Made by a program: the position numbers and the translations under genes. From a virus: 41,809 nucleotides of DNA. Of this stretch, positions 1-41,809 are shown in pieces. The notes beneath the pieces are model-generated. The model searched no databases. It had not been told where the DNA came from and worked only from the letters and a program-made list of their open reading frames with translations. How positions within the stretch are numbered: position 1 is the stretch's first letter; each line of letters opens with the position of its first letter. The stretch spans positions 1 to 41,809 of IMG/VR virus record IMGVR_UViG_3300042351_001534. One strand, written 5' to 3'.

Positions 1-127
1 GTGGTGGATTGCTCGCGGGTGCCGGCGACGGTGGTGTTCGCATACCTTGAGTCTATCCAGCGCTCAAAAATCTTGACCTTGTCGTGGGCTTCCATGCGCT
101 CGATTTCGGCCTTGTAGGCGAGCAGAC
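1..127. repeat. Terminal direct repeat, left copy (circular joint)
   Basis: Bases 1-127 are identical to 41683-41809. The repeat lies inside the large terminase reading frame, and the frame is kept when the two copies are merged. A 127-base exact overlap is a typical maximum k-mer length for short-read assemblers, so this most likely marks a circular or circularly permuted genome and not a biological terminal repeat. Confidence 0.95.
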
Positions 128-1295
128 CGAAGCCGAAGGATTTCTGCCCCTCGCCTGCTTCGCCGTCGGCTTTCTTGCCGCTGGAGATCGCCCACGGCCC
201 AGCGTAGCCGACGCCCTCAATGTAGGTGTCGGTCTGCGGCCATTCCCTGTAGACCCACGCCCGCTCGGCGGCGTCGATGCGGACCCAGAGCATGAACCAG
301 TTTTTCCCGCCCGCTGGGTCGCAAAAGAGGTAGTTCGTGCCTTCCTGGGGAATCTGGTCGGCCTTGACGACATGCACCGACTCGCGGAAGCGGGGAAAGC
401 GTGTGGCGGCGGCCTTGACGGGGACGCCGTAGGCGCGGCACAGGATTTTTTCTCGCGGTTGCTTGGCGAGCTCGGTCTTCATGCGGCCGTAGCCTGCCCA
501 CGGGTTGTTTTTCGTCTGGAAATAGATGATGCCGGCGTGGCGGCTGGTGCATTCCTGCACGACGGGGACTTTTTCAAATCCCTTGCCGCTTTTTCTCGGC
601 AAAAGCTCGGCATCGCACTCCTCGAGCGTCTTCGCGCCTTGCAGGTAGTTTTTTACCGTGGGGCTGTAGCCTTCGATGGGGGTGAAGGTGACGAGGAGGA
701 TGCCATTTCGGTCGAGAAGGCGGAATCGGATTGTTTCAAGCCACTCAAGGGGACATAATTCGTCGCACCAGGCTAAATCTATCTCACCTCCCTCAATTGT
801 CGTGATGTCCTGGGCGTAATTTCGGAACCAGACCTGCGATTTGTTCGGAAGGACGGCGGTATTTTCGGAAAATCCGTTCTTTTGCGTGTAGCTGATGTTC
901 GTGATCTTGCTGCGCTTGGCCGTTCGCAGCTCGGCGGGCATGAAATTCCACACGATGGGCTGCTGCATGGAGATGGAGTTGTCGTTGGTGGTCTGGAAGC
1001 ACCACACGCGGCTCGCGGGCTTCTCCAGCAGGGTGCGGACGACCATTTTCCCTGCCCAAGTGGACTTGCCGGAACGGTTCCCGCCCAGGACCAACAGGTC
1101 GCGGTAGCGTTTGGCGATTTTTTCGGCCTTCTGCCAGTGCTCGGGCTCGTAGCCGTAGCGAATCGGATCCTCTTTTTCCAAGACAATGCGGCGCTCGCGC
1201 TCGGCAAGCAGGGCCTTCGCCGCCTCGAAGTCGGCAACAAAGTGCTCCGGCGGGATAAATGGCAGTAGCGGGTGGGGCGTTTGGGTGAATGTCAT
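1..1295 (-). CDS. terL: Large terminase subunit, N-terminal part (continues at 41682)
   Basis: DNA-packaging motor ATPase and nuclease. The frame opens at ATG 1295, which overlaps the stop of the upstream zinc-ribbon gene as ATGA, and stays open to base 1; it continues across the circular joint to the stop at 41367, giving about 536 residues, a normal TerL length. A Walker A motif GGNRSGKS lies near residues 71-78, a Walker B-like EIDLAWCDE follows the middle of the ATPase domain, and an RNase H-like nuclease segment begins around FCDPAGGKNWF. The protein would dock on the portal and pump DNA into the procapsid. The gene is split only because the window cuts a circle here. Assignment is from motifs seen directly. 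Confidence 0.93.
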   Translation of the reverse strand, partial: MTFTQTPHPLLPFIPPEHFVADFEAAKALLAERERRIVLEKEDPIRYGYEPEHWQKAEKIAKRYRDLLVLGGNRSGKSTWAGKMVVRTLLEKPASRVWCFQTTNDNSISMQQPIVWNFMPAELRTAKRSKITNISYTQKNGFSENTAVLPNKSQVWFRNYAQDITTIEGGEIDLAWCDELCPLEWLETIRFRLLDRNGILLVTFTPIEGYSPTVKNYLQGAKTLEECDAELLPRKSGKGFEKVPVVQECTSRHAGIIYFQTKNNPWAGYGRMKTELAKQPREKILCRAYGVPVKAAATRFPRFRESVHVVKADQIPQEGTNYLFCDPAGGKNWFMLWVRIDAAERAWVYREWPQTDTYIEGVGYAGPWAISSGKKADGEAGEGQKSFGFGLLAYKAEIERMEAHDKVKIFERWIDSRYANTTVAGTREQST

Positions 1296-1543
1296 AGGGC
1301 GGCGAGCTTGTCTTCGATGCGGGTGAGCCAATCGGAGGGCTTAGGCTTGGCCTTGCGGGTGCGTTTGGGGCGCTTGGTGGGTTTGGGGGCGGTTTTCTTC
1401 GCCCAGGGGAAGGGGCCGGGGCGCAGGGTCTCGGAGGTGTTATACCGGTGGTCGTTCTCGCACAGGCGGCGGCGCACAAACTCCTCGCCGACCGAGCGGC
1501 AGGAGACGACGCGGGTGGGGGAGTGGCAGGTGGGGCAGGTCAT
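1292..1543 (-). CDS. Small zinc-ribbon protein, NrdR/Ogr-like N-terminus
   Basis: 83 residues. The N-terminus reads MTCPTCHSPTRVV followed by SCRSVGEEFVRRRLCENDH; CPTC plus the later C and H resemble the four-ligand zinc ribbon of NrdR or of phage Ogr/Delta activators. The second half is a highly basic K/P/T-rich tail. It has no NrdR ATP-cone, so a nucleotide-reductase repressor role is not supported. It sits directly ahead of terL with an ATGA overlap at 1292-1295, and its own start overlaps the stop of the preceding gene. A DNA-binding late regulator or packaging accessory protein is possible; function is inferred. Confidence 0.7.
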   Translation of the reverse strand: MTCPTCHSPTRVVSCRSVGEEFVRRRLCENDHRYNTSETLRPGPFPWAKKTAPKPTKRPKRTRKAKPKPSDWLTRIEDKLAAL

Positions 1544-1791
1544 TTAGCGGCCTCCTTGAGTTGCTCCCATGCGTTTCGGTAAAAGCGAACATCTGCCATG
1601 AGCACTTGGTTGCTCTCTGACATCTGCTGTGCCAGCTCCCTCGCCTCGTCGCGCTCGCGTTCAACGGCCAATAGTTCTTCCCGAATTACGGAAACCTCCG
1701 ATGTAGTTAGAACAATCCAATCTTTAGGGGCTTTATGTTTGTGTAGCCATTCAGCGCGGCGATTGGCTTCTGCTGCATCTGTATCGCTCAT
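1540..1791 (-). CDS. Small coiled-coil protein with RERDEAR motif
   Basis: 83 residues from ATG 1791, chosen because it overlaps the stop of the upstream lipoprotein gene as ATGA; the open frame extends further upstream but without better support. The centre reads VERERDEARELAQQM, a charged helical segment expected to form a coiled coil, and it is preceded by a W-rich N-terminal segment (AEWLHKHKAPKDWIVL). The RERDEAR pattern recurs several times in the protein at 2000-2479, so the two are probably related by duplication or domain sharing. No enzymatic motif. Function unknown. Confidence 0.75.
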   Translation of the reverse strand: MSDTDAAEANRRAEWLHKHKAPKDWIVLTTSEVSVIREELLAVERERDEARELAQQMSESNQVLMADVRFYRNAWEQLKEAAK

Positions 1792-2003
1792 TTCCCGCCC
1801 TCCTTTACCTCGTTGCATTCGCAATCAGGATCATGGACATAGGTTTGCCCTCTATTTCCTTTTACGAGAAAGACAATGTAGCTATGTCCCCGATACTCTA
1901 CATCGTAGGTTATTGGTTCGTCATATTTAGCGCAGCCTGATAACAAGGAGCTACACACAATGGCTATTGCTGCTGAGTTTCTGAGCTTGGTTATGGTGCT
2001 CAT
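1788..2003 (-). CDS. Small lipoprotein
   Basis: 71 residues. A signal peptide (STITKLRNSAAIAIVCSS) leads to the lipobox LLSGC, so the mature protein should start at Cys24 and be lipid-anchored. The rest, YDEPITYDVEYRGHSYIVF and onward, looks beta-rich, with a C-terminal DPDCECNE segment carrying two more cysteines. The start overlaps the previous stop at 2000-2003 and the stop overlaps the next start at 1788-1791. It lies in the small-gene block ahead of the terminase. A surface role such as blocking superinfection is possible but has no direct support. Confidence 0.78.
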   Translation of the reverse strand: MSTITKLRNSAAIAIVCSSLLSGCAKYDEPITYDVEYRGHSYIVFLVKGNRGQTYVHDPDCECNEVKEGGK

Positions 2004-2479
2004 TTCGTGCCCTCCATTATGAAAGCCAAAACCTCCTCCGGGTGTTTTATTGCAAATTGCGGTTGCGTTGAAAGTAACCCAACCGCAATGCGTAGTTGCT
2101 CCCGCGCCTTGTCGCGCTGTTGCCTTACTCCGGCATACATATTGTCGATTTGAGAAATAACTCCTGCAACAGATCCCAATAGCTCAAATTCTTTTGCATC
2201 AGAATACTCGGCTTTTTGAATAGATGTCGCCAAAGCGTTTGCTTCAACGCTGGCTTTGTGAAGCTCTTCCCTCGCCTCGTCGCGCTCTTGCGCATGTTTG
2301 ACCGCAAGTTGCTTGTAAGCCTGTCGTCCGGCCCTCGCCTCGTCGCGTTCGCGCTCTGCTCTTGCGGCCATTTCTACGGCGGCATTCCACTTGTTTTTCA
2401 ATCCCTCGATTTCGTGCCTCGCCTTGTCGCGCTCTCGCCGTAACTGCGCGATCATGGAGAGAAATTCGTTCGGCGTCAT
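2000..2479 (-). CDS. Coiled-coil protein with repeated RERDEAR units
   Basis: 159 residues, mostly charged helix. Units such as RRERDKARHEI, ERERDEARAG, QERDEAREEL and QRDKAREQL recur at irregular spacing, strongly suggesting a long coiled coil. The C-terminus (LLSTQPQFAIKHPEEVLAF) is less charged. The gene shares the RERDEAR pattern with its neighbour at 1540-1791 and overlaps both neighbours by four bases. It could be a structural or scaffolding-type helper for the packaging genes just downstream, but no family is recognised. Confidence 0.78.
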   Translation of the reverse strand: MTPNEFLSMIAQLRRERDKARHEIEGLKNKWNAAVEMAARAERERDEARAGRQAYKQLAVKHAQERDEAREELHKASVEANALATSIQKAEYSDAKEFELLGSVAGVISQIDNMYAGVRQQRDKAREQLRIAVGLLSTQPQFAIKHPEEVLAFIMEGTK

Positions 2480-2754
2480 CCCTCATACCCCCCGTGCAGC
2501 AGCGGGTTCGTTTTCGGCTTCGTCGCCACCAACGCCCCGCCGGCGTCCACCCCCACCAAGACCGGCTCGTTCGCCCGGTAGAAGGTATTCGACCGCACCT
2601 GCACATTCACCACCTCGCCGTCGAGGTCTACCCGCAACACACGGGGGTTCTGCGGTTGTCTCCCAGGCGCGGCCTTGCCCATCCTCGGCCACTCAGGCGG
2701 CATAGGCGGTTGATCTTGTTTTGTTTCTTGCTTGTTCGGTTGGGTTTTTTTCAT
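2476..2754 (-). CDS. Hypothetical protein, 92 residues
   Basis: Start chosen at ATG 2754 because upstream sequence in the same frame is low-complexity and unlikely to be coding. The N-terminal third is rich in Q, K and P and probably disordered. From about residue 35 a small beta-rich unit appears (RVLRVDLDGEVVNVQV, then ANEPVLVGVDAGGALVA), reminiscent of small beta-barrel folds. The stop overlaps the next start (2476-2479). Its leader is the G-rich stretch at 2755-2899 and has no Shine-Dalgarno motif. Function unknown. Confidence 0.7.
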   Translation of the reverse strand: MKKTQPNKQETKQDQPPMPPEWPRMGKAAPGRQPQNPRVLRVDLDGEVVNVQVRSNTFYRANEPVLVGVDAGGALVATKPKTNPLLHGGYEG

Positions 2755-2899
2755 AAAATTTTTCGGGGGCTGGACGAGTGGGGGTAATTTTGCGGAGCCA
2801 GCGGACCGACCCCCCTCCCCCCCCTGTCGGGCGATTATTGGTTGATAACTTCTGATAACACCTAGAATAGATAGTGAGCTTGGGTTGATTTGCAGTGAC
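2755..2899 (-). other. Intergenic leader with G-tracts
   Basis: The longest gap in the early operon outside the switch. In the minus-strand transcript it contains eight Gs, an A and six Gs (complement of 2810-2824), followed by two CCCCC runs that could pair with them. Two TTATCA copies lie upstream. A local RNA structure or an internal promoter is possible. No open frame was found here. Confidence 0.5.
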
Positions 2900-3688
2900 T
2901 TACTCGGACGCGTCAGATTCGGGCTTATTTTTAGGGCTGTTATTGAGACTGAGCGGAGGTTTTGAAAGAGCGACGCTTGCACTACTACTGGTTCCCGACG
3001 GGGTCTCGAACTCATATTCGCCATCGATGGCGTCGACTTGTTTGGGGATGGAGTTGATGAGTTCTTCAAATGACAATGCATTGATCTTGTTGTGAATACT
3101 GATGGTAAGCTGTGCTCCACCTTCGGAATCCCTGAGCTTGTCTTGAGCTGTGCCGAGGATGAAGTTGAGCTCGGCGGGCTTCATCTTGGCGAGTTGCATG
3201 GGGTTCCCGAGCATGTCAACCAGTGCATCGGATGACAGCCTGGCGATCTCTCGGAGGCGATTGGTGCGGGCTTGGGCTTCCTTCTCTTTGGTGTCTGGAT
3301 GGTTAGCGATGATGCGGTTGATGACAGGAACAGCAACGCCGAGTTTGGTATTGATGGTTGTGACCGTCATGCCCATCAGGAAGAACTCGGCGACGATATC
3401 GCACATCTGGCGGAACTGGGTTGACATGGCCTCCCAATTGACTGTTTCTTCGCACGCTGCGGCCTGTTGTAGGGCTTTTTCCAGCTTGTTGGGCTGTGAC
3501 CCTTGCTCGGACTTAATCGCGGCTTGTGCACGCCTCTGGAGCTTCCATTGCACCGCTTCCTCGTAGTCCATGGGACATCCGGCATCGAACCACTGGGTTG
3601 CTGTCTGGACGCTGACTTGGAACTCGGTGGCCAGCTTGGTGGCGATGCTGTGTTTGGTTTCGGGTTTGGCTGGGCGTTTCGGTTTCAT
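2900..3688 (-). CDS. Putative small terminase subunit
   Basis: 262 residues from ATG 3688, which overlaps the stop of the upstream gene as ATGA. An N-terminal helix-turn-helix is visible (SIATKLATEFQVSVQTATQW, residues about 14-33) and a second one follows in the middle (MTVTTINTKLGVAVPVINRI). The second half is helical (ARTNRLREIARLSSDALVDM) and could provide oligomerisation, and the C-terminus is acidic and Ser/Pro-rich. This layout (DNA-binding head, helical oligomer core, flexible tail) matches small terminases, and it is the only candidate on the path to terL. Small terminases diverge strongly, so it could also be a regulator. Confidence 0.58.
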   Translation of the reverse strand: MKPKRPAKPETKHSIATKLATEFQVSVQTATQWFDAGCPMDYEEAVQWKLQRRAQAAIKSEQGSQPNKLEKALQQAAACEETVNWEAMSTQFRQMCDIVAEFFLMGMTVTTINTKLGVAVPVINRIIANHPDTKEKEAQARTNRLREIARLSSDALVDMLGNPMQLAKMKPAELNFILGTAQDKLRDSEGGAQLTISIHNKINALSFEELINSIPKQVDAIDGEYEFETPSGTSSSASVALSKPPLSLNNSPKNKPESDASE

Positions 3689-3936
3689 AGGGTGCGTGCT
3701 TTCCAATTGCTTGCTTCGACGACGAGTCGGCGGGCTTCCTCGACGGATTGCCAATAGACTTCCTGCTCGCCGATGTCGCGGGAGTATTCGGGCGGCTCGA
3801 CATGATCGAGGGCCCAGCGGAGGTAGGTCGCCAGATCGGTGGCGAGTCGGCAGGTGTGGGTGATGCCTGGGTGGTCTTGCCATTCGCGGCCGCAGGCTTG
3901 GCAGGTGATCTTGGGGTCTTTGGACATATCCAGCAT
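3685..3936 (-). CDS. Small zinc-finger-like protein
   Basis: 83 residues. CQACGREWQDHPGITHTC near the N-terminus supplies CxxC followed by H and C, suggesting one bound zinc. The remainder is helical (DLATYLRWALDHVEPPEY, then EEARRLVVEASNWK). It lies between the DnaB gene and the small-terminase candidate, three bases after the DnaB stop region, with an ATGA overlap into the next gene. No recognised family. A nucleic-acid-binding helper of replication is a reasonable guess only. Confidence 0.7.
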   Translation of the reverse strand: MLDMSKDPKITCQACGREWQDHPGITHTCRLATDLATYLRWALDHVEPPEYSRDIGEQEVYWQSVEEARRLVVEASNWKARTL

Positions 3937-3938
3937 TT

Positions 3939-5225
3939 CTATTTTTTAACTCGTTTGTCCCGTGGAACAAATTGAGAGGTGGATCCATGCATAATGGCAG
4001 GGATTGATGCGCCTCGCTCGCCTTCACGGTTCTTGTTTACTGTGATTAAAGCGCCTTCGTCGGTATGAGATATCATCCATACATGATCGGAGTGATGACC
4101 GATGGCACGGGATTCGCGGAGTTTGCCCTCGTCGTTGAGCTGGGAGGCTGTTGCGACTGCGATGTTGAGTTGGAGGGCGAGCGCTTTAAGCCGCTTGGTG
4201 ATTTCGCTCACATGTTGCTCGCGTGTTTCATTTGAGCTGAGTGACCGGAGGTGAACGAGTTGGATGTAATCCACCACTGCGATGTCGCATTCGCCCTTAG
4301 CCGTTAGTTCCCGTAATGCTCCGTCGATTGTTTCGAGTTCCGAATATCCACTTTCCACTTGGATTTTCGCTGCCTTTAGCGTCGTCATAGCGCGTTGGAA
4401 TTTCGCAACCTTGTCATTCGTGGCATCATCCCCCACATACTTCAGCGCCTTAATGTTGAATCCGCACATTGCAGAAAGGATGCGTGAGAGCACCTGAGCC
4501 GCCGGCATTTCAAGAGAGAAAAAAACCACCCGCTTGTTGGCCTTGATCGCTTCCAGAGCCATCTGCACCAGAAGGATCGATTTACCGCCCGAAGTCGGGG
4601 CGGCAATCGTCACCAACTCCCCGCGCTTAGGTCCACCGCCAGTCACTTCGTCCAGATATCCCAACCCTGTCGAAAATGCCTCAGCCGGTTCATTATTTTC
4701 GAGATAGTCCACGATCTGCTCGAGAATGTCCCTTGTGCTTTTGCGTTGAGTCTCCCCTTGGGCCGCTGCGGTCGCTAATTCCAGCGATAACGCGGCGATA
4801 TCTCCCTCCTGCCGAGAAAAATTCTCTTCAGCCCTGCGCACAGACTCCAGCGCCCTGCGGTAGCGTGCCGTCTTGACTAATATCGCATGATGCCACGCCA
4901 CCGAGCCGGGATCGCCTGTGGGAAATGTCGTCCGCAGCTCCATGAGCGCGTGGTCTCCGCCTATATCACCCAGAACCCCGTTTTGCTCCAACTTCGCCTG
5001 CACCGCAAAAAAGTCGGTTTTCACCCCTGCCTCGTGGAGTTCGCGCACCGCTTGCAGGATAATCTTGTGCGCCTGGCTAAAAAATAACTCCTCTGTCCAT
5101 GCCATGGCATTCAGTAGGTCGAAATTCTGGAGCAACCCTGAGATAGCGCACCGTTCGCTGGATTCGTTTACTGGCACAGCCTTCGGCATCTGGATGATTT
5201 TTTGGTTTGTTGCCATGGCATTCAT
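3939..5225 (-). CDS. dnaB: Replicative DNA helicase, DnaB family
   Basis: 428 residues, close to the usual DnaB size. The N-terminal primase-interaction domain spans roughly residues 20-130 (SSERCAISGLLQNFDLLNA, with TDFFAVQAKLEQNG). The RecA-like motor has Walker A APTSGGKS at 209-216, FSLEM at 236-240, Walker B IAVVDYIQL near 315-323 and the sensor region TASQLNDEGKLRESRAIGH. The hexamer would unwind the phage fork on the lagging strand. The gene follows the winged-helix replication protein with an ATGA overlap, the usual initiator-then-helicase order, so loading by that neighbour is likely. Confidence 0.95.
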   Translation of the reverse strand: MNAMATNQKIIQMPKAVPVNESSERCAISGLLQNFDLLNAMAWTEELFFSQAHKIILQAVRELHEAGVKTDFFAVQAKLEQNGVLGDIGGDHALMELRTTFPTGDPGSVAWHHAILVKTARYRRALESVRRAEENFSRQEGDIAALSLELATAAAQGETQRKSTRDILEQIVDYLENNEPAEAFSTGLGYLDEVTGGGPKRGELVTIAAPTSGGKSILLVQMALEAIKANKRVVFFSLEMPAAQVLSRILSAMCGFNIKALKYVGDDATNDKVAKFQRAMTTLKAAKIQVESGYSELETIDGALRELTAKGECDIAVVDYIQLVHLRSLSSNETREQHVSEITKRLKALALQLNIAVATASQLNDEGKLRESRAIGHHSDHVWMISHTDEGALITVNKNREGERGASIPAIMHGSTSQFVPRDKRVKK

Positions 5226-5671
5226 AAGCAGCTCACCGGCGAGGGGTCGAAGACCCCGTTTATATTCTCTTCTATTCTAGTCCCGTTTTTGTCACGCTTG
5301 GGGCGTGACAATTTCGTGACAGCTTCGTTCACTCGTTGCTTCCACTTTCTCTGTGTGGCAAGTGCACGCTCTTTAGCGGTTTGCGAGTTGTGACGATCAA
5401 AGTTTGAGAAGCTCACTTTGTCTCCTTTGATCGTGATCCACCCACAATTTGCGAGTGCTTCGTCAAAGGTCTCACAGCGCGTGATTTCGCGGATGATTCG
5501 CAGTGACGCGATTCCTGTCACGCCGTCACCGTGACAATTCCGTGACGCCCACGACCACACTTTGCAGAGCTTGCCAACCACCGCGTCGGGATCTAATCCC
5601 GTTAACTCGGCAATGGTAGCCACCTCCACTTTTTCGTGGATATGGTGCTCGACTTTTATCCACTCACTCAT
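5222..5671 (-). CDS. Putative replication initiator / helicase-loading protein (winged helix)
   Basis: 149 residues. The N-terminal half (MSEWIKVEHHIHEKVEVATI, then LDPDAVVGKLCKVWSWASRN and HGDGVTG) matches the pattern of phage replisome-organiser or DnaD-like N-terminal winged helices. SFSNFDRHNSQTAKERALAT leads into a basic tail. It lies immediately before dnaB with an ATGA overlap, the position of lambda O or DnaD-type proteins. It is shorter than most initiators and lacks an obvious C-terminal loader domain, so it may only bind origin DNA. Confidence 0.7.
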   Translation of the reverse strand: MSEWIKVEHHIHEKVEVATIAELTGLDPDAVVGKLCKVWSWASRNCHGDGVTGIASLRIIREITRCETFDEALANCGWITIKGDKVSFSNFDRHNSQTAKERALATQRKWKQRVNEAVTKLSRPKRDKNGTRIEENINGVFDPSPVSCL

Positions 5672-5982
5672 TTACTTAGCATTTTCTTGGCAAAGCCATG
5701 TTCGATAGAGAACTCCATCGTTTCAAAGTCATCGTAGAACAACCACTCACGCATGCTTTCAAATTGAATAAGCCGCTGCACATTTGGGCTTCCGTCAAGC
5801 CATGAGAATAGCTGCACCAAATACCAACCTGGTTCTGGATTGCTTACGATTACGCCTTGCCATCCAATTTTTTCGTTTTCAACGCCGTGAAAATAGCGGC
5901 CTAATAAAGAGCTGTTTTTTAATGGTGCCTGCTGTTTTGTGTTAGGTTTTTTTATTTGCATAAGTTCTTTGGTAGTATCCAC
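5668..5982 (-). CDS. Hypothetical protein, 104 residues
   Basis: Starts at ATG 5982, four bases downstream of the RuvC-like gene stop, and overlaps the next gene as ATGA. Residues 28-85 look like a compact beta fold: GRYFHGVENEKIGWQGVIV, then EPGWYLVQLFSWLDGSPNVQ, then RLIQFESMREWLFYDDFE. The N-terminal 25 residues are polar and probably disordered. This stretch is richer in A and T than its neighbours. Function unknown; the position among replication genes suggests an early role. Confidence 0.72.
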   Translation of the reverse strand: MDTTKELMQIKKPNTKQQAPLKNSSLLGRYFHGVENEKIGWQGVIVSNPEPGWYLVQLFSWLDGSPNVQRLIQFESMREWLFYDDFETMEFSIEHGFAKKMLSK

Positions 5983-5986
5983 ATTT

Positions 5987-6421
5987 CTATTCCTTCGCCG
6001 TTCTGCGGTTGTGCTCGGCTATAAGGAGAGCATCTGCAATGGCATGCGTGACCTTTATGGAGGGGAAAAGCTCCTGTGCCCTACTCTTCGAGATATTTTT
6101 GTCTCCTTTGGTGAGGCAACCCATCGCCTTCTGCCACATGGCGGGCCTGATGCGCTCGTAGGGGATGCCAAGCGCCGTCAGTGCCATCTGCAAACGGCCG
6201 TAGCCCTCACCAAAAGTAAACGCCGACTTGACACCCATTTGCGGCGAGGAATGGACCAGCTCGATGAGCGCTTTCGGCGTGGCGATGTTGATGGAATCCC
6301 GCAGGAGCTCCATCAAATCCTTGTCCGTCTCAGGCATCTTGTGCGCCCAAGGGTTTCCGGTGCTTGGGATGAACGCGATGCCGCCGTTGATGCCGGGGTC
6401 TATTCCTATAAATATTCTCAT
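5987..6421 (-). CDS. RuvC-like Holliday junction resolvase
   Basis: 144 residues, typical for phage RuvC-fold resolvases. The first strand MRIFIGIDPGINGGIAF carries Asp8; Glu54 sits in KALIELVH; the C-terminal helix THAIADALLIAEH supplies His126 and Asp130. These are the expected metal-binding acidic residues of the RNase H-like fold. The enzyme would resolve recombination or replication branches before packaging. It follows the small Cys-rich gene with an ATGA overlap and belongs to the same recombination block as the nuclease, SSB-like and Sak4-like genes. Confidence 0.88.
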   Translation of the reverse strand: MRIFIGIDPGINGGIAFIPSTGNPWAHKMPETDKDLMELLRDSINIATPKALIELVHSSPQMGVKSAFTFGEGYGRLQMALTALGIPYERIRPAMWQKAMGCLTKGDKNISKSRAQELFPSIKVTHAIADALLIAEHNRRTAKE

Positions 6422-6624
6422 CTTTTCTGTTTCGTTAAGTGCCAGCCCTTACACACGATGCAGTGGTAGGCTCGCAGGTATTCTGGTGGGTTTTTCTCCG
6501 AGGCCATGCGCTTCTCCAACTTCGCGGCGGCCATTTCTTTTGTGTCGTAGCGTTTCTTCTTGAGGCACATACAGCGGCGAGCATTGAAATTGCACGCTTC
6601 TGTGACTGGCCGGTTCCAGATCAT
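6418..6624 (-). CDS. Small Cys-rich protein (zinc-ribbon-like)
   Basis: 68 residues. Two Cys pairs or near-pairs are visible: CMCLKKKRYD in the first half and CIVCKGWHLTKQK at the C-terminus, separated by a helix (KEMAAAKLEKRMASE). This is the arrangement of small treble-clef or zinc-ribbon proteins often found next to phage replication genes. A shorter start at the Met of MCLKKKR would keep both pairs. The stop overlaps the resolvase start. Function unknown. Confidence 0.68.
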   Translation of the reverse strand: MIWNRPVTEACNFNARRCMCLKKKRYDTKEMAAAKLEKRMASEKNPPEYLRAYHCIVCKGWHLTKQKR

Positions 6625-6627
6625 GCC

Positions 6628-6855
6628 TCATTCCAACTCTGGCAGGTTGCGGCGCACCGACTCGCCTCTCACCCACTCGCGGACCCGCTCGATGGTGCTC
6701 TCATCGAGGTCGGCAAACGCGCCGGCGCCGTGCTTGAGACGGCTCCGGCACTCTTGGTCCAGGTCGTTAAGCACCAGCAGGGCGTCGAGCCCTGCCTGTG
6801 CGTAACGCATCTCCGCCGAATCTTCCGGCAGATCGAATTCCAGAACTCCTCTCAT
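6628..6855 (-). CDS. Hypothetical protein, 75 residues
   Basis: Small acidic helical protein (MRGVLEFDLPEDSAEMRYAQ, then ALLVLNDLDQECRSRLKHG and ESTIERVREWVRGESVRRNL). The opening MRGVLEFDLPED and the RYAQ segment resemble short proteins found beside phage recombination genes, but no function is established. It starts three bases after the stop of the SSB-like gene and ends three bases before the next start, so it belongs to the same transcript. Confidence 0.7.
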   Translation of the reverse strand: MRGVLEFDLPEDSAEMRYAQAGLDALLVLNDLDQECRSRLKHGAGAFADLDESTIERVREWVRGESVRRNLPELE

Positions 6856-6858
6856 TGG

Positions 6859-7365
6859 TCAGAACGGGATGTCGTCTCCGTCAGAGACTGCCGCAGGTTT
6901 CACCGCAGGCTTGGCCACAGGTCGAGCCACTGCCTTGCCCGAGAGGAACTCGGCACGCTCTTCGCCGTGGAGGTAGTATTCGATGGTGTTCCAGAAGATA
7001 CCTTCCTTGTCCCCCGGCTTGTCGCCGATCATAGCCACCACCTCGCGGCCTTCGCAGGATTCCGCTGTAAGCTCGGCATCGCCCTCGAGCACCGCCTCGC
7101 CCGAGGAGGCACGAAAGGCGTCGATTTTCCATCCGCTTTTTGCGGTGAAAACAAGGTAGTCGCGGATCTCCGGCCCTGTCTTGCCATCCGGCAGCATGAC
7201 CTTGAGCACCAGCTCGATCATTGGGTTGTCGCCCGAGCCGTCCGGCTTCTTCTTGCTCCGTTTCTCCTCTGCTGTGAAAACTTCGCACTTATAGACCCCC
7301 GGCTCGACATGGTATTTGTTGCCGCTCTGCGGCGCTTCTGGTTTTTTTGCTTGGTATGTAGGCAT
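6859..7365 (-). CDS. Single-stranded DNA-binding-like protein (DUF669/SSB type)
   Basis: 168 residues from ATG 7365. The body looks like an OB-fold (VYKCEVFTAEEKRSKK, NPMIELVLKVMLPDG, IRDYLVFTAKSGWKIDAFR), followed by a linker of PVAKPAVKPA repeats and an acidic tip DGDDIPF. That tip is the hallmark through which SSB proteins recruit partner enzymes. It sits between the nuclease and resolvase genes, the usual place for a phage SSB. A GTG farther upstream (7428) would add a basic stretch without a conserved look, so the shorter start is preferred. A 79-base gap separates it from the nuclease gene. Confidence 0.8.
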   Translation of the reverse strand: MPTYQAKKPEAPQSGNKYHVEPGVYKCEVFTAEEKRSKKKPDGSGDNPMIELVLKVMLPDGKTGPEIRDYLVFTAKSGWKIDAFRASSGEAVLEGDAELTAESCEGREVVAMIGDKPGDKEGIFWNTIEYYLHGEERAEFLSGKAVARPVAKPAVKPAAVSDGDDIPF

Positions 7366-7444
7366 AATGTTTGGTCTGCGTTTTTTGGGATTGCGCAGCC
7401 CCCCTTGTCTCCTGCCCCCGGTGTTCACCAGGTTGGCGAAGAAA

Positions 7445-8473
7445 TTATTTGCTCTTGGTGACTTTGACCTGACGAAGTTGTTTGCTGCTGGTGCCGGTGC
7501 GGATGAGACCCTCCGGCGGGTTCGTCCCGAGCATCGCCGAGACCCATTCGCGGAATTTGGTGCCGGTCATCTTGCCGCCCATGACCTCGATGACTTGCCC
7601 GAGCGGAGCGTTCCCCTCCTTCACGGCCCAAGCGATGCCCTCGATGTCCACATATTCGCGGCCCTTCACATCGGTGAGCTTCCAGCCGGGTATCTCGGCG
7701 CCTGTTTCGAGGCGAGCACGCATGAATTTCTCCACCGGCTCGGCCACCAGCTTCTCGGCCATTTTCCATTGCGCGAAAAATTCCCCCATCCGCTCTGGCG
7801 AATCCATAATGGTGCCGAGGATCGTTTCGAGGCTCGTGACTGGCTGTGCTGCCAGCGCCAACCCCTGCTCTACAGGCTTCACAACGGCAGGGCATGTATT
7901 TTGATTCGCACACCATCCGCAGTAGTCACACGCCCGAGGCTCCGCGGACGGGTCATTTACCTCCGCAATAATGCGTTCCACAATCTGCTTGGCCTGTTCC
8001 AAGGTGAATCGGTAGCTCTTCACCACCTGCTGGTCGCAGTAGAGCACATGGGCGCAGTAGTCCTGCTCAAAGTTCTTGTGCATCATCGCGTAGCAGTAGG
8101 CTGCGACCTGCTCCATGTATCCGCGTAATTGCCCTGTCTTGAGGTCGGCCACCCAGCCGAGCTTCTCGCAAAGCGCATCCGCCGTCCCGACATGAGCGAT
8201 GCCCGGCGTATGCATGGCCAAGTATTCCTCCCTCGCTTCGATGGTGCCCGTCCGCTTGTAATCCTCCATAAGGGCGACCGCCCACTCCACCGCTGGTCGG
8301 TCCTCCACCGGCAGCGCGTCGATCTTGGTGCGGTCGCCCTGCAACCCCAATCGAAAAGCCTCGTCCATCACGGTTCCCCGCTGGGCAGCCGGACCGGCAT
8401 CGCCAGGAGTCGGGGTAAATTTCGGGCAAGCCGCCAGCTTCGGCAGCATGCTGTGTCTGATGTTAGATGTCAT
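7445..8473 (-). CDS. PD-(D/E)XK exonuclease, DUF2800/Cas4-like
   Basis: 342 residues. The nuclease core has GTADALCEKLGWVADLKTGQ (residues 96-115), giving the Asp...Asp-x-Lys signature, followed by the motif IV glutamine in EQVAAYCYA (about 122). Cys182, 185, 188 and 194 (CDYCGWCANQNTC) form a cluster like the Fe-S or zinc site of RecB/Cas4-type nucleases. The enzyme would resect DNA ends to load the annealing or recombination factors encoded next door (Sak4-like ATPase, SSB-like protein). It overlaps the upstream small gene by 11 bases. DUF2800 is assigned from memory of the family. Confidence 0.85.
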   Translation of the reverse strand: MTSNIRHSMLPKLAACPKFTPTPGDAGPAAQRGTVMDEAFRLGLQGDRTKIDALPVEDRPAVEWAVALMEDYKRTGTIEAREEYLAMHTPGIAHVGTADALCEKLGWVADLKTGQLRGYMEQVAAYCYAMMHKNFEQDYCAHVLYCDQQVVKSYRFTLEQAKQIVERIIAEVNDPSAEPRACDYCGWCANQNTCPAVVKPVEQGLALAAQPVTSLETILGTIMDSPERMGEFFAQWKMAEKLVAEPVEKFMRARLETGAEIPGWKLTDVKGREYVDIEGIAWAVKEGNAPLGQVIEVMGGKMTGTKFREWVSAMLGTNPPEGLIRTGTSSKQLRQVKVTKSK

Positions 8474-8726
8474 AATGCTTTTTGTTGATGTGTTTTGAAT
8501 AATTTCTTCCTGTCTTTCTTCCTCGGGAGGCTAAGAACCTGTCGCAGGCGGCGTTGATCTCATCGCAGCTCGAGACCGAGAGGTAGGGGCCTAAGGCGCG
8601 GATGTCGCTGTGCGAGTAGGTCTCGTAACGCAGCCGGCGTTGGATCCCTCCATCGGGGGAGATTTTGAGTTGGAACAACCCGCCATCCTCCCCCAGCGTT
8701 TCGCGACATGTGCGCTCGACGCTCAC
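8463..8726 (-). CDS. Hypothetical protein, 87 residues
   Basis: GTG start at 8726 chosen because it overlaps the Sak4-like stop as GTGA, the junction style used throughout. The N-terminal part (SVERTCRETLGEDGGLFQLK) is followed by RRLRYETYSHSDIRALGPYL and a helical, basic C-terminus ending KHINKKHYDI. It lies between the ATPase and nuclease genes, so a role in the recombination module is likely, but no family is recognised. Confidence 0.65.
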   Translation of the reverse strand: MSVERTCRETLGEDGGLFQLKISPDGGIQRRLRYETYSHSDIRALGPYLSVSSCDEINAACDRFLASRGRKTGRNYSKHINKKHYDI

Positions 8727-9655
8727 GCAGCAGCTTTCGCCACAGCTTGGAGGAAATCCTCCGGCCTCGCCGATACCTGGTCCCGAAGCGCCGGCGGCAT
8801 ATCCCGCCAAGTCTGCCCCTCGGTGATCTTGCCCTTAGCCAGTAGCCAGGCATTCACCGCCTGCTCATGGGGTTCGAGGTAGGTTTCCAAAGGTTGAGCC
8901 GCCGCATAGGCTTGAGCCGCAGCCGCCACCGGAGCCTTCACCGCTCCGAAGAGCGATGAGATGCTCGCGTAGTCCAGTGGCAACTCATCCGCCAGATCCG
9001 AGCGAGTCTTCGCATCGTAGGCCGCCGTGTGCGTAGTATAGAGCACCCGCTCCTTGCCGCCTCGGCCCTTGGCTTTGCCGGATTCCGACTCCACGATCCG
9101 TGTCTTGAAGTTGAGGAAGAACAGGTGGTCCACCCATTCCTTCACCAGCGGCCCCGTCTGCTTAATGAGCTTCAGCTCATAGCGGTCGTAGGCTTGCACT
9201 TGATCAGGCGGCTCCACCCGCTTGACTTGTGCATGACCGATCAGCACCACATGGATTCCCGCATCGATAAGGCGGTCCAGATCATTGAGAAAGCGAGCCA
9301 TCCGCTCCGAGGCCATCGTAAAGCCCTTCCCATACGGAATCTCCTCCAGCGACTTGATCTTCTTCTCCGCCTTCAAGTCCTCGATACACAGCCGCTCCGC
9401 CCAGTCGATGGAATCCAGCACCACCGTCTTGTAGCCATAGCTCCCCGAGGCCAGCTCCCGCACCACCTCCAGCAGCTCAGCCCAAGTCCCGATCTCCTGG
9501 CGAGGCACATCCAGATGCGCCGTCCCCTTCTCCACATCCAAAAAGACCGGCTGTGGCATCTTGGCCGCCAGCGTAGTCTTCCCCACGCTTTCGACCCCAT
9601 AAACGCAGACCCGCTGGGCGCGTTGTAGTTTTCCTGTTACTATGTTCAGTTTCAT
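8723..9655 (-). CDS. RecA-like ATPase, Sak4 / AAA_24 type recombination protein
   Basis: 310 residues from ATG 9655. Walker A is GVESVGKT (residues 20-27) and Walker B is KTVVLDSIDW (about 76-85); later segments GIHVVLIGHAQVKRVEPP and LFFLNFKTR match the core of the RecA-like Sak4/AAA_24 group. Proteins of this group act with phage SSB to promote annealing of single strands. Partners fit: an SSB-like protein and a RecB-type nuclease are in the same operon. The C-terminus (AAAAQAYAAAQPLE, then helical) may contact partners. No RecT or Red-beta homologue is seen elsewhere. Confidence 0.85.
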   Translation of the reverse strand: MKLNIVTGKLQRAQRVCVYGVESVGKTTLAAKMPQPVFLDVEKGTAHLDVPRQEIGTWAELLEVVRELASGSYGYKTVVLDSIDWAERLCIEDLKAEKKIKSLEEIPYGKGFTMASERMARFLNDLDRLIDAGIHVVLIGHAQVKRVEPPDQVQAYDRYELKLIKQTGPLVKEWVDHLFFLNFKTRIVESESGKAKGRGGKERVLYTTHTAAYDAKTRSDLADELPLDYASISSLFGAVKAPVAAAAQAYAAAQPLETYLEPHEQAVNAWLLAKGKITEGQTWRDMPPALRDQVSARPEDFLQAVAKAAA

Positions 9656-9659
9656 AAAT

Positions 9660-9809
9660 TTAATCCTCGTCATCAAATTCTTCCCAGCGGCGCCGGCGCT
9701 CATGGAAATCCCGTATATCTGAGCGCATCGACTCGCGGCCCAAGCAGTAGCTCGCAAAGCACGAACCCAGCGTCAGCAGCGCGATAGATATCCCCAGCGT
9801 CACGCTCAC
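9660..9809 (-). CDS. Small single-pass membrane protein
   Basis: 49 residues with a GTG start overlapping the upstream stop as GTGA. Residues 2-23 (SVTLGISIALLTLGSCFASY) form one hydrophobic helix; the rest is charged (SDIRDFHERRRRWEEFDDED). It would sit in the inner membrane with a cytoplasmic C-terminus. Position just before the Sak4-like gene makes it early. Function unknown. Confidence 0.6.
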   Translation of the reverse strand: MSVTLGISIALLTLGSCFASYCLGRESMRSDIRDFHERRRRWEEFDDED

Positions 9810-10066
9810 TTCGCGGCCTCCTCCACCAGTTTGACTTTGAGCGACGCAGTGCCGACCGGCCTCACCTCGGCCACCAGTTCAAGAATCTGATAACTCCCAC
9901 ATGCAGATTCATCCCGATCTTTTAGCGGTGTTTCTGACTCTTCCCACCAGTTCGCAAAATCCTTGCGGATAAAAGCCTCCGCAGCCGCACGGGTCTCGTA
10001 GGGCCCAAACATGTCAAGCATGCCGATTTTTCGAGCCTCAGTGTCGGTGACATAAAAAGCGCTCAT
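9806..10066 (-). CDS. Hypothetical early protein, 86 residues
   Basis: ATG 10066 overlaps the preceding stop as ATGA. The sequence is mixed alpha/beta: FYVTDTEARKIGMLDMFGPY, then AAAEAFIRKDFANWWEESET, and a strand near the end (TASLKVKLVEEAAK). The GPYETRAAAEAFI stretch resembles small beta-alpha proteins that carry an SPOR- or DUF-like helix after a strand. No catalytic motif. Its place in the early block next to two membrane micro-genes is the only context. Confidence 0.7.
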   Translation of the reverse strand: MSAFYVTDTEARKIGMLDMFGPYETRAAAEAFIRKDFANWWEESETPLKDRDESACGSYQILELVAEVRPVGTASLKVKLVEEAAK

Positions 10067-10188
10067 CGTGCCTTCTCCCCCCATGTGGTGACCCAGTAGG
10101 TTGCGACCCCCAGCACAAGGGCTGGGCCGATAGCGCGGAAAAACTCCCACGCGAACTGCAGTTGTCTAATTATGACTTCGTGTTCCAT
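10063..10188 (-). CDS. Small membrane protein, 41 residues
   Basis: ATG 10188 to TGA 10063. One hydrophobic helix is visible (FFRAIGPALVLGVATYWVTT), preceded by a polar N-terminus and followed by WGEKAR. It overlaps the next start as ATGA and lies 5 bases after the 50-residue gene. The tight packing is the main evidence that it is translated. Function unknown. Confidence 0.55.
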   Translation of the reverse strand: MEHEVIIRQLQFAWEFFRAIGPALVLGVATYWVTTWGEKAR

Positions 10189-10193
10189 AAAAA

Positions 10194-10346
10194 TTATCTC
10201 TCCAGCGAGACATGCAGGGCTTGAATGCCATGCAGGTGGTAAAATTTCGTCCGAGCATCGCTAAACCCGCATGCCTTGATCATGTGCCGCACCGGCCCGA
10301 ACAAAGGGTCATAGCCCTCACACAGGTAGAGTCGCGGCGCCTTCAT
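10194..10346 (-). CDS. Small hypothetical protein, 50 residues
   Basis: ATG 10346 overlaps the stop of the excisionase-like gene as ATGA. The product (MKAPRLYLCEGYDPLFGPVR, then HMIKACGFSDARTKFYHLHG) resembles a small beta-alpha unit. Read only from its packing between two genes; no homology is recognised. Confidence 0.5.
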   Translation of the reverse strand: MKAPRLYLCEGYDPLFGPVRHMIKACGFSDARTKFYHLHGIQALHVSLER

Positions 10347-10516
10347 TCCTGGACCCCCTTCTCAACAGCCGCGTCGAGCTCGCTCACCTTGAGCAGTGTC
10401 GAACCGCCAAATTTGTAGAATTTGAGAAGCCCGGCCCGCTTCTTGTTGTAGATAGTGCTTAGTGAGACTGAGAGGTATTGGGCCGCTTCCTCGGGTCTCA
10501 AATATCCCGGCTTCAT
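10343..10516 (-). CDS. Excisionase-like helix-turn-helix protein
   Basis: 57 residues. The motif YLRPEEAAQYLSVSLSTIYN followed by KFGGSTLLKVSELDAAV is the classic MerR-like winged helix of excisionases and the HTH_17 family. The size fits a phage Xis. It is the second gene of the leftward early operon, directly behind the ribbon-helix-helix gene (ATGA overlap at 10513-10516), so it would be made only when the leftward promoter is active. That is what is expected of an excisionase or early regulator paired with the integrase 1 kb away. Confidence 0.72.
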   Translation of the reverse strand: MKPGYLRPEEAAQYLSVSLSTIYNKKRAGLLKFYKFGGSTLLKVSELDAAVEKGVQE

Positions 10517-10686
10517 TTCGACGCCCTCCCCTTGGTTTTGGTTTTGGCATCCCGCTCGGCCATGCGGCCTACAGCTTGAGCTACTAACCGACTCACCGGA
10601 GTTGCCCCCGTTTTACTTTTCGCCTTGAGGAACCCGTAGACCTCGTCCGGCAGACTCACTGAGATTTTTACATATGCACCTTGCAT
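10513..10686 (-). CDS. Ribbon-helix-helix regulator, first gene of the leftward operon
   Basis: 57 residues. AYVKISVSLPDEVYGFLKAK is a ribbon-helix-helix signature (beta strand with alternating polar residues, then helix A), and VSRLVAQAVGRM is helix B; the tail is lysine-rich. Proteins of this fold (CopG, Arc, MetJ) bind DNA as dimers on short repeats. The coding sequence begins two bases from the nearest GGTGCTACT copy (10688-10696), so the protein could repress its own promoter. A cro-like role opposite the plus-strand ribbon-helix-helix gene is inferred from the divergent layout. Confidence 0.75.
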   Translation of the reverse strand: MQGAYVKISVSLPDEVYGFLKAKSKTGATPVSRLVAQAVGRMAERDAKTKTKGRASK

Positions 10687-10844
10687 GGGTGCTACTGAAT
10701 AAAACTGGTGCTACTCGGTAAAGAAAAAAAATAAATAGGGTGATCACCCCATACGAAAAAAACACTTGACACCCGCATAAATAAAGGAGCGCAGGGCGAA
10801 AAAATATTTTGCACTCGGTGGCAATCGGTGCTACTGGTAGGAAC
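10687..10844. promoter_or_regulatory. Divergent control region of the lysogeny switch
   Basis: 158 bp between two divergent regulator genes. GGTGCTACT occurs at 10688-10696, 10707-10715 and 10827-10835, with a related CGGTGGCAA at 10816-10824 ten bases before the third copy. A perfect 12-bp palindrome GGGTGATCACCC lies at 10738-10749. A TTGACA box (10766-10771) is present but no -10 hexamer stands at normal spacing. The outer copies sit next to each start codon, so bound protein would block both promoters or both ribosome sites. Short tandem repeats are the usual binding pattern of ribbon-helix-helix dimers. Confidence 0.75.
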
Positions 10845-11195
10845 ATGAAAACGAAAACCGGAGCATCAAAAGTAAACATCTCGATGCCGAAAGAGCTCTA
10901 CGACTACTTAAAAAAAATGGTCGATGACCACAACGCCAAGCCAGAAAACGCCTACTGCCCCACCGATTTTTCCAAGATGGTTCAGAAAGCCATCCGCACC
11001 ATGATCGAGGAAGATCGCAAATCTAAAATATTCGGCCAAGCCATGCCCGACATGCCATCTTACAGGCTCAATGAAGACCCCCATACGCCCCAGAACACAT
11101 TGATCCGACCCTCCATCGAGACCTTAGATGGTGGATTATCAACAGCTACGACGGCCCGCTACCAGAAGGCTGGACGGCGCAAGTCATCGACCTGA
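10845..11195 (+). CDS. Ribbon-helix-helix protein, probable lysogeny regulator
   Basis: 116 residues from ATG 10845 (preceded by GGTAGGA). The ribbon is KVNISMPKELYDYLKKMV and a second helix follows (FSKMVQKAIRTMIEEDRK); between them is an insertion HNAKPENAYCPTD not typical of the shortest family members. The C-terminal half is polar and probably disordered. It is one of only two plus-strand genes, transcribed away from the early operon and together with a lipoprotein gene 8 bases downstream. That is the arrangement expected of a prophage repressor expressed in the lysogen. No classical CI-type repressor is present. Confidence 0.72.
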   Translation: MKTKTGASKVNISMPKELYDYLKKMVDDHNAKPENAYCPTDFSKMVQKAIRTMIEEDRKSKIFGQAMPDMPSYRLNEDPHTPQNTLIRPSIETLDGGLSTATTARYQKAGRRKSST

Positions 11196-11202
11196 CCTCG
11201 CC

Positions 11203-11601
11203 ATGAAAACTCTATTTATTCTGTGCGCCTTCGCCTTACTCCTGAGCGGCTGCGCCACCCCCAGCAGCACCATCGACCTCGAGGCCAGCAAACGCGCCTG
11301 GGAAGCCAAGCACAGCGACCGCACCGTCGAAATCCACACCCTCCCCTACGGCGCCATGGTCGACCTCAACGGCGATGTGGTAGGCATTACCCCCTGCACC
11401 CTTGAGCTCAAGCGCTGCTACCAAGGAGGCTGGCCCCTCAACGGCAACCCCGTGCAAATCCTCCGAGCCCGCTTCTGGGACGGCACCGCCCAGGAACAAC
11501 ATTTCTTCACCACCGCTACTCCCCCCAGAAAAGTCGCCTTCATCCACCCGCACGCCCACCTCTACCCAAATCCTAAGCCACTCGCCCTCTCGCAGCGGTA
11601 A
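11203..11601 (+). CDS. PEGA-domain-like lipoprotein, probable lysogenic conversion gene
   Basis: 132 residues. Signal peptide KTLFILCAFALLLSGC has the lipobox LLSGC with Cys17 as anchor. After a helical linker the motif EIHTLPYGAMVDLNGDVVG followed by ITPC matches the PEGA pattern (P-x-G-A-x-V-x-x-N-G-x-x-x-G-x-T-P), a small surface beta domain. The C-terminal part adds strands (QILRARFWDGTAQEQHFF). It is co-oriented with the regulator and would be expressed in the lysogen, like the superinfection-exclusion lipoproteins of other temperate phages. The gene stops one base before the convergent integrase stop. Confidence 0.72.
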   Translation: MKTLFILCAFALLLSGCATPSSTIDLEASKRAWEAKHSDRTVEIHTLPYGAMVDLNGDVVGITPCTLELKRCYQGGWPLNGNPVQILRARFWDGTAQEQHFFTTATPPRKVAFIHPHAHLYPNPKPLALSQR

Positions 11602-11602
11602 A

Positions 11603-12613
11603 CTACAGGTCCCACCATTTGGCCGCGTCGCGCCTCGATACTTGGTTGGCATAAGTCTCGTATAAGAGGCGCGGCGATGTGCCCATGAGAAACGCCGTCG
11701 TCACCGTGTCCTTGAAGTGCGCCAGGTGGTAGCTCGCAAAAGAATGCCGCAGGCAGTTCGCCGGCCATTCCAGCGGATCCACGCCGATTACTTCGCAGGC
11801 TTCGCGGATCACAGGCTTCCAGCGTTTCTTGCTCCACCCATCCACCAGCGGCTTGTCCGCAGCTCGGCGCGGCATGTGCCGCTTCAACGGCTCGTAGATC
11901 GTCGCAGAGCGCGGCCTCGCCGCCTCGCCCTGCTTGGCATCCTCATGGCGAATCACGATCTCGTCATATTCAAAGTCAATCGCCGATGCCGGAATCGAAA
12001 AAATCTCCCGCGTCCGAAGGCCCGCAAATGCTCCCGCAACCAACCAAGCACGGAACCATTCCGGCCACTCATGCTCAAGCAGAGCCCTCATCTGAGCCAC
12101 CGTGAGGATAGGCAAGCGCGACCCCTTGTCCTTCTTCGGCGGTGCGTCAGAAAACGGATTATGGCTCACCCTCTCCCGCATGGCAGTTGACGAGAAAAAA
12201 TCTCGGCACACTGCAAAAACATTGAACCTCCCGCGAGTTGTGAGCGGCAGCTTGTCCACCCACCTACGCATCGCCACCGAATCCAAGTCCTCCAGCCGCT
12301 TCTTGCCATGCGCATCCGAAAATTTAAGCAGGCCCCACTTAAGTTGGCGCAGCGTGACCGGCTCCACCTCCACAGATTTTTTGGCAAGGAACGCCGCCAC
12401 AAAATGAGCCACCGTCTCGCCATCCTCCGCCTTCGACGGAATCTCGCCCGTATGAGCCAGCGAAAAAACAAGCTCCGCGTGAGCCTTGTTAGCATCCGCC
12501 GCGTCCTTGAAAAACATCCGCCGACGCTTTCCGCCATTCAGTGCCTTCGGGATGTCGATCACCCACCGCGCCAACTTTCGGTCAAACCGTGGAATCAGAG
12601 CCTGTAAATTCAT
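11603..12613 (-). CDS. int: Tyrosine recombinase (phage integrase)
   Basis: 336 residues. The N-terminal half holds the core-binding domain (about 64-150). The catalytic domain has Arg200 in AGLRTREI, Arg289 in NCLRHSFASY and the nucleophile Tyr321 in YETYANQV. Two usual histidines are replaced: box II reads N-x-L-R and the later GH is GT. The ending AAKWWDL with HSFASYHLA is a variant I recall from Verrucomicrobiota-type integrases. It would join attP (12614-12830, just upstream) to a tRNA gene. The gene converges on the lysogeny operon, one base apart. Confidence 0.9.
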   Translation of the reverse strand: MNLQALIPRFDRKLARWVIDIPKALNGGKRRRMFFKDAADANKAHAELVFSLAHTGEIPSKAEDGETVAHFVAAFLAKKSVEVEPVTLRQLKWGLLKFSDAHGKKRLEDLDSVAMRRWVDKLPLTTRGRFNVFAVCRDFFSSTAMRERVSHNPFSDAPPKKDKGSRLPILTVAQMRALLEHEWPEWFRAWLVAGAFAGLRTREIFSIPASAIDFEYDEIVIRHEDAKQGEAARPRSATIYEPLKRHMPRRAADKPLVDGWSKKRWKPVIREACEVIGVDPLEWPANCLRHSFASYHLAHFKDTVTTAFLMGTSPRLLYETYANQVSRRDAAKWWDL

Positions 12614-12830
12614 ACTGACACATCATTGACATCCATTGACACTTTTGCAAATTCTTCCAATTTTTTGCAATCGCCTTCAATCGTCGCCAACCCGCGCCCA
12701 GTCTACCTTTGCGGGCATTTTGCACATTCTTGCATTGACACTCAAAAGAGCGGAGGAGGTGGGATTCGAACCCACCTGTTTACCTACTGAAAGTGTCAAT
12801 GGTTTCCGATTTATTGGAAAATTGACAATT
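12614..12830. other. attP: attP region with integrase arm-type repeats
   Basis: Non-coding stretch between the integrase start and the next gene. CATTGACAC occurs at 12634-12642 and 12733-12741 and inverted at 12793-12801; near copies are at 12614-12621 (ACTGACAC), 12624-12631 (CATTGACA) and 12821-12828 (ATTGACAA). They flank the tRNA-like core on both sides, as integrase arm sites do in lambda-type attP. The integrase would bridge arms and core during insertion. Confidence 0.8.
12751..12778 (-). other. attP core: 3' end of a tRNA gene (probably tRNA-Ser)
   Basis: The minus strand holds a complete T arm (GTGGG, loop TTCGAAT, CCCAC) followed by the acceptor strand CTCCTCC and discriminator G. 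No D arm, anticodon arm or 5' acceptor half is found upstream, so it is a fragment that restores the host tRNA upon integration. G73 and the GGAGGAG acceptor implied on the 5' side suit a serine tRNA. CCA is not encoded. Confidence 0.85.
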
Positions 12831-13023
12831 ATTTAAACAACCCAGGATGTTGTCTTGAAAACTTTAGAGCCGTGTCTGGATCAGTATACGACAACTCCAT
12901 GTATTCTTTTTCGTCTCCAGTGAGAGGGCGTTTTAGCTTTCTCTCATAGTTCTGGATTGCTTCTTTGATCTCGGCTTCTGTCTCACCGATATCTTCGCTG
13001 AAATCTGCTGGGAATCCACTCAT
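12829..13023 (-). CDS. Small acidic hypothetical protein
   Basis: 64 residues, last gene of the late operon before attP. FSEDIGETEAEIKEAIQNYE and the later EKEYMELSYTDPDTALKFSR suggest helices; the ending RQHPGLFK is short and basic. The start overlaps the stop of the 1809-residue gene as ATGA, so it is translationally coupled to it. It may be a virion component or a chaperone for the giant protein, but no family is recognised. Confidence 0.68.
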   Translation of the reverse strand: MSGFPADFSEDIGETEAEIKEAIQNYERKLKRPLTGDEKEYMELSYTDPDTALKFSRQHPGLFK

Positions 13024-16000
13024 TGTCTTGAATAGTCAAATACACCGTTGTTTAATGTTAGTCTAATGATTTCTCGGCCGTTGGCCGCTTGCCCTTCCAC
13101 ATATCCTTTGGACGAATTGGCAAATGAAACCCAATCGCTGGCCGTGCCTGTGCGGCCGAATTTCTTGAGGAAGTTTTTTGTGAGATCAAGCGACGAGTGG
13201 CCGACGGCTTCGTTCTTGATTGCGTTCCATGTCACCCAATGCAGTCCGCCTGGATCGGCGTGGTTGCCAAGGTAGGCTTGTAGGTCTGGCGAGGCATTGA
13301 TTGCGGCTTGCGCAGCGCGGTCGATGCTGTTGTAAAGTGCCAGGCTAAAGGCAGGGTTTCCATTTTCAATTGTGCCGTAGTTGCCGTAAATTCCAATGGG
13401 GTCTTCGGGGATCCGCTTTGCATCGCCTGTGTATTGGAAATAGTGCTGGTGACTTGGTGCTCCGGTGGCCTGCATGACTGGGTCCATGTAGAGATCCACG
13501 AAACGCCAGCGGTCCAGCACCGTGCCTTTGATGCCAAATGTAAGGCCGATGAATCCTTGCACCTTGTTTTTGATGCCTGTGGCGCCATGGCCCAGGCCGT
13601 TGAAACGAGACCGCATTTCGATAGCGTTTTTTGAGGAGTATAGGTCTGCTACTTGGCCCCATTTACCGTTGTGGTTTTCAAGCATCAAATGGAATGAGTT
13701 TGCATTCGATGTGGCGTTGTTGCCGAGCTTCTCGTAGCGGCCTTGAGTGGACTCTCTGGCATTGTTTACGATTTCTGCCCATTGAGGTTGTTCAAGAGAG
13801 AATTTTCCGTCGATGGAGTTTTGGATTTGCTGGATGACCTCTGGGTTTATAACGAGGCGCATCCAGAGAGCCTCTTGATCCAACGGAGGAAGTTGTTTGG
13901 AAAGCGTGCCCCAGAGGTGGTGCAGTGCCGTGACAAACTCGGTGGGCTTTTCTCCGATGACCTGCCGCATTTCGACAACGCTATCCAGCCCAGCCATGGC
14001 GGCTTCTCGCGTTCCTGAGACGGTGCGAGGCCCGTGGAATCCTCCATTTAAAAGGCCGATGAAATCCTTTGGACGATTCAGCATCATTGCGATGCCGCTC
14101 GGAGGGACAAGGATGTCTCCCGTGACGCCGGCGTCTCGCATGATTTCGGTGTATCCTTTGGGGTCGATAAATTTGATCGGATCGCTTTCAATGATAGATG
14201 TTGCCTGATCGATTTGAGAAATTGATGCCAGCGCCTGCTTTCTGTTGTCCAATGCGGTTCCGTAAAGGTCTTTGTTCCCCAATGAGAATTTTGATTTGGA
14301 AATCTGGAAATTCGGGAGCGGCAATTCAAAGTCCCCCGGCTTAAATTTTACTTCCGTATTGTCCCGCAGTTTAGGCTTCACCTTTACTTTCTGATTTCCC
14401 TTCTTGTCCAAGACAGGTTGGCCTTTTTTATCAAATACTTTTTCTCGAATCATCACGCGGACGATAGGCACCGACTTCGCTTGAGGGATTGTCTTGGGCA
14501 GGGATTTTGCTGCCGTGTTGAAGAGCTGCGTCATCGAACCCGCCGGCATGTCGATGCCTTTGTCAGGCACCGCATTCGGCACCGCATCCGGCATGGCTTG
14601 GCCTTGTTGGCTGTATAAGGCGTTTTCTGTAGCTCTGGGCAATGAAATGAGCCTGTCGCGGGAGTAGCCAGTGAGGTCATTCATTTCAGTGATTGGAGAT
14701 AATGACAGCTCGTCACCCATTTCATGTGCTCCCCACATGCGATCTCCGTCGGACCAACGGCGGGCCACATCGATTGCGCTGGATGGTTGCTCGCCGTATT
14801 TTTTCAAAAACGAGGCCAACTGCCGATCTGTCATTTTTTCGATTGGCTTTAGAGGTTTTGGTGCGCTCGGCATGGCCTGCCCTGGCAGGTCTTTCGACAA
14901 GTCCGGCATGGGGGCTGGATTGTCGGGCATGAAGTTGCGGTTGGCGCGGTCGTAGTCGAAGTGGAATCCGGTGCGGCCGGTGCCTACGGCGGCGTCTACG
15001 CGGTCGAGGCGGAATTGTTTGATGGCGCTGCCGGGGCCGAAGCTGCCGGAGAGGGCGTTGCGCTCGCGGTTTTTGGTGGTGGCGATGCCGAGGATGGCGT
15101 TGATGGCGTCGCGCTTCTCGTCGCCGATCTTGGTGTTGCCGGGGAGTTCTTGCCGGTGGTTCTCCATGTAGGTCTTGAGGTCGGCTTCGATCTTGCCCAT
15201 GTCGTAGTCGAAGGGGGCGAGGGCGGGGTTGCGCTCGGCGATGCCTCGCATGGCGCGGTTGCGGAATTGCGAGAGGTCGAGCACGGTGGCGTTGAGGTTG
15301 CCTGCTTTGGTGAGTTCCCATCCCCAGGGAATGACTTCGCGGGTGATGGCTTCGAGGTTGCCGAGGCGGTTGACTCGGAAGGCGCCGGTGTCTCCGCTGC
15401 CGATGGCGTGGTAGCGGACCTGCATGCTCTCGCCAGCGGCTCCGAGGGCCTCAAACTGGCGTGCGAAGGCTCGGATGTGCGGCATGAAGCCGTTGAGGAA
15501 ATCGAAGCTGGGCGGGAGGACTCGGCCTCGCACGGTGACGCGGCCATCTGCGGTCTTCTTGGGGCCGAGGACGGGGTTGGAGTCTGGAATGAGTTTAGAG
15601 CCGACGATGTTTCGGATCTGCTCTTTGACCTTGGCGTGTTCTTGGTTGAGGTCGCGCTGGTCGCGAAGGATGGCTTGGCCGGTGGCGGGGTCTTGCGTGG
15701 CGAAGGTGGTGGCTTTCACGCCGTCGCCTCGGTCGTAAAATGTGACCTGGGGGTTGTTGGCGAGGTCGCTGGCTCGGCCGCTGGGGGCGATGCGGTTTGG
15801 GCGGGGCTTTTCGTGGCTGGGGTCGTTGGCCCACTGGCGGTAGTTATTGATGTAGGTGCCGAGCTGGTTGAGAAGGGCCTTGTCGGTGGCGAGGATGGGG
15901 TTCTCTTTGAAGAGGCTGCCGGGGGTGTCGAGGGCTTCGCCGGTCTGCGGGTCGATGCGCACACCGCTGGCGCTGAGGGCGCGGGCTTGGGCACCGAGGA

Positions 16001-18449
16001 CGCTCTCGGCGAAGGTGAGCATGTTGCCTCCGGCGGGGGCTCCTCGGCGGATGGCGGCGAAATCCATGGTGTTGCTGGCCTTGGCGAAGGTCTCGGCGAA
16101 AATCTCGTCGCGGGCCCAATCAAGGCCATCCATGTCGCCTCGGGCGAGGCCGCCTTGGCTGAGGTTATCCATCTCGGCGGCGAGTGTGCCGGGGCTGATC
16201 TCGAAGTTGCCGTCGGGGAAGGCGCTGGCGTTTTTGCCTCGGATGATGTTGCTGGCGTATTCGGCGGCGCGGGCTTGGACGCCTTCGGGGCCGTAGGTTT
16301 TATCCACCCAGGCTCGGGCGGCGTATTTTTGCTGGCCGTCGAGGGCTCCGCTGGCGAGGAGGGCGTGGCCAAATTCGTGGGGCTCGACTCCTCCACGGCG
16401 GGCGTCGAGGTTGATGAAGACCTTGGCGCGTTCGCCGAGTGGGGCCTGCACAAACATGCCGGCGGTTCCGGCTCCGCCTTGGGCGTCTACATTTTTGGCG
16501 TATTCCTCGGCGCTGAGGGGGACGAAATCGAGGTTGTTGCGGAAGGTGCCCTGCATGGCGGCGAGCCTGACGAGGTTGTCGGGCGTCTGCGTGGCCATCA
16601 TTTTGCCGACATCTCCACCGTTGAGTTCGATATCGACGAGCATGCGGGACACATCGCTGAGGGCGGCTTGCTGGCGACGCTGGGCGAGGCCGGTGAAGCG
16701 GTCCACGCCCCCACCGAGGGCGCCAAAGGTGCCGCCCATGGCGAGCATGGCGGCGGCGTCTTCGTCCTGACCGGCATTGGCGGCGAGGAGGGCGAAGGGA
16801 ACATTGGCTGCGGCACCTTTCACGGCACCTGTAGCGAGGGCGCTGGATCCGCGGACGGCTTGGACGATGGCGGGATTTGAGAGCTTGCCCATGAAGGCAC
16901 GCATCTGCGGCGAGAGGGCTTGATTCGCGGCGAGTCGGGCGGGCGTGGACTCGATGCTCACGAACTGACTTGGGCGCTCGAGGACTTCTTTGAAAATGGA
17001 AGGCACGGCGGGATTGGCCAACACGGCGGCTCGGGCGGCTTGGTCGAGGCCATTGGTGGCGTCGGCGGATTCGCGGAGGATGATTTTAGCGGTGCCTGCT
17101 CCGGTCTCGATCTTGCGGAGCACGCCGAGCCCTGCTTTGTAGGCGGGGTAGAACCCGGCAATGGTGGCGCTGACTTCTGGCGGGGCTCCGAGGGCTGTGG
17201 CACCCATGGCGATACCGCCGCCGATGCCGACATTCCGGCCAAAGGTCATGGCGTTTGCCGCGGCAGAGATGTTTTGCGGGCTGACGCCGGTCTTTTCGGT
17301 GACGACTCTGGCGAAGCGTTCAGCGAGGGCGTCGTTGCCTTTGACGAGGCCGCCTGCGAGTTTTTCAATGCCGCTGGCGGTCTTGGAACTAACAATCTTC
17401 ATGCCTCGGGAGAGGCCGAGGGGTTTTGCACCGGCGCTGAAAGGGATGATGTTGGTCGGGTCGGTGGCGATCTCGAGCACCTGAGCCTGGGACTCGATGG
17501 GCGTCTCTTGCTGGTTGCGGCCGGTGAGCACGCGGGTGAGTAGCTCGGTGGGCGCGGTCTTTTGCCCGAGCTCTTGATATTGGGCGTCGATGCCTTTTTC
17601 CCAAAGATGGTTTTTGAATTCGTAGTCCTTCAGATCCTCCTCGTTGGTTGGGCGGATCGGTTGATTTGGATATCGCTCTTGGAACCCGGCGAGGATCATT
17701 GGGTTTTGCGCCTCGGCAAACAAAAACTCTCCCGTGGCCTCGTTGATATATTTAGGTTGGCCTTCCAGAGCCTGCTTGGCCCAGCCTCCGAGCTGCATGG
17801 CGCTCAAGGCAGCGCGGCCGATGCCGGTCTGGAGTGTGGCGGGGGCTTTGGCAAGAGCCTCTGATTTTGGCTCCTTGAGGGTGTCTGCTTTGATTCGGTC
17901 CCATGTCTCTGGGATGCGTGTCACGCTTCCCTCTGGGTCTACCGCCAGTGTGTAAAAAACATCCGCTGCGGTGACGAACAACCCGCCGACGGCCTTGGCT
18001 GCGAGTTCGCCATTGCCAGGGATTTTGCCTTGGGCCTTGAGGCGCTCCTTGGTGGCCTTTTGCTCGAAATACTCGTCGCGTGTCGGGATGTAGTTTGGAT
18101 CTTCGAGGGCTTCCATGACCATTTTGTCCACCTCGTCTTGAGTGTAACCTTTGGGTCGGTTGGCTCGCTCAAGTAGGTCGATTTCCTCGGTGGTGTATTC
18201 ACGGGCCTCAAGCTGGGCAACGGGGCCTATGGCGGGTCCGCGGGCAGGAAGTGCCCCCTCGCCGGTGATCAGCCCGGCAGATCCTGTCGGTTCAGGTGCT
18301 CCGCTTGCGGCGGCTGAGGCCGTAGAGGCGTTTGGGGGAATAGGGGCGTCCTGCACCGGCAGCTCGGCGGCTGCTAGAGCGTCAACTTCATCTTGGGAAT
18401 ATTCCCTGTCCTCAAGGGCGGTAGAATTGGGCGGGATAATATTTACCAT
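13020..18449 (-). CDS. Giant (1809-residue) putative ejection protein with zinc-protease motif
   Basis: Largest gene of the phage. Near the N-terminus EYSQDEVDAL, EYTTEEIDLL and GYTQDEVDKM form three imperfect repeats (about 17, 84 and 102). Small-residue hydrophobic stretches (about 407-438, 535-580) could enter a membrane. HEFGH at about 691-695 is a gluzincin-type HExxH, and DEIFAETFA about 85 residues later offers the third Glu ligand. The C-terminal half has no recognised enzyme motif but has a folded look. Size, late-gene position and neighbours match ejection proteins such as T7 gp16, or 'polyvalent proteins' injected with DNA. It overlaps the upstream gene by 38 bases. Confidence 0.8.
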   Translation of the reverse strand: MVNIIPPNSTALEDREYSQDEVDALAAAELPVQDAPIPPNASTASAAASGAPEPTGSAGLITGEGALPARGPAIGPVAQLEAREYTTEEIDLLERANRPKGYTQDEVDKMVMEALEDPNYIPTRDEYFEQKATKERLKAQGKIPGNGELAAKAVGGLFVTAADVFYTLAVDPEGSVTRIPETWDRIKADTLKEPKSEALAKAPATLQTGIGRAALSAMQLGGWAKQALEGQPKYINEATGEFLFAEAQNPMILAGFQERYPNQPIRPTNEEDLKDYEFKNHLWEKGIDAQYQELGQKTAPTELLTRVLTGRNQQETPIESQAQVLEIATDPTNIIPFSAGAKPLGLSRGMKIVSSKTASGIEKLAGGLVKGNDALAERFARVVTEKTGVSPQNISAAANAMTFGRNVGIGGGIAMGATALGAPPEVSATIAGFYPAYKAGLGVLRKIETGAGTAKIILRESADATNGLDQAARAAVLANPAVPSIFKEVLERPSQFVSIESTPARLAANQALSPQMRAFMGKLSNPAIVQAVRGSSALATGAVKGAAANVPFALLAANAGQDEDAAAMLAMGGTFGALGGGVDRFTGLAQRRQQAALSDVSRMLVDIELNGGDVGKMMATQTPDNLVRLAAMQGTFRNNLDFVPLSAEEYAKNVDAQGGAGTAGMFVQAPLGERAKVFINLDARRGGVEPHEFGHALLASGALDGQQKYAARAWVDKTYGPEGVQARAAEYASNIIRGKNASAFPDGNFEISPGTLAAEMDNLSQGGLARGDMDGLDWARDEIFAETFAKASNTMDFAAIRRGAPAGGNMLTFAESVLGAQARALSASGVRIDPQTGEALDTPGSLFKENPILATDKALLNQLGTYINNYRQWANDPSHEKPRPNRIAPSGRASDLANNPQVTFYDRGDGVKATTFATQDPATGQAILRDQRDLNQEHAKVKEQIRNIVGSKLIPDSNPVLGPKKTADGRVTVRGRVLPPSFDFLNGFMPHIRAFARQFEALGAAGESMQVRYHAIGSGDTGAFRVNRLGNLEAITREVIPWGWELTKAGNLNATVLDLSQFRNRAMRGIAERNPALAPFDYDMGKIEADLKTYMENHRQELPGNTKIGDEKRDAINAILGIATTKNRERNALSGSFGPGSAIKQFRLDRVDAAVGTGRTGFHFDYDRANRNFMPDNPAPMPDLSKDLPGQAMPSAPKPLKPIEKMTDRQLASFLKKYGEQPSSAIDVARRWSDGDRMWGAHEMGDELSLSPITEMNDLTGYSRDRLISLPRATENALYSQQGQAMPDAVPNAVPDKGIDMPAGSMTQLFNTAAKSLPKTIPQAKSVPIVRVMIREKVFDKKGQPVLDKKGNQKVKVKPKLRDNTEVKFKPGDFELPLPNFQISKSKFSLGNKDLYGTALDNRKQALASISQIDQATSIIESDPIKFIDPKGYTEIMRDAGVTGDILVPPSGIAMMLNRPKDFIGLLNGGFHGPRTVSGTREAAMAGLDSVVEMRQVIGEKPTEFVTALHHLWGTLSKQLPPLDQEALWMRLVINPEVIQQIQNSIDGKFSLEQPQWAEIVNNARESTQGRYEKLGNNATSNANSFHLMLENHNGKWGQVADLYSSKNAIEMRSRFNGLGHGATGIKNKVQGFIGLTFGIKGTVLDRWRFVDLYMDPVMQATGAPSHQHYFQYTGDAKRIPEDPIGIYGNYGTIENGNPAFSLALYNSIDRAAQAAINASPDLQAYLGNHADPGGLHWVTWNAIKNEAVGHSSLDLTKNFLKKFGRTGTASDWVSFANSSKGYVEGQAANGREIIRLTLNNGVFDYSRQ

Positions 18450-19275
18450 TGGGAAGTTGGATCAGGTCGCCTGCGGGAGTTTTGCGAATGTTTTGCGGGG
18501 CGGGTTGCTGGGGTTGTGCGGGGGCGGCTTGTGGAGCGGCTTGGGGAGCAGAAGCAGATCCGCCCATGCCTTCGATGCGGGACTTGGCGTCGAGGAGATA
18601 TTCCCTCCAGATGGTGTCGTTCTGGTGCAGGCGGGGGCTCATGCCTTTGAGGAATTTCAATTCGTCCTGCGAAACGGGCTTGAGGAATTTGGTGAGCTCC
18701 AGGACATCGTTGTTGACGAGGCGCTCAAGCTCGGCGCGTTGGGCGGCGCGTTGGTCATCCCAGCCAGCAGAATCTATCGCAGCGCCGGCCGTGCCGTCCC
18801 ACTTGCCCACAAGGTCTGTCAAAAGCGTTGAGTTTGGGCCTGTTGGGGTTGTGTATTTGTTGATCTTTTCAAGGACGAGCTGCTTGCGGGTCGCGATCTC
18901 GGCTTGCTCCTTGGCCTTGGCGATGGCCTCCTGCTCGAGCTTGGCTTTTTCTAGAGCGGATTTTTCTGCGGAGAGTTGGGCCGCTTTCATCTCCGCTTGG
19001 GCTTTTGGCGTGGACTGCTCCATGACGCGGGTGTTGAAGGTCTCGACGAATTCGGCTGCGGCTTGCGGGGTGTATTGGATGCCCTGCTTCATGTTCCGCA
19101 GGAGTTGCTTTTGGGACTCTGGCAACCGGGCGAAATCCTCGGCGGATTGCACGACGATGCTGCCAAAGTCAAAGCTGTTGCCTTTGGATGCCTTGGGCGG
19201 CGGTGGAGGCACGGCGCCGGGTATATTGTAACTCTGGGCGAAGGCGTCGAGGTCGGAGGGTTGTGGGTCGTCCAT
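18412..19275 (-). CDS. Putative internal virion protein, 287 residues
   Basis: Helical protein. About residues 95-180 form a charged coiled coil (MKAAQLSAEKSALEKAKLEQ, then IAKAKEQAEIATRKQ). The N-terminus has a PPPPPKASKG linker and the C-terminus a Q/A/P-rich stretch ending in LIQLPNGKYYPAQFYRP. It lies between the 177-residue protein and the giant protein, with its end overlapping the latter's start. Ejection machines of short-tailed phages usually comprise two or three such helical proteins plus one giant one, so a virion role is likely; no sequence family is recognised. Confidence 0.68.
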   Translation of the reverse strand: MDDPQPSDLDAFAQSYNIPGAVPPPPPKASKGNSFDFGSIVVQSAEDFARLPESQKQLLRNMKQGIQYTPQAAAEFVETFNTRVMEQSTPKAQAEMKAAQLSAEKSALEKAKLEQEAIAKAKEQAEIATRKQLVLEKINKYTTPTGPNSTLLTDLVGKWDGTAGAAIDSAGWDDQRAAQRAELERLVNNDVLELTKFLKPVSQDELKFLKGMSPRLHQNDTIWREYLLDAKSRIEGMGGSASAPQAAPQAAPAQPQQPAPQNIRKTPAGDLIQLPNGKYYPAQFYRP

Positions 19276-19279
19276 ATTA

Positions 19280-19813
19280 TTATTGCACGAAGTTCATGTT
19301 GATATTGCCGGCGGGGTTGGCCTGTGGCTGGGCTGTGGGGGCGGCTGTGGGGGCGGCTGCTGGCACTCCGGTGTAGGGCTGCTGATTCGGAGCCGGTTGC
19401 TGGGCGAGCATGTTGGCGTTCACGCGGTTGGCTTGGGCGTTGTATTGGGTCTGATACATCCAGCGCTTGAGGTCGTGATCCATGATGGATTCAGCCGTTG
19501 AGACCATGCCTTGCCGTTTGCCAAGCGGCATGGTGTCGAATTTATCGATGGTTTCTTTGGTAAATAAGGGTGAACCGTCGGTTTTTGTGTAGTCCTTCAG
19601 CATGTCGAACTTGGCGTTGACGCCGTCCGAGGCGATCCGGTTTTCGGCGGCTTTTTCCATGGCTCCGGTGATGCTGGACCCCATAGATTCTAGTCCTTCG
19701 CCGATGGATTTACCGAAAGATTGCATTCCTTGGGCTCGGATGTTGGCGGCGTTGGCGGTGTATTCTCCGAGGATTTCGCCGGAGCGGTCGTTGACGGTGG
19801 GGGCGTAGGGCAT
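19280..19813 (-). CDS. Putative internal virion protein, 177 residues
   Basis: ATG 19813, one base after the stop of the CxxCxxCC gene. The first 110 residues are helical and Gly/Ala/Met-containing (IRAQGMQSFGKSIGEGLESM), followed by a polar middle and a C-terminal A/P/Q-rich tail (APTAAPTAQPQANPAGN). Internal virion proteins of similar makeup (helical body, disordered tail) are common in podoviruses. It is followed four bases later by the 287-residue gene, suggesting a common complex. Assignment is from context and composition. Confidence 0.62.
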   Translation of the reverse strand: MPYAPTVNDRSGEILGEYTANAANIRAQGMQSFGKSIGEGLESMGSSITGAMEKAAENRIASDGVNAKFDMLKDYTKTDGSPLFTKETIDKFDTMPLGKRQGMVSTAESIMDHDLKRWMYQTQYNAQANRVNANMLAQQPAPNQQPYTGVPAAAPTAAPTAQPQANPAGNINMNFVQ

Positions 19814-19814
19814 A

Positions 19815-20105
19815 TTAGGTGGGGAGGTGTTGGGATTGTCGGGCTTCTAGGCAGAGAGGGCTGCCTGGTTGAAAGGATCGGCAGGCGTGCGGACGGTGTT
19901 GGTAAATTGCGCAGGCGACTCTTCGGCCCACCGCACCACGGAGGGCGATGCAGCGTCCGCAGGGGTCGGTCTTGAGCAGGGGGTAGTCGGTGCGGAGGTA
20001 TTCGGCAGGGATGCCGGTGGCGTCGGAGCGATCTCGGCGGAGCACGGGCCAGCTCCACTTGTGGCTGCAACATGCGCCACACCGTTGACAGTCGTATTGT
20101 TCCAT
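19815..20105 (-). CDS. YkgJ-like CxxCxxCC protein
   Basis: 96 residues from ATG 20105. CQRCGACCSHKW (Cys6, 9, 12, 13) is the defining CxxCxxCC motif of the YkgJ zinc/iron-chelating family, and later DPCGRC, CAIY and RPHACRSF with a final Cys in PLCLEARQ complete the pattern. It lies wholly or mostly within the C-terminal extension of the PAPS-reductase-like frame, and in this frame the protein has normal composition, so this is the functional reading. YkgJ proteins are thought to bind metal or Fe-S; the role in a phage late operon is unknown. It ends two bases before the next start. Confidence 0.82.
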   Translation of the reverse strand: MEQYDCQRCGACCSHKWSWPVLRRDRSDATGIPAEYLRTDYPLLKTDPCGRCIALRGAVGRRVACAIYQHRPHACRSFQPGSPLCLEARQSQHLPT

Positions 20106-20935
20106 GTGGGCTGAAATCCTTGGGTGGCGCTGGAGAAGTCGATGTAGGGGGCGAGGTGGGAGATGTTGTTGGTGGCGGCGCGGAGCTTGGGGCAGTGGAC
20201 GACGGGTCCGGCGTGGCGGTTCACGCAGTTGAAGCAGACGGGGTAGTAGTCGGCGTTGGAGGATTTGTCGGGATTGTGCTGCCAGGTGTTGTGGATTTTC
20301 TGGTAGCGGGTCGGGTCGTTGGGGACGCCTTCGGATTCGAGGTAGGACCAGACATCGGCATCGGTCCATTCGCGCATGGGGTAGAATTGCCAAGGGGCGT
20401 CGTCGGGGCGCACGACATCTTGCGCGAGGGGGACTTGGCCTTTGATGAGATCGACATCGGCGCTTTTCTGGCCATGAAAGACGGCATCCCACGGGAAGTT
20501 AAACCGACCGGTGGGGCGTTGCAGAGCATCGAGTCCGCAGAGGTAGCGGTTTGTTTCGATGTCAAAAGGTGTGGGGGGCTCGGTGCCTAAGAAGAGGAGC
20601 AGGACTTTGTGAGGAGCCATCTCGTAGGCTTTGACAAAATCGAATCGCGGGGCTCCGGTCTCGATGTCGTAGCCGTCTTGGATGCCGTAAGCGTAGGGGG
20701 TGTAGTCGTGCATCTCCAGGTCCCACTCGCGGGCGAGGAAGTCGCTGTGGGCGTAGCGGTGGCGGTGGCGGGGTTCGCGCCATTGGATGACGGGCAGCTT
20801 TGCCCCTACCTTGAAAAGAAGGAGGTGGAGCATGGCGGTGGAGTCCTTGCCTCCACTCCAGAGCACGGCGGGGTTGTTGACCTGAGAAAGCCAGGCTTCG
20901 ATTTTGGCCGTGGTTTGGCGAATGAGTTCGTGCAT
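19847..20935 (-). CDS. PAPS-reductase-like PP-loop protein with apparent read-through extension
   Basis: 362 codons as read. Residues 1-277 are a PP-loop ATP pyrophosphatase of the PAPS reductase/DndC-like group: LWSGGKDSTAML (S27-S32), DIETGAPRFDF, and YPMREWTDADVWSYLESEGV, with a Cys pair in VCFNCVNRHAG. Residues 278-362 are A/P/T/S-rich and exactly overlay the YkgJ-like gene in another frame. At 20102-20104 the codon is TGG where ATGA would make the usual stop/start overlap, so the extension probably results from a lost stop. No ECGLH motif, so sulfonucleotide reduction itself is doubtful; adenylation or thiolation chemistry is more likely. Confidence 0.8.
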   Translation of the reverse strand: MHELIRQTTAKIEAWLSQVNNPAVLWSGGKDSTAMLHLLLFKVGAKLPVIQWREPRHRHRYAHSDFLAREWDLEMHDYTPYAYGIQDGYDIETGAPRFDFVKAYEMAPHKVLLLFLGTEPPTPFDIETNRYLCGLDALQRPTGRFNFPWDAVFHGQKSADVDLIKGQVPLAQDVVRPDDAPWQFYPMREWTDADVWSYLESEGVPNDPTRYQKIHNTWQHNPDKSSNADYYPVCFNCVNRHAGPVVHCPKLRAATNNISHLAPYIDFSSATQGFQPTWNNTTVNGVAHVAATSGAGPCSAEIAPTPPASLPNTSAPTTPCSRPTPADAASPSVVRWAEESPAQFTNTVRTPADPFNQAALSA

Positions 20936-20940
20936 GGAGA

Positions 20941-23304
20941 TTAAATAGCGCCGCCGATGATTACGGCACCTCCTATTGATCCAGCGGCTGCCATTCCTCC
21001 GCCGCCTAGTTGGCCAAACATGCCCATCATTCCGGCATCGCGGGAGGCTCCGGCTTGGATTCCGGCACCTCGGAGGGCGGCTTGGTTGTTTTGGAAGCTG
21101 TTGTAGATCGACGCCTGCATGTTCGTGTTCGTGTTGAAGAGGTCGCTGCCGTAGTTCATGGTCTGGCCGTAGGCTGTGCCGATCATATTGGCGGCGTTGC
21201 CTTGGCTGGCTATGGGGATGTTTGATCCGAGGGCGCGTTGGTAGGGGTCGAGGGCGACATTGGCTTGGGCGAGGCCGAGGTTGTTGGCGTATTGGTTTTG
21301 GGCGATGCCTGCTTGCTGGCCGTAAAGGGATCCGAGCATGCTTTGCTGGCCCGAAAATTGGTTGAAGTTCTGCGACGCGACGCCTTGGAGGAAATTTTGA
21401 TTGGCGTAGTTAGCGTTGTAGTTGGCCGATTGGTTCGCCTGCTGGGCGGCGAGGTTTTGGCTGCTGTTGTATTGGGCGGCGCGGAGATTGGCGTCTTGGT
21501 TGGCGAGGTTGGCCTGCTGGGCGTAGCCTGCATCGGCCATGGCGCGTTGTTGGGATGCGTCGTAGGACGCGCCAATAGCGGTTTGTTGCAGGCGGGCCTG
21601 CTCGGCGGCTTGGGAGAGTCCGGCTTGCTGGTTTGCCAAGGAGGCTTGAAGACCGCTTTGCTGCTGAAACTCAGCGGCGCGGGCGTTGGCGGCTTGGTTG
21701 GCTTGCTGCGCCTGAAGACCGGCAGATTGGTTGGCGAGGCGGCTTTGCTGTAAGAGCTGGGCGTTTGTTTGGCCTAATGTGAGACCCGCAGATTGGTTTG
21801 CCAGAGCGGCTCGAAGTGAGGCGTCTTGGTTTGCCAGGGCTGCGGCTTGGGAAAATTGAGCATCCTGACTTGCGCTTTGGAAACCCAAGCTTTGGTTGGA
21901 AAGACCGGCCTGTTGTGCGTAACCGGCCTCGGCGAGCACTCGCTGTTGTTCGTTTTGGTTGGTGGTGAGGTTGGCCTGCTGCTGGAGCTGGGCTTGCTGT
22001 AGGGATCGGTTGGCAGCGACGGATTGGTTGGCGAGCCCTGCTTGGAGTGAGCGGCCGACATTGCTTTCTTGGCGGCCCATGTAGGCTTGGTTGGCGGCTT
22101 GCTGGACGGCGGTGCCTTGTCCAAGGACATTGCCAGCAAAAGTGCGGCGTTCGTTTTCCCTGGCGGTGGCGAAGCGGTCGCGGTTGAGAAGCTCGGCGGC
22201 CATGGCGGATTGGCCGAGGCCGAGTCCACGGGCGGAGGATGCGGCGCGGGAAGATTGGATTGCGTCGCGGCTTTGCTCGGCGGAGAGGGACCGGCCGAGG
22301 GCGAGGTCGTTGCTGGCTTGATCGCGGAGTTGCCCATAGAGTCCATTGCCTCGGGCTTCATCCATAAGGCCACGCTCGGCGGCGCTGGCGCGGATGTCGC
22401 GGGATGCGACATCCTGCGTGCGGCGGATGCGAGCGGCTTGCATGGGGTCCACCGAGGATACCTGTGTGCCTCCGACACGCTCGATGCCTCCGGTGCTGGC
22501 GGCGTTTATTTGCTGGGCGTTGACATCGGCCACGGCCCCCGCTTGAGCGGCGCGGATGCGTTGGGCGCGGATTTGGTCAGGCGTGTAGCCTGCTGGGCCT
22601 TGGACATCGGCAACTTGGCCGAGGCGGGCGTAGTCCATCTGGCCCACATTAGCAACGCGAGAGCCGGTCACTTGGTCGGCGGCGACATTTTGGGAGGAAA
22701 TCTGGTCGGGCCGGTAGAGCTGGCCGAGGGCCATTTGGTTCAACCGGGCTTGGGCGGGGTCGTTGTATGCGGCTACACGGTCGGCAGTCTGGCCGACTTG
22801 GTTGTAGCTTTGCCCGAGCTGGGCGGCAGATGTTCCGGCGTCGCGGATGTTTTGGTTGGCGGCGGCGGTGTAGGTGCTGTCTTGGAGTCTTTGCGCAATG
22901 TCGCCGGTGTTCTCAATGGCCTGATCGCTGAGGCGGTCTGCGGTATCGACGGTGGTGTTGGCTTGAGCCTGGGCGTTTGCTTGGGCATAGCCTGAGATCG
23001 CGGCCATCTCGTCGGCGAGGCTGCGCTGCTGCGGGGCTGGCGGAGCACTCATGCCCATACCCATGCCGCCGCTGGACATTCCTCCGCCGGACATGGCGTT
23101 GTTGCCGCCGCTCATGGCGTTGGACATTGCTGACCCTGTTGACCCTGTTGACATGGCGTTGTTGCCGGACATGGCGTTGCCGCCCATGTTGTTGTCGGAC
23201 ATGGCTGCGCTCATTGCGGGGGCTGCGCTCATCGCGCCACCTCCGCCACCTCCGCCGCCGGACATTCCCCCTCCTCCGCCGCTGTTGCTCATGTTCATTG
23301 CCAT
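20941..23304 (-). CDS. Lysine-free, repeat-rich 787-residue virion-type protein
   Basis: N-terminal 90 residues are M/G/S/N low-complexity (units like AMSGGNNAMSGGGMSSGG). The centre (about 400-670) repeats LANQ(S/D)AGL-like units at 11-18 residue intervals (ALANQSAGLTLGQTNAQLLQ, RLANQSAGLQAQQ), predicted as long A/Q-rich helices. The C-terminus is G/A-rich and hydrophobic (GSIGGAVIIGGAI), possibly membrane-active. I find no Lys, Cys, His or Trp anywhere. Such A/Q/N-rich repeats occur in ejection-type proteins of short-tailed phages, and the neighbours fit that role. A Shine-Dalgarno-like AGGA precedes the start. Confidence 0.72.
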   Translation of the reverse strand: MAMNMSNSGGGGGMSGGGGGGGGAMSAAPAMSAAMSDNNMGGNAMSGNNAMSTGSTGSAMSNAMSGGNNAMSGGGMSSGGMGMGMSAPPAPQQRSLADEMAAISGYAQANAQAQANTTVDTADRLSDQAIENTGDIAQRLQDSTYTAAANQNIRDAGTSAAQLGQSYNQVGQTADRVAAYNDPAQARLNQMALGQLYRPDQISSQNVAADQVTGSRVANVGQMDYARLGQVADVQGPAGYTPDQIRAQRIRAAQAGAVADVNAQQINAASTGGIERVGGTQVSSVDPMQAARIRRTQDVASRDIRASAAERGLMDEARGNGLYGQLRDQASNDLALGRSLSAEQSRDAIQSSRAASSARGLGLGQSAMAAELLNRDRFATARENERRTFAGNVLGQGTAVQQAANQAYMGRQESNVGRSLQAGLANQSVAANRSLQQAQLQQQANLTTNQNEQQRVLAEAGYAQQAGLSNQSLGFQSASQDAQFSQAAALANQDASLRAALANQSAGLTLGQTNAQLLQQSRLANQSAGLQAQQANQAANARAAEFQQQSGLQASLANQQAGLSQAAEQARLQQTAIGASYDASQQRAMADAGYAQQANLANQDANLRAAQYNSSQNLAAQQANQSANYNANYANQNFLQGVASQNFNQFSGQQSMLGSLYGQQAGIAQNQYANNLGLAQANVALDPYQRALGSNIPIASQGNAANMIGTAYGQTMNYGSDLFNTNTNMQASIYNSFQNNQAALRGAGIQAGASRDAGMMGMFGQLGGGGMAAAGSIGGAVIIGGAI

Positions 23305-23308
23305 AGGA

Positions 23309-23716
23309 TTATTCCTTTTCTAAGAAGTGCTTGGCGTTTTCAGCGCCGTAGTTGAGGGTGATCTCTTCGCCTGCGGCGATGTCGCGCAGGGCGTAGTGCC
23401 GCATGAGTTCGTTTACCTGGTCGATCTCGTGGCAGGCGTTGGGGGTGTCGTGGTGGTTGTAGAGGGGAGCGAGGCCGAATCCGATGATGCTGGTGGCGTC
23501 GTCGAGGTAGTAGCTGTAGGTCTCGCAGGCGGGGGCTTTGGCAAGTTGCTTCTTGGGCACGCAGGCGTAGGGGGCCTCTTCCAGCACTTCGTGCTTGGCG
23601 ATGCTCGCCGTGGCGAAGACGCCCCACCGGTGCAGCGGAGACCGGCGCACGGCGAGCTTTGTCGCGTGGTAGGGCTCGGGGCGGAGCATGGTGGGGGCGG
23701 GGGTTAAATTGCCCAT
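23309..23716 (-). CDS. SET-domain protein (lysine methyltransferase fold)
   Basis: 135 residues. All core SET signatures are present in order: RSPLHRWGVFATASIAKHEV (the R-x-x-G-x-F-A box), GFGLAPLYNHHDTPNA (N-H-x-x-x-P-N-A, cofactor binding), and RDIAAGEEITLNYG (G-E-E-x-T-x-x-Y-G, catalytic Tyr). The protein is a minimal SET domain without pre-SET zinc clusters. A shorter start at the Met 27 bases inside (23689) is possible. It is between a fibre gene and the lysine-free protein, in the virion block. Substrate unknown; any target must be another lysine-bearing protein. Confidence 0.87.
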   Translation of the reverse strand: MGNLTPAPTMLRPEPYHATKLAVRRSPLHRWGVFATASIAKHEVLEEAPYACVPKKQLAKAPACETYSYYLDDATSIIGFGLAPLYNHHDTPNACHEIDQVNELMRHYALRDIAAGEEITLNYGAENAKHFLEKE

Positions 23717-24546
23717 TTTGCGGAAAAGTAGTTGGTAAGGTTAGTGAGGTCGCGGTCGGTCATGGATCGCGGGGTGATGTAGATGGCCAACTCGGCGATT
23801 TTGCCGTCGAAGTAGTTCCCGTTGGGGGCTGCCGCAGTGGTAATGTTAGCTCCAAGGCCGAAGTATCTGTTGCTGGCGAAATTGATATTATTGTCGTTGG
23901 CGCTAATTGAGGCGACTTGGCTGTTGTTTTTGTAGAGGGATGTCTGGAAACTGGACGCCCTCGGGAACAGCACATATTGCGACTGCCAGGCCGTGCCTAT
24001 GGTAGAAGTAGCAACAGTTGGAGACCAAAAGCCGTTTGTGTAAAAGCGCGGATAAAATGAGTAGCTGGCCCCGTCCCAATAATTGAAAAATACAAAATTC
24101 CCTGCGGCGCTGTCGCTTAACCGCATAAGTGTTGCATCTGCTGGCTGGCTGTCCCACTTAATTACATAGAAGACAAACACTTTGTTCTGACCCAATCCCC
24201 AGGTCGCCGAATTGGAAACCAGCACATCGCTGGTGAAATGAACGACATTTTTCCCATTGAGGCCGGACGCTTGAATTTTTGGCTGATAGGTAGTATCGGA
24301 CTGAATGAGATGTCTGCCGTTGCCGCTTTGGTCTTCCCAGCGGGCGATGGCCGCACCGTTTGCCGTGACAAGACTGCCGCCTGATGTTGCCGAGTAAAGC
24401 CCTTGCGTAGAGTCATACCATGCATACAAGCCCGGGATGCTCTTCGGATTCACAAAATCGGACCATACCAAAGTCGAGCCCAACCAAACCTCCGTAGCAG
24501 CTTGGCTGCCTAAGCGTATTTCGCTCGCTGTGGATATATCAGACAT
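23704..24546 (-). CDS. Receptor-binding protein with LamG/concanavalin-like domain
   Basis: 280 residues. The N-terminal 30 residues (SDISTASEIRLGSQAATEVW) look like an attachment tag; then a lectin-like jelly roll begins: GLYAWYDSTQGLYS, ARWEDQSGNGRHLIQSD, KNVVHFTSD, and it ends with GKIAELAIYITPRSMTDRDL, the signature of concanavalin-like glucanase/lectin domains. Such domains sit on phage tail spikes and bind cell-surface glycans. DNA in this gene is noticeably more AT-rich than its surroundings, suggesting a module exchanged between phages. It overlaps the SET gene by 13 bases. Confidence 0.8.
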   Translation of the reverse strand: MSDISTASEIRLGSQAATEVWLGSTLVWSDFVNPKSIPGLYAWYDSTQGLYSATSGGSLVTANGAAIARWEDQSGNGRHLIQSDTTYQPKIQASGLNGKNVVHFTSDVLVSNSATWGLGQNKVFVFYVIKWDSQPADATLMRLSDSAAGNFVFFNYWDGASYSFYPRFYTNGFWSPTVATSTIGTAWQSQYVLFPRASSFQTSLYKNNSQVASISANDNNINFASNRYFGLGANITTAAAPNGNYFDGKIAELAIYITPRSMTDRDLTNLTNYFSAKWAI

Positions 24547-25407
24547 TTAAGGAATAACAATATAAAGAGTGTTTGCGGCAGGTGTGGCTGGCATGGCCGT
24601 AACGCGCTGGATTGAAGAAACATTGCCGCCGTTGGTGACATAGCTCCCAGACGCTTGCTTGCCTGCCAACAGAGTATTCATCTCCGACTCTGTGTAGTAA
24701 CGGTCGTCGTGGTTGTGGCTTGCAGCCGCTTTGCCGTCGAGCGCCGTCTGTAAGCCAGTGGTATCCGCAATAGCGTGCGTGTGCGTAGCAGCGGCATAAG
24801 AGCCAGACGCTTGTTTGCCATCAAGGGCCGTTTGCAAGCCCGTCACTTGTGCAATGGTGTGCGTATGGCCAGAAACAGGCAGGCCGGAGAGTTTTGTGTC
24901 TATCTCTGTCTCTGTGTAATAGCGATCATCGTGCGTGTGCGTGGTCGGCGTCCTGGCATCGGACAGGCGCGAGTCAGTCGTGATAACTGCCGTGCCGGTG
25001 ATGGCGCTTGGCGCGATGCCGCTGGCAGGTGCATAGCTTCCAGACGCTTGCTTGCCTGCCAACAGAGTATTCATCTCCGACTCTGTGTAGTAACGGTCGT
25101 CGTGGTTGTGGCTTGCAGCCGCTTTGCCGTCGAGAGCCGTCTGTAAGCCAATCGTATCCGCAATAGCGTGCTGGTGTATGGACGCTGCTTTCCCAGCCAG
25201 GTCGGTGGTGAGATTGGTTACGGCAGATTGCGCGACTTTGTTTGCCGTGGAAATGGTGGCGAGCTTCGTGTCGGCGATGGCGGCATTTGCGGCGATGTCG
25301 GCGTTGACAATGTTGGCGACGGTGGCGGAGTCCACCATCTGGTGGAGGTTGGCAGGGGTAACGAGTTCGCCGTTGGTGAAGGTTTTGCCTTTGGTGAGAG
25401 TTGCCAT
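24547..25407 (-). CDS. Tail fibre protein with HxH repeats
   Basis: 286 residues built of repeats: GLQTALDGKAAASHNHDDRY, YTESEMNTLLAGKQASGSY, and HTHAIADTTGLQTALDGK. The alternating HNH, HTH and HQH motifs resemble the metal-binding histidines that lock trimeric T4-type fibre tips. The start of the gene (KGKTFTNGELVTPANLHQMV) is a conserved N-terminal attachment segment of phage fibres. The stop adjoins the start of the LamG gene within one base, so the two are probably co-assembled fibre parts. Repetition at DNA level is nearly exact (see the two 137-bp repeats). Confidence 0.83.
   Translation of the reverse strand: MATLTKGKTFTNGELVTPANLHQMVDSATVANIVNADIAANAAIADTKLATISTANKVAQSAVTNLTTDLAGKAASIHQHAIADTIGLQTALDGKAAASHNHDDRYYTESEMNTLLAGKQASGSYAPASGIAPSAITGTAVITTDSRLSDARTPTTHTHDDRYYTETEIDTKLSGLPVSGHTHTIAQVTGLQTALDGKQASGSYAAATHTHAIADTTGLQTALDGKAAASHNHDDRYYTESEMNTLLAGKQASGSYVTNGGNVSSIQRVTAMPATPAANTLYIVIP
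24641..24777. repeat. Fibre-gene direct repeat, copy 1
   Basis: 137 bp that match 25034-25170 with about four mismatches; the copies are 393 bp (131 codons) apart in frame. It encodes the HDDRYYTESEMNTLL unit and flanking GLQTALDGK sequence. High DNA identity indicates recent duplication or gene conversion and gives a means of changing fibre length by recombination. Confidence 0.9.
25034..25170. repeat. Fibre-gene direct repeat, copy 2
   Basis: Second copy of the 137-bp unit described at 24641-24777. The mismatches are scattered and are not confined to adenines, so no diversity-generating retroelement is implied. Confidence 0.9.
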
Positions 25408-25409
25408 GG

Positions 25410-27311
25410 TTAGTTGAGGGTGCGGGTTTCGGTGGGGTCGAGGGCGGAGCGGGTGGCTTCGGCGCTGATCTGGCGGAGGATGGGGCGGCCGCTTTGTGTG
25501 CGGAAGCGGAGGTCGAGGCCGGTGGCTTTGCAGCGCAGGGGGGCTTTGAGCGTGTAATCTTCCTCCTCGCCGGTGGTGTTCTCCAGGGAGGCGACTTGAA
25601 AGTCCGCATCGTAGTCAGTCGTCACGGCATCGAGCGTGCAGGCGGAGGCGTCCGGCAGGAGCACGCTGGCTTTGGCTCGCGTGAGGCGCTTGGCATTGAG
25701 GCTTCCCCAGCCGTAGCGGCGGGTAATGAGTTCGGAGGGGATTTCGGTGTAGAGGTCTTGCGCGTTCGCGTAGGGCACTTCGTCGCCGTAGTCGAGTTCA
25801 TCGAGCAGGAAGAGGGTTCCGGCGCGGCTCGCTGCAAAGAGGCGGCGTTGGCTGGAGTAGGCGGCGACCAGTAGCTCGTCGAGGTTGATGGCGTAGGTGT
25901 CGCGGGATTCCCATTGAGCGTTCAGCGCGTTCCACAGGAAGAGCGTATTGTTGGCCGTGGCGTTTTCGCCGATTGGCACAGCGAGGTAATAGCGGTTGTT
26001 CCACCACTTGCCCACGGCAAGGTGCGCGTAGTCGGTGTTGATCTCGTCGATCTGGTCGGCGATGGGGTCCGAGAGCGGCTGGGTGTTAGCGCGAAGCTTG
26101 AGGTCGAGCTGGGTGTCGAGGCGGTAAACTCCGGCGTCGGAGAGAAAGAAAACAAACTGCCCTGCTGTCTGGATCGAGCGGCGGGCCACGCAGCCGATTT
26201 CATCCGTCAAGAGCGTTAACTTGGAAACGGCAGAGTCCACCGTGAAATCTGTGCCGGTGGCGTTGCTGGTGTCGGAGAGATTGGCGAGCCAGATGCTGTT
26301 CCGCATGAAGACGAGGGCCTGCCCCTCCACCCAGGGGTGAATGGCGACGAGGTAGTCGTTGCTACCCTGGTTGGCGCGGAAACTTTGGAAAAATGGATCG
26401 TAGAGGTCTGGGTCGAGAACATCCGAGATGGCCACGGTGTCGCGGCCATCGGGGATCCAGAGTCTGTTTCCGATATAGCTGGCCCAGCCGGTGGATCGCA
26501 GGGTCTTGAAGGTCACGCCCTCGGCAGGCACGCCCGAGGCGGCGCGTTGAAACTCCATCGTCGAGCCATCCCACCAGAGCGGGGCTTTGACGCGGCGGAT
26601 TGCGATGTCGGCGGAGACATCCGGCGCTGTGCCAGCGGGCACGGCAATGGTGAAGGAATTGGCCGTAGCGGTGAGGATGTCATACTCATGCCCTTGGAAT
26701 GCCGCTTGGCTCCCCTCCTCGATCCGCACCCGCTGGCCAGCAGCGAGGCCATGGGCGGTGATGTGGACGGTGGCCGTGGTGCCAGAGACTGCGATGCCGC
26801 TGGCGGTGGTGTATTTCCAATCCCAGCCAGGGAGCGTCATGTCGGCCTCGCGCAGGAGGTAGAAACGGTTGAAAGCCTGTAGCGTCGAAACGCTGTCCGT
26901 GGGCTCGATGATCTCGTCGGATGCTGTGCCGGTGGCGGGATAGTTGATCTCTTCGATAGGCTCATCCTGCCGGTAGAGAAAAGCCGAGGTCGGCCCGCAG
27001 AGGACGATGTATTCATTTTCATCGTCGTAATTTGGCGAGGAGAAGACGCCGCTGGCGAAGATGCCGCCCGAGTAGATGGTGCGCACGCGGGCATTGGCAT
27101 CCAGCACAAATGGGAGAGTGAGAGGCTGCGTGCCTGCCGATATGCCATCACCCAGCCGCTTCGCGCCTTTGCGGGTCTGGGCCACGCCTCGGTCGAGGCG
27201 CATGTTTTCGGCGTATTGGACCATGCCCGGCTGGAGTTGCAGCGGGTTCAAGCGGGAGGCCATGCCGAGGAATCCGGCATCGCCTTCTACGATTGTTTGG
27301 TCATCTGGCAT
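25410..27311 (-). CDS. Tail nozzle / tail tubular protein B-like
   Basis: 633 residues. Opening GDAGFLGMASRLNPLQLQPG followed by MVQYAENMRLDRGVAQTRKG matches the N-terminal pattern of short-tail nozzle proteins (T7 gp12-type: no-frills loop, then 'aENm..rgg..qtR.G'). Later parts contain beta-propeller-like segments (WWNNRYYLAVPIGENATANN, LFLWNALNAQWESRDTYAIN). About residues 180-240 hold an inserted domain with ASGIAVSGTTATVHITAHG. The gene is directly adjacent to a DNA-binding-like gene upstream (CTA stop touches its start). It forms the narrow tube beneath the adaptor. Confidence 0.78.
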   Translation of the reverse strand: MPDDQTIVEGDAGFLGMASRLNPLQLQPGMVQYAENMRLDRGVAQTRKGAKRLGDGISAGTQPLTLPFVLDANARVRTIYSGGIFASGVFSSPNYDDENEYIVLCGPTSAFLYRQDEPIEEINYPATGTASDEIIEPTDSVSTLQAFNRFYLLREADMTLPGWDWKYTTASGIAVSGTTATVHITAHGLAAGQRVRIEEGSQAAFQGHEYDILTATANSFTIAVPAGTAPDVSADIAIRRVKAPLWWDGSTMEFQRAASGVPAEGVTFKTLRSTGWASYIGNRLWIPDGRDTVAISDVLDPDLYDPFFQSFRANQGSNDYLVAIHPWVEGQALVFMRNSIWLANLSDTSNATGTDFTVDSAVSKLTLLTDEIGCVARRSIQTAGQFVFFLSDAGVYRLDTQLDLKLRANTQPLSDPIADQIDEINTDYAHLAVGKWWNNRYYLAVPIGENATANNTLFLWNALNAQWESRDTYAINLDELLVAAYSSQRRLFAASRAGTLFLLDELDYGDEVPYANAQDLYTEIPSELITRRYGWGSLNAKRLTRAKASVLLPDASACTLDAVTTDYDADFQVASLENTTGEEEDYTLKAPLRCKATGLDLRFRTQSGRPILRQISAEATRSALDPTETRTLN

Positions 27312-27752
27312 CTACTTTCTATTGTGCGGATGCTTGTCAAGTAGCCCTCGAATGGCTGCTACGCTCAGGCGTGTGCGGTTGTTTGTGGAAAACAGGTCTT
27401 TGATTGCGCTGGCGGTTTTGTGCGGGTGCTCGAGGATTTTTTGGCGAACCTTGGGCAGCAAATCGGCGGGGATGCCGGGGATGGAATCTGGGGTTTTGTC
27501 AGAAATATGTGGGCTTTTTTCCGACACAACTTTGCCGGTTTTCTGCCGGTAGCCGGTTTGGTAGAGGAGCTGACGGCTGCCGGGTTGCCAGTGGGGGAAG
27601 TTCTGTTTCTCGACTTGGCCGTCGCGGATGGCGGCGGCGAGGATTTTTGGGACTTCGTTTGGTTCGCAATCGAGGTCGGCGGCGATTTCGTCGGCGGTGC
27701 TCCAGCCGGGCGGGAGGGAGTTGGACTTTTTGGCGAGGTGTTTCCAGGTCAT
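27312..27752 (-). CDS. Hypothetical winged-helix-like protein
   Basis: 146 residues. PPGWSTADEIAADLDCEPNE followed by VPKILAAAIRDGQVEKQNF looks like a winged helix that reads a short DNA or protein target. The C-terminal third (VRQKILEHPHKTASAIKDLF, then RLSVAAIRGLLDKHP) is a second helical unit with a similar outline, so the protein may be a tandem. It is sandwiched between the metallophosphoesterase (overlap) and nozzle genes. A late regulator is possible; no family is recognised. Confidence 0.65.
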   Translation of the reverse strand: MTWKHLAKKSNSLPPGWSTADEIAADLDCEPNEVPKILAAAIRDGQVEKQNFPHWQPGSRQLLYQTGYRQKTGKVVSEKSPHISDKTPDSIPGIPADLLPKVRQKILEHPHKTASAIKDLFSTNNRTRLSVAAIRGLLDKHPHNRK

Positions 27753-28756
27753 AGGTAGATGGGGGAGGTCATGGTGCGGCCGCGTTTCTTATCGAGCAGG
27801 AAATAGGTCTGCGTGGGCGGCTCGAAGCTGGCTTTGATGGAGAGGGCGTAGGCGTTGTAGCCGATGAGGCTGCCGTTGCAGAGCCAGTGCCGGTTCTGCT
27901 GGTATTGATGCCAGTGGCCGAATAGATCAAGGTCGGCTCGGTTCGGCGACTTATTCCATGAAGCTATTGCTTTTTCGGTAGGGATCGTGAGGCCCCCGAT
28001 GCCGCCTTGAAATTTGAGTCCATCGCCGTGGTGGAAGCGCAGGCGGCGGTCATAGACCGTCATGAAGTTGAAGTAGGAATCCGCAATCTGCCATTCGATC
28101 TGCTGGTCGCCGTGAAAGCGGCCTTCGAGAATTTTGTAGAGGAGCCATTCGTAAGAGTGCGCGGCACCTGTGGCGTGGCGAGGCTTGACGGTGGTGCGTC
28201 CGTGGTTGCCGTAGTTTGTCGGAATGATGATGCGTTTGAAGTGCGGCTTGAGGGTGGCGAGGCCGTCTGCGAGGCGGTCTTGCAGCCAGAGGATGACTTG
28301 CGTGGGCGTCTTGCTGTTCGACTCGGCGAGTTCTTCGTGAATCATTCCAGTCATCAAATCGCCGCCGAGCCAGAGGATGAGGTCGTCGATCTTGGCTCCG
28401 TGGCGCTCGATCTCCGTGAGGCGGGCGATGGTGGAAAAGAATTTTTCGATGCGGGTCTTGGCGATGGGCAGGCGGTATTCGTTGAGGCCGTTGACCGATG
28501 CCGCTTCCACCGTCTCTTCCACATGCCAATCGCTGGCCAGCGCGATGGCGACGGCCTCGGCTTTGTCGTTCATCGAGACGGTGAGGGGCTGGGGACGGAT
28601 GCGTGTCTTGCCGAGGCTCAAGGCGATGCCGAGTTGCTTTTCCAAGCTTTCGACGCTGGCTTGGTATTGAGCGAGTTTTGCTTTAAGCGCATCGACCTCG
28701 GTCTTGTGGGCTTTGTCCGCTTGCTCGCGGGCTATGGAACTCCAGGATGTTTTCAT
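27749..28756 (-). CDS. Calcineurin-like metallophosphoesterase
   Basis: 335 residues from ATG 28756 (ATGA overlap). All five signature blocks appear: ASDWHVEE (D76, H78), LWLGGDLMTG (D133), TNYGNHGR (N184, H185), FHHGDG and GHWH. An N-terminal coiled coil (EQADKAHKTEVDALKAKLAQ) precedes the enzyme. This di-metal fold cleaves phosphodiesters, phosphomonoesters or nucleotide signals. Its position between lysis and nozzle genes means late expression, which is unusual for a repair nuclease. Substrate cannot be read from sequence. Confidence 0.9.
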   Translation of the reverse strand: MKTSWSSIAREQADKAHKTEVDALKAKLAQYQASVESLEKQLGIALSLGKTRIRPQPLTVSMNDKAEAVAIALASDWHVEETVEAASVNGLNEYRLPIAKTRIEKFFSTIARLTEIERHGAKIDDLILWLGGDLMTGMIHEELAESNSKTPTQVILWLQDRLADGLATLKPHFKRIIIPTNYGNHGRTTVKPRHATGAAHSYEWLLYKILEGRFHGDQQIEWQIADSYFNFMTVYDRRLRFHHGDGLKFQGGIGGLTIPTEKAIASWNKSPNRADLDLFGHWHQYQQNRHWLCNGSLIGYNAYALSIKASFEPPTQTYFLLDKKRGRTMTSPIYL

Positions 28757-28992
28757 GATGCTTCTTCCTCTTCTTCTTCTTCGTCGTCTTCCATGGGGAA
28801 CAAAATGTCGCTGGTCCTGTCGGCCAGTGCTTCGACGGCGTATTGGTTCCCGAATTTCAAATCCATGTGGTAAGTCGTGCCGCCCTCTTCCCAAGAGACC
28901 ACTGCAAGACCGACATCGAATTGCTCGACGAGTTCCTTGCGGATGCGCTCCAGCACGGCTTTGCGGGTGGCGGGCTTGCGTTTGGCGCTCAT
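28753..28992 (-). CDS. Small acidic-tailed protein
   Basis: 79 residues from ATG 28992 (ATGA overlap with the transpeptidase-like gene). Basic start (SAKRKPATRKAVLERIRKEL), a compact middle (VGLAVVSWEEGGTTYHMDLK), and an extreme acidic tail of a run of glutamates (MEDDEEEE and more) ending EAS. The charged tail may bind metal or basic protein. Translationally coupled to the metallophosphoesterase gene, so a partner of it is plausible. No family recognised. Confidence 0.65.
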   Translation of the reverse strand: MSAKRKPATRKAVLERIRKELVEQFDVGLAVVSWEEGGTTYHMDLKFGNQYAVEALADRTSDILFPMEDDEEEEEEEAS

Positions 28993-29534
28993 GCTTCCTC
29001 CTCGACGAGCAGGTAAGGGATTGTCTTCTGCCCGGCGCGGTCCATTTCGGAGTAGGCCAAGGAAACGAACGCCTCCCATTGGCTGGGGTGGATCGTCTGA
29101 CAGCCTTCGCTGCTGGTGGTGCGGGTGCCGCCTTTGTGGATGTTGATGGCGATGCCCATCGAGTCGCCTGTCTCGTCGCGGGTAACGGGGAGTTGTTCGC
29201 CAGGCGTGGCGGGGCGCAGGGCGGGGTAGCCGCCGCCGGGTTTTGAGAGGCCGTGCTTGCCTTTGCGGTAGCGATGAACGCCGGGTTTCAAAACGGCGAT
29301 GCCTTGGCGCTTCACGCTCGGATCGGTGTTGGCGTTGAAGGTGGCGTAGGCGTTTGGCGAGACGAGGAAAATGGCGTCGTCGTAGATGCCTCGGTCGTTC
29401 TTGCCGGGCTTGCCCATCGTGTCGCGGTAGTAGCCACGGATGCCCACCAGAGCGACTTCATCGGCCACGCGGGCCTTGGTGAGCAGGGCTTGCGTTTTCG
29501 ACTTGGCTTGTTGTGGACGGCTCGGGGGGAGCAT
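28989..29534 (-). CDS. L,D-transpeptidase-like (YkuD-type) protein, possible lysis enzyme
   Basis: 181 residues. NIHKGG (His133) followed by TTSSEGCQTI (Cys145) reproduces the H-x(n)-S-x-G-C core of YkuD-type L,D-transpeptidases, the catalytic Cys/His pair. Earlier segments (DAIFLVSPNAYATFNANT, VLKPGVHRYRKGKHG) could form the beta fold around it. No signal peptide. In the lysis block, directly after the lipoprotein and membrane genes, it would be expected to cut or remodel peptidoglycan. No lysozyme, amidase or transglycosylase was found elsewhere, making this the best endolysin candidate. Confidence 0.68.
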   Translation of the reverse strand: MLPPSRPQQAKSKTQALLTKARVADEVALVGIRGYYRDTMGKPGKNDRGIYDDAIFLVSPNAYATFNANTDPSVKRQGIAVLKPGVHRYRKGKHGLSKPGGGYPALRPATPGEQLPVTRDETGDSMGIAINIHKGGTRTTSSEGCQTIHPSQWEAFVSLAYSEMDRAGQKTIPYLLVEEEA

Positions 29535-29573
29535 GGGGAGAAGGCGGAAATGGGAAAGCGGAAGGCGGAAAGA

Positions 29574-29738
29574 TTATTTGTCCTTGAGCGCGGGGAGTTC
29601 GGGGAGCTGGTAGGTGAAACGCCCGTAGTCGGTTTCGAGCGAGACGCCGAGCGTGGTGCAGCCGGTGAGGAAGGAGATGCAGAGAAAGATGTAGCCGAGC
29701 AGCAGGCCGGTGGCGGCGATCTGGGCGGGCGAGGTCAT
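29574..29738 (-). CDS. Small lipoprotein, spanin-like (Rz1-type) candidate
   Basis: 54 residues. Hydrophobic segment GLLLGYIFLCISFLTGC ends in lipobox LTGC, with Cys27 the anchor, then 27 residues of mature chain (TTLGVSLETDYGRFTYQLPE) ending LPALKDK. Outer-membrane lipoproteins of this size next to a holin candidate are how Rz1-type spanins look. The start overlaps the holin-like gene stop as ATGA. No separate i-spanin with a coiled coil is evident, so a unimolecular or partial system is possible. Confidence 0.65.
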   Translation of the reverse strand: MTSPAQIAATGLLLGYIFLCISFLTGCTTLGVSLETDYGRFTYQLPELPALKDK

Positions 29739-29899
29739 TTCTCGTCGCGGAAAACCTCGTAGGCTCCCACGAGCGCGATGACAACCGCACTAATGGCCGA
29801 AAATTGGTCGGGGCTAACCTGCCAACCGGTGAGTGCTACGAGCGAGGCGATGCCCGCCCAGGTGGATTTTTGTTTGAGGTGCGAGAGGAATTTATTCAT
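29735..29899 (-). CDS. Holin-like small membrane protein
   Basis: 54 residues. Two hydrophobic segments (WAGIASLVALTGW and FSAISAVVIALVGAY) separated by QVSPDQ, with a basic N-terminus (MNKFLSHLKQKS) and charged C-terminus (FRDEK). This is the layout of small two-helix phage holins. It is followed by the lipoprotein and transpeptidase-like genes, giving a compact lysis cassette. It starts after the TTTTAAG-repeat leader at 29913-29941. Confidence 0.7.
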   Translation of the reverse strand: MNKFLSHLKQKSTWAGIASLVALTGWQVSPDQFSAISAVVIALVGAYEVFRDEK

Positions 29900-29912
29900 G
29901 GGGGAGGGAGAG

Positions 29913-29941
29913 GTTTTAAGTTTTAAGAATTAAGTTTTAAG
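29913..29941. repeat. 29-bp leader repeat, copy 1
   Basis: Matches 33079-33107 at 28 of 29 bases; made of three TTTTAAG units. On the minus strand both copies stand just before a start codon (the holin-like gene at 29899 and the fibre-type gene at 33072). Possible translation enhancer, promoter-proximal element or integration host factor-like site; it is not coding. Confidence 0.85.
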
Positions 29942-30122
29942 GGTCGAGCGGCGGGCGCTTCTTGTTGAGGATGGCGTAGAGGGAGGCCAGGCCGACCGCG
30001 ATGCCGACTAGAAGCGAGGCGATGCGCAGCCAGGCTTCGATTTCGGGAAGCATCGACACCCCGAGCCCCGTCGCCGTAGCGACGAGGCCGGTGAAGGAGG
30101 CGGCGGCTTGGTGGTGGTCCAT
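29937..30122 (-). CDS. Second small membrane protein of the lysis block
   Basis: 61 residues from ATG 30122. Two hydrophobic helices (AASFTGLVATATGLGVSM, then LRIASLLVGIAVGLASLYAI) with a polar start and basic end (LNKKRPPLDP). It could be a second holin, an antiholin or a pinholin. The stop lies within the TTTTAAG leader of the next membrane gene. Adjacent duplicated two-helix proteins often act as holin pairs. Confidence 0.65.
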   Translation of the reverse strand: MDHHQAAASFTGLVATATGLGVSMLPEIEAWLRIASLLVGIAVGLASLYAILNKKRPPLDP

Positions 30123-30124
30123 GG

Positions 30125-31564
30125 TTAGCTGAGGGCGGCGGCGAGCTGGGCTCCGGTGGTGGCCACGGTCGAGCATTGCGCAAGTCGGTCGGTCTGGAGT
30201 AGGTCGGTCTTGGCTTTCACCGCGTCGAGCTTCGAGGCTTCGGAGGCAGCGAGTCTGCTGCTCACGGCTTGGTCCACTCGGGCCAACTCGACCGAAAGCT
30301 CGGAACGCACGGCTGCTGCCACCGTGCTGGCGGACGGCGCAGTGACTCCGGCGATGGCGGCCTCAAGGAGGCTTTGGTCGGCAGGATCGCTCGGCAGCGC
30401 ATCGGTCTTCGATTTGATCGCCGAAAGCTGGGTCGAGTTGCTATCGAGTTCTTGGCGAATCTCGATGGCTGTCGGGCCGCTGGCGCTGGTGAGCGTGCGG
30501 GTGGCGTGGCTCCAGATGTCAGTTGGCGTGACTGATGCTGGGGCGTTGGTGAGGGTGTCCACGGTGCCGCCGGTCGTGGTGCGCGTGGCGGCGCTCCACA
30601 CGGCATTTGCCACGCTGGCTGCGGTTGGGGCGCTGGTCGGCGCGTTGTAGTCTGCCGATGCGAGGCGGCTGGAGATCGTGGCATCGAGGTTGATGAGCTT
30701 GCCGCCGGTGCGCTCAAGGTCGGCTCGGATCGCGGCGACGAGGGCGATCTGGTCAACATTGCTGTTGCCGATGGCCCCGACAATGGCGTTGAGCACGGCT
30801 TGGCCGTCGCCTTCGTTGAGGATGGAGGACTCGACGGCGGCGGCAATGGCGGTGCGCTCGGCACTGGTGAGGCTGTAGCCTGTCTTGTCTGCCGCCGCCC
30901 AAACTGCCGAGGCGATGTCTCCGGCTGTTGGTGGAGTGCTTGGCGCGGTGTAGACCGAACCGGCCAGCCTGCTCGACACGGTGGCGTCGAGGTTCGCCAG
31001 CTTGGTGGAGTTGGAATCCATTTCCGTGCGAATCTCGACCACGGTGGGGATCGAAAGGGCGGAGATGGCGGCCTGGACCAGGCTTTGGTCGGCGGGGTCG
31101 CTGGGGAGATTGTCTGTGGAGGACTTGATGGCGGCGATGTCGGCGGTTGGTATGTCGCTGACGGCTGCAGGGCTTGCTGGCAAGTTGTCGGTTTTGGCCT
31201 TGATTGCCGAGATGTCCGAGTTCGCTGGCGCGGTGTAGCTGCTGGATGGCAAGCGTGAGCTGGTCGCGGCGTCGAGGTTTTCGACTCCGGCGCGGCCAAG
31301 AACCCAGAGGCTCGGGATGTGCTGGGCGTCCACGGTGGAGTCGCTGGTTTTGAAGATGGCGGCGTATTCGCCCTCCGAGGAATTGTTGGAGGAAAGCGTG
31401 TAGCTATACAGCCCGCCGCCGAGGGCGGTGGCGCTGCCGCCGGTGACGATTTGCGTGCCGGACGGGTCGTAGATATCGACCGTGACGGTGAGGCCGGTCT
31501 TGCCTTGTTTCGACGATGTGAAAAAGGCGAGGAACTTTACGGAGTTGGAGACTTGTTCGAGCAT
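30125..31564 (-). CDS. Repeat-rich tail fibre or baseplate-type protein
   Basis: 479 residues from ATG 31564. N-terminal domain to about residue 100 is a beta sandwich-like fold (VTVDIYDPSGTQIVTGG, LYSYTLSSNNSSEGEY). The remainder consists of units such as ISAIKAKTDNLPASPAAVSD, IKSSTDNLPSDPADQSL, LEAAIAGV and TKLANLDATVSSRLA, the latter recurring at least five times. These are typical for trimeric coiled-coil shafts of tail fibres and hub proteins. It ends two bases before the membrane protein gene; the block 34.6-30.1 kb is entirely fibre-type. Confidence 0.75.
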   Translation of the reverse strand: MLEQVSNSVKFLAFFTSSKQGKTGLTVTVDIYDPSGTQIVTGGSATALGGGLYSYTLSSNNSSEGEYAAIFKTSDSTVDAQHIPSLWVLGRAGVENLDAATSSRLPSSSYTAPANSDISAIKAKTDNLPASPAAVSDIPTADIAAIKSSTDNLPSDPADQSLVQAAISALSIPTVVEIRTEMDSNSTKLANLDATVSSRLAGSVYTAPSTPPTAGDIASAVWAAADKTGYSLTSAERTAIAAAVESSILNEGDGQAVLNAIVGAIGNSNVDQIALVAAIRADLERTGGKLINLDATISSRLASADYNAPTSAPTAASVANAVWSAATRTTTGGTVDTLTNAPASVTPTDIWSHATRTLTSASGPTAIEIRQELDSNSTQLSAIKSKTDALPSDPADQSLLEAAIAGVTAPSASTVAAAVRSELSVELARVDQAVSSRLAASEASKLDAVKAKTDLLQTDRLAQCSTVATTGAQLAAALS

Positions 31565-31580
31565 GGGTGGTGGTGTGGGT

Positions 31581-31895
31581 TTAGATTTCTTCGGGTTGAG
31601 GCAGGAGCTGGAGGACTTGGGACATGGGGAGGACTTCGACGAGGGGGAAAAGCTCGGCGGGGAGATGCGCGAATCCGCCGGAGTAAATCCCGCCGGGGCC
31701 GACTTCGGTGAGGAGGTCGGCGCAGAGCATTTTGCGGCCATCGACCAGATCGACGGGCGAGGCGACATGGCGCGGGTTGCCGTGCTCGGCTTGGATGTCG
31801 GCGAGTTCGGCGGCGAGTTCGGGCGAGAAGACGAGCGCGAGGTCTTTGGTGGCCTCGTAGCTCACGGGCTGGTTGATGAGGTCGGCGAGGGTCAT
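31581..31895 (-). CDS. Hypothetical small structural-type protein, 104 residues
   Basis: Compact alpha/beta protein (TLADLINQPVSYEATKDLAL, ELAAELADIQAEHGNPR, LTEVGPGGIYSGGFAH) with an acidic C-terminus ending LPQPEEI. The start overlaps the stop of the receptor-binding candidate as ATGA. Located between two fibre genes, it may be a fibre chaperone or a small connector. No family recognised. Confidence 0.65.
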   Translation of the reverse strand: MTLADLINQPVSYEATKDLALVFSPELAAELADIQAEHGNPRHVASPVDLVDGRKMLCADLLTEVGPGGIYSGGFAHLPAELFPLVEVLPMSQVLQLLPQPEEI

Positions 31896-32707
31896 GGTAT
31901 GGCGGCGGCGAGGGCGGTCATGAGGGTGCTGACGCGGGTGTCGAGGAGTGCGAGGTCTAAAGATTCGCCGATGGAGTAAAATGACATCCGGTTTGCGCTG
32001 AGGCCGCTGGGGCCACCAGCAAGCGAAGACGCAAAAACAAATGTGCTTAGATTGACTCCAGCCGCTGAGGTGGCGGTTGATGTGAAATTATTATTGCCTT
32101 GACGAAATATAAAATTACTTGCATTCGAGCGACTAACTCCAACGAGCCCCGTCGTCGATGATGCAGTGACTGATTGCGTTATAATTGCACTATTTACACG
32201 GTTTCTATATGATGTAGGGGATAATAGCTGGATGACGCTTCCGTTATTTGAAGACACGCCTGCCCCGATTGCATTACGCTGAACCGTCGGCGAAACTTGG
32301 CTGGCATAAACACTCAAATGCTTTGAATTTTGAGGGTCGGTATTATTTAGGCGGTTGGAATTTAAAAACTTAGTGGTCCCGTCCCCAATTAAACCTGTTT
32401 CGCGGTTGTAATCCCCGCTGACAAAATTGGAATTTGTTGGGGCCGTGCCGACTAACGGAACCAGCGCACCAGAAAGCGTTCGCGCACCAGCGAGAATGCA
32501 AGAGGCTTTGAGGGCGCTCCAGATGCCGTCGGATTTGCAGCCGAGGATGAATGATTCGACTGCTGTAATGACGCCAGACTCTAGCTCTTGGCCGTCGGCT
32601 CGTTCGACGGCCAGCAGATAAGCGTTCGCGTCGTTATCGTCCGAAACGCGGCGCATCGAGGTTGGCACGCGCAGCGGGGAGAGTTGGCCGTAGAGTGGCG
32701 ATATCAT
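31892..32707 (-). CDS. Receptor-binding protein with lectin-like domain
   Basis: 271 residues from ATG 32707 (ATGA overlap, preferred over an in-frame start ten residues upstream). The first 75 residues are a tail-attachment region; the rest (SGDYNRETGLIGDGTTKFLN, NRLNNTDPQNSKHLSVYASQ, MSFYSIGESLDLALLDTRVS) is the repeated pattern of concanavalin-like receptor-binding domains seen in phage tail tips. The AT-rich composition of 32000-32450 contrasts with its neighbours and suggests module acquisition. Together with the LamG protein at 24 kb this makes two lectin-like receptor-binding proteins. Confidence 0.75.
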   Translation of the reverse strand: MISPLYGQLSPLRVPTSMRRVSDDNDANAYLLAVERADGQELESGVITAVESFILGCKSDGIWSALKASCILAGARTLSGALVPLVGTAPTNSNFVSGDYNRETGLIGDGTTKFLNSNRLNNTDPQNSKHLSVYASQVSPTVQRNAIGAGVSSNNGSVIQLLSPTSYRNRVNSAIITQSVTASSTTGLVGVSRSNASNFIFRQGNNNFTSTATSAAGVNLSTFVFASSLAGGPSGLSANRMSFYSIGESLDLALLDTRVSTLMTALAAAIP

Positions 32708-33072
32708 GCGAAGGTCAGGTTTTGCTTGTTCGACCACGATCCGGTAGCGGATTGCTCCGAAGAGACATTGCCTGCGGCGTCGGTGGTGATTTTGTAGATG
32801 GTCCAGGATGGGGCGTCCTCGGCTGGGCCGGTGGCGGGGTAGTCGGCCCAGGCGAGGCGGCCCATGTAGAGGGTGGTGCCGTCGGTGGCGGAGAGTTGCA
32901 GGTAGTCGCTGGGGTCGCGGGGGCGGGCGAGGCGGAAAACTTCGTTGTTGTGGTCTTTGGAATACAAGCGCCGGTCGGCGAGGTTGAGGGCGAGGGAGCC
33001 TTGAGCCACTTGCGCGGCGGTGGGGACTCGGCCGGGAACCGTGGAGCGGAGGAGCTTGAAGACCGTGGCCAT
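32704..33072 (-). CDS. Fibre-type N-terminal attachment protein, 122 residues
   Basis: GRVPTAAQVAQGSLALNLAD followed by RRLYSKDHNNEVFRLARP matches the fibre N-terminal motif 'L..GsLAlN.aDr.LY.kd..g.v..La'. The same pattern opens the neighbouring fibre gene at 33171-34049. The rest (DYLQLSATDGTTLYMGRLAW) is beta-rich. It could be a short fibre base or a head fibre. It is preceded on the transcript by the TTTTAAG leader copy 2. Confidence 0.72.
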   Translation of the reverse strand: MATVFKLLRSTVPGRVPTAAQVAQGSLALNLADRRLYSKDHNNEVFRLARPRDPSDYLQLSATDGTTLYMGRLAWADYPATGPAEDAPSWTIYKITTDAAGNVSSEQSATGSWSNKQNLTFA

Positions 33073-33078
33073 GGAGAA

Positions 33079-33107
33079 GTTTTAAGTTTTAAGGATTAAG
33101 TTTTAAG
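33079..33107. repeat. 29-bp leader repeat, copy 2
   Basis: Second copy of the TTTTAAG leader repeat; see 29913-29941. It lies in the 98-bp gap between the coiled-coil fibre gene and the 122-residue gene, 6 bases before the latter's start codon on the minus strand. Confidence 0.85.
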
Positions 33108-33170
33108 TTGGAGGCCCCGTGGCGGCGGCGCGGGCTGGAACCGCACCGCCGCTGTGGGGGGAGGGAGCTA

Positions 33171-34049
33171 TTAGAAGCTGCCGCCGTCGATCTCGGTCTC
33201 GAGCGCGGAAACGCGGGAGGTGAGCGAGGTGGCTGCGGATTCGATGTTGCCTGCGCGGGACTCGAGGGCGTCGATGTCGCCTTCGTTGGTCGTCACACGG
33301 CCAGCCAGCGTGGTCGCTGCGGACTCGATGGCGTCGATGTCGGACTCGGCAGTCGTCACACGACCGGCGAGGGTTGTCGCTGCGGACTCGATGCTAGTGG
33401 CGCGGCTCTCCAACGCGGCAATGTCGCTCTCCACCTCGTCGAGGCGTGAGTCGGCGCTGGCGTTTTCGAGAGTGGTCACGCGGGCTTCGACTGCATCAAT
33501 GTCGCCTTCGGCTGTGGTGACACGGCCTGCGAGGGTCGAGGCAGCACCTTCGATGCTGGTGGCGCGGGACTCAAGGGCGTTGATGTCGCTCTCGGCTGTG
33601 GTGACACGGCCATCAAGCGCTTGCTCGGCTGCGGTGGCGCGGTTGACCTCGGCGGTCAGGGCGCTGGAGGCGCTGTTGGCGAGGGAGGTGATGGCTCCGT
33701 TGAGGTTGCTGTCGGCGGCCTCGAAGGCGGCGACAACTTCCGTCAACGAATCGAGCGAGCCGGGAGTGACATTGCTGAGAACATTGTCAATGCGGGTGCC
33801 GAGGGCGGCTTCCGCTGCGGTGGCGCGGGAGGTTTCCGAGCTGATGCTGGAGTTCAGCGTGCTGACTTCCGAGGCGAGGTCGGAGTTCGTGGCGAAGTGG
33901 CCTTCACCGGCGAGGGCGACGATACCGGAGTCGAGTCCGATGTAGAGTTTGTCGTCAACCTTGTTGTAGGCGAGTTCGCCGATGGCGAGGCTGGACGGGG
34001 CTCCGGCGTTACCGGAGAGGCGGCGTTTGATGCGAAGGGTATTTGGCAT
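33171..34049 (-). CDS. Trimeric coiled-coil tail fibre
   Basis: 292 residues. The N-terminus (LAIGELAYNKVDDKLYIGLD) is the fibre attachment motif. From about residue 85 the chain is a chain of 21-residue-like units (ESRATSIEGAASTLAGRVTT, AESDIDALESRATSIE, LENASADSRLDEVES) with heptad spacing, i.e. a long trimeric coiled coil. Nucleotide repetition is extensive (GTCGTCACACGGCCAGC type units). The C-terminus is short (LETEIDGGSF) with no obvious receptor-binding head, so a separate tip protein is expected. Confidence 0.8.
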   Translation of the reverse strand: MPNTLRIKRRLSGNAGAPSSLAIGELAYNKVDDKLYIGLDSGIVALAGEGHFATNSDLASEVSTLNSSISSETSRATAAEAALGTRIDNVLSNVTPGSLDSLTEVVAAFEAADSNLNGAITSLANSASSALTAEVNRATAAEQALDGRVTTAESDINALESRATSIEGAASTLAGRVTTAEGDIDAVEARVTTLENASADSRLDEVESDIAALESRATSIESAATTLAGRVTTAESDIDAIESAATTLAGRVTTNEGDIDALESRAGNIESAATSLTSRVSALETEIDGGSF

Positions 34050-34087
34050 GATGTTTTGGGGGTGTTTGGTTGTTCTGCGGGGTTGTC

Positions 34088-34360
34088 CTAAAACTCACCG
34101 CCGTCCGAATCGGCGACGATGGGTAGATAGGAAAGTGTTTCGACATCCCAGCGGTGTGGGAGGTTGGTATCTGCGGGAAAATAGATGCGGCCCACCAAGC
34201 CAGGCGCGGGGAAATTTTCGACGGTGGGGAAAGTCTGCACATCGTCGAACTCGTCCGGGATCATCGAGCCGGAGACTTGGCCCGAGGAGTCAAGCTGCGC
34301 CACCTGAGCGGTGGTGCTGATAATCGTGCCGGTGAGTGGATCGAAGGCGACTTGTGACAT
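34088..34360 (-). CDS. Small fibre or tail-tip-type protein, 90 residues
   Basis: Sequence VENFPAPGLVGRIYFPADTN followed by LPHRWDVETLSYLP resembles small carbohydrate-binding or chaperone modules found at the tips of phage fibres (the 'grIYf..dtn..yrWd' pattern). The N-terminal half (DPLTGTIISTTAQVAQLDSS) is polar. It is immediately upstream, in transcript terms, of the coiled-coil fibre, which lacks its own tip. The gap between its start and the previous stop is two bases. Confidence 0.65.
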   Translation of the reverse strand: MSQVAFDPLTGTIISTTAQVAQLDSSGQVSGSMIPDEFDDVQTFPTVENFPAPGLVGRIYFPADTNLPHRWDVETLSYLPIVADSDGGEF

Positions 34361-34362
34361 GA

Positions 34363-34650
34363 TTACGCGAAGGGCGGAAATTGAATGAACGAGGTTTTGA
34401 GTTGGGCGTTATCGGTCGTGGGCACGCCGCCGAAATAGGTCATGCGGATGCGGGCGACGGCGGTTCCGCCAAAGCTGTATTCGGTGTAATCGGTGTTGTT
34501 CGTGGCCCCGACTTTGAAGACTTCAAACTTGTCGTAAAGCGGAAGCGGAAATCCGGTGGTGACTCGCAGAGCCCCATCTGGAGTGGCTTGGACGGGTTGC
34601 ACGATGCCTGAGGAGGAACGGGCGGCGATCTGAATTGTGGGGTTACTCAT
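34363..34650 (-). CDS. Hypothetical beta-rich structural protein, 95 residues
   Basis: NPTIQIAARSSSGIVQPVQA, FEVFKVGATNNTDYTEYSFG and the strand GTAVARIRMTYFGGVPTTD suggest a beta sandwich; no Cys. It resembles small head-to-tail joining or decoration proteins by size and composition. It lies between the adaptor and fibre genes. A 39-base spacer precedes it. Function unknown. Confidence 0.62.
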   Translation of the reverse strand: MSNPTIQIAARSSSGIVQPVQATPDGALRVTTGFPLPLYDKFEVFKVGATNNTDYTEYSFGGTAVARIRMTYFGGVPTTDNAQLKTSFIQFPPFA

Positions 34651-34689
34651 GTCGTTAATTTAATTATGGTGAAGGGTGTCAAGGGGTGA

Positions 34690-35649
34690 TTATTGGAACG
34701 AAGCGGAGTAGCGGCGGACCTCGCCTTTGCGCAGCCAGGCGTCGTCCATGCGTTGTTGGAGGATGCCTTCGGCGCGGGCGAACTGGTAGGTGGCCTTGTC
34801 CATCTGGCCGTCCTCGGAAAGGGTTTCAGCGAGTGCGTAAAATTTAAGGTAGTCGGCGAGGAAGGCAGGGATGCGGTGGCGTAGCCAGAACTCCTCATTC
34901 GTCGGGAGGTTGCCGGTGGTGTCAGCGATAGCCTCGTAGCAGTCGCCGGTGGTGTGGTAGTAAACGAGATCGCCCGCTGCGTAAGCGGTGGAAGAGTTGA
35001 AAGCGGTCGCTGTGAATTTCGGCTGAGGCAGCGAGAACTCGACCCAGACCGGCTCGCCCGCCGTGTAGCTGGTATCGGTGATCAGGATGCGGTCGTCGGT
35101 GACGACATGGCAAAAGGTCTTCGTGAGTGGCTGTGAACCGCATTCGTGAGGATTGCGGTCGTAGATTTTCAGCACCGTTCCGATAGGTTTCAGACCTTGC
35201 GCAACAAGCGGAATGTAGGGGAACTCATCCTCGGCGGCTTCATTCGCGCTGGTCTCGATGTAGGTCGCGGTCGTGCGGTCGTCCCACGCGACATTCACGG
35301 CGGTGTCGATATTCAGAAGATCGCCCGCAGCGGTCGTGGTGACGCGCTTGATTCGCCATTCGAGATCAGCGAACGACGAGCCCTGCACAGCGCGGCCAAT
35401 GTAAGAGGTCGTGCCGACATAATCCGATTCGTAGGTATAAAGCCCCGGCGCGTAGCCATCGCCCACCGGAGTGCGGGCCTCGGTGAGATAGATGTCCGGC
35501 CAATCGAAGAAAGTCCAAGCCGTCGCGGCAGCGGTGGTGAGATACTCGGCGAGAGCCGTGGCCTGCGAAGCCATGAGCGGCTGCGCGGGGTCGATGCCCA
35601 TGCGGGAAATCACGCCGTCGCGGACGGTGCGGTAGGGAGTGGCCTTCAT
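34690..35649 (-). CDS. Head-to-tail adaptor-like protein
   Basis: 319 residues directly after the portal (ATGA overlap). The N-terminus MKATPYRTVRDGVISRMGID and the helix ATALAEYLTTAAATAWTFFD, then DWPDIYLTEART, match the opening of podovirus adaptor or tail-tubular A proteins. The rest is beta-rich with a helical C-terminus (ADYLKFYALAETLSEDGQMD). It is one of few late genes with a good ribosome site (AAGGAGG about seven bases before the ATG). It would bind below the portal and carry the nozzle. Confidence 0.7.
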   Translation of the reverse strand: MKATPYRTVRDGVISRMGIDPAQPLMASQATALAEYLTTAAATAWTFFDWPDIYLTEARTPVGDGYAPGLYTYESDYVGTTSYIGRAVQGSSFADLEWRIKRVTTTAAGDLLNIDTAVNVAWDDRTTATYIETSANEAAEDEFPYIPLVAQGLKPIGTVLKIYDRNPHECGSQPLTKTFCHVVTDDRILITDTSYTAGEPVWVEFSLPQPKFTATAFNSSTAYAAGDLVYYHTTGDCYEAIADTTGNLPTNEEFWLRHRIPAFLADYLKFYALAETLSEDGQMDKATYQFARAEGILQQRMDDAWLRKGEVRRYSASFQ

Positions 35650-37727
35650 TGTGCGCCTCCTTGCATTTCTTCGGCGACTTTTTGGAGGCCGGGCTGGGCG
35701 CCGACGCGGCCGATCTGGGCGTTTTGTTGTTGTTGGACCTGGAAGGCGAATGACTCCATGCGGGCGTTGAGCATGGCGGCGAAGATTTGGTCTTGTTGCA
35801 GGCGCTGCTGGATGGCGGGGTTGCTCTGGATGATGTTTTGCAGCGTCTGCAAACGGAGCTGGAAGTTCTGGCCTTCGCTTTTGAGCGGTGGCTCGGTGCC
35901 GGCGGCGATTTTTGTATATTGGACTTGCTCGTCGTCGATTTCTTGCTGGCTGGCGGCCTCGGCGTCGCGGATGAGGAGCTCGGACAGATTGGGGTCAATA
36001 GAGCCGAAGAGGAATTTGACGAGACCGGCGCGGTCGATGACGCCTTGCGTGTCGAGGGGGATGAGCTGCGTGAGCCCTTGCAATTTGATCTTGAGCGCTT
36101 CGGAGTCCAGCGTGCGGGCGTCGAAATCAAGGCGGAGGTCGTATTTGCCCTGGATATCCTGGCGGCTGGCGCGGAAGGGGGTGGGCAGTCCGCCGGCGAC
36201 TCGCACGAATTGGATGTCGTCGAGGTATTGCTGACAGAGTTGGAAGGTCTGGCCGAGGATGAGGGCCATGTCGGCGAGCCAGGTATCGACCAGATCCTGT
36301 TGGGCGAGGAGAGCCCGCTGCGGGGCCATGTCGGCGCGGGGAATGCCGAAATACTCATCAACATCGCGGCGGGTGGCGGCTTCGATTTCGATGGTGCCCA
36401 TGTCATTCACCGGCGGGGCCATCCATTGGAATTCGCCGGGGCGACGCTCTGGGAGCATCTTGGCAGGGCCGAGCACGATTTCCATTTTTCCTCTCGAGGC
36501 CGGGATTTTGAGGGGAGGCAGAATGGTGAGCGAGGCGCGGTCGCTGCGATAGTCGCGCTGCACCTTGATTTCGCTCTGCTGGCTGGCGACAAGCTCGGGG
36601 ACGCCTCGGGCCTCGATGAGGGGGCGGCTGGTGCGCTCGAGGGGAAGCTCGATGAAGGGATACTGGCCGTGCTCGTAGCCCATGGCCTCGGACTTGGCGA
36701 CGCGGTCCACGACGCTGGGCTGAATGTGGGTGCAGATGACCTCCATGGCACCGATCTTTTCGTTCCACTTTTTCTGATAGACGCGCCAGACCTCGATCAT
36801 GTCGCGGTCGTCGGAGAGCAGGAATGTGTCGGTGATGCGATACATGTTGCGGCCGGTGCGGCGGGAGATGCCTTTGTGCTTCACGGCCTCTTCGATCCAG
36901 CGTGGGTCGTAGTCTTCGGTGACTTCGCGCTCGCGGAGCTCGTCCTCGCGGAGGAGTTCGCGGCAGGCGATGAATGGGGCCCGCTGGAGGTCGTAGGTTG
37001 AGGGCGGGAAGATGATGTCCTCCCACGGCTCGTAAGCCTGCCAATCGGGGAGGTTCTCGAAGATGTAGGGCGAGTCGTATTCAAACGCTCCTGTCTCGCG
37101 GAGCTTGCGGACATTGGCTGCGGTGCCTTGGCCTGGAAGCAGGAGATCCATCTCGCGGGCCACGGCCTCTTCCTGCGTGGGGTCGAGGATGGCCTCGATC
37201 ATCATGGCGAGCTGGGGGTCGCCGGTCTCCATGTATTGCATCTGGAGAGACTCGAGCGTGAAGGTGAGCTTTTCGTTGCGAGTGGTGCGGCGCCAGAAGA
37301 CGCCCATGACGGCGAGGCCGTAGGTCTCGCGGATGTTTGCGGCGAGTTCGACCTCGCGCTTGGTCATGGCGGAGCAGTGGGAATTGAGGATCCACTGGAT
37401 GACGGTCTCGACTTTGCGGCCGGCCATGATGTCGGTCGTCTCGGTGGGCATGACGGCGAGACGGGCGCGGGTGAAGGAGTTTTTCATCAACCGCACACGC
37501 TCGTTGATGAGCATGTCGGAAAGGCGGATGCGGGAGTCGGAAGCGCCATCCCATGGGAATGCGTTTTTGCCGAGGTTCGACGAGTATTTGCGGCCGGTGT
37601 CGTCTTGTCCTGGCCAGAGGCAGAAGCGCTGGTTGTAGTTGAGATTTTTCCTCGACCAGTAGTTCGCGGCGTCGGTCTCCGCTTCTTCGACGAGGCCGAT
37701 GATTTCTGAGATGTCCGAGGATTTCAT
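35646..37727 (-). CDS. Portal protein
   Basis: 693 residues from ATG 37727; longer in-frame openings are low-complexity. Typical portal features: an N-terminal helical region (WSRKNLNYNQRFCLWPGQDD), the segment NAFPWDGASDSRIRLSDMLI, a central body with ENLPDWQAYEPWEDIIFPPS, and a Q-rich helical C-terminus (QNFQLRLQTLQNIIQSNPAI, then QQRLQQDQI) that would form the barrel inside the capsid. Size is as for large podovirus portals. The gene lies after scaffold and capsid, unlike the common TerL-portal order. Confidence 0.85.
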   Translation of the reverse strand: MKSSDISEIIGLVEEAETDAANYWSRKNLNYNQRFCLWPGQDDTGRKYSSNLGKNAFPWDGASDSRIRLSDMLINERVRLMKNSFTRARLAVMPTETTDIMAGRKVETVIQWILNSHCSAMTKREVELAANIRETYGLAVMGVFWRRTTRNEKLTFTLESLQMQYMETGDPQLAMMIEAILDPTQEEAVAREMDLLLPGQGTAANVRKLRETGAFEYDSPYIFENLPDWQAYEPWEDIIFPPSTYDLQRAPFIACRELLREDELREREVTEDYDPRWIEEAVKHKGISRRTGRNMYRITDTFLLSDDRDMIEVWRVYQKKWNEKIGAMEVICTHIQPSVVDRVAKSEAMGYEHGQYPFIELPLERTSRPLIEARGVPELVASQQSEIKVQRDYRSDRASLTILPPLKIPASRGKMEIVLGPAKMLPERRPGEFQWMAPPVNDMGTIEIEAATRRDVDEYFGIPRADMAPQRALLAQQDLVDTWLADMALILGQTFQLCQQYLDDIQFVRVAGGLPTPFRASRQDIQGKYDLRLDFDARTLDSEALKIKLQGLTQLIPLDTQGVIDRAGLVKFLFGSIDPNLSELLIRDAEAASQQEIDDEQVQYTKIAAGTEPPLKSEGQNFQLRLQTLQNIIQSNPAIQQRLQQDQIFAAMLNARMESFAFQVQQQQNAQIGRVGAQPGLQKVAEEMQGGAQ

Positions 37728-38056
37728 TGGACGACGATGGTCGGCTTGGCGGTGGTGGTGACGACGGTGTGGGGGTTGGCTTTTTTGAATTCCTCGCGGA
37801 ATCCTTTGTCCTTCCAGCAACCGGGGTAGAGGTTGTTCCAGTAGATGTAGGAATCGAAATCGACGCTCATGGTGTGCTGGCCGATGCCGTCCACCGTGCT
37901 GCGGGCTGCGGCGATGCGGTCGCTCGCGGCTTTGATCCGCTGCTGGCGCATCTCGGCGGTGACCATGGAGGCGTGCCAGCCGGTGCGGAGTTCCTCGGTG
38001 ACCAGCGGGGCGAGGTCACCAAGATCGGCTTCGAGTTCTACTGCGAGGTCGGACAT
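37724..38056 (-). CDS. Small protein between capsid and portal, 110 residues
   Basis: ATGA overlap with the portal start. Helical first half (VELEADLGDLAPLVTEELRT, QRIKAASDRIAAARSTVDG) followed by DFDSYIYWNNLYPGCWKDKG and a tail ending TTTAKPTIVVQ. It is separated from the capsid gene by a hairpin at 38069-38138. Possible head completion or decoration protein; no family recognised. Confidence 0.65.
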   Translation of the reverse strand: MSDLAVELEADLGDLAPLVTEELRTGWHASMVTAEMRQQRIKAASDRIAAARSTVDGIGQHTMSVDFDSYIYWNNLYPGCWKDKGFREEFKKANPHTVVTTTAKPTIVVQ

Positions 38057-38068
38057 TTAGAAAATTGT

Positions 38069-38138
38069 CCCGCATTGGGAGGGGCGCTCAGGGTTTATCT
38101 GGAGGGTGGTGAGCGCCCCTCCGTAGGGCCTATGCGGG
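38069..38138 (-). terminator. Hairpin after the major capsid gene
   Basis: Nested inverted repeats: an outer 7-bp stem (CCCGCAT at 38069-38075 with ATGCGGG at 38132-38138) and an inner 13-bp stem (GGAGGGGCGCTCA at 38078-38090 with TGAGCGCCCCTCC at 38110-38122). In the minus-strand RNA it is followed by ACAATTTTC, a weak U-tract. Likely an attenuator or RNA 3'-end protector that sets high capsid output relative to portal. Confidence 0.75.
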
Positions 38139-38148
38139 GGAGGCTGGA

Positions 38149-39165
38149 TTAGGCTGTCGGTGCGAACTTGCCGAGAGCCAGAGGGCTCTTGACGCAGAGG
38201 GCGCAGATCGCGTCCACGATGCCGCGTGGGCCACCGCCACGGTCTTCCAGTTCTTGGAAGCGGGGCTTGCGGTTGTAGCGGAGCTCGACCATGTCCATGT
38301 CGAGGACATAGCCACGGCCGTTTTGCACAGCGGCTGCGTTGGTGGTCGCGTCAGCGGCCAGGAAGAGCGATGGGATGAGCTCGAGAGTGCCGAAGTCGCC
38401 CTCGAAGATATCCACCGTCGAGACGATTTTGTTCTCGTCCTTCTGGTTCAACACGCGGATCGCGCTGGCGACATTCGTCGAAGCAAACTGCGTTCTCGTG
38501 AAGGAGGTGAACTGGCGCTTGAGCGTCGGTCCGCAGACGAGGCTGTAGGTCGAAACCTTGCCAGTCTGGGAGTAGATGCTCTGGAGCATGTCCTGGATGT
38601 TGTTTTCGGTGAGCGATGCGGTCGCAGTCGCGTTGATCGAGCCGGTGGGCGTGCGGTAGTTGGCGTTGACGGGGAGGTCGGACTGAGCGCCGTTTTGCAC
38701 CCAACGGCCGAGGCCACGGGTGAGGTAGGCGTTGGAGCCGGATTGCTCGCGGCCTTCTTGGTCCGAGCAGAAGGTGGCTTCCATGTCGCGCTTGAGCATC
38801 TCGAGGGATTTGCTGACGGCGCGGGCCATTTCTTTCTTTTTGCCGATGCCGGCAACTTCAGAAACGGTGTTCGCCAGATCGTCCACAGAGGGAACGCGGC
38901 GGAACTTCTGGATGCGGGCGCTTAAAAGCACACGATTTGCGGCTTGGTCTTCAAAGTCGGAAGCGGTGACATCCGAGTTCGAGAGGACGCCGGTCAGCGA
39001 GGGAGTGCCGAAGGCATCAGCTTGCCACTGGGTGAGGGGGTTGATGGGTTCTGCGCCCTTCTTCGCCATGGAGACGACGGGGCATGATTTGGCGTCCACG
39101 ACCGCGATGAGGTCGGAGAGGTCCTGGCGGATGCCAGTTTGGGAGGTGATGAGTGTTGCGGGCAT
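38149..39165 (-). CDS. Major capsid protein, SU10/DUF5309-like
   Basis: 338 residues from ATG 39165. The segment RVLLSARIQKFRRVPSVDDL, then AGIGKKKEMARAVSKSLEML and KRDMEATFCSDQEGRE, reproduces the conserved N-terminal arm/helix pattern of DUF5309-type capsid proteins (HK97 fold). Later strands include NKIVSTVDIFEGDFGTLELI and YVLDMDMVELRYNRKPRFQE. It would form the icosahedral shell around the scaffold encoded just upstream. There is no Shine-Dalgarno motif: the leader is C/A-rich. The gene is followed by a strong hairpin. Confidence 0.88.
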   Translation of the reverse strand: MPATLITSQTGIRQDLSDLIAVVDAKSCPVVSMAKKGAEPINPLTQWQADAFGTPSLTGVLSNSDVTASDFEDQAANRVLLSARIQKFRRVPSVDDLANTVSEVAGIGKKKEMARAVSKSLEMLKRDMEATFCSDQEGREQSGSNAYLTRGLGRWVQNGAQSDLPVNANYRTPTGSINATATASLTENNIQDMLQSIYSQTGKVSTYSLVCGPTLKRQFTSFTRTQFASTNVASAIRVLNQKDENKIVSTVDIFEGDFGTLELIPSLFLAADATTNAAAVQNGRGYVLDMDMVELRYNRKPRFQELEDRGGGPRGIVDAICALCVKSPLALGKFAPTA

Positions 39166-39200
39166 TGTGTTAAGGGGGGGGTTGGTTTGGATTTGGGGGG

Positions 39201-40223
39201 TTAGAGCGCTCCTTCGAGGAACGCGGCGATGTCGTCGGTCTTGAGCGAGGATCCTCGAGAGAACAGGTTTTTTGCTCCTTCGCGGGTCGCTATGGTCTGG
39301 GCGGGCACTCGGGCACCTTTGGCAGGGCTTGGCGGGGCGCTGGCTTTCACGGGGGATTTCGACTCGGTCTTGGACGCTGCGGCTTTTTTCTGGGCGGCCT
39401 CGGCACGGGCGAAGCGGAGCTTCTGGCCCTCGATGGCGTCGCCTACGATCATCTCGAGTTGAGGGAGACCTTTGAGGTAGGGGTGCGCTTTGAGCGTGGC
39501 TACGAGGCTTTCGTGCTCGGGGGTGCCGGACTTGAAGAGAGCCGGGTAGACGGCCTTGGCTTCTTGCATGACGGCACTGCGCTGCGAGATCCATTCCTTG
39601 CGCTTGGGGGCGTGCTCGGTGAGGAGCTCGTCGGCGGTGGCGAGGTATTCACGAACCTGGGAGGGCTCGTAGTAGACATCCTCGCCGGCGGCATTCTGGA
39701 CGGTGCCGCCTTCCAAATTCTTGATCGCCCAAGCGCGGATTTTTTTCGCGGTGGCAACCCGATCTTCGAGTTGCTCGGGCGTTTCCACATCGGCGAGCGG
39801 GTCGCTTGCGGTGGGTGTAACTTGGATGGGAACGGTGGCGTCGAGTTTGGCTCGCAGCTCGCTGACCTCGCTCTCGAGAGTCTCGGCGCGTTCTTCGGCC
39901 TCGCGGCGTTTGGCCGTGATTTTGTCGATGCGCTTGAGGAGCTTCTCGGGGACGGGGTTCTTTTCCTCTTCCGGCTCGGCGTCGTCTTTGTCCTCTTCGG
40001 ACTCGGCGTCGCTGTCGTCTTCAGACTTTTCGTCGGTATCCTGTGAAAGATCAGTTTCCGCTGAGGTGTCCTCCGTCTCGGTGGCCTCTGGCTGCGCTTC
40101 TGGCGCGGCTTCGGTCTCCTCGGCGGCGGGTTGTTCCTGCGGGGTTATCTCCTCGAGATCGAAGCCGATTTCGGCTGCAATGTCGGAGAGCGTCATTGGG
40201 GTGTCTTGTGTGTCTGTCGTCAT
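39201..40223 (-). CDS. Scaffolding protein
   Basis: 340 residues from ATG 40223 (a GTG 45 bases upstream is less likely). N-terminal 100 residues are very acidic and disordered (EEDKDDAEPEEEKNPVPE), then a coiled coil (LKRIDKITAKRREAEERAET, LESEVSELRAKLD), then helical domain and a basic A/K/P-rich C-terminus with KTESKSPVKASAPPSPAKGA. This composition, immediately ahead of the capsid gene, is that of a scaffold whose basic tail binds capsid subunits. No protease motif was found in it. Confidence 0.8.
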   Translation of the reverse strand: MTTDTQDTPMTLSDIAAEIGFDLEEITPQEQPAAEETEAAPEAQPEATETEDTSAETDLSQDTDEKSEDDSDAESEEDKDDAEPEEEKNPVPEKLLKRIDKITAKRREAEERAETLESEVSELRAKLDATVPIQVTPTASDPLADVETPEQLEDRVATAKKIRAWAIKNLEGGTVQNAAGEDVYYEPSQVREYLATADELLTEHAPKRKEWISQRSAVMQEAKAVYPALFKSGTPEHESLVATLKAHPYLKGLPQLEMIVGDAIEGQKLRFARAEAAQKKAAASKTESKSPVKASAPPSPAKGARVPAQTIATREGAKNLFSRGSSLKTDDIAAFLEGAL

Positions 40224-40374
40224 GGTAATCCAACCAAGTGGGTCAGCGCCTTCTGGGTCGAGCGGCACAGGGGGCTCGTTGAAATTCAGAATGACGACAG
40301 AATTCTGGAAAGCTATAGAGCCGCACCCAGAGCGGCAGAAACAGGCATCGACCGACCTATAACGGCAGAAAAAA

Positions 40375-40407
40375 AGCGAACCGCTAAGGATTACTTAACG
40401 GTTCGCT
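40375..40407 (-). terminator. Intrinsic terminator ahead of the scaffold gene
   Basis: 14-bp stem with one mismatch (AGCGAACCGCTAAG at 40375-40388 and CTTAACGGTTCGCT at 40394-40407), 5-base loop. On the minus strand it is followed directly by a run of seven Ts, the classic terminator layout. It ends the transcript of the 40509-41392 cluster and implies a separate promoter for scaffold and capsid between 40224 and 40374, where I saw no convincing -35/-10 pair. Confidence 0.85.
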
Positions 40408-40420
40408 GGGCTGAAAAAGG

Positions 40421-40500
40421 TCCGACGGCTCAGGTCGCTCATGGTCGCCTCGCTTACCCCTTGGGAACGGCGAGACGGCATGCCCTCAGTGACCGCCGGA
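40421..40500 (-). ncRNA. Candidate structured RNA upstream of the terminator
   Basis: 80-base stretch with no open frame, closed by an 8-bp stem (40421-40428 with 40493-40500). The stem is perfect, with one G-U pair, only in the minus-strand RNA, while the plus strand would have an A-C mismatch. Internal arms such as TCGCC/GGCGA are possible. It is followed 13 bases later by the intrinsic terminator. It could be a free small RNA or a structured 3' end of the upstream mRNA. Confidence 0.45.
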
Positions 40501-40508
40501 AAAATCAA

Positions 40509-40901
40509 TCAGAATGTTCGGAGAATCTGTCCAACAACGGCATCTCGTATCACTTCTTCAAAATTTGGGATTTTTTCTACCATGCTTGGATGTTCTTTGA
40601 TGGCTTGATCGACAGCTTCGTCAGCAATTTCGTTTGCCGACTCTTGAACCACATACTCTGCAAAATCTCCTGAGCTCCAATTCGTGTAATCAAAATCCAA
40701 AAGCCAACAGGACCAATTAACTCCAGTGGTTGCGCCCAGTTTTTGCATTTCAAATTCAATTTGAGCTTTCAACTTTTCAAGTGTTGAGCTGACAATTTTC
40801 TCTGCTTTTTTTTCAAAATTTCTCAGCTCTTTTTCGTTTTCACGCACATGAGAAATCCATTGTGCGAACTGGGCGGTTTTTTCTGATTTCGGTGTTTTCA
40901 T
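40509..40901 (-). CDS. Coiled-coil hypothetical protein, 130 residues
   Basis: Start at ATG 40901 (further upstream sequence in frame is out-of-character). Helical: RENEKELRNFEKKAEKIVSS, TLEKLKAQIEFEMQKLG, then SGDFAEYVVQESANEIADEA and VDQAIKEHPSMVEKIPNFEE. The region is AT-rich compared with its neighbours. It is the last gene before the terminator. Possible virion or packaging accessory protein; no family recognised. Confidence 0.7.
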   Translation of the reverse strand: MKTPKSEKTAQFAQWISHVRENEKELRNFEKKAEKIVSSTLEKLKAQIEFEMQKLGATTGVNWSCWLLDFDYTNWSSGDFAEYVVQESANEIADEAVDQAIKEHPSMVEKIPNFEEVIRDAVVGQILRTF

Positions 40902-40905
40902 TGTA

Positions 40906-41196
40906 TTAGTATTGGGTTGATTTGCTCGCTTCGTCAATGCGCTGGAGGAGGTCGGACTCAAAACCGCGCAGGGCGTCGAGGGCACCGGCGCAGTGGGCGA
41001 GTTGGCCGTGCTCGGTGGCGGTCTTGATGCTGCCGACCAATTCGGTGGCGTCATCGATATGGTCGCGGAGGACTTGCAGGACGGCTTGCACGACGAGCGG
41101 CTTGCTGCCGGGCATGCACAGCGCGGTCGTCATGTCGTCGTCGTCGAGACGGTCTGGCAGCATGTAGCGGGTGGTGGGTTTTTTTAGGTTGAACAT
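40906..41196 (-). CDS. Small helical protein, 96 residues
   Basis: ATG 41196 follows the helix-turn-helix gene by 4 bases. Sequence: NLKKPTTRYMLPDRLDDDDM, then PLVVQAVLQVLRDHIDDATE and LDALRGFESDLLQRIDEASK; mostly amphipathic helix with a polar end (KSTQY). Position after terL and before the coiled-coil gene suggests a packaging or head accessory role. No family recognised. Confidence 0.68.
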   Translation of the reverse strand: MFNLKKPTTRYMLPDRLDDDDMTTALCMPGSKPLVVQAVLQVLRDHIDDATELVGSIKTATEHGQLAHCAGALDALRGFESDLLQRIDEASKSTQY

Positions 41197-41200
41197 AAGG

Positions 41201-41392
41201 TCAGGCGAGTTGGAATTTTTTGATGATGGCTGCGAGAGAGAAGGTGTGGCGTTTCTGCCGGGGCGCGGGGATCGGGTGCAGGAGGCCGACTTCGATGTAG
41301 GTCTTGTAGGTGCGCTCCGAAATGCCGAGGAGGTCCATGACATCGCGCTTGCGGAGCGTGCGGCGTTTAATAGGCACCTCCTCCGGTAACAT
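41201..41392 (-). CDS. MerR-like helix-turn-helix protein
   Basis: 63 residues. RTLRKRDVMDLLGISERTYK, then TYIEVGLLHPIPAPRQKRHT and FSLAAIIKKFQ form a MerR/excisionase-type winged helix. ATG 41392 is preceded by AAGGAGGT seven bases upstream, a strong ribosome site, so this start is preferred to the one seven codons earlier. The first 26 bases overlap the end of terL. Position in the late region suggests a late-gene or packaging-site DNA binder; it could also be a second excisionase. Confidence 0.75.
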   Translation of the reverse strand: MLPEEVPIKRRTLRKRDVMDLLGISERTYKTYIEVGLLHPIPAPRQKRHTFSLAAIIKKFQLA

Positions 41393-41809
41393 GGAGCCGA
41401 CCTCCTTCCACATTGCCGACTCCAGAAGTGAGGAGGTAGCGGAGGCAGTCGATGGGGTCTTTGCTGGCGCCTTTTTGGCCGTCGGTGCCGGTCCACTCCT
41501 TGAGGGCCCAGATGGTGTTGGTGCATGCCTCGGAGATATAGAGCCGAGGGGCATTCGTGTGGTCGATGGGGTTTTCTTCGTCATAGTAGAGTGCGTTGTT
41601 GATGAGGCCGACGCCTTCCTCGATGTTCTCGCCAGGGCAGGATCGGAAGGACATGCCGACATCTTCAAGTTCCTCGAGGAGGGTGGTGGATTGCTCGCGG
41701 GTGCCGGCGACGGTGGTGTTCGCATACCTTGAGTCTATCCAGCGCTCAAAAATCTTGACCTTGTCGTGGGCTTCCATGCGCTCGATTTCGGCCTTGTAGG
41801 CGAGCAGAC
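41367..41809 (-). CDS. terL: Large terminase subunit, C-terminal part (continues from 1)
   Basis: C-terminal 136 residues and more of the terminase whose N-terminal part is at 1-1295. The nuclease domain continues through EAHDKVKIFERWIDSRYANT and FRSCPGENIEEGVGLINNAL and ends with DPIDCLRYLLTSGVGNVEGG then LHVTGGGAY. The Asp in DPIDCLRYL is a common last nuclease acidic residue of terminases. The stop at 41367 lies inside the overlapping helix-turn-helix gene. Confidence 0.93.
   Translation of the reverse strand, partial: LLAYKAEIERMEAHDKVKIFERWIDSRYANTTVAGTREQSTTLLEELEDVGMSFRSCPGENIEEGVGLINNALYYDEENPIDHTNAPRLYISEACTNTIWALKEWTGTDGQKGASKDPIDCLRYLLTSGVGNVEGGRLHVTGGGAY
41683..41809. repeat. Terminal direct repeat, right copy (circular joint)
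   Basis: Identical to bases 1-127; see there. After removing one copy the circle is 41,682 bp. Confidence 0.95.

Follow-up and report, generated by a model that had tools for sequence, protein, structure and literature searches.

The 158-bp intergenic region at 10687-10844 of the virus record analysed here is probably the operator/promoter region of a phage immunity switch in which both repressors are ribbon-helix-helix (RHH) proteins. The window, that is, the whole stretch of DNA under analysis, corresponds to the complete record of 41,809 bp. In it, this region separates a 57-aa gene on the minus strand (10513..10686), which heads a leftward early operon, from a 116-aa gene on the plus strand (10845..11195). 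We infer the binding of the two proteins, the repression, the direction of the circuit and the lysogeny from the anatomy of the sequence, the fold predictions, the co-inheritance of proteins and sites, and the gene neighbourhood. A broader proposal, to which we give an even chance, is that the RHH pair is the only immunity region in an uncultured family of bacterial viruses. There, the exchange of a cassette of ~480 bp, with both DNA-binding domains and both operators, would have given rise to no fewer than five operator classes (seven protein groups), with a common promoter core being kept.

The most visible feature of the region is the repeat GGTGCTACT. The preliminary description reported three copies between two divergent RHH genes, and exact copies are indeed found on the plus strand at 10688, 10707 and 10827, flanked by two genes whose products are RHH proteins by prediction. 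No other copy is found on either strand of the 41.8-kb window, and when the intergenic sequence was dinucleotide-shuffled 20,000 times, only one shuffle contained a non-simple 9-mer in triplicate. The first two copies (10688-10696 and 10707-10715, 19 bp apart) form the putative left operator, opL (10687..10722). The putative right operator, opR (10818..10835), lies upstream of the start of the right gene and is composed of the inverted half-sites GTGGCA (10819-10824) and TGCTAC (10830-10835), with centres 11 bp apart. The half-sites of the Arc operator show this same distance of 11 bp. Two details of the preliminary description stood in part. The outer repeats were said to touch each start codon, which is true on the left, where the first repeat is 1 bp off the codon, and not on the right, where the repeat ends at 10835 and leaves a gap of 9 bp before the start at 10845. 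The sequence taken for a fourth, partial copy, GGTGGCAAT, is present at 10818-10826; nonetheless, it is better read as the inverted half-site of a GTRGCA-N5-TGCTAC arrangement, which is plainer in the relatives L015 (GGTAGCAAATGGTGCTACT) and L016. Regarding the rest of the genome, the pattern GGTGCTACY occurs in records of types 1 and 4 as two or three cassette copies with at most one more elsewhere, and in records of other types it has 0-1 copies, much like a reversed control pattern. The putative operators are thus essentially restricted to the RHH cassette, not scattered over the genome.

Both flanking proteins are assigned to the RHH fold by prediction, the left one more securely than the right one. 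For the left protein, the matches are to an Arc-like PHROG (E 0.0022) and to Pfam RHH_5, the latter below the cut-off (0.0097); in the family of this protein (A6, 27 members), the best member reaches 4.8e-5. Its AlphaFold (AF2) model, with a pLDDT of 84, contains helices at residues 14-27 and 31-55, and its top match in the PDB is Arc on its operator (1par; prob 0.89, E 0.28); the next matches, which are weak, include CdbA, ParD2 and CopG. The right protein comprises an RHH domain at about residues 1-62 followed by a predicted disordered tail. It has no Pfam match on its own; six members of its family match RHH_1 weakly (best 0.0011), and the profiles of the right and left families align over 48 columns with a probability of 98%. 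The right AF2 model has helices at 16-31 and 42-62 and then a low-confidence tail, and its best structural matches are the RHH domains of ParD proteins, also weak (prob 0.66). Both models agree with the RHH arrangement of an N-terminal strand and two helices; no strand was assigned by DSSP to the monomers, which is expected, since the RHH sheet forms only in the dimer. Among 50,697 phage records, neither protein found a match, even at E<=1.

The 158-bp region contains two further elements between the operators. The 12-bp palindrome of the preliminary description, GGGTGATCACCC (10738..10749), is perfect, and, since any palindrome of this length arises in 1.4% of intergenic shuffles, it is weak evidence taken alone. 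The central palindrome GGTGATCACC recurs with variants in all RHH types, the half-site variants being AGTAGATCACCCC and GGTAGGGTGTTC; because variants occur in every type, it is probably not a site of the RHH pair. To its right lies a conserved core (10766..10810) composed of TTGACA, an inverted repeat of CCCGC/GCGGG type and an A/T-rich stretch. The core TTGACA...GCGGGC...AAAATA also recurs in all RHH types, with the inverted repeat in two registers among relatives (CCCGC/GCGGG or CGCCC/GGGCG), and it probably represents one or more promoter regions. A sigma-70 promoter scan gave no match, and no -10 is found at normal spacing in the core. A Bacteroidota-like promoter reading, TTGACA...TAnnTYTG, was set aside, since the window sequence does not fit it, and structure prediction gave no RNA hairpin in the core. 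As palindrome and core do not track the RHH type, a third DNA-binding factor may act at these sites.

The relatives indicate that proteins and operators belong together. Viral contigs were searched with the RHH proteins, the integrase, AlpA and the lipoprotein, which resulted in a set of 45 distinct left-RHH/intergenic sequences, the window counted in. A divergent RHH-like gene is present in 45 of the 45 loci, at 157-188 bp from the left-type RHH gene. Conservation of the repeats in relatives had been named as a check on the proposed switch; across the 45 loci, repeats and operators are kept and co-vary with both proteins, a co-variation that lends indirect support to the binding of DNA by the beta-sheet of an RHH dimer. 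Five operator motif classes follow both proteins, and the core in between barely changes. The class GGTGCTACT/C, with direct repeats ~19 bp apart, includes the window type plus one more protein group; the class TTRCTACC...GTRGCAA comprises two protein groups; and CATATCGATATGATCGATCATATC and GTATTACTAGTCATACC are further classes. A separate RHH subfamily (L031, L049 and L121-L123), which was found through AlpA, has TGTGCACA-like repeats, which occupy the same places around the shared core. In L035, two tandem RHH-like genes are found on the left (segment upstream of AlpA, 10505) with a GGTGTCTGACACC palindrome as operator, and no divergent RHH gene was identified.

The comparison of distance matrices over the 45 loci gave r=0.93 for the left protein and opL, 0.78 for the right protein and opR, 0.85 for the left and right proteins, 0.76 for opL and opR across the core, and only 0.29-0.42 for the core against proteins and operators; linkage contributes to these correlations because opL adjoins the left gene, and it accounts for part of them only, leaving the joint change of the outer parts around a stable middle unexplained. 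When the other protein is given, the partial r for opL is 0.78 with the left protein and 0.19 with the right one, and for opR it is 0.29 with the left and 0.41 with the right, values that do not assign proteins to operators because left and right types correlate with one another. In the right protein, the residues predicted to contact bases (K-N-S/T, K-S-S, K-T-S or R-T-T) sort with the operator class, and the corresponding triad of the left protein is mostly constant. An assignment of each protein to its operator from these residues was dropped, as the partial correlations for opL point the other way.

The clearest case of co-variation comes from a pairwise comparison. The window and L011 (contig 3300042561_001110) share 94-100% identity at 10100-10545, the left flank of the cassette; beyond 11050, identity is for the most part 80-100%, and it is 98% in the integrase. 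Over the ~480 bp that include both RHH domains and the operators, identity falls to ~40-75% (10550-11000). A separate dip at 9800-10100 corresponds to another exchanged gene. The reverse case is that of L005/L008, in which opL is 100% identical to that of the window and the right RHH domain 86-91% identical, with neighbouring genes mostly at 57-80%. Across relatives, both RHH domains and their target sites appear to be exchanged together as one short cassette, a strong hint of an immunity (lysis/lysogeny) switch that works without repressors of the CI/Cro type. The C-terminal tail of the right protein is independent of the RHH type: L011 combines the tail of the window with a different RHH domain. 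Tails of the kinds GQAMPD... and QKSSSKPS... are common to different RHH types (window 11026-11195; L009, L011, L013, L032 and L049), which indicates that tail and DNA-binding domain recombine separately.

With respect to its neighbours, the locus sits where temperate phages carry their immunity region, as judged from the predicted gene order (integrase, RHH pair, excisionase-like gene and then early genes). A gene on the minus strand (10343..10516), which overlaps the left RHH gene at its end, encodes an AlpA/excisionase-like HTH_17 protein (Pfam HTH_17, 1.3e-10; PHROG excisionase and regulator, 3.6e-6). Beyond it, leftward, are found a Sak4 annealing protein, an exonuclease, a Holliday junction resolvase, a replication initiator and a DnaB helicase. 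The best-covering match of the Sak4 gene is an Akkermansia phage with 36% identity, too weak for naming a host. On the other side, 3' of the right RHH gene, a plus-strand gene (11203..11601) encodes a small lipoprotein with a PEGA domain (1.7e-4), of which residues 1-28 only match the Cor exclusion protein, weakly; a lysogen-expressed cargo is possible. The tyrosine integrase (11603..12613, minus strand; PHROG integrase, 8.6e-22) is convergent with this right operon. The integrase reads MG-TSPRLLYETYAN in the window and in its 85-99% relatives, versus MGHxSP in more distant ones; the window integrase and these closer relatives appear to lack the conserved active-site histidine of tyrosine recombinases. 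Farther along, a single ORF of 1809 aa at 13020-18449 (minus strand) has no PHROG match. When 84,980 bacterial and archaeal genomes were scanned twice, with alignments of AlpA and of the integrase, no relative came up; as neither an integrated prophage nor a host was found in them, the lysogeny reading rests on the integrase and excisionase-like genes.

The view that the phage has no CI- or Cro-type repressor is borne out by the domain searches: the window gave no hit to HTH_3 or Peptidase_S24 at E<=10, and in 14 related records neither domain had a match above the cut-off. To call the RHH region the sole regulatory island of the genome, as was done initially, is too strong, given that the very next gene encodes the AlpA/HTH_17 protein and that many ORFs have no assigned function.

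According to the proposed mechanism, RHH dimers would occupy opL and opR, the arrays of half-sites close to the two start codons, and, once bound, would repress the divergent operons. The left protein, proposed as the Cro- or Arc-like partner, is encoded by the first gene of the leftward early operon (followed by AlpA/excisionase, Sak4, exonuclease, resolvase and replication genes) and would be active while the early genes are on. The right protein, which opens the short rightward operon with the lipoprotein, is proposed as the maintenance repressor, acting like CI or Mnt; from opL it would shut the early operon. Binding at opR would result in autoregulation and/or cross-repression, and the mutual repression of the two proteins that we infer could in this way create two stable states.

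Other arrangements of the same elements have to be weighed against this switch. Each RHH protein might mainly repress its own promoter via the adjacent operator, the pair timing early expression, while AlpA or an unrecognised repressor decides lysogeny. We regard such autoregulation without a toggle as rather unlikely, even if opL co-varies most strongly with the gene next to it (partial r 0.78), an AlpA/HTH_17 gene is adjacent and many ORFs lack a family match. The matching types of opL and opR across the conserved core (r 0.76) argue against it, because they suggest a single specificity common to the two proteins, and so does the lack of a CI-type repressor in the window, and of any above the cut-off in the 14 related records. 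As for AlpA as the deciding factor, an AlpA gene of the window kind was not detected in L003, L009 and L013, which keep the RHH pair.

Phage P22 has a secondary immunity region in which ant is under the control of Mnt and Arc (PMC11016777), and the RHH pair of the window could similarly control a cargo or antirepressor operon in a phage whose primary immunity region is a different one. This is improbable here: the leftward RHH gene stands at the head of excision, recombination and replication genes and not of an antirepressor gene, and a primary region of CI/Cro type was not recognised. Least credible, to the point of being very improbable, is that the two proteins belong to toxin-antitoxin or partition systems (ParD/CopG/omega type) and are divergent by chance. 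The weak fold matches to ParD2, CopG and CdbA would agree with it; however, no match to toxin families or ParA is found among the genes adjoining the RHH pair, the divergent pair is present in all 45 loci, and an integrase and an excisionase are the neighbours.

The preferred reading, a switch made of two RHH repressors, can be compared with well-known immunity regions. In lambda-type CI/Cro regions, divergent regulators are arranged around shared operators, and these regions undergo mosaic exchange. Among Cluster A mycobacteriophages, immune specificity evolves as repressor specificity and operators diversify into immunity types, according to the part of that work available (PMC6550527). The window resembles both, to that extent, in its divergent regulators, common operators and diversified types; it differs in using RHH instead of helix-turn-helix proteins, without an HTH_3 repressor or S24 domain match, and in having operators essentially confined to the cassette, not scattered over the genome. 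Its nearest relatives are P22 immI (Arc/Mnt) and SSV1 F55. In immI, two RHH proteins are at work, Mnt repressing arc/ant and Arc inhibiting the expression of mnt, in a secondary immunity module over the antirepressor ant that is not essential for lysogeny (PMC11016777). Both systems have two RHH genes with operators, those of the window being divergent with the operators in between; the best PDB match of the left model is Arc on its operator, and the spacing of the right half-sites is that of the Arc operator. By contrast, the pair of the window sits between the integrase and an excisionase-like gene and leads the early replication genes, there is no control of ant (downstream genes are AlpA-like, recombination and replication genes on the left and the lipoprotein on the right), and no primary CI/Cro-type system was recognised in the window. 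F55 is a small RHH protein that binds tandem repeats and maintains lysogeny in a CI-like manner; unlike the window, SSV1 is an archaeal virus with a single RHH regulator, and no divergent RHH partner is described in the available part of its account (PMC5569661).

So far, RHH repressors in phages have been known mainly from a secondary module, P22 Arc/Mnt, and from the archaeal virus protein F55. In the literature, covered partially through titles and abstracts, no divergent RHH pair is described as the main switch of a bacteriophage. A phage family with lysis/lysogeny control by an RHH pair would constitute a compact alternative to CI/Cro. If the proposal is true, nature would have provided, in the relatives, a library of recognition codes between RHH proteins and operators, and of heteroimmunity types. 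The specificity classes swapped between near-identical genomes would then provide matched protein-operator pairs for the study of RHH recognition, heteroimmunity and two-repressor toggles.
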